DNA from: Dokdonella sp.
GTDB lineage: Bacteria > Pseudomonadota > Gammaproteobacteria > Xanthomonadales > Rhodanobacteraceae
Assembly: GCA_019634795.1 (NCBI GenBank)
Contig: JAHCAR010000019.1
Span: 1-52,229, forward strand
Length of the DNA: 52,229 nucleotides
Reading direction: 5' to 3'
The stretch's first letter is position 1. Each line of letters opens with the position of its first letter. The translations under genes and the position numbers were made by a program. Under the pieces are notes generated by a model. That model was not told the DNA's origin and ran no database searches. It saw nothing but the letters and a program-made list of their open reading frames with translations. Below are positions 1 to 52,229 of this stretch, one piece after another.

Positions 1-288
1 GTCCTCCAGCGTATCGCGCGCGGTCAGCATCAGCACGGGCACGCCGCTGCCCGCGTTGCGCAGGCGGCGGCACAGTTCGAGTCCGTCCAGGCGCGGCAGG
101 CCGAGATCGAGCACGATCACGTCGAAGCCGCCATTGACCGCGCGATCGAGGCCCTGTTCACCATCGACGACATGGTCGACCACGTAGCTGCGGTGCTCGA
201 GGAAGTCCCAGATATTGGCGGCGATGTCGCGCTCGTCCTCGACGATCAGGACCTTGAGTGCGCGCTGTGTCGGATCCGACGTGCTCAT
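1..288 (-). CDS. Response regulator, receiver domain (C-terminus cut by window edge)
   Basis: The gene starts at an ATG at 288 on the minus strand and runs off the left edge after 96 codons. The translation begins MSTSDPTQRALKVLIVEDER, then shows the acidic pocket ED near residues 17-18, the phosphoacceptor in VIVLDLGLPRLDG and the conserved Thr/Ala of LMLTARD. This is a classical CheY-like receiver. The DLGLPRLDG and LTARD spacing is typical of OmpR/PhoP-type regulators, but the output domain is outside the window, so the subfamily is a guess. Within this window the gene is divergent from the glycosyltransferases, and its sensor kinase would be expected beyond the left edge. Confidence 0.9.
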   Translation of the reverse strand, partial: MSTSDPTQRALKVLIVEDERDIAANIWDFLEHRSYVVDHVVDGEQGLDRAVNGGFDVIVLDLGLPRLDGLELCRRLRNAGSGVPVLMLTARDTLED

Positions 289-679
289 GAGGTGCGTTTG
301 CATCGCGTACCGGTGGTGCGTGCCGGGATGTTGATTTCGCATCGGCCAGCACGTCACCGATGTCGCCGCGCATGTCGGGTCGGCATACGACACGCATGGG
401 TCGCGAGGATTGTAGTCCATCGCGGGGCGGTCGATCGCCTCGCCGCAGATGCCCTGCCGGTGCGGCTCCGCCGCTTGTCGATCAGAGCATCGAATGCACC
501 GACCCGGCCGCGCGCCGGCGTTTGCAACAGCGCGGTCGCGGACATTGAGTGGAAAGTCCGCTCGATAACAAACGGCTCAGAATTGTTCGAGGAACTTCAA
601 CCACGTCCGGCCCAGACTGGGTGGCGCTGCGAGTCGCAGCAAATCGTTGTTCGAATTTCCAGCGCCGACGCCCTATCCG
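289..679. other. Intergenic region between response regulator and glycosyltransferase
   Basis: About 390 bp between two divergent genes. It must hold both promoters. I see no convincing -35/-10 pair, no hairpin with a T-run and no translation that looks like a conserved protein. Several reading frames are open here, but their arginine-rich, low-complexity products are what GC-rich non-coding DNA gives. Confidence 0.5.
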
Positions 680-1798
680 ATGCCGCAACGCGAATTTCAG
701 CCAGGGGTCGCCGAATTGGGCCTGAGCTCCCGATCGACTGCACGCCCGTTCCTGGCCGGAGCTATCGAGACTTCAGCGGAGCGAGTCCGGCCGTGGCTGA
801 GTATTCTGGTGCCGGTATTCAACGTGGCCGATTTCCTGGCCGATTGCCTGCATTCGATACGGGTGCAACTCCGCCCGGGCGTCGAAATCGTCATTCTCGA
901 CGATGCCTCGACCGATTCGAGCGCGGCCATAATTGGGGACATGCGACCGCGCTTCGGCAGCGCGCTACGCCTGCTCCGGCATCCGCGCAATCGCGGCCTT
1001 GCCGCCGCCCGCAACAGCCTGCTGCAAAGTGCCAGCGGCGATTACCTCTGGTTTGTCGATGCCGACGACATGCTGGCTGCGGGTGCCATCGACTCGTTGC
1101 GCACGATTCTCGACTCGGCAACTCCGGATCTGCTGACCTGCGATTTCCGGATTCACAGGGAGCGATTCCTGCTCAAGCACCGCTTGCGCGGAGAGACCCA
1201 CCGACGCACGTTCGCGGGCCCCGCGAGACAACTGAGCACCGACCTCTCGACGCGGGTCCACGGCATCCTCCTCAACGGCCAGCTGCACGCCTGGTCGAAA
1301 ATTGCCCGGCGCGATGTCTGGAGCCGGGTGCGCTTCCCTGAAGGGCGCTTTTTCGAAGACATCGTCGCGTTGCCGACGCTGCTCGAATCCAGTCGCAGTC
1401 ACCTCCACGTGGCGGAACCCTGGGTGGTCTACCGGCAGCGCGACGGCAGCATTCTCTCGAGCATGAACGCGGACAAGATTCGCGATCAGCTGCACGCGCT
1501 GTGCGTGCTCGATGCGACAATGTGCAGGCGATGCGAGGAACTCGACAAAGATGCAATCTTTGCATTGCGCCACTTCATGCTGAAGAGCCACGCGTCGCTG
1601 GCTCGGCGCATCGCGGGCCTGAAATCCGCGGACGTCGCGGAGCTGGCCGGATTGTTGCGGAAGAGCCTGCTCGAACACTTTCCGGACGGTCTGTCCGCGA
1701 TCCTGGGTCATTACTGCCGAAGGGGCTGGTTGCTGCGCGCCTGGCGCACCCGGGCATCGCTGCGACGCCTGGGGTCATGGGAATGGTGCTCCTCGTGA
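680..1798 (+). CDS. Glycosyltransferase family 2
   Basis: A 372-residue GT-A fold glycosyltransferase that should transfer a sugar from a nucleotide donor in cell-surface polysaccharide synthesis. The N-terminal Rossmann part shows ILVPVFN near residues 42-48, DDASTD at 74-79 and the metal/donor-binding DADD at 127-130. EDI near the middle is a usual GT2 position for the acceptor-side acid. There is no membrane segment, so it is cytosolic or peripheral. An ATG at 647 in the same frame would add 11 residues (MFEFPAPTPYP) of no family character, so 680 is preferred. It overlaps the following GT4 gene by about 20 bp, which implies translational coupling. The acceptor and sugar cannot be read from the sequence. 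Confidence 0.85.
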   Translation: MPQREFQPGVAELGLSSRSTARPFLAGAIETSAERVRPWLSILVPVFNVADFLADCLHSIRVQLRPGVEIVILDDASTDSSAAIIGDMRPRFGSALRLLRHPRNRGLAAARNSLLQSASGDYLWFVDADDMLAAGAIDSLRTILDSATPDLLTCDFRIHRERFLLKHRLRGETHRRTFAGPARQLSTDLSTRVHGILLNGQLHAWSKIARRDVWSRVRFPEGRFFEDIVALPTLLESSRSHLHVAEPWVVYRQRDGSILSSMNADKIRDQLHALCVLDATMCRRCEELDKDAIFALRHFMLKSHASLARRIAGLKSADVAELAGLLRKSLLEHFPDGLSAILGHYCRRGWLLRAWRTRASLRRLGSWEWCSS

Positions 1799-2976
1799 CC
1801 GGGCCGGTCGCGGTGGCCGCCGCGCCGCACACTGCCGAGCAGTTCGCTCGCCAAGCCAAGCCGGTGCGCGTCCTGCATTTCGTCACCGGCGGTTTTTCCG
1901 GCGGGGCAACCCAGGTGGCCATCGCCTTGACCCGCGCCTCGCTGGCCGCTGGAGGACCCGTACAACCACTGTTGGTTCTTCGCAGCAAACTCGGCATCGA
2001 CCCGGCGCGGATTGCCGGACTGCGCGAGCAGGGCATCCCGGTGGCCACCGTACCGCGATGGCCGCATTTGGCCACGATCCTGCGTCTCGCCTTGATCTGC
2101 CGATCGTTTCGTGCCGACGTGCTCATCGCCCACGGCTACAGCGAGCATCTCTGGGGGCGCTATGCGGGACTGCTCGCCGGAGTGAAGAATCTCGTCCAGG
2201 TCGAGCACAACACGCGCGAGCGCTACACGCCCTTTCGGCGGTTGCAGGCGCGCTGGCTGGCGCGACGCACGGCATGCTTCGTCGGTTGTTCGCAGGCGGT
2301 CTGCGATGCCCTGTTCAAGATGGGCCTGCCGGCCGAACGCATCATGGCGATTCCCAACGGCATCGGCCTCGAGCGGTTCTCCAGCGCGGAGATGCGACCG
2401 TTCAGCCTGCGCATTCCCGGCATCGTCATGGTCGCCCGCTTTTCCCGGCAAAAGGACCACGCCACTCTGTTGCGGGCGATCGCACTCTTGCGTGGGCGCG
2501 GACTGCGACCGCCGGTGGTTCTGGCTGGCGGAGGCAAGCGTGTCCATCGCGATGCTGCGCAGGCACTCGCCAATGAATTGGGTCTGTCCGGTCAAGTGAA
2601 TTTCATGGGCGTCTGTTCCGACGTGCCGGCTTTGCTGATGGATCACCAGATTGCCGTACTGAGCACCCACCACGAAGGAATGCCGCTGGCCTTGCTCGAA
2701 GGCATGGCTGCCGGTTGTGCGGTGGTCGGCAGCGACGTCCAGGGCGTGCGTGAAGTGATCCATCACGGTATCGATGGAATGCTGGTCGCAGCAGGCGATC
2801 CCGCGCGGCTGGCGCTCGTGCTGGAGGGGCTGCTGAGGAATCGCGCGAAGGCCAGCGCGTTGGCAGCGAGAGCCCGTGAATCGGCAATCAGGCAGAGTGG
2901 CCTGGACTTGATGAATCGGCGCTACGAAAGCCTTTGCCTGAGCCTCGCAAGTCACCATCGGGTTGGCTCGGCCTAG
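1777..2976 (+). CDS. Glycosyltransferase family 4
   Basis: A 399-residue GT-B glycosyltransferase. The N-terminal half opens with VRVLHFVTGGFSGGATQVA, the usual glycine-rich acceptor-domain loop. The C-terminal half carries MVARFSRQKDH (donor domain start), AGGGKR and HHEGMPLALLEGMAAG, the E-x7-E signature of GT4 retaining enzymes. An ATG at 1783 is an alternative start; either overlaps the GT2 gene. The frame is open further upstream to 1501 but that part lies inside GT2 and has no family similarity. The TAG stop at 2974-2976 sits in a CTAG that forms the left border of the palindromic element that follows. Together with GT2 this is a small glycan gene pair, probably for an exopolysaccharide or O-chain. 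Confidence 0.87.
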   Translation: MGMVLLVTGPVAVAAAPHTAEQFARQAKPVRVLHFVTGGFSGGATQVAIALTRASLAAGGPVQPLLVLRSKLGIDPARIAGLREQGIPVATVPRWPHLATILRLALICRSFRADVLIAHGYSEHLWGRYAGLLAGVKNLVQVEHNTRERYTPFRRLQARWLARRTACFVGCSQAVCDALFKMGLPAERIMAIPNGIGLERFSSAEMRPFSLRIPGIVMVARFSRQKDHATLLRAIALLRGRGLRPPVVLAGGGKRVHRDAAQALANELGLSGQVNFMGVCSDVPALLMDHQIAVLSTHHEGMPLALLEGMAAGCAVVGSDVQGVREVIHHGIDGMLVAAGDPARLALVLEGLLRNRAKASALAARARESAIRQSGLDLMNRRYESLCLSLASHHRVGSA

Positions 2977-3260
2977 GGAGGGTCTGATCAAGTAGCAAAG
3001 TCGTCATGGCGTTCAGAAGGTTTTCCACATGTGCTGCGTGGCGAAGTGAAGGCTGGTTGCCTTGACGAGGCGCGCGGTGCATGTGGGGAGCCTTCTGGAC
3101 GCCACCTTTTCACCATCCAATCAATCGGTTAGGCGACGCCTGCCTGCGCGCAGATCTTTGTTGCGCCGACTTGAAAGACGGCCAGTCTGTCTGCGTCGAC
3201 GCGTCGCGATCTGCACACAGGCAGGCGTCGTGACGGCTTTGCTACTTGATCAGACCCTCC
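2977..3260. mobile_element. 284-bp palindromic MITE-like element, copy A
   Basis: The element starts GGAGGGTCTGATCAAGTAGC and ends with its exact reverse complement; counting the flanking CTAG on both sides (2973-2976 and 3261-3264) the perfect inverted repeat is 28 bp. Inside are two long arms. The first pairs the region around CAGAAGG (about 3015) with CCTTCTGG (about 3125). The second pairs CGACGCCTGCCTG (about 3133) with CAGGCAGGCGTCG (about 3220) and encloses a smaller stem. There is no transposase. The ends resemble IS5 (GGAAGGTGCGAACAAGT from memory), and CTAG fits the YTAR target of IS5-family elements, so an IS5-mobilised MITE is the best reading. A homologous inverted copy lies at 30994-31277. 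Confidence 0.85.
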
Positions 3261-3512
3261 CTAGCGATCTGCAGGCCTCCCGCGCGCCCGGCCTCGTTTC
3301 GGCGGCGGATTTGCCAGTCACGTTGGGCCTGCCCGGGTTGCCAGCGGTCGAATCGGGGCACGCGCCGCGCCTCCACCCGCAAGGCGAGGGGGGAACTTCG
3401 GCTGTTCGCGCCTTCCGGCGTTGCCCGGGTTCCCGCATACATGACGCGCTGGGGCACGCTACTCTTGGTCAAGGCCCTGTCCGCAAACGGGAACTACCGA
3501 GGAGCGTCATCG

Positions 3513-4817
3513 ATGAGCAACCAGGCCGGCACGTCGCCGCGGCATCTCTATCTGTGGGTCCTGCTGGCCATCATTGCGGGCGGCCTGATCGGCCACTTCC
3601 TGCCCGAAACCGGGGTGGCCCTGAAGCCGCTCGGCGATGGCTTCATCGCCCTGATGAAGATGCTGATCGGTCCGATCATCTTCCTCACCGTCGTGATCGG
3701 CATCGCCGGGGTGGCCGACGTCAGGAAGGTCGGTCGGGTCGGGGTCAAGGCGATCCTCTACTTCGAAGTAGTCTCGACGTTCGCGCTGGTGATCGGCCTG
3801 CTCGTCGTCAACACGCTCAAGCCCGGTGCCGGCTTCAATGTCGATCCGGCCACCCTTGATGCCGATGCGGTGGCGCGTTATGCGAACCTGGCCGCCGAGC
3901 GCAGCGGCACGCAGTTCCTCCTCGACATCATCCCGAAAACCTTTCTCGATGCCTTCACCGGCAACGGTGACCTGCTCCAGGTGCTGCTGGTCGGCCTGCT
4001 GTTCGGCTTTGCCCTGATCGGCCTCGGCGAACGCGGCAAGCCCGTGCTCGTGCTGTTCCAGGACCTGTCGAAGGTGTTCTTCCGCATGATGGGCCTGATC
4101 ATGCGCCTGGCCCCGATCGGCGCCGGCGGTGCGATGGCCTTCACGATCGGCAGGTACGGCGTCGACAGCCTCGGCCCACTGGCAAGACTAATGGGTAGTT
4201 TCTACCTGACCTGCGTGCTGTTCGTCGTGCTCGTGCTCGGCACGATCGCGCGTCTTGCCGGCTTCAGCATCTTCAAATACCTGCGCTACATCCGCGACGA
4301 GCTGCTGCTCGTGCTCGGCACCTCGTCGTCGGAGTCGGTGCTGGTGCCGATCATGGAAAAACTCGAGCGGCTCGGCTGCTCGAAGTCGGTCGTCGGCCTG
4401 GTCATCCCGAGCGGCTACTCGTTCAACCTCGATGGCACCAACATCTACCTGACCATGGCCGCGATTTTCATCGCCCAAGCGCTCAACGTCGAGCTGAGCC
4501 TCGGCCAGGAGCTGAGCCTGCTGCTGATCGCCATGCTGACCTCGAAGGGCGCCTCGGGCGTCACCGGCGCCGGCTTCATCACCCTGGCCGCCACCCTCAC
4601 TGTGGTTCCAGCCGTGCCGGTCGCCGGCCTTGCCCTGATCCTCGGCATCGACCGCTTCATGAGCGAGGCGCGCGCCCTGACCAACCTCGTCGGCAACGGC
4701 GTCGCGACGATCGTCGTCGCGCGTTGGGAAGGCGAAATCGACCGCGAAACGCTCGCCCGCGAGCTCGATGCCGGGCCCGATGTCGAGCTTGCGCCGGCGC
4801 CGGCCGGCGAGGTCTGA
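3513..4817 (+). CDS. dctA: Dicarboxylate/amino-acid:cation symporter (DctA family)
   Basis: A 434-residue inner-membrane symporter of the DAACS family that imports C4-dicarboxylates (or glutamate/aspartate) with Na+ or H+. Hydrophobic segments run through the whole length. Family motifs are visible: [16 protein letters not shown] in TM2, the serine-rich re-entrant loop [20 protein letters not shown] (family: LGTSSSE), [16 protein letters not shown] in TM7 and the second loop [20 protein letters not shown]. The ATG at 3513 follows a GAGGAG ribosome site; the frame is open to 3246 but without family sequence. The [10 protein letters not shown] stretch favours DctA over glutamate transporters, but substrate cannot be settled. 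It is a single-gene unit converging on the DUF5694 gene. Confidence 0.9.
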
Positions 4818-4874
4818 GCCTGTGTGTGCAGGCCCGTCCGTCGCAACCGCTGGCGATCCGGATCGCGCGCCCAT

Positions 4875-5972
4875 TCAGCGCAGGATCTCGCTCGCGTCGA
4901 CCAGGACGATGTCGGTCATCATCGAAAGATAGGCGTGCAACCACGGCTTGTGCGAGGCGCCGATGATGACGAGCAGCTTCCTGCCGGGATACTGGCTGGC
5001 GACTTCGCGAATGTTCGCCACCTGGCGCAGATTGCGCGTTTCCAGCGTGGCGATCTGGGTACGTCCGGTCAGATCGGATTCGTCGCGCGGAAGCATGCGG
5101 CGAAGGTAGCGGTCGATGACCTCGGCGTCACGCCGGGCGTGGCCCGCATTGAGCATCCGGTAGGTCTCCAGAACCTGCTCGGGTGTGTTCAGGTTCCTTG
5201 CCGCGTTCTTCATCGGCAGGAAGCGCGGATCGTTCAGCACCTCCTGTACCCAAGGCTGCGCGAAGTAGGTCTCCATGTCGGCCGAGTGCGCGATCTCGAC
5301 GTCATCGGCGCTGTGATCGTCGATCGGGTAGACGCGCGGCAATCCGAGTCGTGCGGCCAGGCGCGCGCCGATCAACTGCCCTTCGTTGCGGTTGCCGGCG
5401 AGCGCGTTCAATTGCTTCTGCAGAGGTGCCGAGATGCCGTCGGCCGCCATGCGCTCCCCGGGGGCGAGCTGCCACCATTGCACGAGCGCCGAGGTCGGGT
5501 CGCCGGAGGCGGCGAACAATGCGGCGAGATGGCGTCGATTCGCGGCGGTCGGCTGCTCCGGCCAGGTCGCGAGCGTCTTGCGTGCCTCGGCCTCGGCCTG
5601 CGGTGCGTCCATCTGCACGCCGGTGCTCGCCAACGCCGCCATGTCCATATAGCGCACCGCGTAGTCGGTGGCGACCTCAGGGTAGACGCGTCGATAGCGC
5701 CACAGCGCATCGATACTTTCGCCCGGTAGCGCCTCGATCATGATCGCGTCGGGACCGAACGCGGCGAGCCGGTCGAGTAGCGGCTTCAGTACATCGGGAT
5801 CCCATTCCTTGGGGGTGCCGTAGAGGTGGGTCATGCCGAGCACGAGGACCCGGGTCAGATGCTTTACCAGAGGCTGGTAGTCACGCGGATCGAAGGGTTC
5901 CGCTCGCGAAAGAGGCGCAATGGCCAGGACCGAAACGACGAAAAGGGTGACGACCACTGCAGGGGCTCTCAT
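4875..5972 (-). CDS. Exported DUF5694-family protein
   Basis: A 365-residue protein with a signal peptide (MRAPAVVVTLFVVSVLAIAP, cleavage near SRAEP). The mature part opens with VLVLGMTHLYG (His49) and closes with LLVIIGASHKPWLHAYL (His341). This GMTHL...GASH pair is characteristic of DUF5694 and resembles the TraB/GumN-like fold, where paired histidines sit in a putative metallo-hydrolase site. Its role is unknown. A GGGAGG ribosome site precedes the ATG at 5972; the frame is open to 6251, but that part overlaps the AraC gene and lacks a signal. It lies downstream of the AraC regulator on the same strand, with a 32-bp gap. Confidence 0.8.
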   Translation of the reverse strand: MRAPAVVVTLFVVSVLAIAPLSRAEPFDPRDYQPLVKHLTRVLVLGMTHLYGTPKEWDPDVLKPLLDRLAAFGPDAIMIEALPGESIDALWRYRRVYPEVATDYAVRYMDMAALASTGVQMDAPQAEAEARKTLATWPEQPTAANRRHLAALFAASGDPTSALVQWWQLAPGERMAADGISAPLQKQLNALAGNRNEGQLIGARLAARLGLPRVYPIDDHSADDVEIAHSADMETYFAQPWVQEVLNDPRFLPMKNAARNLNTPEQVLETYRMLNAGHARRDAEVIDRYLRRMLPRDESDLTGRTQIATLETRNLRQVANIREVASQYPGRKLLVIIGASHKPWLHAYLSMMTDIVLVDASEILR

Positions 5973-6004
5973 GATTCCTCCCGAATCTGTCTCTGCGCCA
6001 GATC

Positions 6005-6919
6005 TCAGCGCGCGCGCGATACGATGGGAAACGAGCTGCGTCCGCGACTGCCGAGCAGGGCCGACGGCGTGCAGCCGAACGCGCGCCTGAAGGCGAACGT
6101 GAAATGGCTGTGGCTGGAGAATCCAAGGTCCACGGCGAGACTCGAGAAATCCCGGGAGAAATCGGCCAGGCGCTCCAGCGCACAGCGGAGCCGAACCTGT
6201 TCGCGGAACGCGTGCATGCGGAGGCCGCAGGAGGCGCGAAAAATGCGGCACAGATGCGGTCCACTGCAGTCGAGTTGGTCAGCGATCTCGCTCAGACTCC
6301 AGTTTTCCATGTAGTGGCGTGACAGCAGGTCCTTGGCCGCTTCCACCCGTTCGAGTGACCGACGCCGGTGCTGGCCGCGCTGCCGGCGACGACGCGACGG
6401 AGTCTCGCTGCAATACCTTGGATCGAGAAAGTGCAGGGCGAGGTTCGAGGCGAACTCCTCGGCGCCCAGTACATCGGGGGGCGAAGAATCCACGCACGAT
6501 TGCACGAACCGGCGTTGCGCCAGATACACGCGCGCCGGACAGGGCGCGTGGCTGAGCTTGAACACGGCATCGTCAGCACTGGCCGGACTCGTGCCGAGTT
6601 CGCTCAGGACGTCGCGCAACAGGGCCTGCGATGGAGAGAACCAGTCGCAGCGATCGCCCTCGCTGGAAATGCGGCGGCGGGAGTAGCGCTGGTCGCGGTT
6701 GTAGAAGTTCGCGGTCGGCGGTGATGACACGAACGGCTCGCATCCCTCGTGCTGGATGCCGACGACCGTTCTCGGGAAGACGATCAGATAACCGGTCGCC
6801 GGCCCGGAGTTTGCGAACCTCGGGTGATCGGGCCGGGCGCGGAACTGGCCCACGGTCAGATGCTCACTGGCAAAGACAATGCGATCGAAGTCGGCGTCAT
6901 GGAGAGGCTCGGCGTTCAT
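6005..6919 (-). CDS. AraC-family transcriptional regulator
   Basis: A 304-residue regulator. The C-terminal third carries two helix-turn-helix units: WSLSEIADQLDCSGPHLCRI and DFSSLAVDLGFSSHSHFTFA followed by FRRAFGCTPSALL, the AraC signature. The N-terminal ~190 residues are the effector/oligomerisation domain and give no further clue. The ATG at 6919 is chosen because upstream sequence in the frame is arginine-rich and uninformative. The gene is divergent from the serine hydrolase at 7197 with a ~280-bp gap, the usual position for an AraC regulator acting on the neighbouring operon. Confidence 0.85.
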   Translation of the reverse strand: MNAEPLHDADFDRIVFASEHLTVGQFRARPDHPRFANSGPATGYLIVFPRTVVGIQHEGCEPFVSSPPTANFYNRDQRYSRRRISSEGDRCDWFSPSQALLRDVLSELGTSPASADDAVFKLSHAPCPARVYLAQRRFVQSCVDSSPPDVLGAEEFASNLALHFLDPRYCSETPSRRRRQRGQHRRRSLERVEAAKDLLSRHYMENWSLSEIADQLDCSGPHLCRIFRASCGLRMHAFREQVRLRCALERLADFSRDFSSLAVDLGFSSHSHFTFAFRRAFGCTPSALLGSRGRSSFPIVSRAR

Positions 6920-7196
6920 CTCGCGGTGTGCGTTCCCGATTGATTCACTGGGTGTCGATGGTGGACCGACCGAATGTTGCCGTAAACGTGCCAGATTGCA
7001 CAGGCGGACAGGCGTGGAGGAGTGCCGCAATTTGCGCAATTTCCTGATAGCTTCGGCATCAGACAATAAGTTAGCGTCGGTACAGATCGCCGTCGAAGCA
7101 ATCGGCAGCGGCAGATGACGGCTCGATCCGAGCGGTCGAGCGCGCCGACGGGGTCGACAGGCCATCGGCAAAACACGATTCAGGGAGTTCGGACCA

Positions 7197-8399
7197 TTGA
7201 ACAGGCGCAGCAGGGCCGGTTGGTTGCGTTGCACATTGCAGATAGCGGCGGTGATCGGCATTGGTGTGATACACGGCACGTGCAGTGCATCGTCCGATCG
7301 CCATTGTCTGGCTCGCGACCTGCGCTCGGATGTACGGCTCGACAGGGCGGTCGACAGCATCGTCAACGCGGCGCTCGAGGACGGATTCTCCGGGCAGGTA
7401 GCCATTGCGCGGAACGATCGCCTGATCTACTCGCGGGCCGCCGGGTTTTCGGACAACGATCACGAAGTGCCGGTCACCGCGGCGACCCTGTTTCAGGTTT
7501 CCTCGCTGACGAAATATCTGACCGCGACCCTGGTCATGGCCGCGCTGGACCAGGGTCGCCTCGACACGGCCGATTCGGTCCGCAGCCTGGCGCCCGGCAC
7601 ACATCTTGCGCAGCACGACATCACGTTCGCCCAGTTGCTTTCGCACCGTTCCGGGCTCGGCTCGAGCTATGCGGCGGAGGGGCTCGCCGATGCCGACGCT
7701 GCGCTGGGTGCGATTGATCGGCAACCCTTCGATGCGGACCGAATCGGTCAATTCCATTACTCGAACGACGGCTACGATACGCTGGCCATCCTCATCGAGC
7801 GGCTCTATCGGCGCCCGTTCGAAGCGCTGGTCCGCGAAGAGGTGTTCGAGCCGGCCTGCATGCACCACGCGCGCCTTTGGGCGGACCTCGATGCGCGTGA
7901 TCCGCGGCGGGTGGGCCAGCCGGTCGAGCCGATATCCGCAGGACTGTTCGAGCGCAACTACGGTTTTCTCGGCTCGATGGGTCTGCTCGTCAATGCCGAT
8001 GACCTCGTCGCGTTCGAGGTGGCGATGCACTCGGGCCGTGTCTTGCGGCCTTCCACCTACGAGGAGCTGATCAGGCCACGCGTGCAGACTTCGATCGGCA
8101 TGGCCACCTATGGCGCATTCGTCAGCCAGGTGCCCGGCATCGGCACCCGTATCGCTGCGCTCGGATCCGAGGACTGGGGCGACAATGCCATCCTGGCCGA
8201 CTACCCGGACTGCGGCTTCGTCGTTGCCGTGGTCACCAGCAAGGGGCCGCTCGAGGTCAAGGGCGATCGGCTTTTTCGCAGCCGGATTTCATCCGCCATC
8301 GAGCCGCTGCTGGCCAAACGTTGCAGCAAGGGTCCGCCTGAGCCCGCGGCGAACACGAAGTTCGCCGGTGCGGTCGGTGCAAACGGTGGCCAGCGATGA
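7197..8399 (+). CDS. Exported serine hydrolase, beta-lactamase/DD-peptidase class C fold
   Basis: A 400-residue penicillin-binding-protein-like hydrolase. An N-terminal hydrophobic segment (about residues 12-28) followed by small residues acts as a signal peptide. The nucleophile motif SxxK is SLTK at 103-106 and the second motif YxN is YSN at 188-190. The third motif, KTG/HxG in class C enzymes, is not clear; GSEDWGDN lies at the expected place. Substrate could be a D-amino peptide, an ester or a lactone; resistance is not implied. The best start is a TTG at 7197 preceded by CAGGGAG. The stop overlaps the ATG of the esterase (ATGA), so the two are translationally coupled. Confidence 0.8.
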   Translation: MNRRSRAGWLRCTLQIAAVIGIGVIHGTCSASSDRHCLARDLRSDVRLDRAVDSIVNAALEDGFSGQVAIARNDRLIYSRAAGFSDNDHEVPVTAATLFQVSSLTKYLTATLVMAALDQGRLDTADSVRSLAPGTHLAQHDITFAQLLSHRSGLGSSYAAEGLADADAALGAIDRQPFDADRIGQFHYSNDGYDTLAILIERLYRRPFEALVREEVFEPACMHHARLWADLDARDPRRVGQPVEPISAGLFERNYGFLGSMGLLVNADDLVAFEVAMHSGRVLRPSTYEELIRPRVQTSIGMATYGAFVSQVPGIGTRIAALGSEDWGDNAILADYPDCGFVVAVVTSKGPLEVKGDRLFRSRISSAIEPLLAKRCSKGPPEPAANTKFAGAVGANGGQR

Positions 8400-9340
8400 A
8401 CCTGCAAGCCTGCGACCTTGATGCAAAGCCTGCGCCTGACGCAATCCGCACCGTGTCGAAAGTGCGCGCAGCTGCGCTGCGAGTCTGCTGCGCGCTCGCA
8501 ATGCTTGCCTTCGGCGCGGCTTGCGCATTCGCCGATGGAGTGCCCGCCGAGCGGTCCTTTACCCTGCCGGATACCCAGGTCGTCGATCTACCCAAGGCAT
8601 CGAACGGCATCGACTACCAGCTCTATGTGCATGTTCCGCCGGCCTGCAAGTCCGTGGCGAAGAAATGCCCCGTCGTCTACATGCTCGATGCCGAGTATTC
8701 GTTCCCCTTGGCGGCCACCATCGTCACCCACCTGAGCGACCGCCAGCGAATTCCGCCGCTGATCAGTGTCGCCATCGGCTATCCCGACAAGTCGCACTAC
8801 CATCTCGATCGAACGCGCGACTACACCCCGTTCTTCTTTGCCGAGGGCGGATACGGCGCGGAGATGCAGAAAGTCTCGGGCGGCGGTCCGGCTTTCCTCA
8901 AGGTCATCGAAGACGAGGTCATTCCATATGTCGAGAAGCACTACCCGGCGTCGGCCGAACATCGCACCCTGGTCGGCCATTCCTACGGCGGCCTGTTCGC
9001 GACCTATGCCTGGATCGATGCGCCATCCTCGTTCGAGAATTTCCTGATCGTCTCGCCTTCGCTGTGGTACGCGAACCGCAAGCCGTTGCAGGCCGTCGCC
9101 GAGGCGTGCCGGGAGTCGGCGTTTGCCGAAGAGCGCAAGCTGTTCCTGGCCGTCGGCAGTTTCGAGGAGCAACCGGAAAACAACCGTCGCATGGTCAGCG
9201 ACCTGCGCGCGATGAACGATGAACTGATGCGCTGTGGCAAGCGCAAGGTCGCCAGCCGCATCGAGGTCTTCGAAGACGAGACCCACGCGAGCATCTTTCC
9301 GACCGCCCTGTCGACCGGCCTGCGTGCCTTCTATCAGTGA
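8396..9340 (+). CDS. Exported alpha/beta-hydrolase, esterase D/Fes type
   Basis: A 314-residue hydrolase with a long N-terminus (about 20 polar residues) before a hydrophobic export segment ending AFGAACAFA. The core has YMLDAEYSFP, ISVAIGYPD, the nucleophile elbow GHSYGGLFATY (Ser196) and a C-terminal DETHASIF that supplies the catalytic His. This pattern is the putative esterase family related to enterochelin esterase and esterase D (COG2819). In related genomes such genes sit near siderophore or peptide functions, but no siderophore gene is visible here. It overlaps the upstream serine hydrolase by 4 bp and is probably co-transcribed with it. Confidence 0.85.
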   Translation: MNLQACDLDAKPAPDAIRTVSKVRAAALRVCCALAMLAFGAACAFADGVPAERSFTLPDTQVVDLPKASNGIDYQLYVHVPPACKSVAKKCPVVYMLDAEYSFPLAATIVTHLSDRQRIPPLISVAIGYPDKSHYHLDRTRDYTPFFFAEGGYGAEMQKVSGGGPAFLKVIEDEVIPYVEKHYPASAEHRTLVGHSYGGLFATYAWIDAPSSFENFLIVSPSLWYANRKPLQAVAEACRESAFAEERKLFLAVGSFEEQPENNRRMVSDLRAMNDELMRCGKRKVASRIEVFEDETHASIFPTALSTGLRAFYQ

Positions 9341-9409
9341 AACCGGAACGTACGCGATGACTGAGCTGACGAACAAACCGACTCAAACGCCAGATACGGA
9401 GAACCACCC

Positions 9410-9955
9410 ATGCATCGACCCATCGCGAAGCTCTCATCGATACTGCTTGCGGCCAGTCTGCTCGGCGGGTTCGTCATGAGCGCGAATGCCGAGGAGGCCA
9501 GCAGCCCGGCCGCGCCAGCACGGCCCGACTGCAGTTCGGCCAAGCACCAGAAGCTGCGCATGCTGCTCGGCGAGTGGACGGTCAGCGAGGACGACAAGGT
9601 CGTCGGCCACAACACGCTGAGTCCGGTCTTCGGCGACTGCGCCGTGCGCGAGGAATGGAAATCAGCCGGTGGCTCGGACGGTACCAGCCTGACCTTCTAC
9701 GACTCCCAGCTCGACATCTACCGGCAGACCTGGATCGACAGCCAGGGCATCGTCCTCGAGCTGAGCGGCGGATTCGATGGCGACAGCCTGGTCCTCGAGG
9801 GCCGGCGACCTTCGGTCCGCGATCCGCACACGAGCGTGCACCACCGCATCCGCTGGACGCCGAACGAGGGCGGCGGATTCCAGCAGGTCTGGACGGTCAG
9901 CACGGACGGCGACAAGACCTGGAAAACGATCTTCAACGGCCGCTACGCAAAATAG
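9410..9955 (+). CDS. Small exported protein, DUF1579-like
   Basis: A 181-residue protein with a clear signal peptide (LSSILLAASLLGGFVMSANA). The mature part has KHQKLRMLLGEWTVSEDD, then a series of predicted beta strands (LTFYDSQLDIYRQTWID, HHRIRWTPNEGGGFQQVWTV) ending in WKTIFNGRYAK. The LGEWTV opening and alternating Trp-rich strands resemble DUF1579/lipocalin-like proteins of unknown role. It lies 69 bp downstream of the esterase on the same strand and may be in the same transcript. The function is not known. Confidence 0.7.
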   Translation: MHRPIAKLSSILLAASLLGGFVMSANAEEASSPAAPARPDCSSAKHQKLRMLLGEWTVSEDDKVVGHNTLSPVFGDCAVREEWKSAGGSDGTSLTFYDSQLDIYRQTWIDSQGIVLELSGGFDGDSLVLEGRRPSVRDPHTSVHHRIRWTPNEGGGFQQVWTVSTDGDKTWKTIFNGRYAK

Positions 9956-10178
9956 TCCGGTCGCAGTCCAGCCCGGTCATTTGATCGACCAGTCGCTCGC
10001 CAAGCCTGGCGCATGTCCTCGCCCGAATCCCGTCGGGCCATGTCGGATTGCGATCTCGCCGATAACCACCTGGCCGTTCACGATGTGAGGCGGCTGAGGC
10101 GCATTTGCCCGGTCGAGGCCGTGGACAGCCCCCGCGTCCGCTGCCGACCGGGAAATCACCGGTTTCGGCACGTGCCGA

Positions 10179-13100
10179 TCAGGGCATGGCCGGAGCGACA
10201 GTAATCGTCGCGCCACGTGTTCGCGATACCGATGCATTGCCGTACATCAGTTCACCCACGGCGGGCAGGGCGGCGTAGCGTCCGGCGTGCGTGGCCCGCG
10301 CGTAGTAGTGGATCTCGTGGACACCGGGCGGAACCTGCTCGCTGAAGAAGCGCGCATGGCGGTCGTCGACATCCCGCTCGGCGAACCAGGGGCTGCCGAC
10401 ACTCGAGCCTTTCGGCAGCTCGAGATCGGTGGCGTTCGCCAGCTCGAGGTCGACCGCGCGCAATCCGCCGGGCAGGTCGTCCGATATCGCGACGAAGTAG
10501 CGCATGCGCGATGTCGACAGGCGCAGCGAAACGCGCACCCACTCCCCTTCGCGCACGCCCAGTGCGGATATTTCCTTCCAGGCATGCTCACGAATGACGC
10601 TGTAGTGGCGCTCGAGCTGAAACCCGACCGCAGACGGTGCGGAAGCTCGTGCATCGATGTCGTATCCGACCTCGGCGACCAGGCTGATCGGGTCGCTCGC
10701 GTCCGCGTCGGTGTGCGCGGTCAGCTCTGAAGGCCTGCGTGAAAGCGCGTGTGACCACGTTGCCATGGATTGACCTTGCGCGATTTCGAGGCGTGTCGAC
10801 GCACCCGGCATCGACATTTCGACATGGATCGAAGCGTCGGTCGGCGACGGTGCGGGCGACGGGTTGGCGAATGCCATCAGGCACTGCGCGCGGGTCTGCG
10901 AGTCCATGGCAGGTTCGCCACCGCTGTAGAGATCCACGAATTCGCGTTGGTATTCGGCACGAAGCCCCGCCGCATCGTCGGCGTGATCGAGGTCGCGCAA
11001 GGTGTCGAGGACGACGCACTGGTCGAGCACGGCGGTTTCGAACGGGAATTCCGCGTCGCTGCCTGCGCCGATCGATCGACTCATGCCGCGGCGTGGCCCG
11101 GCGTGCCGGAGCGCATCGACGAGCGCATGGGTTTCCGTCGTCTTGAGCAAGCGGGTGGACAGTATCCGGGCAAGACGGGCGCGGCCACTCCAGCTGAGCC
11201 GATCGTGCGCCGACCAGAGCGCATCGAGCGTCCCGATCGGAACGGCGCCGGTTACCGATGCGGCGAAGGCGACCTCCTCTGCCACGAACCGATCGACTCC
11301 AATCCTTTCCACAAGTCGCTGATCGTTCAGTCGCGCCGCGAGTGCAGAACGAGCGGATTGCACGATGTCGGCTGAAGCGCCATAGCCCAGCGATTCGAGA
11401 AAATTCAATCCCTGGATCGAATAGGTAGTGAGCATCAGGTTCGGTGGCCTGTCATAGCGCTCATCGTCGACCGCCAGGAAATGGAAGTTGCCGTCGCTGT
11501 CCTGGTACTTCCCGGCATTCTGCAGCGTCGCATCGATGACCTCGCGCGCATCGGGCCAGTCGCTGTCGGCAAAGCCATAGCGGATGGCGACCGCGGCCGC
11601 GATCGCGCGACCGAGCATCGGTCCCCAGTACGGGTGGGCGTCGTCGCGCAATCCGGCTGCCCAGGTCCTGACCAGTGCCGCGGTACTCCGGCTTGTCACG
11701 ACGCGAATATTCGGGTCGATGGCGGCGGCGGGAATGGTTGGCAGCTTGAGTCGCATGCCGCCTGCCGGGATCCAGCCCGCGACCGGAAGAGTTTCATGAC
11801 GCAGGGTCGGAGACACCTCGATCGCCGCGACCACGCCGTGCTCGCCCTCGTCGCTTGCCGCGATGGCGCTGACCTTGATCCGGCCCGCCTCGCTCGGATT
11901 CGCAACGAGCGAAATCGATTGCTGCGCATTCGCTGCAAGGGTTCCGTTCCAGCGTCGGGCGGCATCGACGCCGGCCCCTCTTGCCTGCAGCCGAGCCTCG
12001 ACGTGGACGTCATTGCGGCGCGCGCGGATGCTGGCGCGGAGCGTGGCCCGATCACCCGCAAACACGCGCGCCGGTCCATCGCTGCGCACTTCGATCGGCA
12101 GCGAGGCGCTGACCGTCGCCTCGGTCAGCGTGAACGCGTCGGCATCATCGTTCGCCCAGGCGAGGATGCGCCAGCGTGTGAGGTTGTCCGGCAATCGGAT
12201 GTCGAATGACCGATCGGCTCCGGGTTTCATCACGATGTCCGATTGCCAGAATGGCGACTCCGAAATGGTTCGACGCAAGGCGGCCGAACTCGAGACCTCG
12301 GATGCTATTCGCCCGCGTGAGCGCTCCATCCCCACAGCCATATCGAACAGGTCGGCGGGTTTAGGAGTCGATCCCGACATGACTTTCGTGTCGAGACCCT
12401 CGCCAAGCGCAAATTGGTAGCCCGGCACGAAGACCTCCGACAAAGGCAAACCGGATTGCCTGCCAGGCTGCCGTTCCCACGCTCCGAGTCCGAACCAGAA
12501 AGGACGGTCCCACCTGTCGAGCCTTCCGAGCCACGCATCACCAGCGGGGTTCATCGCATCGGCGAGCGCTGGCGCGAGTGCCCGAACCGCATCGTCGACC
12601 ACGCCCAATGTGACCTGCACGGATTCGGCGCGAGGATTGTGCAAGTGGACCTGGATGCGGTCGCCCGGCCTGACCTCGGTGCGATCGGTGTTGATCACGA
12701 CGGGTGTCGGTGCGGGCGCCCCGGTAGGATGGATTTCCAGGCTCGCGATTTTCACCAGAGCGCCCTCGAATGCGCGGGGACCAAACGCCTCGTCGGCGGC
12801 ATCGAGGACGACCGCCATGATCGTCACGCCGGGAACCCAGCTGCGATCGATCGTCAGCGGAATCCGTGTCAGCTCGGAATCGGCATCAACGGTCCAGTGC
12901 TTGAGAACCCGGGCATGTTCGACGCTGACGAGCACCCTGGCCTTCGCGAACGGCTGCCGCAGGTTCAGATCGATGGTCGAGCCGAGGGCCGGATGCGGGT
13001 CGAGCGTCGTGAGGCTGGCCGCGCTTTCGGTATCCGGCGCCGGTCGCGAGCCCTCGAGCCAGGCGTAGCGATTGATCAATGACGGGGCAGCGTCGCCGCT

Positions 13101-15896
13101 GCGTGCGACAAACCGATAAGTGCCCGAGTGGCGGGGCCGGAACGGGCAATGCGTCGGCTGGCCGGCCTCGACGCGGCAGTGCGCGACGGCAAGAAAGCGG
13201 GTTTCCTCTGCGCTGTCGTCGTCGAGGCGTTCCTCGATCTCGACATCAACCGAGGCATGCTCGATCGACTCGCCGGTCGCTTTGATGACAATCGCCTCGA
13301 GTTCCGGGTCCCGGTCCGGACCGAGCACCGCGGGTTTGACCATCAGGCCGACGAAGCGCGAGTAGCGACTGAAGGACAGGGCGGTGGTTGCGACCGTTCG
13401 AATGCTGGGAGAAATCGAAACACTCGCGCTCAGATCGAGTTTGCCGAATGGTATCGGGCGCCGCCGCGGTTCCTGCCCGGCGCGGGTCGCATCTGGTGCG
13501 CGCAACATGAGCGTGCGCTGGGCGTGGCCGTCGCGGTCGATCGACTCGAGCACGGGCTCCGCGTCGATCAGCGATTCGCCGGCGTCGCCGGCCGTATCCT
13601 GGAACGGATCGATGAAAGTGAACCCGGCGAAGCGCGGGTAGGCGCGTTCGAGCCGCATCGGCGAGAGCAGCGAGCGAAACTCCGCTCGGGCGCCGAGGGC
13701 AGGCCCGCCCGAGTAGTAGCCTGCCTCGGCATCGAGCTGGACCGGCTGATTTTCGAGGAGGATCGGCCGATCGGTCTTCAAGGCGGCCCAGAGCGCGTTG
13801 GCGTGATAGCTGGTCACGCGAAAGCAGGCGCCGAGCGCGTGGTCGGAATATCCGAGTGCGTCGTCGACATGGGCAAGGTTCGGAGAGAGGCAGTAGTCGC
13901 CGTCGTGAATCGTCGTCGGCAAGTTGAGCGAACCTGCGAAACTGCCAAAGGCATCGAGCGTCGCGTCAAAGGTCGTGATCGCCATCGTGTCGCCCCGACG
14001 TGTCAGACGAAGCTTGAACGGGCCCGCGTTCGGCAGTGGCCACAGATGGTTCCCGTTGCGCTGGCGAATCCAGACCCGGTAGCGCACGGGGTCGCCCGGA
14101 CGATACAGAGGGCGGTCGGAAACGCCCCATAGGGCGACTTCTCCATCGTGGAGGACGTCGACGAATGGCTCGCCCGGGTCCAGCCAGGCCTTGCCGAGCG
14201 GGCTGGAAAACGGCATCACCGCACGTTGGCCCCGACGCGTCACGCGCACCAGCGAATAGCCGCGGGCGGCGTCCTTGCCGAGGTCGGAGAGATCGAACTG
14301 CGCGACACCATCGTCGCCGGTCTGCGCCGTTGCGACGACCGAGCTCGAATTCGGTCCGGTCAGGCGCAGCAGCTCGACCTTTGCATCTGCAACCGCGGTC
14401 GCGCCCTTCCAGTGCGTCACCCATACCAGGGCTTGATCGCGAGTACGGGCTGTCGTGACGTTGAACGCCGCATATGCGATCGCGTAGCTCGTCGGGTAAT
14501 AGTAGAGCCTGGAAGGAAGATTCAGCTTTCCGTCGACAAGCCCGCCGTGACGCGCGATGTCCGCAAGCGGCAGCGGTGGCGATAGTCGAACGGCCATGTT
14601 GCGGGGGCTCTCGGCCAACGTGGCCGAGCGCGACCCGAACTCGCGACCGCCGATTTCCCTGATGTCGACATTGAGTGCCGGCATGTTCACCATCGAGATT
14701 GTCGGCGGCGGTCGGCTGCCCGGCAGGAGCAGCAGCCTTGGCGATTCCACGGCGAGCGATGGAATGAAATCGGTCGAGGTGACGGCGATGCGATGCGGCC
14801 GCAGGATTCGCGCTCCTTCTGCCGAGACCAGCGAAGATGGAAGGTCGAACGACAGCAGGCTGTTCGGCGCATCCGATACGAGGCTGGCAATGGCGGCGGG
14901 TCGACCGAGCTCCGTGACGGGCTTGCCGGACCATCTGGACGGTATTCCCTTGGCCGCCGCTTCGTAGCGCAGCCCGCGTGGGAGATGCGATCGCAACCAT
15001 TCATTGGCAGCGGTCGACAACGGTTGCGAGAACCCCAGCGAGATCGGTTGCCCGGCAGGGCAGGCAATCGCGATTTCCTGGCTCGAATCGCCGGTCGCTG
15101 CGACGAAGCGAGGCCGAAATTGCGGAACGGCCGATGACGACGACGATCTGCCTTCCTGGTAGCCATCGCCGCAGGCGACGTACCGAAGCCCGAACACCTC
15201 GTTGACGCTTGCCCGAAGCAGGATCTCATCCTGCAGGCCGGGCAGCGGCCCCTTGCTCGAGCGCAGGCCCGGCTTGATCCGCAACGACAGTGCATGGGAT
15301 TTCGAATCGGTAGGTCGATAGTCGATCCGCCAGAGCCGGTTTTCCTCGGCGATTGGAATTCCGCCAGACTCCGTTTGCGGTATCAGCCTGAACGGCACCT
15401 GTTGATCATCTTCGGCCAGGATCAGGGCTTTCGACAGCGCCATGGCCGAGACTGGAACGCTGACCCAGATGTTGATCGCCGGGACACCCGCCTCCCAATG
15501 GTCGATCACGGCACCTGCATCCGGAATTGAAGGTCGTTCGGTGTCGAAGACCCTGTCCTGCCGGGCGATCTCCCGGCCTTGCTGCGACCACAGCCCGCCG
15601 CGAATCGAGAGTCGGTAGCGCGTGGCCTGTTCGAGCGCAGCACCCTGCTCCCGATGGCAGGTCAATAGCGTATCGTCGGTCCAGGCCCAGCTGCAGTCGA
15701 TCGGAGGAGTCACGACGATTGCGGATGACGAGCCGCTGCCGAGCCAGGTCAGCATCGGTTCGCTGAAGGTCACCTGCAGGAATGAGGAGCTTGCGTTGAC
15801 CTCGGTGATCGTCGGTGCCGGAGGTTCGGAAGCGCTGGCTTGCAGGCAAGCGAGGGCGCAAGTCAGCAACGCTGCAATCCATCGCATTTTCGACAT
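10179..15896 (-). CDS. Alpha-2-macroglobulin-like exported protein, thioester not seen
   Basis: A 1905-residue protein beginning with a signal peptide (MRWIAALLTCALACLQASA). Macroglobulin-like beta domains follow. DRPLYRPGDPVRYRVW near residue 595 is the hallmark MG2 segment. The A2M core FDIRLPDNLTRWRILAWA lies near 1230-1250. The helical domain (RTWAAGLRDDAHPYWGPMLG, LTTYSIQGLNFLESLGY) lies near 1400-1500. Bacterial A2Ms are periplasmic protease traps; class I (YfhM) has a CLEQ thioester just before the helical domain. Here no CxEQ appears, so this is closer to the thioester-less class. PbpC, the frequent partner, is not adjacent. The ATG at 15896 has a CTGGAGA site; the frame is open to 16031 without a signal sequence. 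Confidence 0.85.
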   Translation of the reverse strand: MSKMRWIAALLTCALACLQASASEPPAPTITEVNASSSFLQVTFSEPMLTWLGSGSSSAIVVTPPIDCSWAWTDDTLLTCHREQGAALEQATRYRLSIRGGLWSQQGREIARQDRVFDTERPSIPDAGAVIDHWEAGVPAINIWVSVPVSAMALSKALILAEDDQQVPFRLIPQTESGGIPIAEENRLWRIDYRPTDSKSHALSLRIKPGLRSSKGPLPGLQDEILLRASVNEVFGLRYVACGDGYQEGRSSSSSAVPQFRPRFVAATGDSSQEIAIACPAGQPISLGFSQPLSTAANEWLRSHLPRGLRYEAAAKGIPSRWSGKPVTELGRPAAIASLVSDAPNSLLSFDLPSSLVSAEGARILRPHRIAVTSTDFIPSLAVESPRLLLLPGSRPPPTISMVNMPALNVDIREIGGREFGSRSATLAESPRNMAVRLSPPLPLADIARHGGLVDGKLNLPSRLYYYPTSYAIAYAAFNVTTARTRDQALVWVTHWKGATAVADAKVELLRLTGPNSSSVVATAQTGDDGVAQFDLSDLGKDAARGYSLVRVTRRGQRAVMPFSSPLGKAWLDPGEPFVDVLHDGEVALWGVSDRPLYRPGDPVRYRVWIRQRNGNHLWPLPNAGPFKLRLTRRGDTMAITTFDATLDAFGSFAGSLNLPTTIHDGDYCLSPNLAHVDDALGYSDHALGACFRVTSYHANALWAALKTDRPILLENQPVQLDAEAGYYSGGPALGARAEFRSLLSPMRLERAYPRFAGFTFIDPFQDTAGDAGESLIDAEPVLESIDRDGHAQRTLMLRAPDATRAGQEPRRRPIPFGKLDLSASVSISPSIRTVATTALSFSRYSRFVGLMVKPAVLGPDRDPELEAIVIKATGESIEHASVDVEIEERLDDDSAEETRFLAVAHCRVEAGQPTHCPFRPRHSGTYRFVARSGDAAPSLINRYAWLEGSRPAPDTESAASLTTLDPHPALGSTIDLNLRQPFAKARVLVSVEHARVLKHWTVDADSELTRIPLTIDRSWVPGVTIMAVVLDAADEAFGPRAFEGALVKIASLEIHPTGAPAPTPVVINTDRTEVRPGDRIQVHLHNPRAESVQVTLGVVDDAVRALAPALADAMNPAGDAWLGRLDRWDRPFWFGLGAWERQPGRQSGLPLSEVFVPGYQFALGEGLDTKVMSGSTPKPADLFDMAVGMERSRGRIASEVSSSAALRRTISESPFWQSDIVMKPGADRSFDIRLPDNLTRWRILAWANDDADAFTLTEATVSASLPIEVRSDGPARVFAGDRATLRASIRARRNDVHVEARLQARGAGVDAARRWNGTLAANAQQSISLVANPSEAGRIKVSAIAASDEGEHGVVAAIEVSPTLRHETLPVAGWIPAGGMRLKLPTIPAAAIDPNIRVVTSRSTAALVRTWAAGLRDDAHPYWGPMLGRAIAAAVAIRYGFADSDWPDAREVIDATLQNAGKYQDSDGNFHFLAVDDERYDRPPNLMLTTYSIQGLNFLESLGYGASADIVQSARSALAARLNDQRLVERIGVDRFVAEEVAFAASVTGAVPIGTLDALWSAHDRLSWSGRARLARILSTRLLKTTETHALVDALRHAGPRRGMSRSIGAGSDAEFPFETAVLDQCVVLDTLRDLDHADDAAGLRAEYQREFVDLYSGGEPAMDSQTRAQCLMAFANPSPAPSPTDASIHVEMSMPGASTRLEIAQGQSMATWSHALSRRPSELTAHTDADASDPISLVAEVGYDIDARASAPSAVGFQLERHYSVIREHAWKEISALGVREGEWVRVSLRLSTSRMRYFVAISDDLPGGLRAVDLELANATDLELPKGSSVGSPWFAERDVDDRHARFFSEQVPPGVHEIHYYARATHAGRYAALPAVGELMYGNASVSRTRGATITVAPAMP

Positions 15897-16172
15897 TGAG
15901 CCAATCTCCAGATCGCAGTATGGCAGCAAAGGTGCCTGCATGATGCACGCCGCAGTTGGACGAGGCCAGCCAACGCCAGCCGGAAGACATTCGAACGAGC
16001 CACGAACGGGCGACGCCGGTTGCGTCGACAAGTTCCCATCAGTGCGCGTGATCCTTGCTCGGGCGCCGGCATTTCAGGTTGTTCTGGACCCACGTTGGCG
16101 CAGAGAAAGGGATGCGGGATGGCGCGCTGGCACAGGTCGAGCAATGCCGGATGCCTCGGCTTGCAATTCATG

Positions 16173-16194
16173 ACTGACCGATCGATCGGTCAGT
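16173..16194. promoter_or_regulatory. TetR-type operator palindrome
   Basis: A perfect 22-bp palindrome with half-site ACTGACCGATC, placed 11 bp before the ATG of the TetR remnant. Palindromes around GACCGATCGGTC are typical of TetR-family autoregulatory operators. It overlaps the expected promoter of that gene. The gap to the A2M start (15896) is ~277 bp, so it could also act on the A2M gene. Confidence 0.6.
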
Positions 16195-16205
16195 ATGCTT
16201 TGCGC

Positions 16206-16430
16206 ATGCCGCCGTCCGAAACCCGCCAGGCCATTCTTTCCGCCGCGATCACGCTGATGGGGCGTGGCGGGGCCGGCGCGCTGAGTGCTGCGGCGTTGGC
16301 CGCCGAGGTCGGCATCAGCAAGGCCACGGTGTTCCATCATTTCCGCTCGATCGACGAAATCCCGGTCGCGGCGCTCGACCTGCTGACCGGCCTTCTGCTC
16401 ACTGCAAGCAATGGCTCCAGTAGCGGATGA
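16206..16430 (+). pseudogene. Truncated TetR-family regulator (HTH domain only)
   Basis: A 74-residue ORF that starts MPPSETRQAILSAAITLMGR and continues with the TetR helix-turn-helix (LAAEVGISKATVFHHFRSID). It ends after LLLTASNGSSSG, where a normal member has another ~120 residues of ligand-binding domain. The 3' part overlaps, antisense, the last ~95 bp of the Ser/Thr kinase gene. This suggests that a deletion or rearrangement joined the kinase gene to the inside of a tetR. The truncated product might still bind DNA, but lacks the dimerisation core. Confidence 0.65.
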
Positions 16431-19081
16431 TTCGGCGCGAGACGTTTCAGTGTCGCAATGGTCTTCGCCAAACGTGCATGAAGCAGTTCGCGTGATTCGG
16501 CATCGGCCCCCGGCGCCGCCCCATCCAGCATCAGTTCGGCATTGACCCAGGTCGCACCAAATTCTCCCAGCCATCCGATCTCCCGCTGTTCATGCCAGGC
16601 TTGGCGATGCGCTCGCAGCGCCGACCCGATGTCGCCCCGGCGCCGGTCCGCAGCACCTTGCAACAGCGTCAACTCGAGCCGTTCCGCGCCGACGATGCCA
16701 CTCCGGGTGACCTGATCCAGGGCAAATTCGAGTTCCCTGTCGCCAGTCTCGGGATGTCCCGCCGCGGCAACCGCGACACCGTGCAAGCCGTGGGCGACCC
16801 AGCGTTGCACATGGGCGCCGCGGTCGTTGGCCACGTAGAGGCGCTCGGCTTCGGCCAAGGTGCCACCGGCGCTCTGGGTCAATCCGGCGGCCAGCTCGAC
16901 CCGGCCACGAAAGGTCAGGGCCGCGGCGACCGTGACCGGGCTCGAAGTCTGGATCTCGGGAAGGGCGTGTTCGAGTCGCTGCAGGGCGAGCGGATAGTTG
17001 CTGGCGTAGTAATCCAGCGTCGCATGCAAGCGCTCGGTATTGAGCGGGCTCGGATGGCTGCCCCCAGCATGTCCACCCTGGCCGAGGGACTGCTCGGCGC
17101 GGTCGAGCAGCACCGCGGCCTCGCTAAAGCGGCCGAGCTGGATCAGGCATGCCGTGCGTCCGAACTGAAGGAATCCAAGGCGAGGATGCGCCGCGCCGTA
17201 TCGCGATTCGAGCAAGCCGATGCCACGCGTGTAGGCGGCATCGGCTTCCTTGTATCGACTCAGGTTGTAGAGACCGGTGCCGAGGTTGTTGTAGTCCATG
17301 GCGAGGTCGGCGCGATGGTCGCCCGGTAGCGCCTCGCGCAAGGGGATGATCTCCCGGTACCAGCGCAGCGATTCGTCGACGCGGCCCTTGAAGCTCGCCA
17401 GCTTGCCCAGGCTGGTCAATATGGCGATATGAACGTCGGCCTGCGGGGCGCCCGCTCCGAGCCAGCGCATCGCTTCCTGCAGGTGCAATTCGGCATCGTC
17501 GATGCGGCCACGCTCGATCTCGATGCTGGCCAGCTCTTGGGCGAATTCGGCGTTTTCGGCACCGCTGGATCCGGGGTCGGACTGGCGCAGGGCATAGGCT
17601 TCCTCGAGCGCGGATACCGCCAGTTCGGTGCGTCCTCGATGCTTGAGGACGAGCCCGAGCTGACCGAGCACCGTGGCCCGCACGCTGGGTTCGTCGGCCA
17701 ATTCGGTGCGCGCTTTCTCGACGGCGCGCTCGAGCACTTCACCCAGAGTGAAATCGCCCGAATTGGCGCTGCTGAAGCGGTCGGTCAAATCGAGCGCGGT
17801 CAGCAGGAAGTGGTTCGCCACATCGGCCCGATGTGCATGCAGACTGGTCAGCCGCGACTCGTGTATGCCGAAAGCCCCGGCCACGGCGAGGGCGATGATT
17901 GCGATCACCGACCCGACTGCGGAGGCGCGGTGTCGGCGGACAAACTTGGCCAGGCGATAATAGGGGCTGCCGCCGCCGCTGATCGGCCGACCGCCCAGGA
18001 TCGCCTCGATATCGGCGGCCAGTTCGAGCACGCTGCGATAGCGCTCAGCGGGAGCCTTCTGCATGGCGCGTCCGATCACGCGATCGAGATCCGGGTCGAG
18101 GGGTCCCTGCGGCGGGCAGCGCCCGCTGCTGCGCGCGCGTTCCTGCGCACGAACCAGCTTTTGCGGCGGCTCGCCGAGGACCGCCTTGACCAGCGAGCCA
18201 CCATCGGCGCGCAGGTAGGGCGAAACATCGGTCAGCAGGCGAAACAGCAGGCCGCCCAGGGCATAGATGTCGGTCGCCGTGGACACCGGTTCGTTGAGGA
18301 CCTGCTCGGGGGCCGCATAGTCGAGCGTGAAAAGCTCGCCGTGGGTCTGTGGCTGCGCATCGGTGGCCTCGTCATCGAGCAGCTTGGAAACGCCGAAATC
18401 GAGCAGCTTGACCAGGCCCTCCGGGGTGACCAGCACATTGCTCGGCTTGAGGTCGCGATGGATGACCAGCTGCCGGTGCGCGCTGGCCACGGCCTGGCAG
18501 ACCTCGATGAACAGCTTCAGGCGCGAGTCGACGTCGTAACGACGGTCACGGCAGTACGATTGCAGCGGTTCGCCGTCGATCCATTCCAGCACGAGGCAGG
18601 TGCCGACCTCGTCCGCGGAAAAGGCCTCGACGAATTTCGCGATGCGCGGGTCATCGAGGCGGCGCAGGGCGCGCTGCTCGTTCTCGGGAAACTTGGCGTA
18701 GTCGACCTGGTCGAGACCCGTGCGCAATACCTTGAGCGCGACGACCTGATCCGTTGCCAGGCTGCGCGCCTCGTAGACCTCGCCCATGCCGCCGCGACCG
18801 ATCAGGGTCTCGATGCGGTAGCCGCCGATCGTTTCACCTTCGCGCCAGCGCAGCTTCTCGCGCTCCACGGTCGCGCGGACTTGCGGATGCGAGCCATCCA
18901 GGCGATGGTCGTCCGCAAGCAGCGGGCCGGCAAGGCGCAACAGGCAGCCACGGTCGTCTTCGGTCAAGGCCAGTCGATCCAGGGCCTGCACCCGATCCGT
19001 CGGCTCGAGAGAAGCCAGGTCGGCCACGTGTTCCTTCAATCGCGCCCAACGCTCTGCATCGATCGGTGGCGGCAGAGTCAT
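16337..19081 (-). CDS. Transmembrane Ser/Thr protein kinase with TPR-type sensor domain
   Basis: A 914-residue Hanks-type kinase. Residues 1-85 are a helical N-terminus also seen in proteobacterial paralogues. The kinase domain shows GRGGMGEVY at 95-103, the ATP lysine in VALKVL (Lys117), HRDLKPSN at 208-215, DFG at 228-230 and APEQ at 257-260. A single membrane helix (VIAIIALAVAGAFG) lies near 390. The rest is TPR-like helical repeats (LALSALEEAYALR-type units, YNNLGTGLYNLSRYKEADAAY). All catalytic residues are present. The family is often paired with ECF sigma factors of the 22648 type, which the kinase phosphorylates. The last ~30 residues are antisense to a tetR fragment and may be a non-native tail. 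Confidence 0.9.
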   Translation of the reverse strand: MTLPPPIDAERWARLKEHVADLASLEPTDRVQALDRLALTEDDRGCLLRLAGPLLADDHRLDGSHPQVRATVEREKLRWREGETIGGYRIETLIGRGGMGEVYEARSLATDQVVALKVLRTGLDQVDYAKFPENEQRALRRLDDPRIAKFVEAFSADEVGTCLVLEWIDGEPLQSYCRDRRYDVDSRLKLFIEVCQAVASAHRQLVIHRDLKPSNVLVTPEGLVKLLDFGVSKLLDDEATDAQPQTHGELFTLDYAAPEQVLNEPVSTATDIYALGGLLFRLLTDVSPYLRADGGSLVKAVLGEPPQKLVRAQERARSSGRCPPQGPLDPDLDRVIGRAMQKAPAERYRSVLELAADIEAILGGRPISGGGSPYYRLAKFVRRHRASAVGSVIAIIALAVAGAFGIHESRLTSLHAHRADVANHFLLTALDLTDRFSSANSGDFTLGEVLERAVEKARTELADEPSVRATVLGQLGLVLKHRGRTELAVSALEEAYALRQSDPGSSGAENAEFAQELASIEIERGRIDDAELHLQEAMRWLGAGAPQADVHIAILTSLGKLASFKGRVDESLRWYREIIPLREALPGDHRADLAMDYNNLGTGLYNLSRYKEADAAYTRGIGLLESRYGAAHPRLGFLQFGRTACLIQLGRFSEAAVLLDRAEQSLGQGGHAGGSHPSPLNTERLHATLDYYASNYPLALQRLEHALPEIQTSSPVTVAAALTFRGRVELAAGLTQSAGGTLAEAERLYVANDRGAHVQRWVAHGLHGVAVAAAGHPETGDRELEFALDQVTRSGIVGAERLELTLLQGAADRRRGDIGSALRAHRQAWHEQREIGWLGEFGATWVNAELMLDGAAPGADAESRELLHARLAKTIATLKRLAPNHPLLEPLLAVSRRPVSRSSAATGISSIERK

Positions 19082-19232
19082 GAGGGTTGCTCGGAAGGCG
19101 AAACTGCAGTGTCGACCTGCAGGCGAGGACTGTCCATCGAATTATCGCGGCCCGCGCCCCGGCTCGGAGCCCGGGCCAGTCCGCCCGATCAGGAGCCGGC
19201 CGAATGCGCGGCGCGCTTGCCCCTCTTGCGGC

Positions 19233-20093
19233 TCAGGGACAGTTGCCATCGTCCAGGCAGACGTTTCCGGCCATGTCGCGGACGACCGGAATCGACCATT
19301 GGGCAAGGGCGCCACCGCCGTTGTTGCCGTAGAAGCTGTTACGTCCGACCGCGCACACTCCCGAAGGTGTTGGAAAGCACCGTATCCCGAAGTTGCCGTT
19401 GTCGGTGAAGGTATTGTCGGTGAGCGTCGAGCCGTCACCGGCGAAGACACCATTGAACTGATTGCCGGCAAAGACGGACCTCGTCACCCGAAAATTCGAA
19501 TAGACGTTGTTTGAGAACGTCAATCCGTCGCCAGAGTTGCGCGAAACCGTGCAATCGCTGATTTCAATGCTCGACTTCGAGGAATCGCCGATGATGGCCA
19601 CGCCATACTGGTTCTCGGTCACGAGAAGGTGGTCGAAGCGGGTCCCGCTGTCGGTCGCGAATGAAACGATTCCGGCCTGACTGAAGCCCCGGATGACGCC
19701 GTTGTGCACGTGCAACACGACGGGGCCCGACCCAGAAATCTGCATGCCGCGTCCGCCCGTGGAGCCGCTGCAACTGGTGACTGGCGTACCGGCACAACTG
19801 CCGCCACCGTTCAGCACGTGTCCGTTCAGATCGATATCGACCATCGATGCCGAGATCTCGATGCCGTTTGTCGAGCTGCCGCCGGTCACATTCAGGTCGG
19901 AGGTCAGTTCGTAGGAGCCGGGCATGGTGATGGTGACCGGGTAGCCTGGGCTGTCGCCGCTGAAGCAGCCGGCGGCAGCGCAGGCCTGGTTGATTTCATA
20001 GTTTCCCTCGGCCGCCTGCACTTGCAGGCTGGCAAGCATGAGCAGGGCCGCGCCGGGCAGCCACGTCATGGCGCGCATCGTCGAATCGTGCAT
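19233..20093 (-). CDS. Exported right-handed beta-helix repeat protein
   Basis: A 286-residue protein with a signal peptide (TWLPGAALLMLASLQVQAAE) and then parallel beta-helix coils. These show as short strands with repeating GI/NG turns: NGIEISASMVDIDLNGHVLNG, MQISGSGPVVLHVHNGVIRG, AGIVSFATDSG, SSIEISDCTVSRNSGDGLTFS and NGVFAGDGSTLTDNTFTDNG. Beta-helix proteins of this kind bind or cleave polysaccharides, but no catalytic signature is seen. It has a GAGGA ribosome site before the ATG at 20093 and lies 25 bp downstream of the next exported protein, so the two are probably co-transcribed. Confidence 0.8.
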   Translation of the reverse strand: MHDSTMRAMTWLPGAALLMLASLQVQAAEGNYEINQACAAAGCFSGDSPGYPVTITMPGSYELTSDLNVTGGSSTNGIEISASMVDIDLNGHVLNGGGSCAGTPVTSCSGSTGGRGMQISGSGPVVLHVHNGVIRGFSQAGIVSFATDSGTRFDHLLVTENQYGVAIIGDSSKSSIEISDCTVSRNSGDGLTFSNNVYSNFRVTRSVFAGNQFNGVFAGDGSTLTDNTFTDNGNFGIRCFPTPSGVCAVGRNSFYGNNGGGALAQWSIPVVRDMAGNVCLDDGNCP

Positions 20094-20118
20094 TGGAAAA
20101 TCCTCGGGTGGTGTAGGG

Positions 20119-20961
20119 TCAATCGAAGTCATTGGCGAACAGAAAGTCGCTGACCGGGGCGGTGCCGAGACCGTCCAGGTTCGCGGTCTCCCAGCGGCCG
20201 GAGAAGGTGCGCAGGGCGAAGCGCTTGCTCCAGCTGGCGTCGGCCAGATGGATCTGCAGGACATCGTCGGCAGTAAAGCCGACACCGCCGACGATGCCGG
20301 CGGTGTCGAACGAAACCAGCAGGTCCGTATTCGTGCCGATCGCATCGATGGCATCGATATTCAGGTTGGCCGCCAAGCCGAGGGCGCTGGCGTCGATCAG
20401 CTTGCTGCCGAGGCTGCCGCCATTGACGAAGATGACATCGGCAGGGCGGTAGGTGATGCCGCCTAGGCTGAAGGTCGTGTCGAACGAAAGCAGCAGGGGA
20501 CCGTTGCCGTTCCAGCGCCCGACACCGTCGCAGTGCACGCCCTTCGGGATGCCCGCGGCGGCCGCGTCGAAGGCCTTGATCCAGATGCCGGCATTGCTGG
20601 CGACCACGTCCGCGGGATCGAAATAGGTCCCCGAAACGCTGATGCCGGCGCCGAGCGCGAACAGGACGATGCCCGAACTGTCGATCTGGAAGTCGCCCAG
20701 GTTTGCCGTGTCGGGCAGGCCGGCGATGCGCACGCGCGCGCGCCGACCGTGGGTGTCGTCGATCACGTAGTCGCTGCGCCGGACAAGCTGGGTTGCGTCG
20801 ATGAAAGTCGATCCGACGTCGGCCGAGTACTGTAGTTCGACGACCGTCGGTGTCTGCGCCGTGGCCAGCGTCGGTGCCAGTCCGAGCGGAAGTAGCAGCC
20901 CGGCGGTGATCAGCGCGGCAGGAGCCGTGCGGGCGATCCTCAACAGATTCAGGTCAGGCAT
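20119..20961 (-). CDS. Exported protein with C-terminal FLFANDFD tag
   Basis: A 280-residue exported protein. The signal peptide (TAPAALITAGLLLPLGLAPTLATA) precedes a beta-rich body with repeating statements of the type DIDSSGIVLFALG, LLLSFDTTFSLGGITYRPADVIFVNGG and LLVSFDTAGIVGGVGFTADDVL: a roughly 70-residue internal repeat. The very end reads SDFLFANDFD, similar to the C-terminal LFADGFE of the neighbouring divergent gene. I know this tag as common on secreted proteins of Lysobacterales; its function is not known to me. The upstream frame to 21105 has no signal and was not used. Confidence 0.75.
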   Translation of the reverse strand: MPDLNLLRIARTAPAALITAGLLLPLGLAPTLATAQTPTVVELQYSADVGSTFIDATQLVRRSDYVIDDTHGRRARVRIAGLPDTANLGDFQIDSSGIVLFALGAGISVSGTYFDPADVVASNAGIWIKAFDAAAAGIPKGVHCDGVGRWNGNGPLLLSFDTTFSLGGITYRPADVIFVNGGSLGSKLIDASALGLAANLNIDAIDAIGTNTDLLVSFDTAGIVGGVGFTADDVLQIHLADASWSKRFALRTFSGRWETANLDGLGTAPVSDFLFANDFD

Positions 20962-21271
20962 TGCGATTCCAGGTGAAGGGGCAGGCAGGCCATCCCGGCG
21001 GTGATCGCCACGGCAGGCCGGAGAACGAAACCCTGCGCTGCCGATCTGGCGCGCGAACTGTCCCGTCGCAGCATCCAAACGCGAATGGGTTGTTAGGCTG
21101 GACATTGGGCCGCCATCCAGGATGGAGCAGGCAGGGAACCGGACCTGGAATCCGGCCGGGCGGCCGCCATGCCGGCGGCGAACGTGCCGGGACCTTCTTG
21201 CCGGCAGGGCCGATGTCCGACTGTCCCGCTCGAAGGCGTTTGAATCCGATGTGATTTCGACGGAACGCGCG

Positions 21272-22636
21272 ATGAGAACGATCTACGCAACGGGTTGGCA
21301 CGCTCTTGTCTGCGCCAGCGGAATCCTGTTCGCGTCGGCGGCCCTGGCCGACTGGCAACCCGTGTGGTCGACGCCATGGCAGCATCCCACGCCGTTCCAC
21401 AGCGCCTCGCCATGGCGCGTGCGCGTCGCGGCCGATGGTGCCACTTTTGCCGTGGTCGATGCCGTGCATGATGGCCTTGCCCATATCGCGCTGATGCGTT
21501 TCGAGGACGACGGGCAATTCGCCTGGCTGCAGGAGCACGCCGCCGCCTCGGTCGCCGGAATCGCCTTCGTTGGTGCCGATCGGGTCGCCATTGCCGGCGA
21601 TGATGGAAACGTCGGCGCGCCGATCTATATCCGCCTCCATGACGTCGCCAGCGGCGCGCTGATCTGGGAGCACCACGCCGCCGGCGGACGCAGCGTCGCC
21701 GATGCCGGGACCGATACGCCGCAAGTGGTCGTCGATGCGAGCGGAAACCTGATGGTGCTGGCCAGCGACCATGGGGACTTCGTTGTGATCCGGCTCGCCG
21801 CCGACGGCACTCCGTTGCCGACCTGGCGGCGCAGCGTCGATGCGTCGGCCGACGTGCTCGCGACCGCCCTGGTTGCGCTGGCCGATGGCGGTGTAGCCAT
21901 CAGCGGGCGCGGACGCATCCTCGGCGGCGGCAACATCACGATCCGCCTCGATGCCCTTGGACAGGAAGTTTTCACCGACGTCGAAGTCGTCGGTCCATTT
22001 CCCTATGGCCCGGCCTTCCTCGGCGCCGACGGCGACGGCAACCTGGTCGTGGCCGCGGCGCAGGAAACCGCCAACGGCTCCCCGCTTGCCCAGGTCTGGA
22101 AGCTGTCGCCGTCTGGTCAGCGTTTGTGGACGCGCATCCTGCCGAATCCGCTGGGTCCGACCAGTGCCAGCAGCCCAGGCGGTTTCGCCCTCACCGCCAA
22201 TGGCGATGCGCTGGTTGAACTGGATGAGGGCGCCGGGGCACGCTTCCGGGTCGTGCGTCTGGCCGCTGCCAGCGGTGAGGTCCTCTGGGATTCCCACGCT
22301 CCGATCGGCGGCACGCCGAGTACGATGGCTCTGGCGGCAAATGGCCGCCTTCTGGTCGGCGGCTCTGCGCCGATCGGTGGCGGCCACGTCAGGGGCCGAA
22401 TCGTCGAATTCGATGCAAGCGGCGAGCCCTGCCGCGTCAGTATGGAAACCGGTGCCTTCAGCTCGGTCGCCGTCGCCCCGGGCGCGAAGGGTTGGGCCAT
22501 GCTCGGCGCGACGACCTTCGTGCAGGGCCTCGGCAACGAAGCCTTCGCCAGCCGCTTCGACGCGGACGGGCCATGCAGCGCGGGTGATCCGCTGTTCGCC
22601 GATGGATTCGAGCCGATTGCGCTGCCGCAGGAGTAA
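21272..22636 (+). CDS. Exported PQQ/beta-propeller-like protein with C-terminal LFADGFE tag
   Basis: A 454-residue exported protein. After the signal peptide (ALVCASGILFASAALA) comes a series of propeller-like blades, each with a hydrophobic strand, a D-G-N/D turn and a strand (VVVDASGNLMVLASDHGDFVVIRLAADGT, LALADGGVAISGRGR, LGADGDGNLVVAAAQ, MALAANGRLLVGGSAP). It is of the WD40/PQQ/delta-60-repeat type. The C-terminus is DPLFADGFEPIALPQE, the tag shared with the adjacent exported protein. The ATG at 21272 is chosen because the signal peptide starts there; the frame opens at 21122. It is convergent with the ECF sigma gene, with an 11-bp gap. Confidence 0.75.
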   Translation: MRTIYATGWHALVCASGILFASAALADWQPVWSTPWQHPTPFHSASPWRVRVAADGATFAVVDAVHDGLAHIALMRFEDDGQFAWLQEHAAASVAGIAFVGADRVAIAGDDGNVGAPIYIRLHDVASGALIWEHHAAGGRSVADAGTDTPQVVVDASGNLMVLASDHGDFVVIRLAADGTPLPTWRRSVDASADVLATALVALADGGVAISGRGRILGGGNITIRLDALGQEVFTDVEVVGPFPYGPAFLGADGDGNLVVAAAQETANGSPLAQVWKLSPSGQRLWTRILPNPLGPTSASSPGGFALTANGDALVELDEGAGARFRVVRLAAASGEVLWDSHAPIGGTPSTMALAANGRLLVGGSAPIGGGHVRGRIVEFDASGEPCRVSMETGAFSSVAVAPGAKGWAMLGATTFVQGLGNEAFASRFDADGPCSAGDPLFADGFEPIALPQE

Positions 22637-22647
22637 GGGCTGCTTGT

Positions 22648-23226
22648 TCAGCCTGCCGACAACTGCATGAGCAGGAATGCGCGTGCGCTGTCCCAGTCCC
22701 TGCGCGCGGTCTTGTCGCTGATGCCGAGGAGTTCCGCGATCTCGAGAAAATTGAGTCCCGAGAAGAAATGCCACTCCACGACCTGTGCCGCGCGCGGATC
22801 CATCTGGCGCAGTGATTCCAGGGCCTGGTCGAGGGCGAAATAGTCGATGTCCTCGCCTTCGCCGGCCAGCGGCTCGCCTATCAGTTCGACGTGCGGCGCC
22901 TTGCCGCCGCGCTTGGCGGCCTGCTTGTCGCGCTGGTGGTCGAGCAGGATCTGGCGCATCGCACGCGCGGCCAGCGAATAGAAGTGCGCGCGGTCGTTGA
23001 CCCGCGGCATACCGTCGTTGAGTTTGATGAAGACCTCGCTGACGAGGCCGGTCGGGCTCAGCGTTGCAGCGTCGATGCCGCGCCGCATCTGGCGCTGGGC
23101 GCTGCGCCGCAATTCCGCATAGACCATCTGGAAGGCGCGATCGTTGGCGCTGCTGTCCCCGGCCAGGCCAAGGTTGAGCAGGCCGGTGAGGCCGTCGGTC
23201 GAGGATGACTTGGGTTCCGGATCCAT
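22648..23226 (-). CDS. ECF sigma factor, kinase-associated type (TIGR02999/ECF43-like)
   Basis: A 192-residue sigma-70 family factor. Region 2 contains VYAELRRSAQRQMRRG and LSPTGLVSEVFIKLND; region 4 contains LRQMDPRAAQVVEWHFFSGLNFLEIAELLGISDKTARRDW. The LxPTxLVxEVxLKL pattern and the DPRAAxVVExRFFxGL segment are marks of the TIGR02999 (ECF43) group. Such sigma factors are usually encoded beside Hanks-type kinases and are thought to be activated by phosphorylation instead of an anti-sigma factor. No anti-sigma gene follows here, and a matching kinase lies 3.6 kb away on the same strand. The ATG at 23226 gives the usual length. Confidence 0.85.
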   Translation of the reverse strand: MDPEPKSSSTDGLTGLLNLGLAGDSSANDRAFQMVYAELRRSAQRQMRRGIDAATLSPTGLVSEVFIKLNDGMPRVNDRAHFYSLAARAMRQILLDHQRDKQAAKRGGKAPHVELIGEPLAGEGEDIDYFALDQALESLRQMDPRAAQVVEWHFFSGLNFLEIAELLGISDKTARRDWDSARAFLLMQLSAG

Positions 23227-23658
23227 GCGCGAGTATGACACCAATGCCAAGGCGGACCTCGGTCGCACCTGCGCGAGGAAATCAGGGCACCTGCCGCACG
23301 TTACCCCCTGGAAACTGCGGAAAAAGGCTTCCGGTGCGAGGCAGTGGACGCGGCCCTTCTCCGGGATTTCGCGCGCGCAATTCGTTGCAGCCAGCCGTCG
23401 GCACGGCGGGCGCGCACGCGCAAAGGACCCTCGCCCGGCCATGCGGGACGCAGATCTGCCGATGCGGCAAGGTTGACCCGAGCGCCGGAATCACCCTCCG
23501 GGTGCGGGTCGCCTGCATGGTTGGCGATCAAGGCGCTCGCCAACTTCATTGAGTCCGTTTTCGCGGAAAGTAGCGAAAAACGCGGGAAAAGCTTAGATTT
23601 GCCCGGCCAAACGGCCATCGCTTCACACGGAGCGGTGCACTTAATGAGAACAGAGATA
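23227..23658. other. Intergenic region between ECF sigma and HU-like genes
   Basis: About 430 bp between divergent genes. Just before the HU-like gene it becomes AT-richer, with an imperfect inverted repeat (TTTTCGCG near 23557, CGCGGGAAAA near 23581) that could be part of the promoter. No coding sequence or known RNA is recognised. Confidence 0.4.
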
Positions 23659-24042
23659 ATGGCTACAAAAACCACTGCCAAGAAGAACATGAAAGCAAAA
23701 GCTGCTCCGAAGCCCGCCGCCACGGTCAAGCCGATCAAGGACGCGTTCGGCAAGTCCGCCCTGGTTTCGCACCTGGCCGAGCAGGCCAGCGTCGAGGCGA
23801 AGCACGTCAAGGCCGTGCTCGCAGCGCTCGAAAACACGGTGCTCGGCGCCGTGCACAAGAAGGGTGCGGGAACGTTCACGCTGCCCGGCCTGTTCAAGAT
23901 CAACGCCGTCAAGGTTCCGGCCAAGCCGAAGCGCAAGGGCAAGAACCCGTTCACCGGTGAAGAGCAGGTGTTCGCCGCCAAGCCGGCCACCGTCAAGGTC
24001 AAGGTGCGGCCGCTGAAGAAGCTCAAGGACGCCGCCATCTGA
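23659..24042 (+). CDS. HU-family DNA-binding protein with basic N- and C-terminal tails
   Basis: A 127-residue nucleoid-type protein. Residues 1-28 are a Lys/Ala/Pro tail (MATKTTAKKNMKAKAAPKPA). The HU core follows (KSALVSHLAEQASVEAKHVKAVLAALENTV), with the beta-arm region GTFTLPGLFKINAVKVPAKP and GKNPFTGEEQVF, and a second basic tail at the end (KVKVRPLKKLKDAAI). Such extended HU proteins occur in Lysobacterales and related groups. An in-frame ATG at 23644 would add MRTEI. It probably compacts DNA or acts as a global architectural factor. It forms a single-gene unit followed by a hairpin. Confidence 0.9.
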   Translation: MATKTTAKKNMKAKAAPKPAATVKPIKDAFGKSALVSHLAEQASVEAKHVKAVLAALENTVLGAVHKKGAGTFTLPGLFKINAVKVPAKPKRKGKNPFTGEEQVFAAKPATVKVKVRPLKKLKDAAI

Positions 24043-24050
24043 GTTGCCCC

Positions 24051-24085
24051 GGGGTGTTTGCGTGGCGTTGCCGCGCAAACACCCG
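24051..24085 (+). terminator. Possible terminator hairpin after HU-like gene
   Basis: GGGTGTTTGCG at 24052-24062 pairs perfectly with CGCAAACACCC at 24074-24084 around an 11-nt loop, nine bases after the HU stop. There is no T-run, so it may work weakly, in both directions, or mainly as a 3'-end stabiliser. Confidence 0.5.
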
Positions 24086-24206
24086 CAACGGCAGCCACGT
24101 CCACATGGCGCGCTCGAATCGGGTGCGCCTGTTGCGGGACTCCGCGGGGCCTATCGACAGCCGGTAGCGCCCCCGTCCGGTTGGAAGAAGGCGCCCGATA
24201 TCGGTG

Positions 24207-25142
24207 CTACGGCGAGGTCATCCCGATGGATTGGAGCCAGGCGCCCAGCAGATCGGGCCAGCGCGTGATCGGGGATGCTGTGCGGCGTAGGCCAAAGGCG
24301 TGTCCACCCTCGATGTACAGATGCATTTCCGCCGGTACTCCGGCTTTCCTGAGCGCCGAAAAGTAGACCAGCGAATTCTCGACCGGGTCGACCGGATCGT
24401 CCTGCGCGTGCAGCAGAAACGTCGGCGGCGTCTTCCCGGTGACGACAATGTCCGGATTGAGCGCGAAATCCTTTTCCGGTACGGCAAGGTGTCCCGGATA
24501 GAGGACCACGGCAAAATCGGGGCGGCAGCTCTCCGCATCGGCCGCATCCACGGCGGGATACAGGCGCTGCTCGAACTGCGTGCTCAGGGCAACGGCCATG
24601 TGGCCGCCAGCGGAGAAGCCGAGCACACCGATCCGGTGTGGATCGATGTGCCATTCCGCAGCACGGTGGCGGACCAGCCCCAGTGTCCGCTGCGCGTCCT
24701 GCAACGCGGTCAGACAGTTCCGGTAGGGGCCGGACTTCGCGCACGGAACCCGATATTTCAGCAGCACGCAGGTCATGCCGCTGGAGGTCACCCAGTCGCA
24801 GGCTTCGCTGCCCTCGAGGTCCATGGCCAGCACGTTGTAGCCCCCGCCCGGGAACACGACCACCGCAGCCCCGGAACTGCGGTTGCGTGGTGGGTACACG
24901 GTCAGCGTCGGTTGCGAAACCTGCGCGACAAAGGTCCAGGGCTTGCCGGCGACCAGGCGCTTGCTCGCCGGCCCACTGGTTTCAGGTCCCTTGACGGCTT
25001 GCGCATGCGGAATCGCGCCGGGCCAGATCGGCAGCTGGGAATGGCCTGGCGAAGGTTGCCAAGCGGTTTGCGCAATGCAGGGAATGCCGGAGAACAGCAG
25101 GAGAACCAGAATGATGGTTGTACAGCCTGTTCGTCGAGCCAT
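24207..25142 (-). CDS. Exported alpha/beta-hydrolase (acetyl-esterase/xylanase-esterase type)
   Basis: A 311-residue exported esterase. The signal peptide is TTIILVLLLFSGIPCIAQ. The oxyanion-hole motif is VVVFPGGGYNVLA (about 94-106), the nucleophile elbow GFSAGGHMA (Ser177), the acid LLHAQDDPVDP and the catalytic His GGHAFGL. This is the pattern of the COG0657 / acetylxylan-esterase-like hydrolases that remove acetyl groups from glycans. The ATG at 25142 has a strong AGGGAGG site; upstream frame to 25235 lacks a signal. No carbohydrate-active operon surrounds it. Confidence 0.85.
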   Translation of the reverse strand: MARRTGCTTIILVLLLFSGIPCIAQTAWQPSPGHSQLPIWPGAIPHAQAVKGPETSGPASKRLVAGKPWTFVAQVSQPTLTVYPPRNRSSGAAVVVFPGGGYNVLAMDLEGSEACDWVTSSGMTCVLLKYRVPCAKSGPYRNCLTALQDAQRTLGLVRHRAAEWHIDPHRIGVLGFSAGGHMAVALSTQFEQRLYPAVDAADAESCRPDFAVVLYPGHLAVPEKDFALNPDIVVTGKTPPTFLLHAQDDPVDPVENSLVYFSALRKAGVPAEMHLYIEGGHAFGLRRTASPITRWPDLLGAWLQSIGMTSP

Positions 25143-25356
25143 GGCCCCTCCCTGGTGATTGGGCGGTGCAAGGGTCTCTGCCCGCCTGGCGTCGAAGTAT
25201 ATTTGCCGGGACTCTCGACATCGATGAGGTCGCATCGGGCCCGCCCCGCGTTCGGCTGGGCCAATGCTTGCCCGACTGCGGCCTTGAGGGTGAGCGAGGC
25301 AAGCTCGACGGGCTATAGTGCGGAAATGATCGAGTTGCGCGACCCTGTCGCAGCCG

Positions 25357-26070
25357 ATGCTCGTTTCGAAGGAATGGTCCGATGAGAACTCGTCTGTGTT
25401 GACTTACGTGGTTCTGCTGCTCGTGGCGGTCATGCTCGGTGCCCTGGTCGTGCAATTGAACCGGCGCGCGCGCCAGCGCAATTTCCGGGCCTACGCCGTT
25501 GCGGCGAACCGCACCCTGCAGCTGGAGTCCTGCGGCGGCATCAAGGCGACGAGCCATTACGAGTACCTGCTTGCGTTGGCGACGGCGCTTCGCACGCAGG
25601 CCGACCTGCACAACCTCGAATTGCGTCCGGGTGAATTCAGGCAGGTCGTGACCGACGCCATCGAAACGGCATACCTGCTCAAGCGGAATGCGGCGAGCAG
25701 CGAGATCGCACGCGGAACGCTCATGCTTTTTGCATCCTGCCTCGACCCCGTCATGAGCAAGTCGCTCTCCGGCGAAGTCACGGCAGGGGACGAGGCCCAC
25801 TTCGTCGGCACCGCAGGTGGGCTGACCCTGCTCGCCAGCGCGGAATGGCATCCCGACTCCAACGCGGACCTGGTGACCTGCGCACTGTCGGAATGTGCGC
25901 CATCCAGAGGCATGATCGAGTACTGGCGCAGCACCGATCAGGCCCATCGGGACCAGGTCGAAGCGGCCTTCGAACGCGTCGTGCGCACGGCGCTGGATCC
26001 GGCTACGGCCACCTACGTCAGGCACAAGGTATTCGTCGACCCGCAGGAAGGCGCTCGCACGGCCGTTTGA
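25357..26070 (+). CDS. Membrane-anchored protein of unknown function
   Basis: A protein of up to 237 residues that I do not recognise. An N-terminal membrane helix (VLTYVVLLLVAVMLGALVVQL) is followed by a basic stretch (NRRARQRNFRAY) and a cytosolic, mostly helical domain of ~190 residues (YEYLLALATALRTQADLHNL, FRQVVTDAIETAYLLKRN). This suggests an N-out/C-in single-pass protein. The start is uncertain: ATG at 25357 or a GTG/TTG near 25396 just before the membrane helix. Codon use is like its neighbours. It stands alone between an esterase and tRNA-Arg. Confidence 0.6.
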   Translation: MLVSKEWSDENSSVLTYVVLLLVAVMLGALVVQLNRRARQRNFRAYAVAANRTLQLESCGGIKATSHYEYLLALATALRTQADLHNLELRPGEFRQVVTDAIETAYLLKRNAASSEIARGTLMLFASCLDPVMSKSLSGEVTAGDEAHFVGTAGGLTLLASAEWHPDSNADLVTCALSECAPSRGMIEYWRSTDQAHRDQVEAAFERVVRTALDPATATYVRHKVFVDPQEGARTAV

Positions 26071-26259
26071 TATCGGGCGCGGATCGGACTCGTCGCCATG
26101 CGCTCTTGCGCGACCACGGCGTCACCGGCGCGAACCGGCAGGTTCAACAAGGCCGACGGGTGGCGTCCATTTCACGCTTGGCTTTACTTGCAGCCGAAAC
26201 CCCACATCACCCGGGTTCGGCCGCTTGAGGCGAGCTCGCGAAAATTGGCTGCCGAGAGA

Positions 26260-26336
26260 TGGCGCGCCCGGAGGGATTCGAACCCCCGACCACCGCCTTC
26301 GGAGGGCGGTACTCTATCCAGCTGAGCTACGGGCGC
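26260..26336 (-). tRNA. tRNA-Arg (anticodon CCG)
   Basis: On the minus strand the sequence folds as a complete cloverleaf: acceptor GCGCCCG with CGGGCGC, D arm GCTCAGCTGGATAGAGT, anticodon stem CCGCC/GGCGG around loop CTCCGAA, T arm GGGGG-TTCGAAT-CCCTC. The discriminator base is G and CCA is encoded (26260-26262). Anticodon CCG reads the arginine codon CGG. Confidence 0.95.
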
Positions 26337-26641
26337 GCGGTGCGGAGCGCTTCGGGGCAGGGCGGCGAAGCCAGCCGCGGCCGAAGCGGGGCGCGATTAT
26401 AGCCCAGCTCTGCGCGGGATCGCGAAAGCCGGGCAGTTCGGCGCGGGTTGACACGGCCGCCTCCCGCATCTGCGGGCCGAACCCTATCCGCGACCCTGGC
26501 AACGCGAGAGCGGGTGACCCGGCCACGACGAAGTGGCCCGAGTCGTGCCCTGCACGGGGTCGTTCGAGGGCCGGCACCGCTGTAGCTGCTCGTGCCGATA
26601 TTCGGCTTCGTCCGCGACGGGTTCGGATCCGCTGCAGCGGA
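26337..26641. other. Intergenic region between tRNA-Arg and ackA
   Basis: About 305 bp without a gene. At the ackA end a perfect palindrome, GATCCGCTG followed by its mirror (26626-26643), overlaps the ackA stop codon and could form a short stem, but has no T-run. The tRNA promoter must lie just upstream of 26336 on the minus strand. Nothing else is seen. Confidence 0.4.
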
Positions 26642-27835
26642 TCAATCGCCGAGCAGGGCGGCCGCATGCGACGCGGCCATCCATTCCTCGTTGGTCGGTT
26701 CGACCGCGACCACGCTGGCACTGTCGGTGTTCGAGATGACCGGCGCGTGGGCGGCATTGGCGGCGGCATCGAGGCGGATGTTGAACAGGCCCAGTTCGGC
26801 GCAGACGCGTTCGCGGATCACTGCATTGTGCTCGCCGATCCCGGCGGTAAAGACGAGCAGGTCGATGCCACCGAGGATCGCGCCGAGCGCACCGATCTCG
26901 CGCACGATGCGGCGCACATAGAGATCGAGGGCCATCTTCGAGCGCGGGTTGGTCGCTTCGGTCGCGAGCAGCACGCGCGGATCGGAGGAGACGCCGGAAA
27001 CACCGAGCAATCCGGATTCGCGGTAGAGCAGCTGGGCCATGCGCTGGGTAGTGAAGCGCCCGGTTTCCATCAGCGACAGGACCACGCCCGGATCGAGTGC
27101 ACCGCAGCGCGTGCCCATCATCAGGCCGTCCAGCGCAGAGAAGCCCATGGTCGTGGCGACGCTGCGCAGGTCGCGCATCGCGCAGAGGCTGGCGCCGCTG
27201 CCTAGATGGGCGACCAGGGTGCGGCCGCGGGCCAGGTCGCCATGGCGCTTGCGCAGGGCGATCGCCTGGTACTCGTAGGAGAGTCCGTGGAAGCCGTAGC
27301 GGCGCAGGCCGCGCTCCCAGGCATCGTAGGGCAGCGGCAGCATCTGCTCGACCATCGGCACGCTCTGGTGGAAGCCGGTATCGAAGCAGGCGACCTGGGG
27401 CACCTGCGGGTGCGAGGAAAGCAGCGAATCGATCGCTTCGAGGATGAACGGCTGGTGCAGCGGCGCGAGCGGGATCAGGCGACGCAAGTCGGCCAGCACG
27501 CCGGCGCTGAGGCGGGTCGGCTTGAAGTAATGGCTGCCGCCATGCACGACGCGGTGCGCGACGGCATGCAGGCCACCGGCCGGGACGTGGCTCGTGATGA
27601 CCTCGCGGATATGTTCGAGCGCGGCGTGGAACGGTCGTTCCTCGTCGAGGACGAGGGCGCTCGGTTGCGCTTGCAGGCTGTCGACATAGGTCGTCGAGGT
27701 TCCGCCGATGCCCTCGATGCGGCCGCGCCAGTACGGCTGCAGCGGCGGCTTGCGGTGGCCGGCATCGAACAGGGCGAACTTGAGGCTCGAGGAACCGGCA
27801 TTGAGGACGAGGATGGAGGATGCGGGTCGGGTCAT
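26642..27835 (-). CDS. ackA: Acetate kinase
   Basis: A 397-residue cytosolic acetate kinase that interconverts acetate + ATP and acetyl phosphate + ADP. ASKHA-fold motifs are visible: SILVLNAGSSSLKF at the N-terminus, VAHRVVHGG (substrate Arg), CFDTGFH, RRYGFHGLSYEY (catalytic region), VAHLGSGASLCA, TMGFSALDGLMMGTRCGALDPG and FTAGIGEHNAVIRE (ATP/purine site). The length is normal. Its ATG overlaps the stop of the Pta fusion gene (ATGA), so the two enzymes of the acetate pathway are coupled. In this low-oxygen gene setting it probably serves substrate-level phosphorylation or acetate overflow. Confidence 0.95.
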   Translation of the reverse strand: MTRPASSILVLNAGSSSLKFALFDAGHRKPPLQPYWRGRIEGIGGTSTTYVDSLQAQPSALVLDEERPFHAALEHIREVITSHVPAGGLHAVAHRVVHGGSHYFKPTRLSAGVLADLRRLIPLAPLHQPFILEAIDSLLSSHPQVPQVACFDTGFHQSVPMVEQMLPLPYDAWERGLRRYGFHGLSYEYQAIALRKRHGDLARGRTLVAHLGSGASLCAMRDLRSVATTMGFSALDGLMMGTRCGALDPGVVLSLMETGRFTTQRMAQLLYRESGLLGVSGVSSDPRVLLATEATNPRSKMALDLYVRRIVREIGALGAILGGIDLLVFTAGIGEHNAVIRERVCAELGLFNIRLDAAANAAHAPVISNTDSASVVAVEPTNEEWMAASHAAALLGD

Positions 27836-29280
27836 GGCGGATGAGCTCGGTAGTGCCGGGCGACGAGGACGGCGACCGCGCACGAGGCGATGCGCGTGTC
27901 GCCCGAGTCGGCACGGCTGGTCAGGATGATCGGCACGCGTGCGCCGAGGACGATGCCGGCGCTGGCCGCGCCGCCGAGGAATTCGAGCTGCTTGGCCATC
28001 ATGTTGCCGCTCTCGAGATCGGGCACGACGAGGATGTCGGCCTGCCCGGCGACCGGCGAGACGATGCCCTTGATGCGCGCCGCGGCGATCGAGATCGCGT
28101 TGTCCATGGCCAGCGGGCCGTCGAGGATGGCGCCGGTGATCTGGCCGCGGTCGGCCATCTTGCACAGGGCCGCCGCATCGAGCGTCGCCGGCATGCGCGG
28201 ATTGACCGTCTCGATGGCGGCGAGGATCGCCACGCGCGGTTCGTGAACGCCGATGATGCGGGCCAGGTCGATCGCGTTGCGCACGATGTCGGCCTTGGCA
28301 TCGAGGTCGGGGGCGATGTTGATCGCCGCGTCGGTGATGATGAACGGGCGTGGATAGCCTGGGGTCTGCATCAGATAGCAGTGGGAGAATCGCCGCGCCG
28401 TGCGCAGGCCGAGCTCGCGGTCCAGCGCCGCGCCGATGAACTCGTCGGTGTGCAGGCTGCCCTTCATCAGCGCATCGACCTTGCCGGCCCGGGCCAGTTC
28501 GACCGCGCGTGCCGCAGCGGCGTGGCTGTGCCCGACCTCCTCGATCTCGACGTCGTCGAGATCGAGCCCGGCGGTCTTGGCGACCGCCTCGAGCCGCGCC
28601 CGCGGCCCGACCAGCATCGGCACGATCAGGTTTGCATCGCGCGCCTCGAGCGCCGCCGACAGCGATGCCTCGTCGCAGGGATGGACCACCGCGCAACGCA
28701 CGGCCGGCAGGTCGTGCACCGCATCGAGCAGGCGGCGCACGCCATCGCCATCACTCAGGCGCACGTCGGGCAGGGTCGCGCGCCGGCGCACGATCTTTTC
28801 TTCCGGAGCGATCACGCGGGCCTCGCCGGCGATCACTTCGCGGCCGTCCTGGTTGATGCAGTGGCAGGCCAGGGCGAGCTCGCGGGTGGCCTCGTCGCGC
28901 GCGGTCACTTCGACCGAGATCTTCAGGGTGTCGCCGACCCGGACCGGGGCGAGGAAGCGCAGGGTCTGGCCGAGATAGATCGTGCCGGGCCCGGGCAGGC
29001 GGGTGCCGAGCAGGGCCGAGATCAGCGCACCACCCCACATGCCGTGGGCAATGACGCCATGGAATCGCGTCGACGAGGCGAATTCGGCATCGACATGCTG
29101 CGGATTGTCGTCGCCGGAAATGACCGCGAACAATTGCACGTCGCTGGCGGTCAGGCAACGTTCGATGCAGGCGCGATCGCCGATCGCGATCTCGGCGAAG
29201 GTGCGGTTGCGCACGTAGCGCAGGTCATCCTCGGGAAAGCGGTCTTCGACCGGCACGGGGGCCTCCGGCTTGTTGGTCAT
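27832..29280 (-). CDS. pta: Bifunctional MaoC-like enoyl-CoA hydratase/phosphate acetyltransferase
   Basis: A 482-residue fusion. Residues ~20-150 are a MaoC/hot-dog domain (FAVISGDDNPQHVDAEFASS, HGMWGGALISALLGTRLPGPG) with the hydratase D/H pair in SGDDNPxH. Residues ~165-480 are a Pta/PtaB-type domain (VVHPCDEASLSAALEARDAN, DALMKGSLHTDEF, FIITDAAINIAPDL, DGPLAMDNAISIAAA, DLESGNMMAKQLEFLGGA). The second domain converts acetyl-CoA or butyryl-CoA to acyl phosphate for AckA. Fusions of this order are known in proteobacteria, often beside ackA and usp genes. Only this short form of Pta is present in the window. The ATG at 29280 is the first sensible start. Confidence 0.92.
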   Translation of the reverse strand: MTNKPEAPVPVEDRFPEDDLRYVRNRTFAEIAIGDRACIERCLTASDVQLFAVISGDDNPQHVDAEFASSTRFHGVIAHGMWGGALISALLGTRLPGPGTIYLGQTLRFLAPVRVGDTLKISVEVTARDEATRELALACHCINQDGREVIAGEARVIAPEEKIVRRRATLPDVRLSDGDGVRRLLDAVHDLPAVRCAVVHPCDEASLSAALEARDANLIVPMLVGPRARLEAVAKTAGLDLDDVEIEEVGHSHAAAARAVELARAGKVDALMKGSLHTDEFIGAALDRELGLRTARRFSHCYLMQTPGYPRPFIITDAAINIAPDLDAKADIVRNAIDLARIIGVHEPRVAILAAIETVNPRMPATLDAAALCKMADRGQITGAILDGPLAMDNAISIAAARIKGIVSPVAGQADILVVPDLESGNMMAKQLEFLGGAASAGIVLGARVPIILTSRADSGDTRIASCAVAVLVARHYRAHPP

Positions 29281-29392
29281 GGCGCGCGCATCTCCATGGG
29301 CCCGATCCTCGCCTCAATGCAGTCCGGCGTCCAGCGCGCGGAGGCCGAGCCGATGGCGCCAGGCGACTCGCTACGGGCCGACCCGCGCGGCC

Positions 29393-30220
29393 TCAATGGC
29401 ACAACAGCACCGGCAGCGTGGCGTGCTGGAGTACGTGGCGCGTCGCGCCGCCGACGATCCATTCGCTGAAGCGGCCGCGACCGTACATGCCCATGATCAG
29501 CAGGTCGGCCGACAGCGCCGCGCATTCGGCAAGCAGGCGCACACCGGCTTCGTCGCTGTCGGCGCTGAATGCGCGGCTCTCGAAGGCGATGCCGTGGCGG
29601 GAAAGGTAGGCGTCTAGATCGAGCGGCGGTTTCCAGGCGACCTCGCGCGCGGCCCGCCGCTGTTCGCCTTCGAGCACGACGACGCGCCTGGCCTGCTTGA
29701 GCAATGGCAGTGCGGCGCGCAGCGCGCGGGTGGCCTCGGCCGATCCGTTCCAGGCGAACACGAGCGTGTCCAGTTGCACCGTTTCGACCGGCCCGGCCGG
29801 GACCATGATCGCCGGCAGCGCAGTGGCGAAGATCAGGCTGGCGATGTCGCTTGCCGACCCCCACGGGTATTCCGGATCGTGACCGAGCACGAACAGATCG
29901 TGCCACAGGGCGATATCCGCCATGGCTTCCGGCAGGTAGTCCTCGGCGACATGCCAGGCGGCATTGGTGACGCCGATCGAATGCGCCCAGGAGACGAATC
30001 CGTCGCCGCTCTGGCGCGCTTCGGCGGCGATCGCCTCGGCATTGGCGAGCACGGTCGAAACGAGGTCGGGCGTGCTGAAGCGCGGGATCGCCTGCAGCAG
30101 CGAGGGATAGACATAGGTGCCGGTGACTGCGGCACCGATCCGGGCCGCGAGCCGGACGCCGAATTCGACGCTGCTGGTCCGGCTGCGGCATTGGCAGGTG
30201 TTGATCAGGATATTCTGCAT
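29393..30220 (-). CDS. Universal stress protein, tandem UspA type
   Basis: A 275-residue protein with two Usp-like halves. The first half (MQNILINTCQCRS to VPAGPVETV) is degenerate. The second half starts LDTLVFAWNGSAEATRALRA and ends with MGMYGRGRFSEWIVGGATRH, the G-x2-G-x9-G ATP-binding motif, and a VLLCH C-terminus. Such proteins help survival under oxygen or nutrient limitation. It is 112 bp downstream of nothing on its own strand but directly upstream of pta/ackA. An FNR-like box lies 64 bp ahead of its ATG, so the usp-pta-ackA genes may be switched on together without oxygen. Confidence 0.88.
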   Translation of the reverse strand: MQNILINTCQCRSRTSSVEFGVRLAARIGAAVTGTYVYPSLLQAIPRFSTPDLVSTVLANAEAIAAEARQSGDGFVSWAHSIGVTNAAWHVAEDYLPEAMADIALWHDLFVLGHDPEYPWGSASDIASLIFATALPAIMVPAGPVETVQLDTLVFAWNGSAEATRALRAALPLLKQARRVVVLEGEQRRAAREVAWKPPLDLDAYLSRHGIAFESRAFSADSDEAGVRLLAECAALSADLLIMGMYGRGRFSEWIVGGATRHVLQHATLPVLLCH

Positions 30221-30283
30221 GGGACGCTTCCCGAGAAGTGAAACCGACTGACCACAGGCTACGGCCGGGTCGCCGCCGCTCGC

Positions 30284-30297
30284 CTGATCCAGATCAA
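30284..30297 (-). promoter_or_regulatory. FNR-type box upstream of usp
   Basis: Reads TTGATCTGGATCAG on the minus strand, one base from the FNR/ANR consensus TTGAT-N4-ATCAA. It lies 64 bp before the usp start, suitable for activation at about -41.5 of a promoter. Confidence 0.65.
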
Positions 30298-30339
30298 CTT
30301 CGGACAGGTTCGCATGAACCCGAAGCACAAGCCCGCTGG

Positions 30340-30353
30340 ATGATCCAGATCAA
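30340..30353 (+). promoter_or_regulatory. FNR-type box upstream of GNAT gene
   Basis: Reads ATGATCCAGATCAA, one base from TTGAT-N4-ATCAA, and lies 57 bp before the GNAT ATG. With the box at 30284 it gives each of the two divergent genes its own site. Confidence 0.65.
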
Positions 30354-30409
30354 TACGGCGGCCGTGCGCGGCGCGGAAAATGGCGACATCTTGCCAATGG
30401 AGGCACACC

Positions 30410-30970
30410 ATGAGCCGTACCGAAGCCGCCACACCCACCGCTCGCGACAGCGTCGAGCCCTACTGCTGGCGCGAAACCCTCGACAACGGGACCGTCGTCA
30501 CGATCCGCGCGATCCGCAAGGAAGATGGCCCGCTGGAACGCGACTTCATCACCGGGCTCTCGCCGGAGACGCGGCGCATGCGCTTTCTTGGCCAGATCGG
30601 CGAACCGAGCGATGCCTTGATCAAGAGCCTTACCGATCTCGATTTCAGCCACGACATGGCCCTGATCGCGACCGTCGAGCAACGCGGCCGGCCGGTCGAA
30701 GTTGGCGTCAGTCGCTATGCGACCGGCGACGATCGCAGCGTCGGCGAATGCGCGATTGTGGTTGCCGACGACTGGCAGCATCGCGGCATCGGCACCTTGC
30801 TGATGCAGCGACTGATCGAGGTCGCCCGCGGCCGCGGCATGAAGCGCCTGTTCTCGATCGATGACGCGGAAAATGCCCAGATGCGCGAGCTCGCCGAGCA
30901 CCTCGGCATCAAGCGCCACTTCGATCCGGGCAATCCGCATGAGGTCGTGCACAGTCTCGACCTCGACTGA
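30410..30970 (+). CDS. GNAT-family N-acetyltransferase
   Basis: A 186-residue acetyltransferase. The fold shows TVVTIRAIRKEDGPLERDF (beta1/alpha1), the central strand ECAIVVADDWQHRGIGTLLM with the acetyl-CoA loop Q-x-x-G-I-G, and LIEVARGRGMKRLFSIDD. Small stand-alone GNATs next to usp and pta genes are the C-terminal-domain type of the Pat lysine acetyltransferases, so protein acetylation (for example of acyl-CoA synthetases) is possible but unproven. A TGGAGG site precedes the ATG at 30410. An FNR-like box at -57 suggests low-oxygen control. Confidence 0.85.
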   Translation: MSRTEAATPTARDSVEPYCWRETLDNGTVVTIRAIRKEDGPLERDFITGLSPETRRMRFLGQIGEPSDALIKSLTDLDFSHDMALIATVEQRGRPVEVGVSRYATGDDRSVGECAIVVADDWQHRGIGTLLMQRLIEVARGRGMKRLFSIDDAENAQMRELAEHLGIKRHFDPGNPHEVVHSLDLD

Positions 30971-30993
30971 GCGTCCGGCAAGAGGCTCCCGAG

Positions 30994-31277
30994 GGAGGCT
31001 CTGAACAAGTGGCACAACCGTCACGACGCCTGCCTGCGTGCAGATCGCGGCGCGCCGACGAAGACAGACTGGCCGTCTTTCGAGTCGGCGCAACAAAGAG
31101 CTGCGCGCAGGCAGGCGTCGCCCAAGCGATTGATTCAATGGAACACGGGTGGCGTCCAGAAGGTCCGCCACAGGCACCACGCGGCTGGTCAAGGCAACCA
31201 GCCTTCACGTCGCCGCACAGCACCTGTGGCGAGCCTTCTGAACGTCATGACGATTGCGCCACTTGTTCAGAGCCTCC
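30994..31277. mobile_element. 284-bp palindromic MITE-like element, copy B (inverted)
   Basis: Same length and plan as copy A at 2977-3260, but in opposite orientation. Its ends are GGAGGCTCTGAACAAGTGGC and the reverse complement. It differs from copy A at three terminal positions (G to C, T to A, A to G), each changed at both ends so that pairing is kept. Right flank is CTAG (31278-31281); left flank is CGAG (30990-30993), a one-base variant of the duplicated target. No ORF inside has protein character. Confidence 0.85.
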
Positions 31278-31281
31278 CTAG

Positions 31282-31439
31282 TGTGGTGTCCCACAAATAC
31301 CATCAAATAATTCCGGCGTCTTTCACGGCGATACTGCGTTGCTCGTCGTCGCCATAGTGCCCACTATGACTCCTCCTCGCGCCTTGTCTCGCCATGAAAT
31401 CCATCCGGAATTTCTTCGCGTTATTTGCGGGACACCACA
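31282..31439. mobile_element. 158-bp palindromic element of a second family
   Basis: Begins TGTGGTGTCCCACAAATA and ends TATTTGCGGGACACCACA, with CTAG on both sides (31278-31281 and 31440-31443). The inverted repeats extend imperfectly to about 40 bp, ending AATTCCGG / CCGGAATT. No transposase is present. It abuts copy B of the 284-bp element and shares its CTAG. It falls in the upstream part of the frame of the following glycosyltransferase, so an ATG at 31394 inside it should not be used as that gene's start. Confidence 0.75.
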
Positions 31440-31522
31440 CTAGCGGTCGCGAACGCCTGAAACATTTCTCCGGCACCCTCCTGCGGCCGCAATGTGCGGT
31501 CCGGGCGAGGGTGAGGCGTGCA

Positions 31523-32749
31523 GTGAAGATCCTGATGCTGTCGGATGTCTACTTTCCGCGCGTGAACGGAGTGTCGACTTCGATCCGTACGTTCTGCCGC
31601 GAACTCGTCGCGGCGGGACATGAGGTCGCGATCGTCGCGCCGGACTACGGCGGCAGCGCCGGGACGGACGAATTCGAGGTCGTTCGCCTGCCCTCGCGGC
31701 GCATCGCCTTCGATCCCGAGGACCGCCTGATCAAGGCCGGTGCCCTGCGCGCCGTGCTGCCGCGACTGGCCGCACGGCACTGGGACGTGATCCATATCCA
31801 CACCCCGTTCCGCGCCCATCAGCTCGGCGTGCGCCTGGCGCGCCTGAGTGGGCGACCGACCCTCGAGAGCTACCACACCTATTTCGAACAGTACGTGGCC
31901 AACTACCTGCCCTGGGTGCCGAACCGGATCGGACGCTACGCCGTGCGCGGCTTCTCGCGACGACTCTGCGGCCAGGTCAACCACCTGCTCGTGCCTTCGC
32001 AACAGATGGCCGAGGTACTCGACGGCTACGGCATCAAGACACCTTCGACGGTCCTGCCGACCGGGATCCGTCTCGAGGAATTCGAGGGCGGCGACGGCGC
32101 CCGCTTCCGCCGCGAGCACGGCATCGGCGACGACGTACCGGTGCTGCTCACGGTCGGGCGCCTGGCCATCGAGAAGAACGTCGCTTTTCTGCTCGAAGTG
32201 CTGACCCGGCTGGTTCCGGAGTTTCCGCGCCTGCAGTTCGTGATCGCCGGCGAGGGACCCGATGCCGGCCGTCTGGCCGACCTCGTCGCGGCGCGCGGCC
32301 TGTCCGCCAATGTGCGTTTCGTCGGCAACCTCGATCGTCGCGCCGGCCTGCTCGATTGCTACCGCGCCGCGGATCTGTTCGTCTTCGCCTCGAGCACCGA
32401 AACCCAGGGACTGGTCCTGATCGAAGCCATGGCGCTCGGCCTGCCGATCGTTTCGACCGCCGTGATGGGCAGCGCGACGGTGCTGGCCGAGGCGCGCTGC
32501 GCCCGCATCAGCGCCGAGGATGTCGACGCATTCGCCGGCCATGTCGGAACGCTGCTGCGCAATGCGGATGAGCGCCGGGCCCTGGCCGCAGCCGGCCCCG
32601 CTGATGCCCGCGCCTGGAGCGCGCCGGCCCTCATGCAAAAGGCCGAGGCACTCTACCGACGCCTCGCCGATCAGGCTGGAGGTGCCGCCGAAACGGACCT
32701 GGCAGGACCCGGCCCGCGCGCCGCGGAATTGCGCCGGGACAGTCGCTGA
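31523..32749 (+). CDS. Glycosyltransferase family 4, mannosyl/glucosyl-lipid type
   Basis: A 408-residue GT-B enzyme. It opens with KILMLSDVYFPRVNGVSTSI, the acceptor domain of the GT4 group that glycosylates lipids such as diacylglycerol or PI analogues. HIHTPFRAHQLG and SYHTYFEQYV contribute the acceptor pocket. The donor half has LTVGRLAIEKNVAFLL, AGEGPDAGRL and ASSTETQGLVLIEAMALGLP (E-x7-E). The best start is GTG at 31523 (VKILMLSD); the frame runs upstream through the palindromic element. It stands before hemN in the same direction. Glycolipid synthesis is the likely role, with substrate unknown. Confidence 0.87.
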   Translation: MKILMLSDVYFPRVNGVSTSIRTFCRELVAAGHEVAIVAPDYGGSAGTDEFEVVRLPSRRIAFDPEDRLIKAGALRAVLPRLAARHWDVIHIHTPFRAHQLGVRLARLSGRPTLESYHTYFEQYVANYLPWVPNRIGRYAVRGFSRRLCGQVNHLLVPSQQMAEVLDGYGIKTPSTVLPTGIRLEEFEGGDGARFRREHGIGDDVPVLLTVGRLAIEKNVAFLLEVLTRLVPEFPRLQFVIAGEGPDAGRLADLVAARGLSANVRFVGNLDRRAGLLDCYRAADLFVFASSTETQGLVLIEAMALGLPIVSTAVMGSATVLAEARCARISAEDVDAFAGHVGTLLRNADERRALAAAGPADARAWSAPALMQKAEALYRRLADQAGGAAETDLAGPGPRAAELRRDSR

Positions 32750-32780
32750 CGTCAGGTTGGAGTCACCGATTGCCGGCCCG

Positions 32781-32794
32781 TTGACGTGGATCAA
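32781..32794 (+). promoter_or_regulatory. FNR-type box upstream of hemN
   Basis: TTGACGTGGATCAA, a full match to the TTGAY-N4-ATCAA form, 35 bp before the hemN ATG. It supports oxygen-dependent control of anaerobic haem synthesis. Confidence 0.75.
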
Positions 32795-32828
32795 GACGGG
32801 CAAGGCCGTCACGCGGCACGATGCGCCC

Positions 32829-34265
32829 ATGGCTGCCCAGACTCTCATCCATCCCCAGCTCGCCCGCGCACCGGTGTTCGACGCCGAACTGATCGCGCGC
32901 TACGACATCAACGGCCCGCGCTACACCTCGTACCCGACCGCGCCACATTTCCATGAGCGCTTTTCCGAAGACGACCTGCGTAGCATCGCGCACGCCTCGA
33001 ACGAGGACCCGATTCCGCGCGCGCTCTCGGTCTACGTGCATATCCCGTTCTGCCTGAGTCCGTGCTTCTACTGCGGCTGCACGCGCATCATCACGCGCGA
33101 TCGCAGCCGCGCGGACGGCTATCTCGAGCATCTGCTGCGCGAGATCGAGATGACCGCGCCGATGTTCGACGCCGATCGTCCGGTCAACCAGCTGCATCTC
33201 GGCGGCGGCACGCCGAACTTCCTCGATGCCACGCAGATGCAGCGCCTGCTCGAAGGCCTGAAGAAGGGCTTCACGCTGTCCGATGCGCCGGATCGCGAGT
33301 TCGGCATCGAGGTCGATCCGCGCTACTGCGATGCGGACACCGTGCGCATGCTGGCCGAGGTCGGCTTCAACCGCATTTCGCTCGGCATCCAGGATTTCGA
33401 CATCGACGTGCAGCGCGCGGTCAACCGCGTGCAGAGCGTCGAGCAGACGGCTGCGGTGATCGAGGCGGCCCGCAAGTACGGCTTCCGCTCGGTCAGCGTC
33501 GACCTGATCCACGGCCTGCCGAAGCAGACCACGCAGAAATTCGCGAAGACGCTCGAGCAGGTGATCGCCTTGCATCCGGATCGCGTCGCGACCTACTCGT
33601 ATGCGCACATGCCGGAACGCTTTCGTGCGCAGAACCAGATCAATGCAGCCGACCTGCCCGACGCGGCCACGCGCCTGGCCCTGATCGGGCAGACCACCGA
33701 CACGCTGATCCGGGCCGGCTATCGCTACATCGGACTCGACCATTTCGCCCTGCCCGAGGACGACCTGTCGCGGGCCCAGCGCCTCGGTACGATGCAGCGC
33801 AACTTCCAGGGCTACTCGACGCATGGCGACTGCGACCTGATCGGCCTCGGCATGAGTTCGATCGGTCACGTCGGGCGCAGCTTCCACCAGAATGCGCGCA
33901 GCCTCCAGGAATACTACGCGGCGATCGACGACGGTCATCTGCCGGTCAGGCGCGGCATGTTCCTGAGCGATGACGACCTGGTCCGCGCCGACGTCATCCA
34001 GCAGCTCATGTGCCATGGCGATCTCGACATGCAGGCCTTCGAGCAGCGTTACGGGGTGGCCTTCCGCGAATACTTCGCCGCTGAAATGCTGCGCCTCGCC
34101 GACCTGCAGAAGGACGGCCTGATCGACATCCTTCCGCACGGCCTGCAGGTGACCTCCCGCGGCCGCTTCCTGCTGCGCATCATCGCCATGTGCTTCGATG
34201 CCTACCTCGGCAACGGCAGTGCAGAGGGCGGGGCCAAGGCGCCGACCTACTCGAAAGCCCTGTAG
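32829..34265 (+). CDS. hemN: Oxygen-independent coproporphyrinogen III oxidase
   Basis: A 478-residue radical-SAM enzyme that oxidatively decarboxylates coproporphyrinogen III to protoporphyrinogen IX without O2. The SAM-cluster motif is HIPFCLSPCFYCGC (Cys75, Cys79, Cys82, with the extra Cys84 of HemN). Also seen are LHLGGGTPNFL, the GEEE-like EIDPRYC region, GLDHFALPEDDL and the C-terminal HemN domain (QQLMCHGDLD). The length matches true HemN, not the shorter HemW. It supplies haem for the cbb3 oxidase, nitrite and NO reductase genes downstream. The ATG at 32829 lies 35 bp after the FNR-type box. Confidence 0.95.
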   Translation: MAAQTLIHPQLARAPVFDAELIARYDINGPRYTSYPTAPHFHERFSEDDLRSIAHASNEDPIPRALSVYVHIPFCLSPCFYCGCTRIITRDRSRADGYLEHLLREIEMTAPMFDADRPVNQLHLGGGTPNFLDATQMQRLLEGLKKGFTLSDAPDREFGIEVDPRYCDADTVRMLAEVGFNRISLGIQDFDIDVQRAVNRVQSVEQTAAVIEAARKYGFRSVSVDLIHGLPKQTTQKFAKTLEQVIALHPDRVATYSYAHMPERFRAQNQINAADLPDAATRLALIGQTTDTLIRAGYRYIGLDHFALPEDDLSRAQRLGTMQRNFQGYSTHGDCDLIGLGMSSIGHVGRSFHQNARSLQEYYAAIDDGHLPVRRGMFLSDDDLVRADVIQQLMCHGDLDMQAFEQRYGVAFREYFAAEMLRLADLQKDGLIDILPHGLQVTSRGRFLLRIIAMCFDAYLGNGSAEGGAKAPTYSKAL

Positions 34266-34370
34266 CCTCCAGGGGCAGAAGAGCCGGGAGCCGGACCGCC
34301 AAAACAGTGCCGGAAATACCGGCTGGCCCACACGACGCGATGGCTGCCGGCATGCGACAATGTGGCGGCC

Positions 34371-35111
34371 ATGTCGAGTCCGAGTCCGATCGTCAATCTG
34401 CGCGAACTGCGCCAGTCCTGCGCCGACTGCGCATTGAGCCAGCTGTGCCTGCCGGCATCGATCGGCGGCGACGACCTCGAGCGTCTCGACCATGTGGTCA
34501 AGCAGCGCGTGCCGCTTGAACGCGGCGACATGGTTTTCCACGAGGGCGCCCATCATCCGGCCCTGTACATCGTGCGCTCGGGCTCGCTGAAGACCTATAC
34601 GACGCTGCCCGAGGGCGACGTGCAGATCCTCGGCTTCCATATCGCCGGCGAACTGGTCGGGCTCGATGGCCTGGCCGGCAGCGGCTTTCGCTCTTCGGCC
34701 GAAGCGCTCGAGCGTTCGAGCCTGTGCGAGGTGCCGTTCGAGGCCTTGAGCACGGTCGCGGCCAAGGTGCCGGGGCTGCAGCATCAGCTGTTCCGCGTCA
34801 TGAGCCGCGAGTTCGGTCGCGAACAGCTGCACCCGGTCATGATGGGACGCAAGCAGGCGATGTCGCGCCTGGCGATTTTCCTGCGCAGTCTTTCCGAGCG
34901 CCTGCAAGGGCTCGGCCACGACCCCTACCAGCTCACTCTGAGCATGTCGCGCCAGGAACTGGCCAACTATCTCGGTTTGGTCATCGAAACGGTCAGCCGC
35001 CTGTTTTCGCGCATGCAGACGCTCGGCGTGCTCAAGGTCGATCGCCGCTACGTCCGCATCCTCGATCCCGCCGCCCTGGCCACGCTGGCCGAGAAGCCCG
35101 ACGAAGATTAG
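34371..35111 (+). CDS. fnr: FNR-family oxygen-sensing regulator
   Basis: A 246-residue CRP/FNR regulator. The cluster ligands are present: Cys17, Cys20 and Cys26 (SCADCALSQLC) and Cys119 (SSLCEVPF), the layout for an O2-labile [4Fe-4S] cluster. The sensor barrel (GSLKTYTTLPEGDVQILGFH) is followed by the dimer helix and the helix-turn-helix MSRQELANYLGLVIETVSRL. The ETVSR recognition helix matches E. coli FNR ETISR, so it should bind TTGAT-N4-ATCAA sites. Start ATG at 34371; a GTG at 34362 would add MAA. It follows hemN by 105 bp. The best name is FNR/ANR-type; direct targets are inferred from the boxes. Confidence 0.93.
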   Translation: MSSPSPIVNLRELRQSCADCALSQLCLPASIGGDDLERLDHVVKQRVPLERGDMVFHEGAHHPALYIVRSGSLKTYTTLPEGDVQILGFHIAGELVGLDGLAGSGFRSSAEALERSSLCEVPFEALSTVAAKVPGLQHQLFRVMSREFGREQLHPVMMGRKQAMSRLAIFLRSLSERLQGLGHDPYQLTLSMSRQELANYLGLVIETVSRLFSRMQTLGVLKVDRRYVRILDPAALATLAEKPDED

Positions 35112-35171
35112 AGCCGCGGACCCACAATTCCCGCGCGGCGGCCACCGAAGCCCGCGCAAGCCACCACGCTT

Positions 35172-35247
35172 CCCGTAGGAGCGCCTTCAGGCGCGATGCC
35201 TTCGTCTCCCTTGCATGGAGCATCGCGCCTGAAGGCGCTCCTACGGG
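35172..35247. repeat. REP-type inverted repeat (BIME)
   Basis: CCCGTAGGAGCGCCTTCAGG at the left end pairs with its reverse complement at the right end (35228-35247), giving ~28-bp arms that continue through CGCGATGC around a ~20-bp loop. GTAG-beginning REPs of this type are known in Lysobacterales and Pseudomonas and may be moved by a RAYT transposase, which is not encoded here. It lies between convergent fnr and the TauE/SafE gene and could end transcription of both. Confidence 0.75.
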
Positions 35248-35296
35248 CCAATCATCAAGGCAACAATGTGACCCAGGGTCCGCCGCGCCCGAACAG

Positions 35297-36019
35297 TTAC
35301 GGCGCGCAATCGAACGGCAGCCAGCCGTGCAGCCACGGGGCGTGGCCGATCAGCAGCGGCGAGGCCAGGGTCAGGGCCGAACAGGCCAGCAGCACATAGC
35401 CGGCCGACTGGCGCAGACGCGGCTTCGAGGACAACTGCAGCAGGCGCGGTGCACCCCAGGAGGTCGCCAGCATCGCCGGCAGGGTGCCGAGTCCGAACGC
35501 AGCCATGACCGCAGCCGACTGCAGCGGCTGCGCACTGAGCGCGGCGACCAGCAGGATCGTGTAAACGAAACCGCAGGGCATCCAGCCCCAGACAGCGCCG
35601 AAGGCCATCGCGCGCGGCAGGCTGGTGACCGGCATCAGGCGCCGCCCGAGCGGGGCCAGTTTCGGCCACAGCTTCTTGCCCAGCGACGAACCGGGATCAC
35701 GCAACACGCCGAGCATGACCAGGGCGGCCAGCAGCAGGGCCGCGGCGCTGGCAAAGCGCAGGGTCAGGCGCACGCGCTCGATGTCGAGCAGGGCGATCAG
35801 GGCGCCGCCGATCGTGCCGATCAGCAGGCCGGCCAGGCTGTAGGAAAGGATTCGGCCGAGCTGGTAACCGAGCAGCAGTGAGCGGCGCGGCCGGCCCTGG
35901 TCGTCCTTCGCCGTGGCCACCCCGAGCGCCATCGAAATGCCGCCGCACATGAGCATGCAATGGCCGCTGGCCAGCAGCCCGAGCACGAGTGCGGCGAACA
36001 CGGTCAGCGAGCCGCTCAC
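35297..36019 (-). CDS. TauE/SafE-family membrane protein (COG2836 type)
   Basis: A 240-residue polytopic membrane protein with about six hydrophobic segments. It begins SLTVFAALVLGLLASGHCMLMCGGISMALG, with the H-x-CxxxCGG motif of the SafE-like group found at cbb3 loci, and includes FGAVWGWMPCGFVYTILL. Proteins of this group have been linked to copper or heavy-metal handling in oxidase assembly; sulfite export is only a family label. Its GTG start (36019) overlaps the ccoS stop (GTGA), so it is the last gene of the ccoGHIS operon. Confidence 0.8.
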   Translation of the reverse strand: MSGSLTVFAALVLGLLASGHCMLMCGGISMALGVATAKDDQGRPRRSLLLGYQLGRILSYSLAGLLIGTIGGALIALLDIERVRLTLRFASAAALLLAALVMLGVLRDPGSSLGKKLWPKLAPLGRRLMPVTSLPRAMAFGAVWGWMPCGFVYTILLVAALSAQPLQSAAVMAAFGLGTLPAMLATSWGAPRLLQLSSKPRLRQSAGYVLLACSALTLASPLLIGHAPWLHGWLPFDCAP

Positions 36020-36183
36020 GGCGCGTCCTCTTCGCTGACGGTCTCCGCATCCTCGCTGAGCGGCGTCAGCGCCGGCGTATCGAGATCGTCGAACTGGGCA
36101 TGGTTGACCGCCCAGAAGAAGGCCCAGACACCGACGCCGAGCAGGACCAGGCTGATCGGGATCAGCAGCAGGATGATGTTCAT
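36016..36183 (-). CDS. ccoS: cbb3 oxidase maturation protein CcoS
   Basis: A 55-residue protein with one membrane helix (IILLLIPISLVLLGVGVWAFFWAV) followed by NHAQFDDLDTPA, the conserved CcoS NxQFDDLdxP motif. It is needed for cofactor insertion in cbb3 oxidase in other bacteria. The start overlaps the ccoI stop and the stop overlaps the TauE/SafE start, showing tight coupling. Confidence 0.92.
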   Translation of the reverse strand: MNIILLLIPISLVLLGVGVWAFFWAVNHAQFDDLDTPALTPLSEDAETVSEEDAP

Positions 36184-38624
36184 GCGGCGGCCTCGCGCAC
36201 GTGCTTGCCGGTGGCCGGCGATGGGCCAGATGCCGCAATCGACGGACGCCGGCCAATGCGCAGCGAGTTGAGCACGACGACGATCGAACTGGCCGACATG
36301 CCAATCGCGGCCAGCCACGGCGGCACCCAGCCGAGCGCGGCCAGCGGCACCGCGGCCAGGTTGTAGGCCAGCGCCCAGCCGAGGTTCTGCTTCAGGCGCG
36401 CGAGCATCTCGCCGGCGATCCGGCGCGCCTCGATCAGGCTGTCGAGCTGGCTCGAGGCGAGCAGGATGCCGCTCGCCGCATGCGCCATCGCGCTGCCGTT
36501 GCCGATTGCGATCGCGACGTCGGCGCCGGCCAGCACCGGGGCGTCGTTGATGCCGTCGCCGACCATGGCGACCACGTGGCCGGCCTTGCGCAAGGCGTCG
36601 AGACGGGCCAGCTTGGCCGCCGGATCGGCCTTGGCCGTGCATTCGCCGATGCCGAGACGCGCGGCGATCGCGTCGACGCGATCCTGGCAATCGCCGCTGA
36701 GGATCTCGCAGCCGATGCCCCGGGCCTTGAGGTCGCGGATCAGGTCGATGACACCGGCGCGCGCCTGTTCGCCGACCGCGAAGCGCGCGATCTCGCCGTC
36801 TGCATCGGCCAGGACCAGCGCATCGGTGGGCGCGGAAGTCCTGTCAGGATCAACGCCCAAGGCGAAGTCCACGCGTCCGAGCCGATAGTGGACGCCATCG
36901 ACCTCGCCCTCGACGCCGGCGCCGGCGATCTGTCGAAGTTGTGCGGCCGATCTTGCAGGCGCGGATGCCGCCATGCGACGCAGGGCCAGGGCCAGTGGAT
37001 GCGTGCTGCCCTGCTCCAGCGCGGCAGCGATGCCGAGCGCGTCGTCGAGCGTACCGCGTGCGACCTGCACTCCGGTGCGCTCGAAGCTCGGTTCGGTCAG
37101 GGTGCCGGTCTTGTCGAAGACGAAGCGATCGGCTGTGGCCAGCGCCTCGAGCGCATCGGCATCGACGACCAGCACGCCGCGCTGGGCGAGCACGGCGACG
37201 GCACGGGTCAGCGCCGCCGGCACGGCCAGGGCGAAGGCACAGGGACAGCTGACCACGAGCACCGCCAGCGCGGCCGGCAAGGCGCGCGACGGATCGAACC
37301 AGGCCCAGGCCAGCGCGGTCAGCACGGTTACCGTGAGCACGCGCAGCACGAACCGGGCCGCCCGCGCATCGGCGATGCGGGCGAGGCGCGGTCGCTCGCT
37401 GGCTGCGTGGGTGACCATGCGCACGATGCCGGCCAGCACGGTGTCGGCGCCGATGCGGCGGACCTCGAGTTCGATCGGACCATCGATGACGAGGCTGCCG
37501 GCGATCACCGGCTGCCCGGGGTCGCGTCGAACCGGGGTCGACTCGCCGCTGAGCAGCGACTCGTCGATGCGGCAGGCCCGATCGCGCAAGAGGCCGTCGG
37601 CCGGTATCGCCGCGCCGCTGGCCACGCGGACGATATCGCCCGGTTCGAGTTCGTGCACTGCGACGCTGGCGAAGGCCGAGCCCTCGCGGCGCTCGGCCAG
37701 GGCCGGCTGCAGGCGCGACAGCGCATCGACGACGTCGCCGGCGCGATGTCGCGCGCGCATCGCGAGGTGGCGGCCGAGCAGCAGGAACAGCACGAACATG
37801 CTGACCGAATCGAAGTAGATCTCGTGGCCGCCGACCAGCACGCCGACCAGGCTGGCCAGGTAGATCAGGCCGATCGCCAGGGCCACCGGGGTATCCATCG
37901 AGAGACGGTGCGAGCGCCACTCGCGCAGGGCGCCCCGGAAGAACGGCTGCGCCGAATAGAGCACCACCGGGGTGGCGACGAGGAAGCCAAGCCAGCGGAA
38001 GAATTCGCGCACGGCCGGGTCGATGCCGTCGAACACGCCCGCATACAGGGCCACCGCCATCATCATCGCTTGCATCGTGCCGAGGCCGGCCACGGCCAGG
38101 CGCTTCATCGCGTCGCGCGATTCGCGCTGGCGCTGCGAGTCGATCATCTCGGCGGTCAGCGGGTGCGGCGTGTAACCGAGCCGGGCCAGCGCCGCGAGCA
38201 ATCCGGAAAGGGCGACCTTGCGCGGATCGAAGTCGAGCACGACGCGCCGGGCCAGCGCGTTGACGCCGACCTCGAGTACGCCGGGCGTGCTGCGCATGGC
38301 GCGCTCGATCAGCCAGGCGCAGGCCGAACAGCGCAGGCCATCGACGAGGACGATCACCTCGGCGCGGCCGGGCGCCGTTTCGCGCACATGCAGGCGGCGC
38401 AGGGCCGGGCGGTCCCAGGCGCTGTAGTCGAAGCCGAGGTCGCTGCGCAGGGCCGGCTCGCTGCGCAGCCGGTAGTAGTCGCCGAGGCCGAGCGTGTCGA
38501 TCCATTCGGCAGCGGCCTGGCAACCGGGGCAGCAAACCGCCCGCTCGCGGCCCTGCACGCGGGCGAGGATCACCGGGCTTGCCGGATTCGCTTCGCCGCA
38601 GTGAAAGCAGGCCGTCGCGTTCAC
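36180..38624 (-). CDS. ccoI: Copper-exporting P1B-type ATPase for cbb3 assembly (CcoI)
   Basis: An 814-residue P-type ATPase. The N-terminus has a CxxC-rich metal region (CFHCGEANP, CCPGC) and a heavy-metal-associated domain (GLRCSACAW). Membrane part and ATPase core follow: VVSCPCAFALAVP with CPC, the phosphorylation site DKTGTLTEP, and the hinge GDGINDAPVLAGADVAIAIG. This N-terminal layout is CcoI/FixI, which delivers Cu to the binuclear centre of cbb3. The start is GTG at 38624 (VNATACFHCGE), overlapping the ccoH stop by 4 bp. All catalytic residues are present. Confidence 0.93.
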   Translation of the reverse strand: MNATACFHCGEANPASPVILARVQGRERAVCCPGCQAAAEWIDTLGLGDYYRLRSEPALRSDLGFDYSAWDRPALRRLHVRETAPGRAEVIVLVDGLRCSACAWLIERAMRSTPGVLEVGVNALARRVVLDFDPRKVALSGLLAALARLGYTPHPLTAEMIDSQRQRESRDAMKRLAVAGLGTMQAMMMAVALYAGVFDGIDPAVREFFRWLGFLVATPVVLYSAQPFFRGALREWRSHRLSMDTPVALAIGLIYLASLVGVLVGGHEIYFDSVSMFVLFLLLGRHLAMRARHRAGDVVDALSRLQPALAERREGSAFASVAVHELEPGDIVRVASGAAIPADGLLRDRACRIDESLLSGESTPVRRDPGQPVIAGSLVIDGPIELEVRRIGADTVLAGIVRMVTHAASERPRLARIADARAARFVLRVLTVTVLTALAWAWFDPSRALPAALAVLVVSCPCAFALAVPAALTRAVAVLAQRGVLVVDADALEALATADRFVFDKTGTLTEPSFERTGVQVARGTLDDALGIAAALEQGSTHPLALALRRMAASAPARSAAQLRQIAGAGVEGEVDGVHYRLGRVDFALGVDPDRTSAPTDALVLADADGEIARFAVGEQARAGVIDLIRDLKARGIGCEILSGDCQDRVDAIAARLGIGECTAKADPAAKLARLDALRKAGHVVAMVGDGINDAPVLAGADVAIAIGNGSAMAHAASGILLASSQLDSLIEARRIAGEMLARLKQNLGWALAYNLAAVPLAALGWVPPWLAAIGMSASSIVVVLNSLRIGRRPSIAASGPSPATGKHVREAAA

Positions 38625-38866
38625 GACGCCTGCCTGTGCTCCGTCGGTTTCGCCGCCTCGGTGGTGGGGGCGCGCTGGATCGGCGGGATGCGGCTCGGTC
38701 GCGGCACGTCGTTCGGCACCACGATGTGGGTGTCGGGGGTGCGGATCGCGCTCGACAGCAAGGCGAACGAGCCGATCACCATGGCGCCGAGCAGGACCAG
38801 CATCAGCCAGACCTCCGGTACCCGGTACCAGGCCATGGTCGGTGTTTCGTGCGATGCGCTGTTCAT
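38621..38866 (-). CDS. ccoH: Short FixH/CcoH-like protein
   Basis: An 81-residue protein in the ccoH position between ccoG and ccoI, overlapping both by 4 bp. MAWYRVPEVWLMLVLLGAMVIGSFALL is the typical FixH membrane segment preceded by a P-x-W/WYR start. The usual FixH has ~150 residues with a periplasmic beta domain; here only ~40 residues (RTPDTHIVVPNDVPRPSR) follow the membrane helix. Either this is a naturally short CcoH or a reduced one. The C-terminal tail is Pro/Arg-rich. Confidence 0.75.
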   Translation of the reverse strand: MNSASHETPTMAWYRVPEVWLMLVLLGAMVIGSFALLSSAIRTPDTHIVVPNDVPRPSRIPPIQRAPTTEAAKPTEHRQAS

Positions 38867-40323
38867 GGCGATTCCGGAGCAAAAAAGTGGGTGCTGCCGC
38901 GGACCAGCACCTTGCCCTGTGCGTCGACGACCGCCACCGAGATCGGCTGGCGACCGTGCACGGCGCCGCTCTCGGCGCGCAGGGTCAAGGGTAGCGAGAA
39001 TACTTCGTTCGGAGCGAGGGTGACCGACGGCTTGCCGAGCATGCGCAGCGGCAGCTCGGTCTCGGTGCGCAACGAAAGCAGCATGTCGGCATCGGTCTTG
39101 TTGACCAGCTTGACGTTGTAGCTGTTCTCGATCGCGCCCTGGCCGATCGTGCGGAACAGGGCATTGCGGTCGTGCAGGACCTCGATGATGACCGAATCGC
39201 GCGCCGAAACCAGCCACAGGAACGCGCCGATCACGCTGGCCAGGATGCCTGCATAGATCAGGGTGCGCGGACGCAGGACCCGGCGCGGCTTGCCGACCAG
39301 GGCGTTCTCGGTGGTGTAGCGGATCAGGCCGCGCGGATATTCCATCTTGTCCATGACCGCGTCGCAGGCGTCGATGCAGGCGGCGCAGGCGATGCATTCG
39401 ATCTGCAGGCCCTCGCGGATGTCGATGCCGGTCGGGCAGACCTGCACGCAGGCCAGGCAGTCGATGCAGTCGCCGAGCACGCGCTGCTGGCCGTCCGGGA
39501 CCGTCTCGTCGAGAGGATTGCGCTCCACCAGCGACGCACCTGCAGGCGCGAATCGCTCGGCTGTGCGCTTGCGGTGCCCGCGTGGTTCGCCTCGGAGCGG
39601 GTCGTAGCTGATGACCAGTGTGTCGCGGTCGAACATGGCGCTCTGGAAGCGCGCGTACGGACACATGTACTTGCACACCTGCTCGCGCAGGAAACCGGCA
39701 TTGCCATAGGTGGCGAAGCCGTAGAAGACGATCCAGAACGCCTCCCAGCCGCCGAGACCGCCATTCAACGCCTCGTGGCCGAGCTCGCGGATCGGCGTGA
39801 AGAAACCGACGAAGGTGAAGCCGGTCCACAGGGCGAAGACGATCCAGACGAACTGCTTGGCCGACTTGCGCAGCACCTTCTCGGCGCTCCACGGCGCCTT
39901 GTCCAGGCGCATGCGCGCGTTGCGATCGCCCTCGATCTTGCGCTCCATCCACAGGAACACCTCGGTCCACACGGTCTGCGGGCAGGCGTAGCCGCACCAC
40001 AGGCGTCCGGCCAGCGCGGTGAAGAAGAACAGGCTCAATGCGGCGATGATCAGGAGCAGGGTCAGCAGGTAGAAATCCTGCGGCCAGAAAGTCAGGCCGA
40101 ACACGTGGAAACGCCGCTCCGGCAGGTTGAACAGCACGAGCTGCTGGCCGCCGATGCTGATCCACGGAAACGCATAGAACATGCCGAGCAGCCAGAACAC
40201 CGCCGCCGTGCGCAGGCGCTGGAAGCGGCCGTCGATCTCGCGCGGGTAGACCTTGGGTTCCTTGGCGTACAGGGAGCCGGTGGCGTCGGCGACGACGATG
40301 TCGATTTTGGACTTGTTGTTCAT
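38863..40323 (-). CDS. ccoG: Cytochrome c oxidase accessory protein CcoG (FixG)
   Basis: A 486-residue membrane iron-sulfur protein. Membrane segments lie at about 38-55, 85-105, 160-180 and 340-360. WCGYACPQTVWTEVF and CKYMCPYARFQ are FixG motifs. Two 4Fe-4S motifs follow: CIDCLACVQVCPTG and CIACAACIDACDAVM. A periplasmic Ig-like C-terminal domain is present (NSYNVKLVNKTDADM). It reduces Cu(II) for cbb3 biogenesis in other bacteria. It is the first gene of the assembly operon and overlaps ccoH (ATGA). No clear FNR box lies immediately upstream, where a repeat mosaic begins. Confidence 0.93.
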   Translation of the reverse strand: MNNKSKIDIVVADATGSLYAKEPKVYPREIDGRFQRLRTAAVFWLLGMFYAFPWISIGGQQLVLFNLPERRFHVFGLTFWPQDFYLLTLLLIIAALSLFFFTALAGRLWCGYACPQTVWTEVFLWMERKIEGDRNARMRLDKAPWSAEKVLRKSAKQFVWIVFALWTGFTFVGFFTPIRELGHEALNGGLGGWEAFWIVFYGFATYGNAGFLREQVCKYMCPYARFQSAMFDRDTLVISYDPLRGEPRGHRKRTAERFAPAGASLVERNPLDETVPDGQQRVLGDCIDCLACVQVCPTGIDIREGLQIECIACAACIDACDAVMDKMEYPRGLIRYTTENALVGKPRRVLRPRTLIYAGILASVIGAFLWLVSARDSVIIEVLHDRNALFRTIGQGAIENSYNVKLVNKTDADMLLSLRTETELPLRMLGKPSVTLAPNEVFSLPLTLRAESGAVHGRQPISVAVVDAQGKVLVRGSTHFFAPESP

Positions 40324-41643
40324 GATCGCGTCTTCGTGGCGCTGCGGTGCGCTTTTGTACGTTTGTGCATCGCTTCGCGGCGCATTCCTGGAGTAGAAGC
40401 AAAGCTTTCATTCGCCTCCGGCGAGCGAGTCATCCCGCGCTTACTGCAGGAAGCGCCTTCAGGCGCGATGCTCCTTCCGCACAATTCGAAGTCCGCGCCG
40501 TCGTCCCTGCCCTTCGACAGGTTCAGGACAGGCCGGACTTTGCCCGGGCAGGGAGCCAGCGCCTTGCTCTTCGCCTGCATGGACATCGCTTCGCGGCGCA
40601 TTCTTGGAGCAGAATCGGAATCAGAAGCAGAGCTTTCACTCGCCTTCGGCGAGCGACCTACTTTCTCTTGCGTGGCCAAGAGAAAAGTAGGCAAAGAGAA
40701 GGCCACCCCAAAGCGGTGGTCTCCGGGCTCCTGCCCTGCGACTGCGCGGCAGGGCTCCGGGGGTTCGCTGACAGCACCTCCGTGTGCTGGCAGCGAACTG
40801 GGCGCGATCCCTCGCGCCCACCCTGCGGGCCTTTCCTGCGCCCAGCCGCCACCGCTTACGGGGCCCGGATAGCGCGCATCCTGCGCGCCAGAGCGAAGAG
40901 CAGGAGCCGAAGCCGAAGCCGAAGCCAGAGCCAGAGCCCCCCATCCGCCTGCGGCACCTTCCCCCGCTACGCGGGAGAAGGAAGAGAATGAGCCGCGGCC
41001 AGAGCAAGTGCGTCGAGACACCCTGAAGTTTGCCAGTGCGGGAATTTGCTTCGTCTTGGCTGCGCAGGAGGCGCAGTAATTGGGGCCCCTATGCAGTGGC
41101 GCAGTGGCGGAGGAAAAGCCCGAAGAGCCTGCCCCGGACTCGATCCGGGGGTGGCTCGCAGGGATGCGAGCCAGTTGGCTGCCAGTCCATGGATGGACTG
41201 TCAGCCAACCCCGGAGCCGCTGCGCGGAGTCGGAGGGCAGGATGCCCGGAGACCGCTGCATCGGGGTGGCCTTCTCTTGACTTCGGGCTCCTGCCCTTCG
41301 CCCTGCGGGCCGGCTTCGCCGTTCGCGCTGCTCCTGCAGCGCAGTGGTTACTTTCTCTTGGCCACGCAAGAGAAAGTGACTCGTTCGTCGAAGGCGAGTG
41401 AAAGCTCTGCTTCTGTTCTTGCTCCAAGAATGCGCCGCGAAGCGATATCCACCGAGGCGAAGGGCCAGGCCCTGGGTCCCTGCCCGCCCATGGAGGAAGG
41501 ACAGAGTTTCGAAACGTGGGAGAAGAGCATCGCGCCTGAAGTCTGTTCTGATCGGGGTCGAAGGAGCGCTCCTGCAATGAGCGCGAATGGACGCGCTCGC
41601 TGCGAACGAATGGAGGTCTCCCCCGGCGCGAACACAACGAAGA
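40324..41643. repeat. Repeat mosaic: large imperfect inverted duplication
   Basis: 1.3 kb with no supportable gene. A ~550-bp module occurs twice in inverted orientation (about 40440-41000 and 41040-41585). Both copies contain, in the same order, a REP-like half-site TTCAGGCGCGATGCT, a GGGCAGGGA block, ATCGCTTCGCGGCGCATTCT, GCAGAGCTTTCACTCGCCTT, a hairpin TTTCTCTTG...CAAGAGAAA (40662-40685 and mirror near 41351-41375) and GAGAAGGCCACCCC with GTCTCCGGGC. Extra fragments occur at 40357-40400, and a hexamer run (GAAGCC) at about 40908-40938. Similar intergenic DNA is common in Lysobacterales. Long open frames here are not conserved proteins. Confidence 0.7.
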
Positions 41644-41970
41644 TCAGCCTGTCCCATCTCGACCCTTGTCCGTCTTTTTCGCCGGCAGCGGCGGCGCCAC
41701 CAGCATCGCCGTGAACAGGCAGGCCGACAGCGTGCAGGCCCAGAACATGAAGAAGCCGATCGAGTAGCCGGTCATGCGCGAGATCTCGACATGGCGCCAG
41801 GTGATCGCGGCGAGGTCGACCGGGTCGACGATGGCGAAGAACATGATCGTCGCCACACCCGCCGCGAAGAACGAAGGCCAGACCACGGCGCCGATGCGGC
41901 GCACCATCGAGTCGTGCGGATTGTCCTCGAGCGGGCGCAGGGCGCCCGGCGGCGGGTGATAGGTGCTCAT
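41644..41970 (-). CDS. Small membrane protein after ccoP, unknown function
   Basis: A 108-residue protein with two membrane helices (VVWPSFFAAGVATIMFFAIVD and GYSIGFFMFWACTLSACLFTAML). Its ATG overlaps the ccoP stop (ATGA), so it is made with the oxidase subunits. I know similar ORFs behind ccoP in related genomes but no assigned role. It could be a small cbb3 subunit or assembly helper. The C-terminal tail KKTDKGRDGTG is polar. Confidence 0.8.
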   Translation of the reverse strand: MSTYHPPPGALRPLEDNPHDSMVRRIGAVVWPSFFAAGVATIMFFAIVDPVDLAAITWRHVEISRMTGYSIGFFMFWACTLSACLFTAMLVAPPLPAKKTDKGRDGTG

Positions 41971-42932
41971 TCCTTCTCCTTCTCCTTCTCCTCGTGGTCA
42001 TGCTCGGCCTCCTCGAATTCCCGCTCGGATTCGGCGGCTGCCTTGCCCTGGGACAGCACCCAGGCGGCGGCGAGGCGGGCGCGGTCTTCGCCGAGGATCG
42101 GTCCCCAGGCCGGCATCACGCCGGAGACGCCATAGAGGATCTTCCGCTTGATGCCTTCGAGGTTGGCGTCGCCGTGCAGCCAGATGTCGTCGGTCAGGTT
42201 CGGTGCGCCGAGCGCCTGGTTGCCCTTGCCGTCGACGCCGTGGCAGGCCGCGCAGATCGTTTCGAACTTGCTCTTGCCGGCGGCGGCCAGGCGATTGTCA
42301 TGGGCCAGCCCGGACAGGCTCAGCGCGTAGTTGGCGACTTCCTCCACGCCATCGCCGGGCAGGGTCGCGCCCATCGGCGGCATCAGGCCGTGGCGGCCGT
42401 TCATGATGCTGGCGAGGACGGTCTCGGGCTCGCCGCCATACAGCCAGTCGCCATCGACGAGGTTCGGATAGCCCTTCGCGCCGCGCGCGTCGGAGCCATG
42501 GCAGGCCGCGCAGTTGTTGGCGAACACGTTGCGACCGACCTTGCTCGCGGCGGGATCCGTGGCCAGTGCGGCCAGCGGCTTGCCGCGGAAGCCGGCATAC
42601 AGCGATTCGAGCTTGGCGTGGGTCGCATCGAGCTCGCTCTGGACCTGCTTCTGCGACGTCCAGCCGAGCGTGCCGGCGACGTTGCCGAGTCCGGGGTAGA
42701 ACACCAGGTAGCCGAGGGCGAAGATGAAGGTGAGGATGAACAGCCCGAGCCACCAGCGCGGCAGCGGATTGTTCAGCTCCTCGAGGTCACCGTCCCAGAC
42801 GTGGCCCATCGTTTCGCCGACCGGCTTGTCGTTGACCGGCTTCGACGAGGCCGTGGCCAGCAGCAGCCAGGCCAGGCCGATGATGTTGATCGCGGTCAGC
42901 GCGATCACGTACCAGCTCCATGCTCCGTTCAT
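41967..42932 (-). CDS. ccoP: cbb3 oxidase diheme subunit CcoP
   Basis: A 321-residue membrane-anchored dihaem cytochrome c. Two membrane helices (about 8-27 and 62-80) precede two c-type domains with CAACH at 141-145 and CAACH at 227-231; Met ligands are likely in LMPPMGATLP and GVMPAWG. WDGDLEELNNPLPRWW is the conserved CcoP start. The C-terminus ends in an acidic/lysine run (EHDHEEKEKEKE) encoded by a CCTTCT repeat (41971-41993), not found in most CcoPs. It transfers electrons from c-type donors to CcoO. Coupled to ccoQ and to the 108-residue ORF by 4-bp overlaps. Confidence 0.95.
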   Translation of the reverse strand: MNGAWSWYVIALTAINIIGLAWLLLATASSKPVNDKPVGETMGHVWDGDLEELNNPLPRWWLGLFILTFIFALGYLVFYPGLGNVAGTLGWTSQKQVQSELDATHAKLESLYAGFRGKPLAALATDPAASKVGRNVFANNCAACHGSDARGAKGYPNLVDGDWLYGGEPETVLASIMNGRHGLMPPMGATLPGDGVEEVANYALSLSGLAHDNRLAAAGKSKFETICAACHGVDGKGNQALGAPNLTDDIWLHGDANLEGIKRKILYGVSGVMPAWGPILGEDRARLAAAWVLSQGKAAAESEREFEEAEHDHEEKEKEKE

Positions 42933-43081
42933 GCGTCTCGCTCCTGTTTCGGGGCGTGTGATTCTTCGAGGGGCAGGTTCGCCGCTTCATTGAAATCGGG
43001 CTGGCGACGACGGCTCCAGGCCCAGGCCCATATGCCGATGAAGGTCAGCAGCAGGATTGCGGTGAGGATTCCGGAAATCAT
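42929..43081 (-). CDS. ccoQ: cbb3 oxidase small subunit CcoQ
   Basis: A 50-residue protein with one membrane helix ([21 protein letters not shown]) followed by [18 protein letters not shown], the conserved CcoQ basic-then-FxEAAxLPL pattern. CcoQ stabilises CcoP in the complex. Start and stop overlap ccoO and ccoP. Confidence 0.93.
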
Positions 43082-43701
43082 GGCGCCTTCTCCTGGCTGG
43101 CCGTGCTTGCCGGAACGCTGCGCCCCTGCAGGAAGGCGATCACCGCATCGAGCTCGGTCTTGCCGACCACGCTGTCCTTGATGCTGGCGAAATCGGCCTC
43201 GGTATAGGGATGACCCATCCAGGCCAGCGTGCGCATCTTCTTCTCGACCAGCGCTGGATCGACCAGCGACTCGGTCAGCCACGGATAGCCAGGCATGTTC
43301 GACTCGGGCACCACGTTGCGCGGATTGATCAGGTGGACGCGATGCCAGTCGTCGGAATAGCGACCGCCGACCCGGGCCAGGTCAGGGCCGGTGCGCTTGG
43401 AGCCCCACAGGAACGGGCGGTCGTAGACCGATTCGCCGGCGACCGAGTACGGGCCGTAGCGCTGCACTTCCGAGGCCAGGGTGCGGACCATCTGCGAATG
43501 GCAGCCGACGCAGCCTTCGCGGATGAAGATGTCGCGACCGGCCAGCTGCAGCGGCGGGTAGGGCTTCACGCCCGGTGCCGCTTCGACGGTCTGCGCCTGG
43601 AACATCAGCGGGATGATCTCGACGAGGCCGCCGACGGCGATCACGAGGACGATCAGGATCGCCATCAGGCCGACGTTCTTTTCGATGGTTTCGTGTTTCA
43701 T
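43078..43701 (-). CDS. ccoO: cbb3 oxidase monoheme subunit CcoO
   Basis: A 207-residue cytochrome c subunit with one membrane helix ([21 protein letters not shown]) and the haem motif CVGCH at 64-68 within [14 protein letters not shown]. The Met ligand is in [41 protein letters not shown] is the conserved CcoO core. It passes electrons to CcoN. It follows ccoN by 12 bp. Confidence 0.95.
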
Positions 43702-43713
43702 CGTGGCGTCTCC

Positions 43714-45138
43714 TCAGGCGTGGGCAGGCGCGGGGACGCGCACGACGGGAATTTCACGGGCCGGCAGGCAGGTCTTCCAGACGTTCCAGACCATGATCAG
43801 CATGCCGCTGAGGAACATCAGGCCGCCGACGAAGCGGGTCACGTAGTACGGATAGGTCTGGCGGACCGATTCGACAAAGGTATACGTCAGGGTGCCGTCG
43901 GGATTCGTCGCGCGCCACATCAGGCCCTGCATGACCCCGGCGATCCACATCGCGGTGATGTAGAGCACGATGCCGATGGTGGCGATCCAGAAGTGCGCAT
44001 CGATGGCCTTGATCGAGTGCATGCGTTCGCGCCCGAACAGCTTCGGCAGCATGCTGTAGACCGCTCCGATGGTGATGAAGGCGACCCAGCCGAGCGCGCC
44101 GGAATGGACGTGGCCGATGGTCCAGTCGGTGTAGTGGGAGAGCGCGTTGACGGTCTTGATCGACATCATCGGCCCCTCGAAGGTCGACATGCCGTAGAAC
44201 GACAGCGAGACGATCATGAACTTGAGGATCGGATCGGTGCGCAGCTTATGCCACGCGCCCGACAGGGTCATCATGCCGTTGATCATGCCGCCCCAGCTCG
44301 GCGCCAGCAGGATCAGCGAGAACACCATGCCGAGCGATTGCGCCCAGTCCGGCAACGCCGTGTAGTGCAGGTGGTGCGGGCCGGCCCACATGTAGATCGA
44401 GATCAGCGCCCAGAAGTGCACGACCGAGAGGCGGTACGAGTAGATCGGCCGCTGCGCCTGCTTCGGCACGTAGTAGTACATGATGCCGAGGAAGCCGGCG
44501 GTCAGGAAGAAGCCGACCGCGTTGTGCCCGTACCACCACTGGACCATCGCATCGACCGCGCCTGCGTAGATCGGGTAGGACTCGGTCAACGAGACCGGAA
44601 CCTGCAGGTTGTTGAAGATGTGCAGGACCGCGATGGTCAGGATGTAGGCGCCGAAAAACCAGTTGGCTACGAAGATGTGGCGGATCCGGCGCTTGGCGAT
44701 GGTGCCGAAGAAGACCACTGCATAGGAGACCCAGACCAGGGTGATCAGGATGTCGATCGGCCAGATCAGCTCGGCATATTCATGGCTCTGGGTCAGGCCC
44801 ATCGGCAGGGACACGGCGGCGGCCACGATGACCGCCTGCCAGCCCCAGAACGTGAAGGATGCGAGGCGATCCGAGAACAAGCGCACGTGACAGGTACGCT
44901 GGACCACGTAATACGAGGTCGCGAACAGGCCGCTGCCGCCGAAGGCGAAGATCACCGCATTCGTATGCAGCGGCCGCAGGCGACCGTAGCTGAGCCAGGC
45001 GATATCGAAGTTCAGCGCGGGCCAGGCGAGCTGGGCGGCGATGAACAGCCCGACCAGCATGCCGACCACGCCCCAGACTACGGTGGCGATCGTGAACTGG
45101 CGGACGACTTTGTCGTTGTAGGTTTCCACGGTCTGCAT
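43714..45138 (-). CDS. ccoN: cbb3 oxidase catalytic subunit CcoN
   Basis: A 474-residue haem-copper oxidase subunit I with about 12 membrane segments. Ligand motifs include [31 protein letters not shown] (copper ligand, cross-linked Tyr region), [15 protein letters not shown] (adjacent His pair), and [12 protein letters not shown] near the end. It reduces O2 to water at very low O2 with high affinity. An ATG at 45138 gives the family start ([15 protein letters not shown]); the frame is open to 45195. An FNR-like box is centred 63 bp upstream, consistent with induction at low oxygen. Confidence 0.96.
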
Positions 45139-45194
45139 AGCATCCCCATTGTTTCTGGCATGGCGGATTGTGCAGGAGCCGAGGACACGGCCCA

Positions 45195-45208
45195 TTGACG
45201 TCGATCAA
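45195..45208 (-). promoter_or_regulatory. FNR-type box upstream of ccoN
   Basis: TTGATCGACGTCAA on the minus strand (TTGACGTCGATCAA on plus): two perfect TTGA(T/C) half-sites. It lies 57 bp before the ccoN start. Confidence 0.75.
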
Positions 45209-45263
45209 GTGCTTGCCATGCCGCGGCAGCTTGCCACAGGCCGCACGGAATAGCATCGAGCGC

Positions 45264-45277
45264 TTGACCTGGATCAG
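45264..45277 (+). promoter_or_regulatory. FNR-type box upstream of nirK
   Basis: TTGACCTGGATCAG, one or two bases from the FNR/DNR consensus, 67 bp before the nirK start. It is the second site in the 205-bp nirK-ccoN divergent region. Confidence 0.65.
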
Positions 45278-45343
45278 GGCGGATTGGTCTGCAGGCGACG
45301 ATGCTGGTATACAAGGTAACCACCATCTGCCAAGGGGATGATC

Positions 45344-46846
45344 ATGAAGCAGTCACTGTATCCGATGCTGTTGGCGGCGCTGCTGATCGCCGCGTGCTCG
45401 CCCACCACCGAGGCGCCGCCGGCAAAGGCGCAGAGCGTCGCCGATACCGGTGGCTCCGCCCGCGGCGACTTCGGACCGCCCCAGGGCGAGCCCGTGCACG
45501 CCGTGCTGACCAGCCCGCCGCAGGTGCCGCCGGCCACCGGCCGCAGCGCGCCGGCCAAGGTCATCGTCGAACTCGAGGTGCGCGAGCTCGAACTCGAGAT
45601 ATCCGAAGGCGTGCGCTATACGTTCTGGACCTTCGGCGGAACCGTGCCGGGCAGCTTCATCCGCGTACGCCAGGGCGACACGGTCGAATTCCACCTGAAG
45701 AACCACCCCGATTCCAAGATGCCGCACAACATCGACCTGCACGGCGTGACCGGGCCGGGCGGCGGCGCTGCCTCAAGCTTCACCGCGCCGGGCCATGAAT
45801 CGCAGTTCACCTTCAAGGCTCTCAACCACGGCCTCTTCGTCTACCACTGCGCGACCGCCCCGGTCGGCATGCATATCGCCAATGGCATGTACGGCCTGAT
45901 TCTGGTCGAGCCGCCCGAAGGCTTGCCGAAGGTCGACCACGAGTACTACGTCATGCAGGGCGACTTCTATACGGTCGGCAAGTACCGCGAGAAGGGCTTG
46001 CAGGCCTTCGACATGCAGAAGGCGATCGACGAGAACCCGACCTATGTGCTGTTCAATGGCTCGGAAGGCGCGCTGATCAACGACAAGGCCCTGCGTGCCA
46101 ATACCGGCGAGACCGTGCGCCTGTTCGTCGGCAACGGCGGCCCGAACCTGGTCTCGAGCTTCCATGTCATCGGCGAGATCTTCGACAAGGTCTGGTACGA
46201 GGGCGGCACGCACTACCAGGAAAACGTGCAGACCACATTGATTCCGTCCGGCGGCGCGATGATGGCCGAGTTCCATGTCGAGGTGCCGGGCAGCTACGTG
46301 CTCGTCGACCATTCGATCTTCCGCGCCTTCAACAAGGGCGCGCTGGCCATCCTCAAGGTCGACGGCCCGGAGAACAAGACGATCTATTCGGGCAAGGAAG
46401 TCGATTCGGTCTACCTCGGCGACAAGGCGGCCAGTCTGACGCCGGTCTCCACCGCGCGCGAGGCCGCCATCAGCGGAACGCTCACCCTGGAACAGCAGAT
46501 CGCTGCCGGCAAGGCCCACTTCACCGGCACGTGCTCGGTCTGTCATCAGGATTCCGGGCTTGGCATTCCGGGTGTGTTCCCGCCGCTGGCCAAGTCGGAT
46601 TTCCTGGCCAAGGATCCCGAGGCCGCCATCAAGTACGTGCTGAATGGCTTGACCGGAAAGATCACCGTGAATGGCAAGGAATACGACTCGGTGATGCCGC
46701 CGATGAGCCAGCTCAACAACGACGAGATCGCGAATATCCTGACCTATGTGTTCAACAGCTGGGGTAACCAGTTGGGCCAGGTCAGTACCGAGCAGGTGGC
46801 CAAGGTACGGGGTGAGACCCCGCGTGCCGAGGGCGCGGCACACTGA
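45344..46846 (+). CDS. nirK: Copper nitrite reductase (NirK) with fused C-terminal cytochrome c, lipoprotein
   Basis: A 500-residue three-domain enzyme that reduces nitrite to nitric oxide. An export signal ends in a lipobox (LLIAAC, Cys18), so the mature protein is membrane-anchored, as in AniA. Two cupredoxin domains follow. Type-1/type-2 copper ligands are recognisable: PHNIDLHG (T1 His, Asp, T2 His), [18 protein letters not shown] (T2 His, Cys, His, Met), [11 protein letters not shown] (class II) and VDHSIFRA (T2 His). Residues ~390-480 form a haem domain with CSVCH at 397-401 and a Met in VMPPMSQ. The start at 45344 is preferred over ATG 45338, which touches the GGGG ribosome site. Confidence 0.93.
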
Positions 46847-46847
46847 G

Positions 46848-47666
46848 ATGGATCGAAAAGGCTCCAGCGTGAAGGGTTCGGCCGGCCGCCACGGGAAGTG
46901 GCTGGCCGCAACCCTGTTTGTCGCCCTCATGTCGATGCCGGCCGTGGCTGCGGATTATGTCGATGTGCCGGCCGGGGCCTTTCAGTCGGTCCTGCCAACC
47001 GCCGATACGCCCCTCGATGTCAGCGTCGCTGCCTTGGCCATGCGCAGCGAACCGGTAACCAATGCCGAGTTTCTCGCCTTCATTTCCGCGCATCCAGAAT
47101 GGCGACGCGACCAGGTGCCACGCTTATTCGCCGAATCCCGCTATCTCGAACACTGGCCGACAGCCAATTCGATCGATGCTGGCCAGGCCCGTCAGCCCGT
47201 GGTCAAGGTCAGCTGGTTTGCAGCCCAGGCCTTCTGCGAATCGGAACAGGCGCGCCTGCCGACCTGGCACGAGTGGGAGTACGTTGCCGCCGCCGACGCG
47301 ACCCGACGCGATGCGCGCGCGGACCCGGCATGGCGCAACCGCATCCTTGGCTGGTACGAACGCACCTCCGGCGGCGATCTGGCACAGATCGGTGGCGACG
47401 CCAATGCCTACGGCGTGCGCGACCTGCACGGCCTGGTCTGGGAATGGGTCGACGATTTCAATGCGCTGTTCATCAGCGCCGACAACCGCAACCAGGGCGA
47501 TCCGGACCTGCTCAAGTTCTGCGGCGCCGGGGCCCTGTCGATGCAGGATCGCGACAACTACGCCGTGCTGATGCGCATCGCCATGCTGTCCTCGCTCAAG
47601 GGTGCCGACGTAACCGGCAATCTCGGCTTCCGCTGCGTGCGTCCGGCCACGGAGAAATCGCAATGA
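46848..47666 (+). CDS. nirV: NirV-like exported SUMF1-domain protein
   Basis: A 272-residue protein one base after the nirK stop. A signal peptide (GKWLAATLFVALMSMPAVAA) leads into a formylglycine-generating-enzyme-like (SUMF1) domain: YVDVPAGAF, PVTNAEFLAFISAHPEW, QPVVKVSWFAAQAFCESEQARLPTWHEWEY, DLHGLVWEWVDDF and GNLGFRCVR. NirV proteins of this type are encoded behind nirK in many denitrifiers; their exact job is unknown. Cysteines of the true FGE active site are only partly kept, so formylglycine chemistry is uncertain. A GTG at 46869 is another possible start. Its stop overlaps the SCO1 start. Confidence 0.85.
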   Translation: MDRKGSSVKGSAGRHGKWLAATLFVALMSMPAVAADYVDVPAGAFQSVLPTADTPLDVSVAALAMRSEPVTNAEFLAFISAHPEWRRDQVPRLFAESRYLEHWPTANSIDAGQARQPVVKVSWFAAQAFCESEQARLPTWHEWEYVAAADATRRDARADPAWRNRILGWYERTSGGDLAQIGGDANAYGVRDLHGLVWEWVDDFNALFISADNRNQGDPDLLKFCGAGALSMQDRDNYAVLMRIAMLSSLKGADVTGNLGFRCVRPATEKSQ

Positions 47667-48262
47667 TCAGACATGCGGCCTGGTTTGGCCTGTTGCTGTG
47701 CCTTGGCATTCTCGCGAATCCGGCTCCGGCGCTCGCTGCGCCATCCAGCGGGCTGCCCGGCGACTCTGTCTACCAGCTCGACCTGCCCCTGCTCGACCAG
47801 GACGGCAAGGCCATGGCTTTCGCCAGCCTGCGCGGCCGGCCCCGGTTGATCACGATGTTCTATTCCTCGTGTCCGTACATGTGCCCGCTGATCATCGACA
47901 CCGCGCGCATGACCGAGCGTGAGCTCGATGAGGCGCAGCGGGTGAAGCTGGCCGTGCTGATGGTCAGCTTCGATACCGAACGCGACGATCCGGCGGCGCT
48001 CAAGGCGCTCGCCGAGAAGCGCAAGATCGATACCGGGCGCTGGACCCTGGCCCGCACCGATGCCGGCAACGTGCGCAAGCTCGCCGCGATCCTCGGCATC
48101 CAGTACCGCCAGCTCGACGATGGCGATTTCAACCATACCAGTGTGCTGATCCTGCTCGATGCCGAGGGTCGCGTGGCGGCTCGCAGCGAGGTCATGGGCA
48201 AGACCGATCCGGCCTTCGTCGATGCGGTCCGGCGAGTGCTCGCGGACGGTGCGACGCACTGA
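47663..48262 (+). CDS. SCO1/SenC-family copper chaperone
   Basis: A 199-residue thioredoxin-fold protein exported by LLLCLGILANPAPALAA. The copper-binding motif is SSCPYMCPLI (CxxxC), with the distal His in NHTSVLILLD. YQLDLPLLDQDGK is the family start. It probably inserts copper into NirK or the cbb3 CuB site. Its ATG overlaps the nirV stop (ATGA), so nirK, nirV and this gene form one operon. Confidence 0.9.
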   Translation: MIRHAAWFGLLLCLGILANPAPALAAPSSGLPGDSVYQLDLPLLDQDGKAMAFASLRGRPRLITMFYSSCPYMCPLIIDTARMTERELDEAQRVKLAVLMVSFDTERDDPAALKALAEKRKIDTGRWTLARTDAGNVRKLAAILGIQYRQLDDGDFNHTSVLILLDAEGRVAARSEVMGKTDPAFVDAVRRVLADGATH

Positions 48263-48874
48263 GTCGCGATAGGCGCAGCCGCCCAGCCAAACCGGTGTTC
48301 CCTGCCACCCTGCATCGATCGTCGCGGGGCGATGCCGCAGTGTGTAGCGCCTCTCCCGCCGACGGGAGAGGGAAGAGATGGTGGTGCCCCATTTTGAAAT
48401 GCCTCTCCCGCTAGCCGGAGAGGCTGCCGACAGGCTTGTGAGGGTCGTCGGGCGGAGCGGAATCGCCAGGAGCGCAGATCAAGAGCCCCTCATCCGTTGT
48501 CCGGGCACCTGAACTCGCAGCATCCATGGCGCTCGCCCTGCGGACAGCATTCGCGGCGCAAAACGACAGTCCTGCCGCATTGGTTTCCCGCCAACGGGAG
48601 AAGGAACGAGCGGGGAGGCCGCAGTGTGATGCGCCTCTCCCGCTGGCGGGAGAGGCTGCCGACAGGCTGGTGAGGGTGGGCCTACGGAGCATCATGCAAG
48701 AACCGGCGAACCAGAAGCATCACCCTCATCCCCCGTTTGCACGCAGCCGCCCCGTGCGTCGTGAAGTTCACGATTATCCCGATCCTGCGTATCATCCACC
48801 TGGCTTGTGTGACCGGTGCAGTCCGGCGCGCGAGCACCCAGGCACGTCATCCCGACGTGATGCGGAAGGTGGTG
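48263..48874. repeat. Intergenic region with three CCTCTCCCGC hairpin repeats
   Basis: Three short hairpins lie here: GCCTCTCCCG with CGGGAGAGG at about 48349-48372, 48401-48423 and 48634-48656. The first and third share an upstream GCAGTGTG and the second and third share a downstream GCTGCCGACAGGCT and TGAGGG. They look like a dispersed REP family. No supportable CDS lies between 48263 and 48874; the regulator's promoter must be at the right end. Confidence 0.6.
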
Positions 48875-49633
48875 ATGAGCAGCATCAGGACGATAGGCCG
48901 GTTTGCTCCGCCTGATCCCGGCAACGGCGACGGCGATGCCCTGCATTTCTGCTCGACCTGTGCCTTCGGCGAGGTCTGCCTGCCGGGCGGCTACGACAAG
49001 CCGGCTCTGAACGAACTGCATTGCCTGGTCGAACATGTCGGTCCTTTCCACGCCGGCGATCCGGTATTCCGCAACGGCGACCGCTTCGAATCGATCTTCG
49101 CAGTGCGCGCCGGTACCGTGAAGACGTCGCTGGTCGACGAAGAGGGCCGCGAGCAGGTGCTCGGCTTCCACCTGCCGGGCGAGATGATCGGCCTCAACGC
49201 GATCCATCCGGCGCGTTACCCCTGCGATGCGATCGCGCTCGATACGGTCTATCTGTGCCGATTCTCGTTCCCTGCACTGGCCACCCTGGCCACGCGCATG
49301 CCCGGCATCCAGCAGCAGCTGTTCCGCCTGCTCAGCGCCGACATCGGCAAGGCCGCCCTGCTGGCCGGCGACTACAGCGCCAGCGAGCGCATGGCCGCCT
49401 TCCTGATCCTGCTGGCCGACCGTTTTGCCGCCCGCGGTTTTTCGCCGACGCGATTCCGCCTGAGCATGTCCCGCGGCGATATCGCCAACCACCTGCGCCT
49501 GGCCGCGGAAACGGTCAGCCGGGTCCTGCGCCGCTTCCAGGACCAGGGCCTGATCCGTGTCGACGAGCGCGATGTCGAATTGCTCCAGCCTGGCGAGCTG
49601 CGCCAGAGCGCGCGCTGTATCCTGCATCCCTGA
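48875..49633 (+). CDS. Second FNR/CRP-family regulator with cluster cysteines
   Basis: A 252-residue regulator paralogous to the one at 34371. Cysteines Cys26, Cys29, Cys35 (FCSTCAFGEVC) and Cys128 (VYLCRF) again allow a [4Fe-4S] cluster. The sensor barrel (GTVKTSLVDEEGREQVLGFH) and the helix-turn-helix (MSRGDIANHLRLAAETVSRVL) are complete, and ETVSR predicts FNR-type sites. It sits between nirK-nirV-SCO and norB, the place of DNR/NNR regulators, but DNR proteins normally lack these cysteines, so it is better called an FNR-type regulator of denitrification. The ATG at 48875 has an AAGGTGG site; an ATG at 48860 is also in frame. Confidence 0.88.
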   Translation: MSSIRTIGRFAPPDPGNGDGDALHFCSTCAFGEVCLPGGYDKPALNELHCLVEHVGPFHAGDPVFRNGDRFESIFAVRAGTVKTSLVDEEGREQVLGFHLPGEMIGLNAIHPARYPCDAIALDTVYLCRFSFPALATLATRMPGIQQQLFRLLSADIGKAALLAGDYSASERMAAFLILLADRFAARGFSPTRFRLSMSRGDIANHLRLAAETVSRVLRRFQDQGLIRVDERDVELLQPGELRQSARCILHP

Positions 49634-49674
49634 TTCCCTGCACCCGGGAACGCTCCGCGCACGCCCCCTTCCCC

Positions 49675-49750
49675 GTAGGAGCGGCTTCAGCCGCGATGCT
49701 CTTCGTTGGGTATTCGGCACAGAAGCATCGCGGCTGAAGCCGCTTCCTAC
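49675..49750. repeat. REP-type inverted repeat (BIME)
   Basis: GTAGGAGCGGCTTCAGCCGC at the left pairs with the mirror GCGGCTGAAGCCGCTTCCTAC at the right, with arms extending through GATGCT. It is a close relative of the hairpin at 35172-35247, with GC/CG swaps in both arms. It lies after the regulator gene and before the norB promoter. Confidence 0.75.
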
Positions 49751-49797
49751 AGTAGAGTCCGCGAGCAGCGTGCCTTTCGGAAGTATCGCGGGCCGGC

Positions 49798-49811
49798 TTG
49801 ACCCAGGTCAG
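49798..49811 (+). promoter_or_regulatory. Weak FNR/DNR-like box upstream of norB
   Basis: TTGACCCAGGTCAG, with one good TTGAC half-site and a degenerate second one, 56 bp before the norB ATG. The spacing is the same as at ccoN, so it is probably functional, though weaker than the hemN box. Confidence 0.5.
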
Positions 49812-49866
49812 GGCCGGAACCGCGGCGTCTGTCGAGAATGCGGCAACGTCCTCGATGGAAAGGCTC

Positions 49867-52116
49867 ATGTCCACCACACGTCGTCTATGGATCGCACTGG
49901 GGCTGCTGCTCGGCACCACCTTTGCGGTATTGCTCTGGATGGGCAGCGAGATCCACCGCCTGGCGCCGCCACTACCCGAGCGCGTCGTTGCCGCTTCGGG
50001 CCAGGTCCTGTTCACGCGCGCCGAGCTCGAGGAGGGCCGCCAGGTCTGGCAATCCTTCGGTGGCCAGCAGCTCGGCTCGGTCTGGGGCCACGGTGCCCTC
50101 GTCGCCCCGGACTGGAGTGCCGACTGGCTGCACCGGGAGTCGAGCGAACTGCTCGACCTCTGGGCAAGGCGCGACTACGCGGCCGCATACGCGAATCTCG
50201 GCGAACCGGAAAAGGCTTCGCTGAAGGCGCGCCTGCAGGCCGAGATGCGCAGCAACACCTACGATGCGGATGCGCAGACGATCACGGTATCCAACGATCG
50301 CGCGCTGGCCATTTCGAACGTGGCTGCGCACTACGTGAGCCTGTTCAGCAACGATCCGGCCACGCAGACGCTGCGCGAAGGCTACGCGATGCGCAACGAC
50401 ACCGTGCCGGACCTCAGGCACCGCCAGGAACTCGCCGGCTTCTTCTTCTGGACCAGCTGGGCCGCGGCGACCAATCGCCCCGACAGCACGATCAGCTACA
50501 CCAGCAACTGGCCCTACGAGCCGCTGGTCGGCAACTCGCCGACGCCGGGCTCGTTCATCTGGACCGTGTTCAGCGTGCTGTTCATGATCGCCGGCATCGG
50601 CTTGCTCGCCTGGCACTACGCGGTCTGGCACAGCAAGGAGCCGCACCTGGCGCCGCCGGCGAAGGATCCGCTGGCCGGGATCACGGTGACGCCGTCGATG
50701 CGCGCCACCGCGAAGTATTTCTGGGTCGTGCTGGCCCTGGTGCTCGTGCAGATCCTGCTCGGCGCGATCACGGCGCACTACCAGGTCGAGGGCCAGCAGT
50801 TCTACGGCTTCGAAATCTCGCAGATCCTGCCGTACTCGCTGACGCGCTCCTGGCATACCGAACTGGCCGTGCTCTGGATCGCGACCGCCTGGCTGGCGAC
50901 CGGCCTCTACATCGCGCCGGCCGTATCCGGGCATGAGCCGAAGTTCCAGCGCCTCGGCGTCAACATCCTCTGGGTCTGCCTGCTGATCATCGTCGTCGGC
51001 GCCTTCGCCGGCCAGTGGTTCGCGGTCATGCAGAAGCTAGGCCTGGCCAACAACTTCTGGTTCGGCCACCAGGGCTGGGAATACGTCGACCTCGGCCGCT
51101 TCTGGCAGATCTTCCTGTTCGTCGGCCTGTTGCTCTGGCTCGGTCTGGTCGGGCGCGCGCTGTGGCCGGCGCTCAGGCGCAAGGACGAGATGTCCTCGAT
51201 CGTCGGCCTGCTGTTCCTCTCGACGATCGCGATCGCGCTGTTCTACGGCGCCGGCCTGATGTGGAGCGAGCACACCCACATCTCGATGGTCGAGTACTGG
51301 CGCTGGTGGGTCGTGCACCTGTGGGTCGAAGGCTTCTTCGAGGTGTTTGCGGTGGCCGTGATCAGCTTCCTGTTCGTCAAGCTCGGCCTCGTGCGCGGCA
51401 AGACGGCGACGGTCAACGTGCTGTTCGCGACCATCGTGTTCATGGCCGGCGGCGTGCTCGGCACCTTCCACCACCTTTATTGGAGCGGCACGCCGATTTC
51501 GGTGCTGGCGCTAGGCGCTGTGTTCTCCGCGCTTGAGGTCGTGCCGCTCGCGGTGGTGGGATTTGAGGCCTACAATCGCTCCAAACTCGAAGGCCAACAG
51601 GCGTGGGAGCACGCCTATCGCTGGCCGTTTCGCTTCTTTGCGGCGGTGCTGATCTGGAACCTCGTTGGCGCCGGCTTGCTGGGCTTCCTCATCAACCCGC
51701 CGATCGCGCTCTATTACATGCAAGGCCTCAACACCACGGCCACGCACGGCCATGCGGCCCTCTTTGGCGTCTATGGCATGCTGGGGCTCGGGTTAATCCT
51801 CTACTGCATGCGCGGGCTAACCAACCCGCATGTATGGAACGAGAAGCTGCTGTCGATCTCCTTCTGGAGCCTCAATATCGGCCTCTTCATGATGACGTTC
51901 CTTTCGCTGCTGCCGCAGGGCCTCTGGCAAACTTATGTTTCATTTAATGATCATTACGCCGCCGCGCGCTCTGCGGAACTTATGCATCATCCGATGATGG
52001 AGGCGCTGGTCTGGGCGCGTGTGCCCGGCGACATCGTGTTCGCCTTCGGCGTTGGCGCGTTTGCACTGTTTTTCGTGCAGGCTTTTCTTGGCAAGCGGCG
52101 CGGAGCGGCGGCGTGA
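49867..52116 (+). CDS. norB: Quinol-type nitric oxide reductase (qNorB)
   Basis: A 749-residue haem-copper family membrane protein that reduces NO to N2O with quinol. The N-terminal extension (residues ~1-250) with a membrane helix and a soluble cytochrome-c-like fold without haem (GQVLFTRAELEEGRQVWQSFGGQQ) marks the single-subunit qNOR. Core motifs: HTELAVLWIATAWLA (haem His), GHQGWEYVDLGRFWQ, MWSEHTHISMVEYWRWWVVHLWVEGF, GTFHHLYWSGTP and HGHAALFGVYG. ATG at 49867 follows GGAAAGG. From about 51476 the codon choice changes strongly toward A/T-ending codons while the protein stays in frame and in family. Confidence 0.93.
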   Translation: MSTTRRLWIALGLLLGTTFAVLLWMGSEIHRLAPPLPERVVAASGQVLFTRAELEEGRQVWQSFGGQQLGSVWGHGALVAPDWSADWLHRESSELLDLWARRDYAAAYANLGEPEKASLKARLQAEMRSNTYDADAQTITVSNDRALAISNVAAHYVSLFSNDPATQTLREGYAMRNDTVPDLRHRQELAGFFFWTSWAAATNRPDSTISYTSNWPYEPLVGNSPTPGSFIWTVFSVLFMIAGIGLLAWHYAVWHSKEPHLAPPAKDPLAGITVTPSMRATAKYFWVVLALVLVQILLGAITAHYQVEGQQFYGFEISQILPYSLTRSWHTELAVLWIATAWLATGLYIAPAVSGHEPKFQRLGVNILWVCLLIIVVGAFAGQWFAVMQKLGLANNFWFGHQGWEYVDLGRFWQIFLFVGLLLWLGLVGRALWPALRRKDEMSSIVGLLFLSTIAIALFYGAGLMWSEHTHISMVEYWRWWVVHLWVEGFFEVFAVAVISFLFVKLGLVRGKTATVNVLFATIVFMAGGVLGTFHHLYWSGTPISVLALGAVFSALEVVPLAVVGFEAYNRSKLEGQQAWEHAYRWPFRFFAAVLIWNLVGAGLLGFLINPPIALYYMQGLNTTATHGHAALFGVYGMLGLGLILYCMRGLTNPHVWNEKLLSISFWSLNIGLFMMTFLSLLPQGLWQTYVSFNDHYAAARSAELMHHPMMEALVWARVPGDIVFAFGVGAFALFFVQAFLGKRRGAAA

Positions 52117-52229
52117 TCGCCGCGCGTGCCGCCGAACCCACCTCCTGCTTGCCGGGATGCATTTCAGCACCGTTAAAGGTGAGGTCGAATTCGGTTAGTC
52201 TGGCGCCTTTGGCCCGACCACTTGAATGT
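52117..52229. other. Right edge, unassigned
   Basis: 113 bp after the norB stop, less GC-biased than the rest of the window. On the minus strand one frame reads KGARLTEFDLTFNGAEMHPG, which could be the end of a gene from beyond the edge, but it would overlap norB antisense. It cannot be judged from this fragment. Confidence 0.3.

Follow-up and report, generated by a model that had tools for sequence, protein, structure and literature searches.

Two copies of a palindromic element in the window

The window, by which we mean the whole 52,229-nucleotide stretch of Dokdonella sp. DNA analyzed here, carries two copies of a 284-bp palindromic element, A and B, in opposite orientations (Table 1). 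Upstream of A lies a glycosyltransferase open reading frame (positions 1501-2976), whose stop codon is the TAG (2974-2976) of the left CTAG of A. On the side of B away from its CTAG, the flank (30990-30993) reads CGAG. The second element that adjoins B (31278-31447) is about 166 bp long, with ends TGTGGTGTCCC and CTAG flanks. Its seven full copies in the genome are 99 to 100% identical and so apparently recent, and a copy also sits beside the palindromic element at locus L020 (C14:33412-33576).

Table 1. Parts of the palindromic element and its flanks in the window
Feature	Position	Strand	Remark
Left CTAG target-site copy of A	2973-2976
Copy A, 284 bp	2977-3260	+
A outer stem, left half, including IS5-type terminal inverted repeat GGAGGGTCTGATCAAG	2977-3006	+
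A arm 1 hairpin	3007-3104	+
A arm 1 tip, AAGGC-TGGTT-GCCTT	3049-3063	+	Hardly any change along internal branches in Dokdonella
A linker between arms	3105-3133	+	Fastest-evolving part; closed by a 3-bp helix
A arm 2 hairpin, apparent inverted homologue of arm 1	3134-3230	+
A arm 2 tip, GAAAGACGGCCAGTCTGTC	3173-3191	+	Hardly any change along internal branches in Dokdonella
A outer stem, right half, terminal inverted repeat	3231-3260	+
Right CTAG target-site copy of A	3261-3264
Copy B, 284 bp, inverted orientation	30994-31277	-
B outer stem, 5' half on the minus strand, end GGAGGCTCTGAACAAG	31248-31277	-
B arm 1 hairpin	31150-31247	-
B linker	31121-31149	-
B arm 2 hairpin	31024-31120	-
B outer stem, 3' half	30994-31023	-
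CTAG flank of B, common to the adjoining 166-bp element	31278-31281

As a preliminary description of the locus had it, A and B align over their full length without a gap, and their three terminal differences (columns 6, 12, and 18) are mirrored at both ends; these differences mark two subfamilies. The terminal stem was also said to be perfect in each copy, which is true of its first 20 bp. Beyond them, pair 25/260 is T.G in both copies and pair 21/264 is G.T in B. Folded as single-stranded DNA, A has an MFE of -102.3 kcal/mol (z = -13.3) and B an MFE of -109.8 kcal/mol (z = -12.3), with none of 200 shuffles folding as well in either case.

The two copies differ at 41 of 283 columns, and 30 of these fall within stems. 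Using a strand-neutral structure of 117 pairs, we found nine stem pairs that had changed on both sides, compared to a random expectation of 1.87 (maximum of 7 in 20,000). Seven of the nine are Watson-Crick in both copies (6/279, 12/273, 18/267, 22/263, 24/261, 54/105, and 131/155). The preliminary description fits less well with another 12 stem pairs, which changed on one side only.

Copy number and distribution in relatives

Besides 22 near-full copies of the element, the genome that contains the window (G000) has more than eight partial copies, of which several lie at the ends of contigs. A search with the pattern of the ends gave 53 matches, while the reversed control gave none. When A was used as the blastn query, 9 of 60 genomes were matched, the window's own included. 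With a copy from Dyella as the query, matches were found in 57 of 197 genomes of the family, representing 13 of its 26 genera.

A covariance model, built from 21 sequences hand-picked for diversity, matched 99 of the 197 family genomes at E <= 1e-6, and 57 genomes in 13 genera reached 1e-45. This set of 57 and the blastn set of 57 overlap and are not identical. We counted a genome as bearing the element when its best E value was <= 1e-45 (the lowest counted was G061, at 1.3e-47), because opposite-strand second matches at the same places reach 138 to 194 bits; weaker matches to the model may be generic palindromes. The three-arm fold is common to other genera. A pattern of the conserved hairpin tips was found in Dokdonella immobilis, Dyella silvae, Dyella subtropica, Dyella sp. 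OK004, Rhodanobacter sp. B05, Mizugakiibacter sediminis, and two Lysobacterales MAGs, and 10 of the 38 matches to this pattern lay in unrelated bacteria and had no profile match.

In other families of the order, the covariance model matched 29 genomes with best E values from 2.8e-8 to 2.2e-37, of which locus L251 alone was inspected. It belongs to at least one sister group of elements, 263 to 264 bp long, with members in the same genus (L250, in G006), the same family (L253, in G030), and another family (L251, in G400). Arm 1 of these three is homologous to that of the element (alignment scores of 71 to 76.5), and their ends and arm 2 differ from it. A search of a plasmid collection in distant mode gave no match to A or L251.

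Some copies (L019, L020, L021, L023, and the second L006 copy) have 47 to 48 bp inserted after core column 199, in the arm 2 tip region. The insertion is common to Dokdonella genomes. It also occurs in three copies of G003 and in the G005 copy, where it measures about 96 bp.

Covariation across many copies

Alignments of copies were restricted to those spanning approximately model columns 12 to 272. Our set of 70 copies is a set of 71 minus one of the two L006 copies, a set of 82 has both, and L185 (Mizugakiibacter), which resembles G010, was excluded. From 54 chosen loci, 54 matches yielded 45 distinct sequences, in which 96.5% of cells were paired in an alignment that was itself fitted to the structure. 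Changes on both sides occurred in 74 of 99 pairs and in all seven helices. Shuffles gave 45.6 such pairs, with none of 500 as high, and structures slid along the alignment gave 23 to 34.

The larger set of 82 copies was aligned with MAFFT and compared to simulations on a tree (two nulls of 25 runs). Coupling summed over the 117 pairs was 2028, against at most 262 in simulations and at most 330 in slid controls, and nine of the ten strongest couplings were pairs of the structure. Watson-Crick-to-Watson-Crick double changes numbered 98, compared to 5.5 in simulations (maximum of 10 in 40 runs). At the level of single pairs, 7 to 8 of the 117 structure pairs passed E < 0.05 in an R-scape-like test, and none was significant among all 39,060 column pairs of the 82 copies. 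The covariation foreseen from A and B is thus significant in aggregate over many copies. However, the two ends do vary independently in single copies, a case that the preliminary description had named as counting against it. Of 55 Dokdonella copies, 11 show a break in one or more of the three diagnostic pairs, and the terminal stem of 19 pairs is perfect in 28.

Covariation of this kind could arise if template switching during replication (quasi-palindrome correction) copied one arm onto the other, leaving a fold without a function. We consider this unlikely as the source of the pattern. Such a mechanism has been described for RNA genes, to judge from the available part of that report (PMC8794818). 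Among recent Dokdonella branches, there was a modest excess of compensatory double changes (11 versus 5.5 expected, P = 0.015), and, judged by eye, a one-base difference in length between subfamilies occurs at both ends together (columns 18 and 270). Template switching should also give double changes the same spectrum as single mutations, and the share of transitions is indeed alike in doubles (0.602) and singles (0.604), against 0.823 under an analytic two-hit model (P = 2e-7). However, independent hits that we simulated had a transition share of 0.68 (151 of 222), which does not differ from 0.60 (Fisher, P = 0.20), and therefore this match does not decide for or against conversion. Double changes were not significantly clustered in tracts (P = 0.105), and mismatches persist in most copies, such as G.G at 72/88 in 63 of 70. 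The causes proposed at the outset for the paired changes were selection for folding, end-to-end conversion, or replication through a hairpin. This interpretation gains partial support from the aggregate covariation and the common three-arm fold. For conversion, the excess of double changes is modest and the transition share does not decide.

The two arms and the polarity of wobble pairs

In the 45 distinct sequences, arm 1 was compared with arm 2 in reverse complement. The median z was 2.9; the true comparison scored above every one of 100 shuffled hairpins in 20 sequences and did not do so in the other 25. To judge from these alignments, the arms appear to be homologous, one inverted relative to the other. 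Across genera, the frequent wobble positions comprise 10 G.T positions, located in arm 1 or the outer stem, and four A.C positions, located in arm 2 (10:4 overall, P = 0.18). In Dokdonella, arm 2 has one strong G.T position (186/227) and one strong A.C position (173/239). Post hoc, this polarity would tentatively fit inverted-homologue arms that are each read on their own strand.

Wobble pairs also bear on whether the element works as RNA, that is, whether its transcripts fold and are selected for an RNA function or for stability at the 3' ends of genes. This we regard as distinctly unlikely. Among 71 copies (gene context from a crude prediction based on codon usage), none was inside a predicted gene, one overlapped a gene, and 17 had a predicted gene that reads into the element and stops no more than 1 base from its border. 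Persistent G.T pairs outnumber A.C pairs (659 versus 233 cells in 70 copies) when counted on the strand-neutral structure, which replaced a plus-strand fold with G.U allowed, whose counts (727 versus 164) were biased. Yet the underlying events are about equal: changes from Watson-Crick to G.T and to A.C stand at 39:36 on internal branches and at 93:77 and 35:38 on tips (totals of 167 and 151). The frequent wobbles are opposite in the two arms, so that one transcript cannot favor both, and flanking genes read into the plus strand of the element 25 times and into the minus strand 39 times. Searches of Rfam at gathering and permissive thresholds gave no match for the element. Specifically, the only match in the window at the gathering score was a tRNA elsewhere, and the best weak match in 2950-3290 scored 16.3 bits, where the gathering score is 70. 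At the outset, the element was suggested to form a three-way cruciform or an RNA. The three-arm fold recurs in other genera. For an RNA, the Rfam searches gave no family, and mutation events as a whole show no strand asymmetry and so lend no support to a single transcribed strand. A resemblance of the linker to an integron attC core, noticed by eye, was dropped because the linker varies.

Constraint along internal and tip branches

Changes on internal and tip branches were separated on a tree of 55 copies from G000 and G002, with a parsimony test that is crude for short, recombining sequences. On internal branches, 92 stem substitutions included the loss of 36 pairs, the gain of 31, and nine Watson-Crick-to-Watson-Crick changes, a net of -0.05 pairs per substitution. 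On tip branches, 428 stem substitutions included 304 losses, 57 gains, and 10 Watson-Crick-to-Watson-Crick changes, a net of -0.58 (Fisher test of pair loss, P = 1.8e-9). The contrast recurs in a wider Dokdonella-like set (-0.12 internal and -0.54 at tips) and in all 82 copies (+0.01 internal, -0.59 at Dokdonella tips, and -0.29 at other tips). In the set of 70, copies on longer branches retained less pairing (rho = -0.66).

Parts of the element differ in the same direction. Substitutions per column on internal and tip branches, respectively, were 0.39 and 1.83 in stems, 0.40 and 1.91 in the ends, 0.13 and 1.67 in hairpin tip 1, and 0.05 and 1.53 in hairpin tip 2, compared to 2.09 and 2.17 in the linker. 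This baseline comprises 23 columns and may be too high if subfamilies have exchanged sequence there. Two copies, L004 and L111, are chimeric, with ends from two different subfamilies. After removal of nine decayed or chimeric copies, the main contrasts remained in weaker form (pair loss, Fisher P = 3e-4; stems versus linker, P = 2.7e-5; tip 2, P = 1.5e-4; ends, P = 0.02), and tip 1 alone lost significance (P = 0.13).

The contrast between internal and tip branches therefore means that resident copies mutate nearly evenly, while the lineages that multiply keep their ends, their stems, and above all their hairpin tips. The data show a constraint on the two inverted hairpins at the level of the element, and what is new is that it acts on lineages that multiply and not on resident copies. 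This also bears on copying between arms. In resident copies, losses of pairs far outpace gains, which means that correction lags behind. From this net decay and from the persistent shared mismatches, we argue that correction, if it happens, is slow. Template switching would, moreover, leave the nearly frozen tip sequences unexplained.

Ends, flanks, and an IS5-family partner

IS5-family elements insert at YTAR targets. Among the 71 full copies from eight genomes, the bases on the two flanks are the same at all four positions in 22 copies, at three in 37, and at fewer in 12, so that 59 of 71 share at least three of four; YTAR stands on both sides of 24 of the 71. All of these comparisons are between the two flanks of occupied sites. 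The window's genome also has a resident insertion sequence of 1212 bp (G000:C6:19475-20686) with CTAG on both sides and perfect 18-bp inverted ends starting GGAGGGTCTGAACAAG. It encodes a 333-amino-acid IS5-family transposase (PF01609; NF033581 at 349 bits, against a cut-off of 140). The ends of the palindromic element, GGAGG[G/C]TCTGA[T/A]CAAG, are one base apart from GGAGGGTCTGAACAAG in each main subfamily.

The ends are not constant within the genus. The same body occurs with GGCAACGCTGATCAAG, GGATGCTCTGATCAAT, and other ends, left matched to right. In G007 and G003, the left end of IS5-family copies is GGCAACGCTGAATAAG, which agrees with that of the local elements at 14 of 16 bases, and their right end is GGATATGCTGAACAAG.

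Across the family, the association between the element and an IS5 transposase is weak. At E <= 1e-30, a match to the resident transposase was present in 16 of 57 element-bearing genomes and in 26 of 140 others, and it was absent from 41 of the 57, among them G002, a genome of the same genus from which 33 full copies were used. Movement by a Y1 (RAYT) transposase, as a REPIN-like hairpin doublet, is highly improbable in our judgment. Two inverted hairpins with conserved tips are what such a doublet would have, and Y1 matches are somewhat commoner in bearing genomes (42 of 57, compared to 85 of 140 others). Against this, a search at E <= 1e-3 gave no Y1 match in 15 of the 57 bearing genomes, and the element has matched ends with YTAR target copies. 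REPINs are not known to make a target duplication and are shorter than the element. The associations with IS5 and with Y1 transposases are both weak.

A MITE-like element with a conserved middle

The reading that we favor, with some confidence, is that A and B are non-autonomous copies of an IS5-type MITE with cis-acting folded arms, probably moved in trans. We read the element as an IS5-type MITE because of its ends, its flanking repeats, and the partner insertion sequence in the genome. An IS5-family DDE transposase would probably act in trans on the matched ends of 16 to 18 bp and insert the element at CTAG or YTAR sites, with the arms and tip sequences serving as parts needed in cis. Copies that lose the fold would stay put and decay, and lineages that multiply would keep it, which would account for the paired changes. 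As for the arms, our best guess is that they work in the form of folded DNA, either as hairpins on exposed single strands or as a cruciform, and that they might present their tips to a protein or bring the two ends together in transposition.

A second reading, which we put forward tentatively and consider doubtful, is that the element belongs to a distinct class of hairpin-doublet mobile elements. In such a class, the arms would be the conserved identity and would be needed in cis, and IS5-type ends would be exchangeable, drifting toward whichever transposase is available. It is suggested by L250, L251, and L253, in which this arm 1 is combined with different ends and a different arm 2.

Returning to the IS5-type MITE, the element resembles IS5-family bacterial MITEs in being short, in its matched IS5-like ends, in its CTAG or YTAR target copies, in lying outside predicted genes, and in its many copies. 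It departs from them in its inner body. This consists of two inverted and apparently homologous hairpins whose tips are conserved; it is under constraint in propagating lineages and recurs in elements with different ends. QMITE2 and MITEAba12 are likewise bacterial MITEs, and the latter has a proposed parent insertion sequence and occurs across a family, according to the accessible portion of its description (PMC6382973). As far as the accessible descriptions of these two go, covariation of inner arms and constraint at the level of propagation set our element apart. REPINs, in the available text of one report (PMC3116915), show compensatory changes; they share with the element paired inverted hairpin units and selection on the replicating unit. 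The element differs from REPINs in its target copies, its IS5-type ends, and its 284-bp length, and also in the 15 of 57 bearing genomes without a Y1 match. We found no published description of the element in a literature comparison made mostly on titles and abstract openings, with subscription journals thinly covered.

The ends of the element are of an ordinary kind, and what is unusual is its middle. A MITE is commonly regarded as a pair of ends around a dispensable interior. In this element, the inner stems are under approximately the same constraint as the ends, and the hairpin tips are under a stronger one, but this applies only along the lineages that multiply. Selection on a replicating element can thereby be told apart from the decay of resident copies within one data set. 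This makes the dependence of a DDE transposon on internal DNA hairpins testable, and it offers a natural system for separating selection on folding from template-switch correction.

Other repeats in the window

Two further repeats were observed in the window. At 40450-40685 and 41352-41548, there is a long inverted repeat in three pieces that are 70 to 92% complementary and 666 to 979 nucleotides apart, around ACTTTCTCTTGCGTGGCCAAGAGAAA; three overlapping open reading frames tested had no Pfam match. At 48354-48690, a stretch of 105 nucleotides occurs twice in direct orientation with 77% identity and is rich in CTCTCCCGC and GGGAGAGGC.
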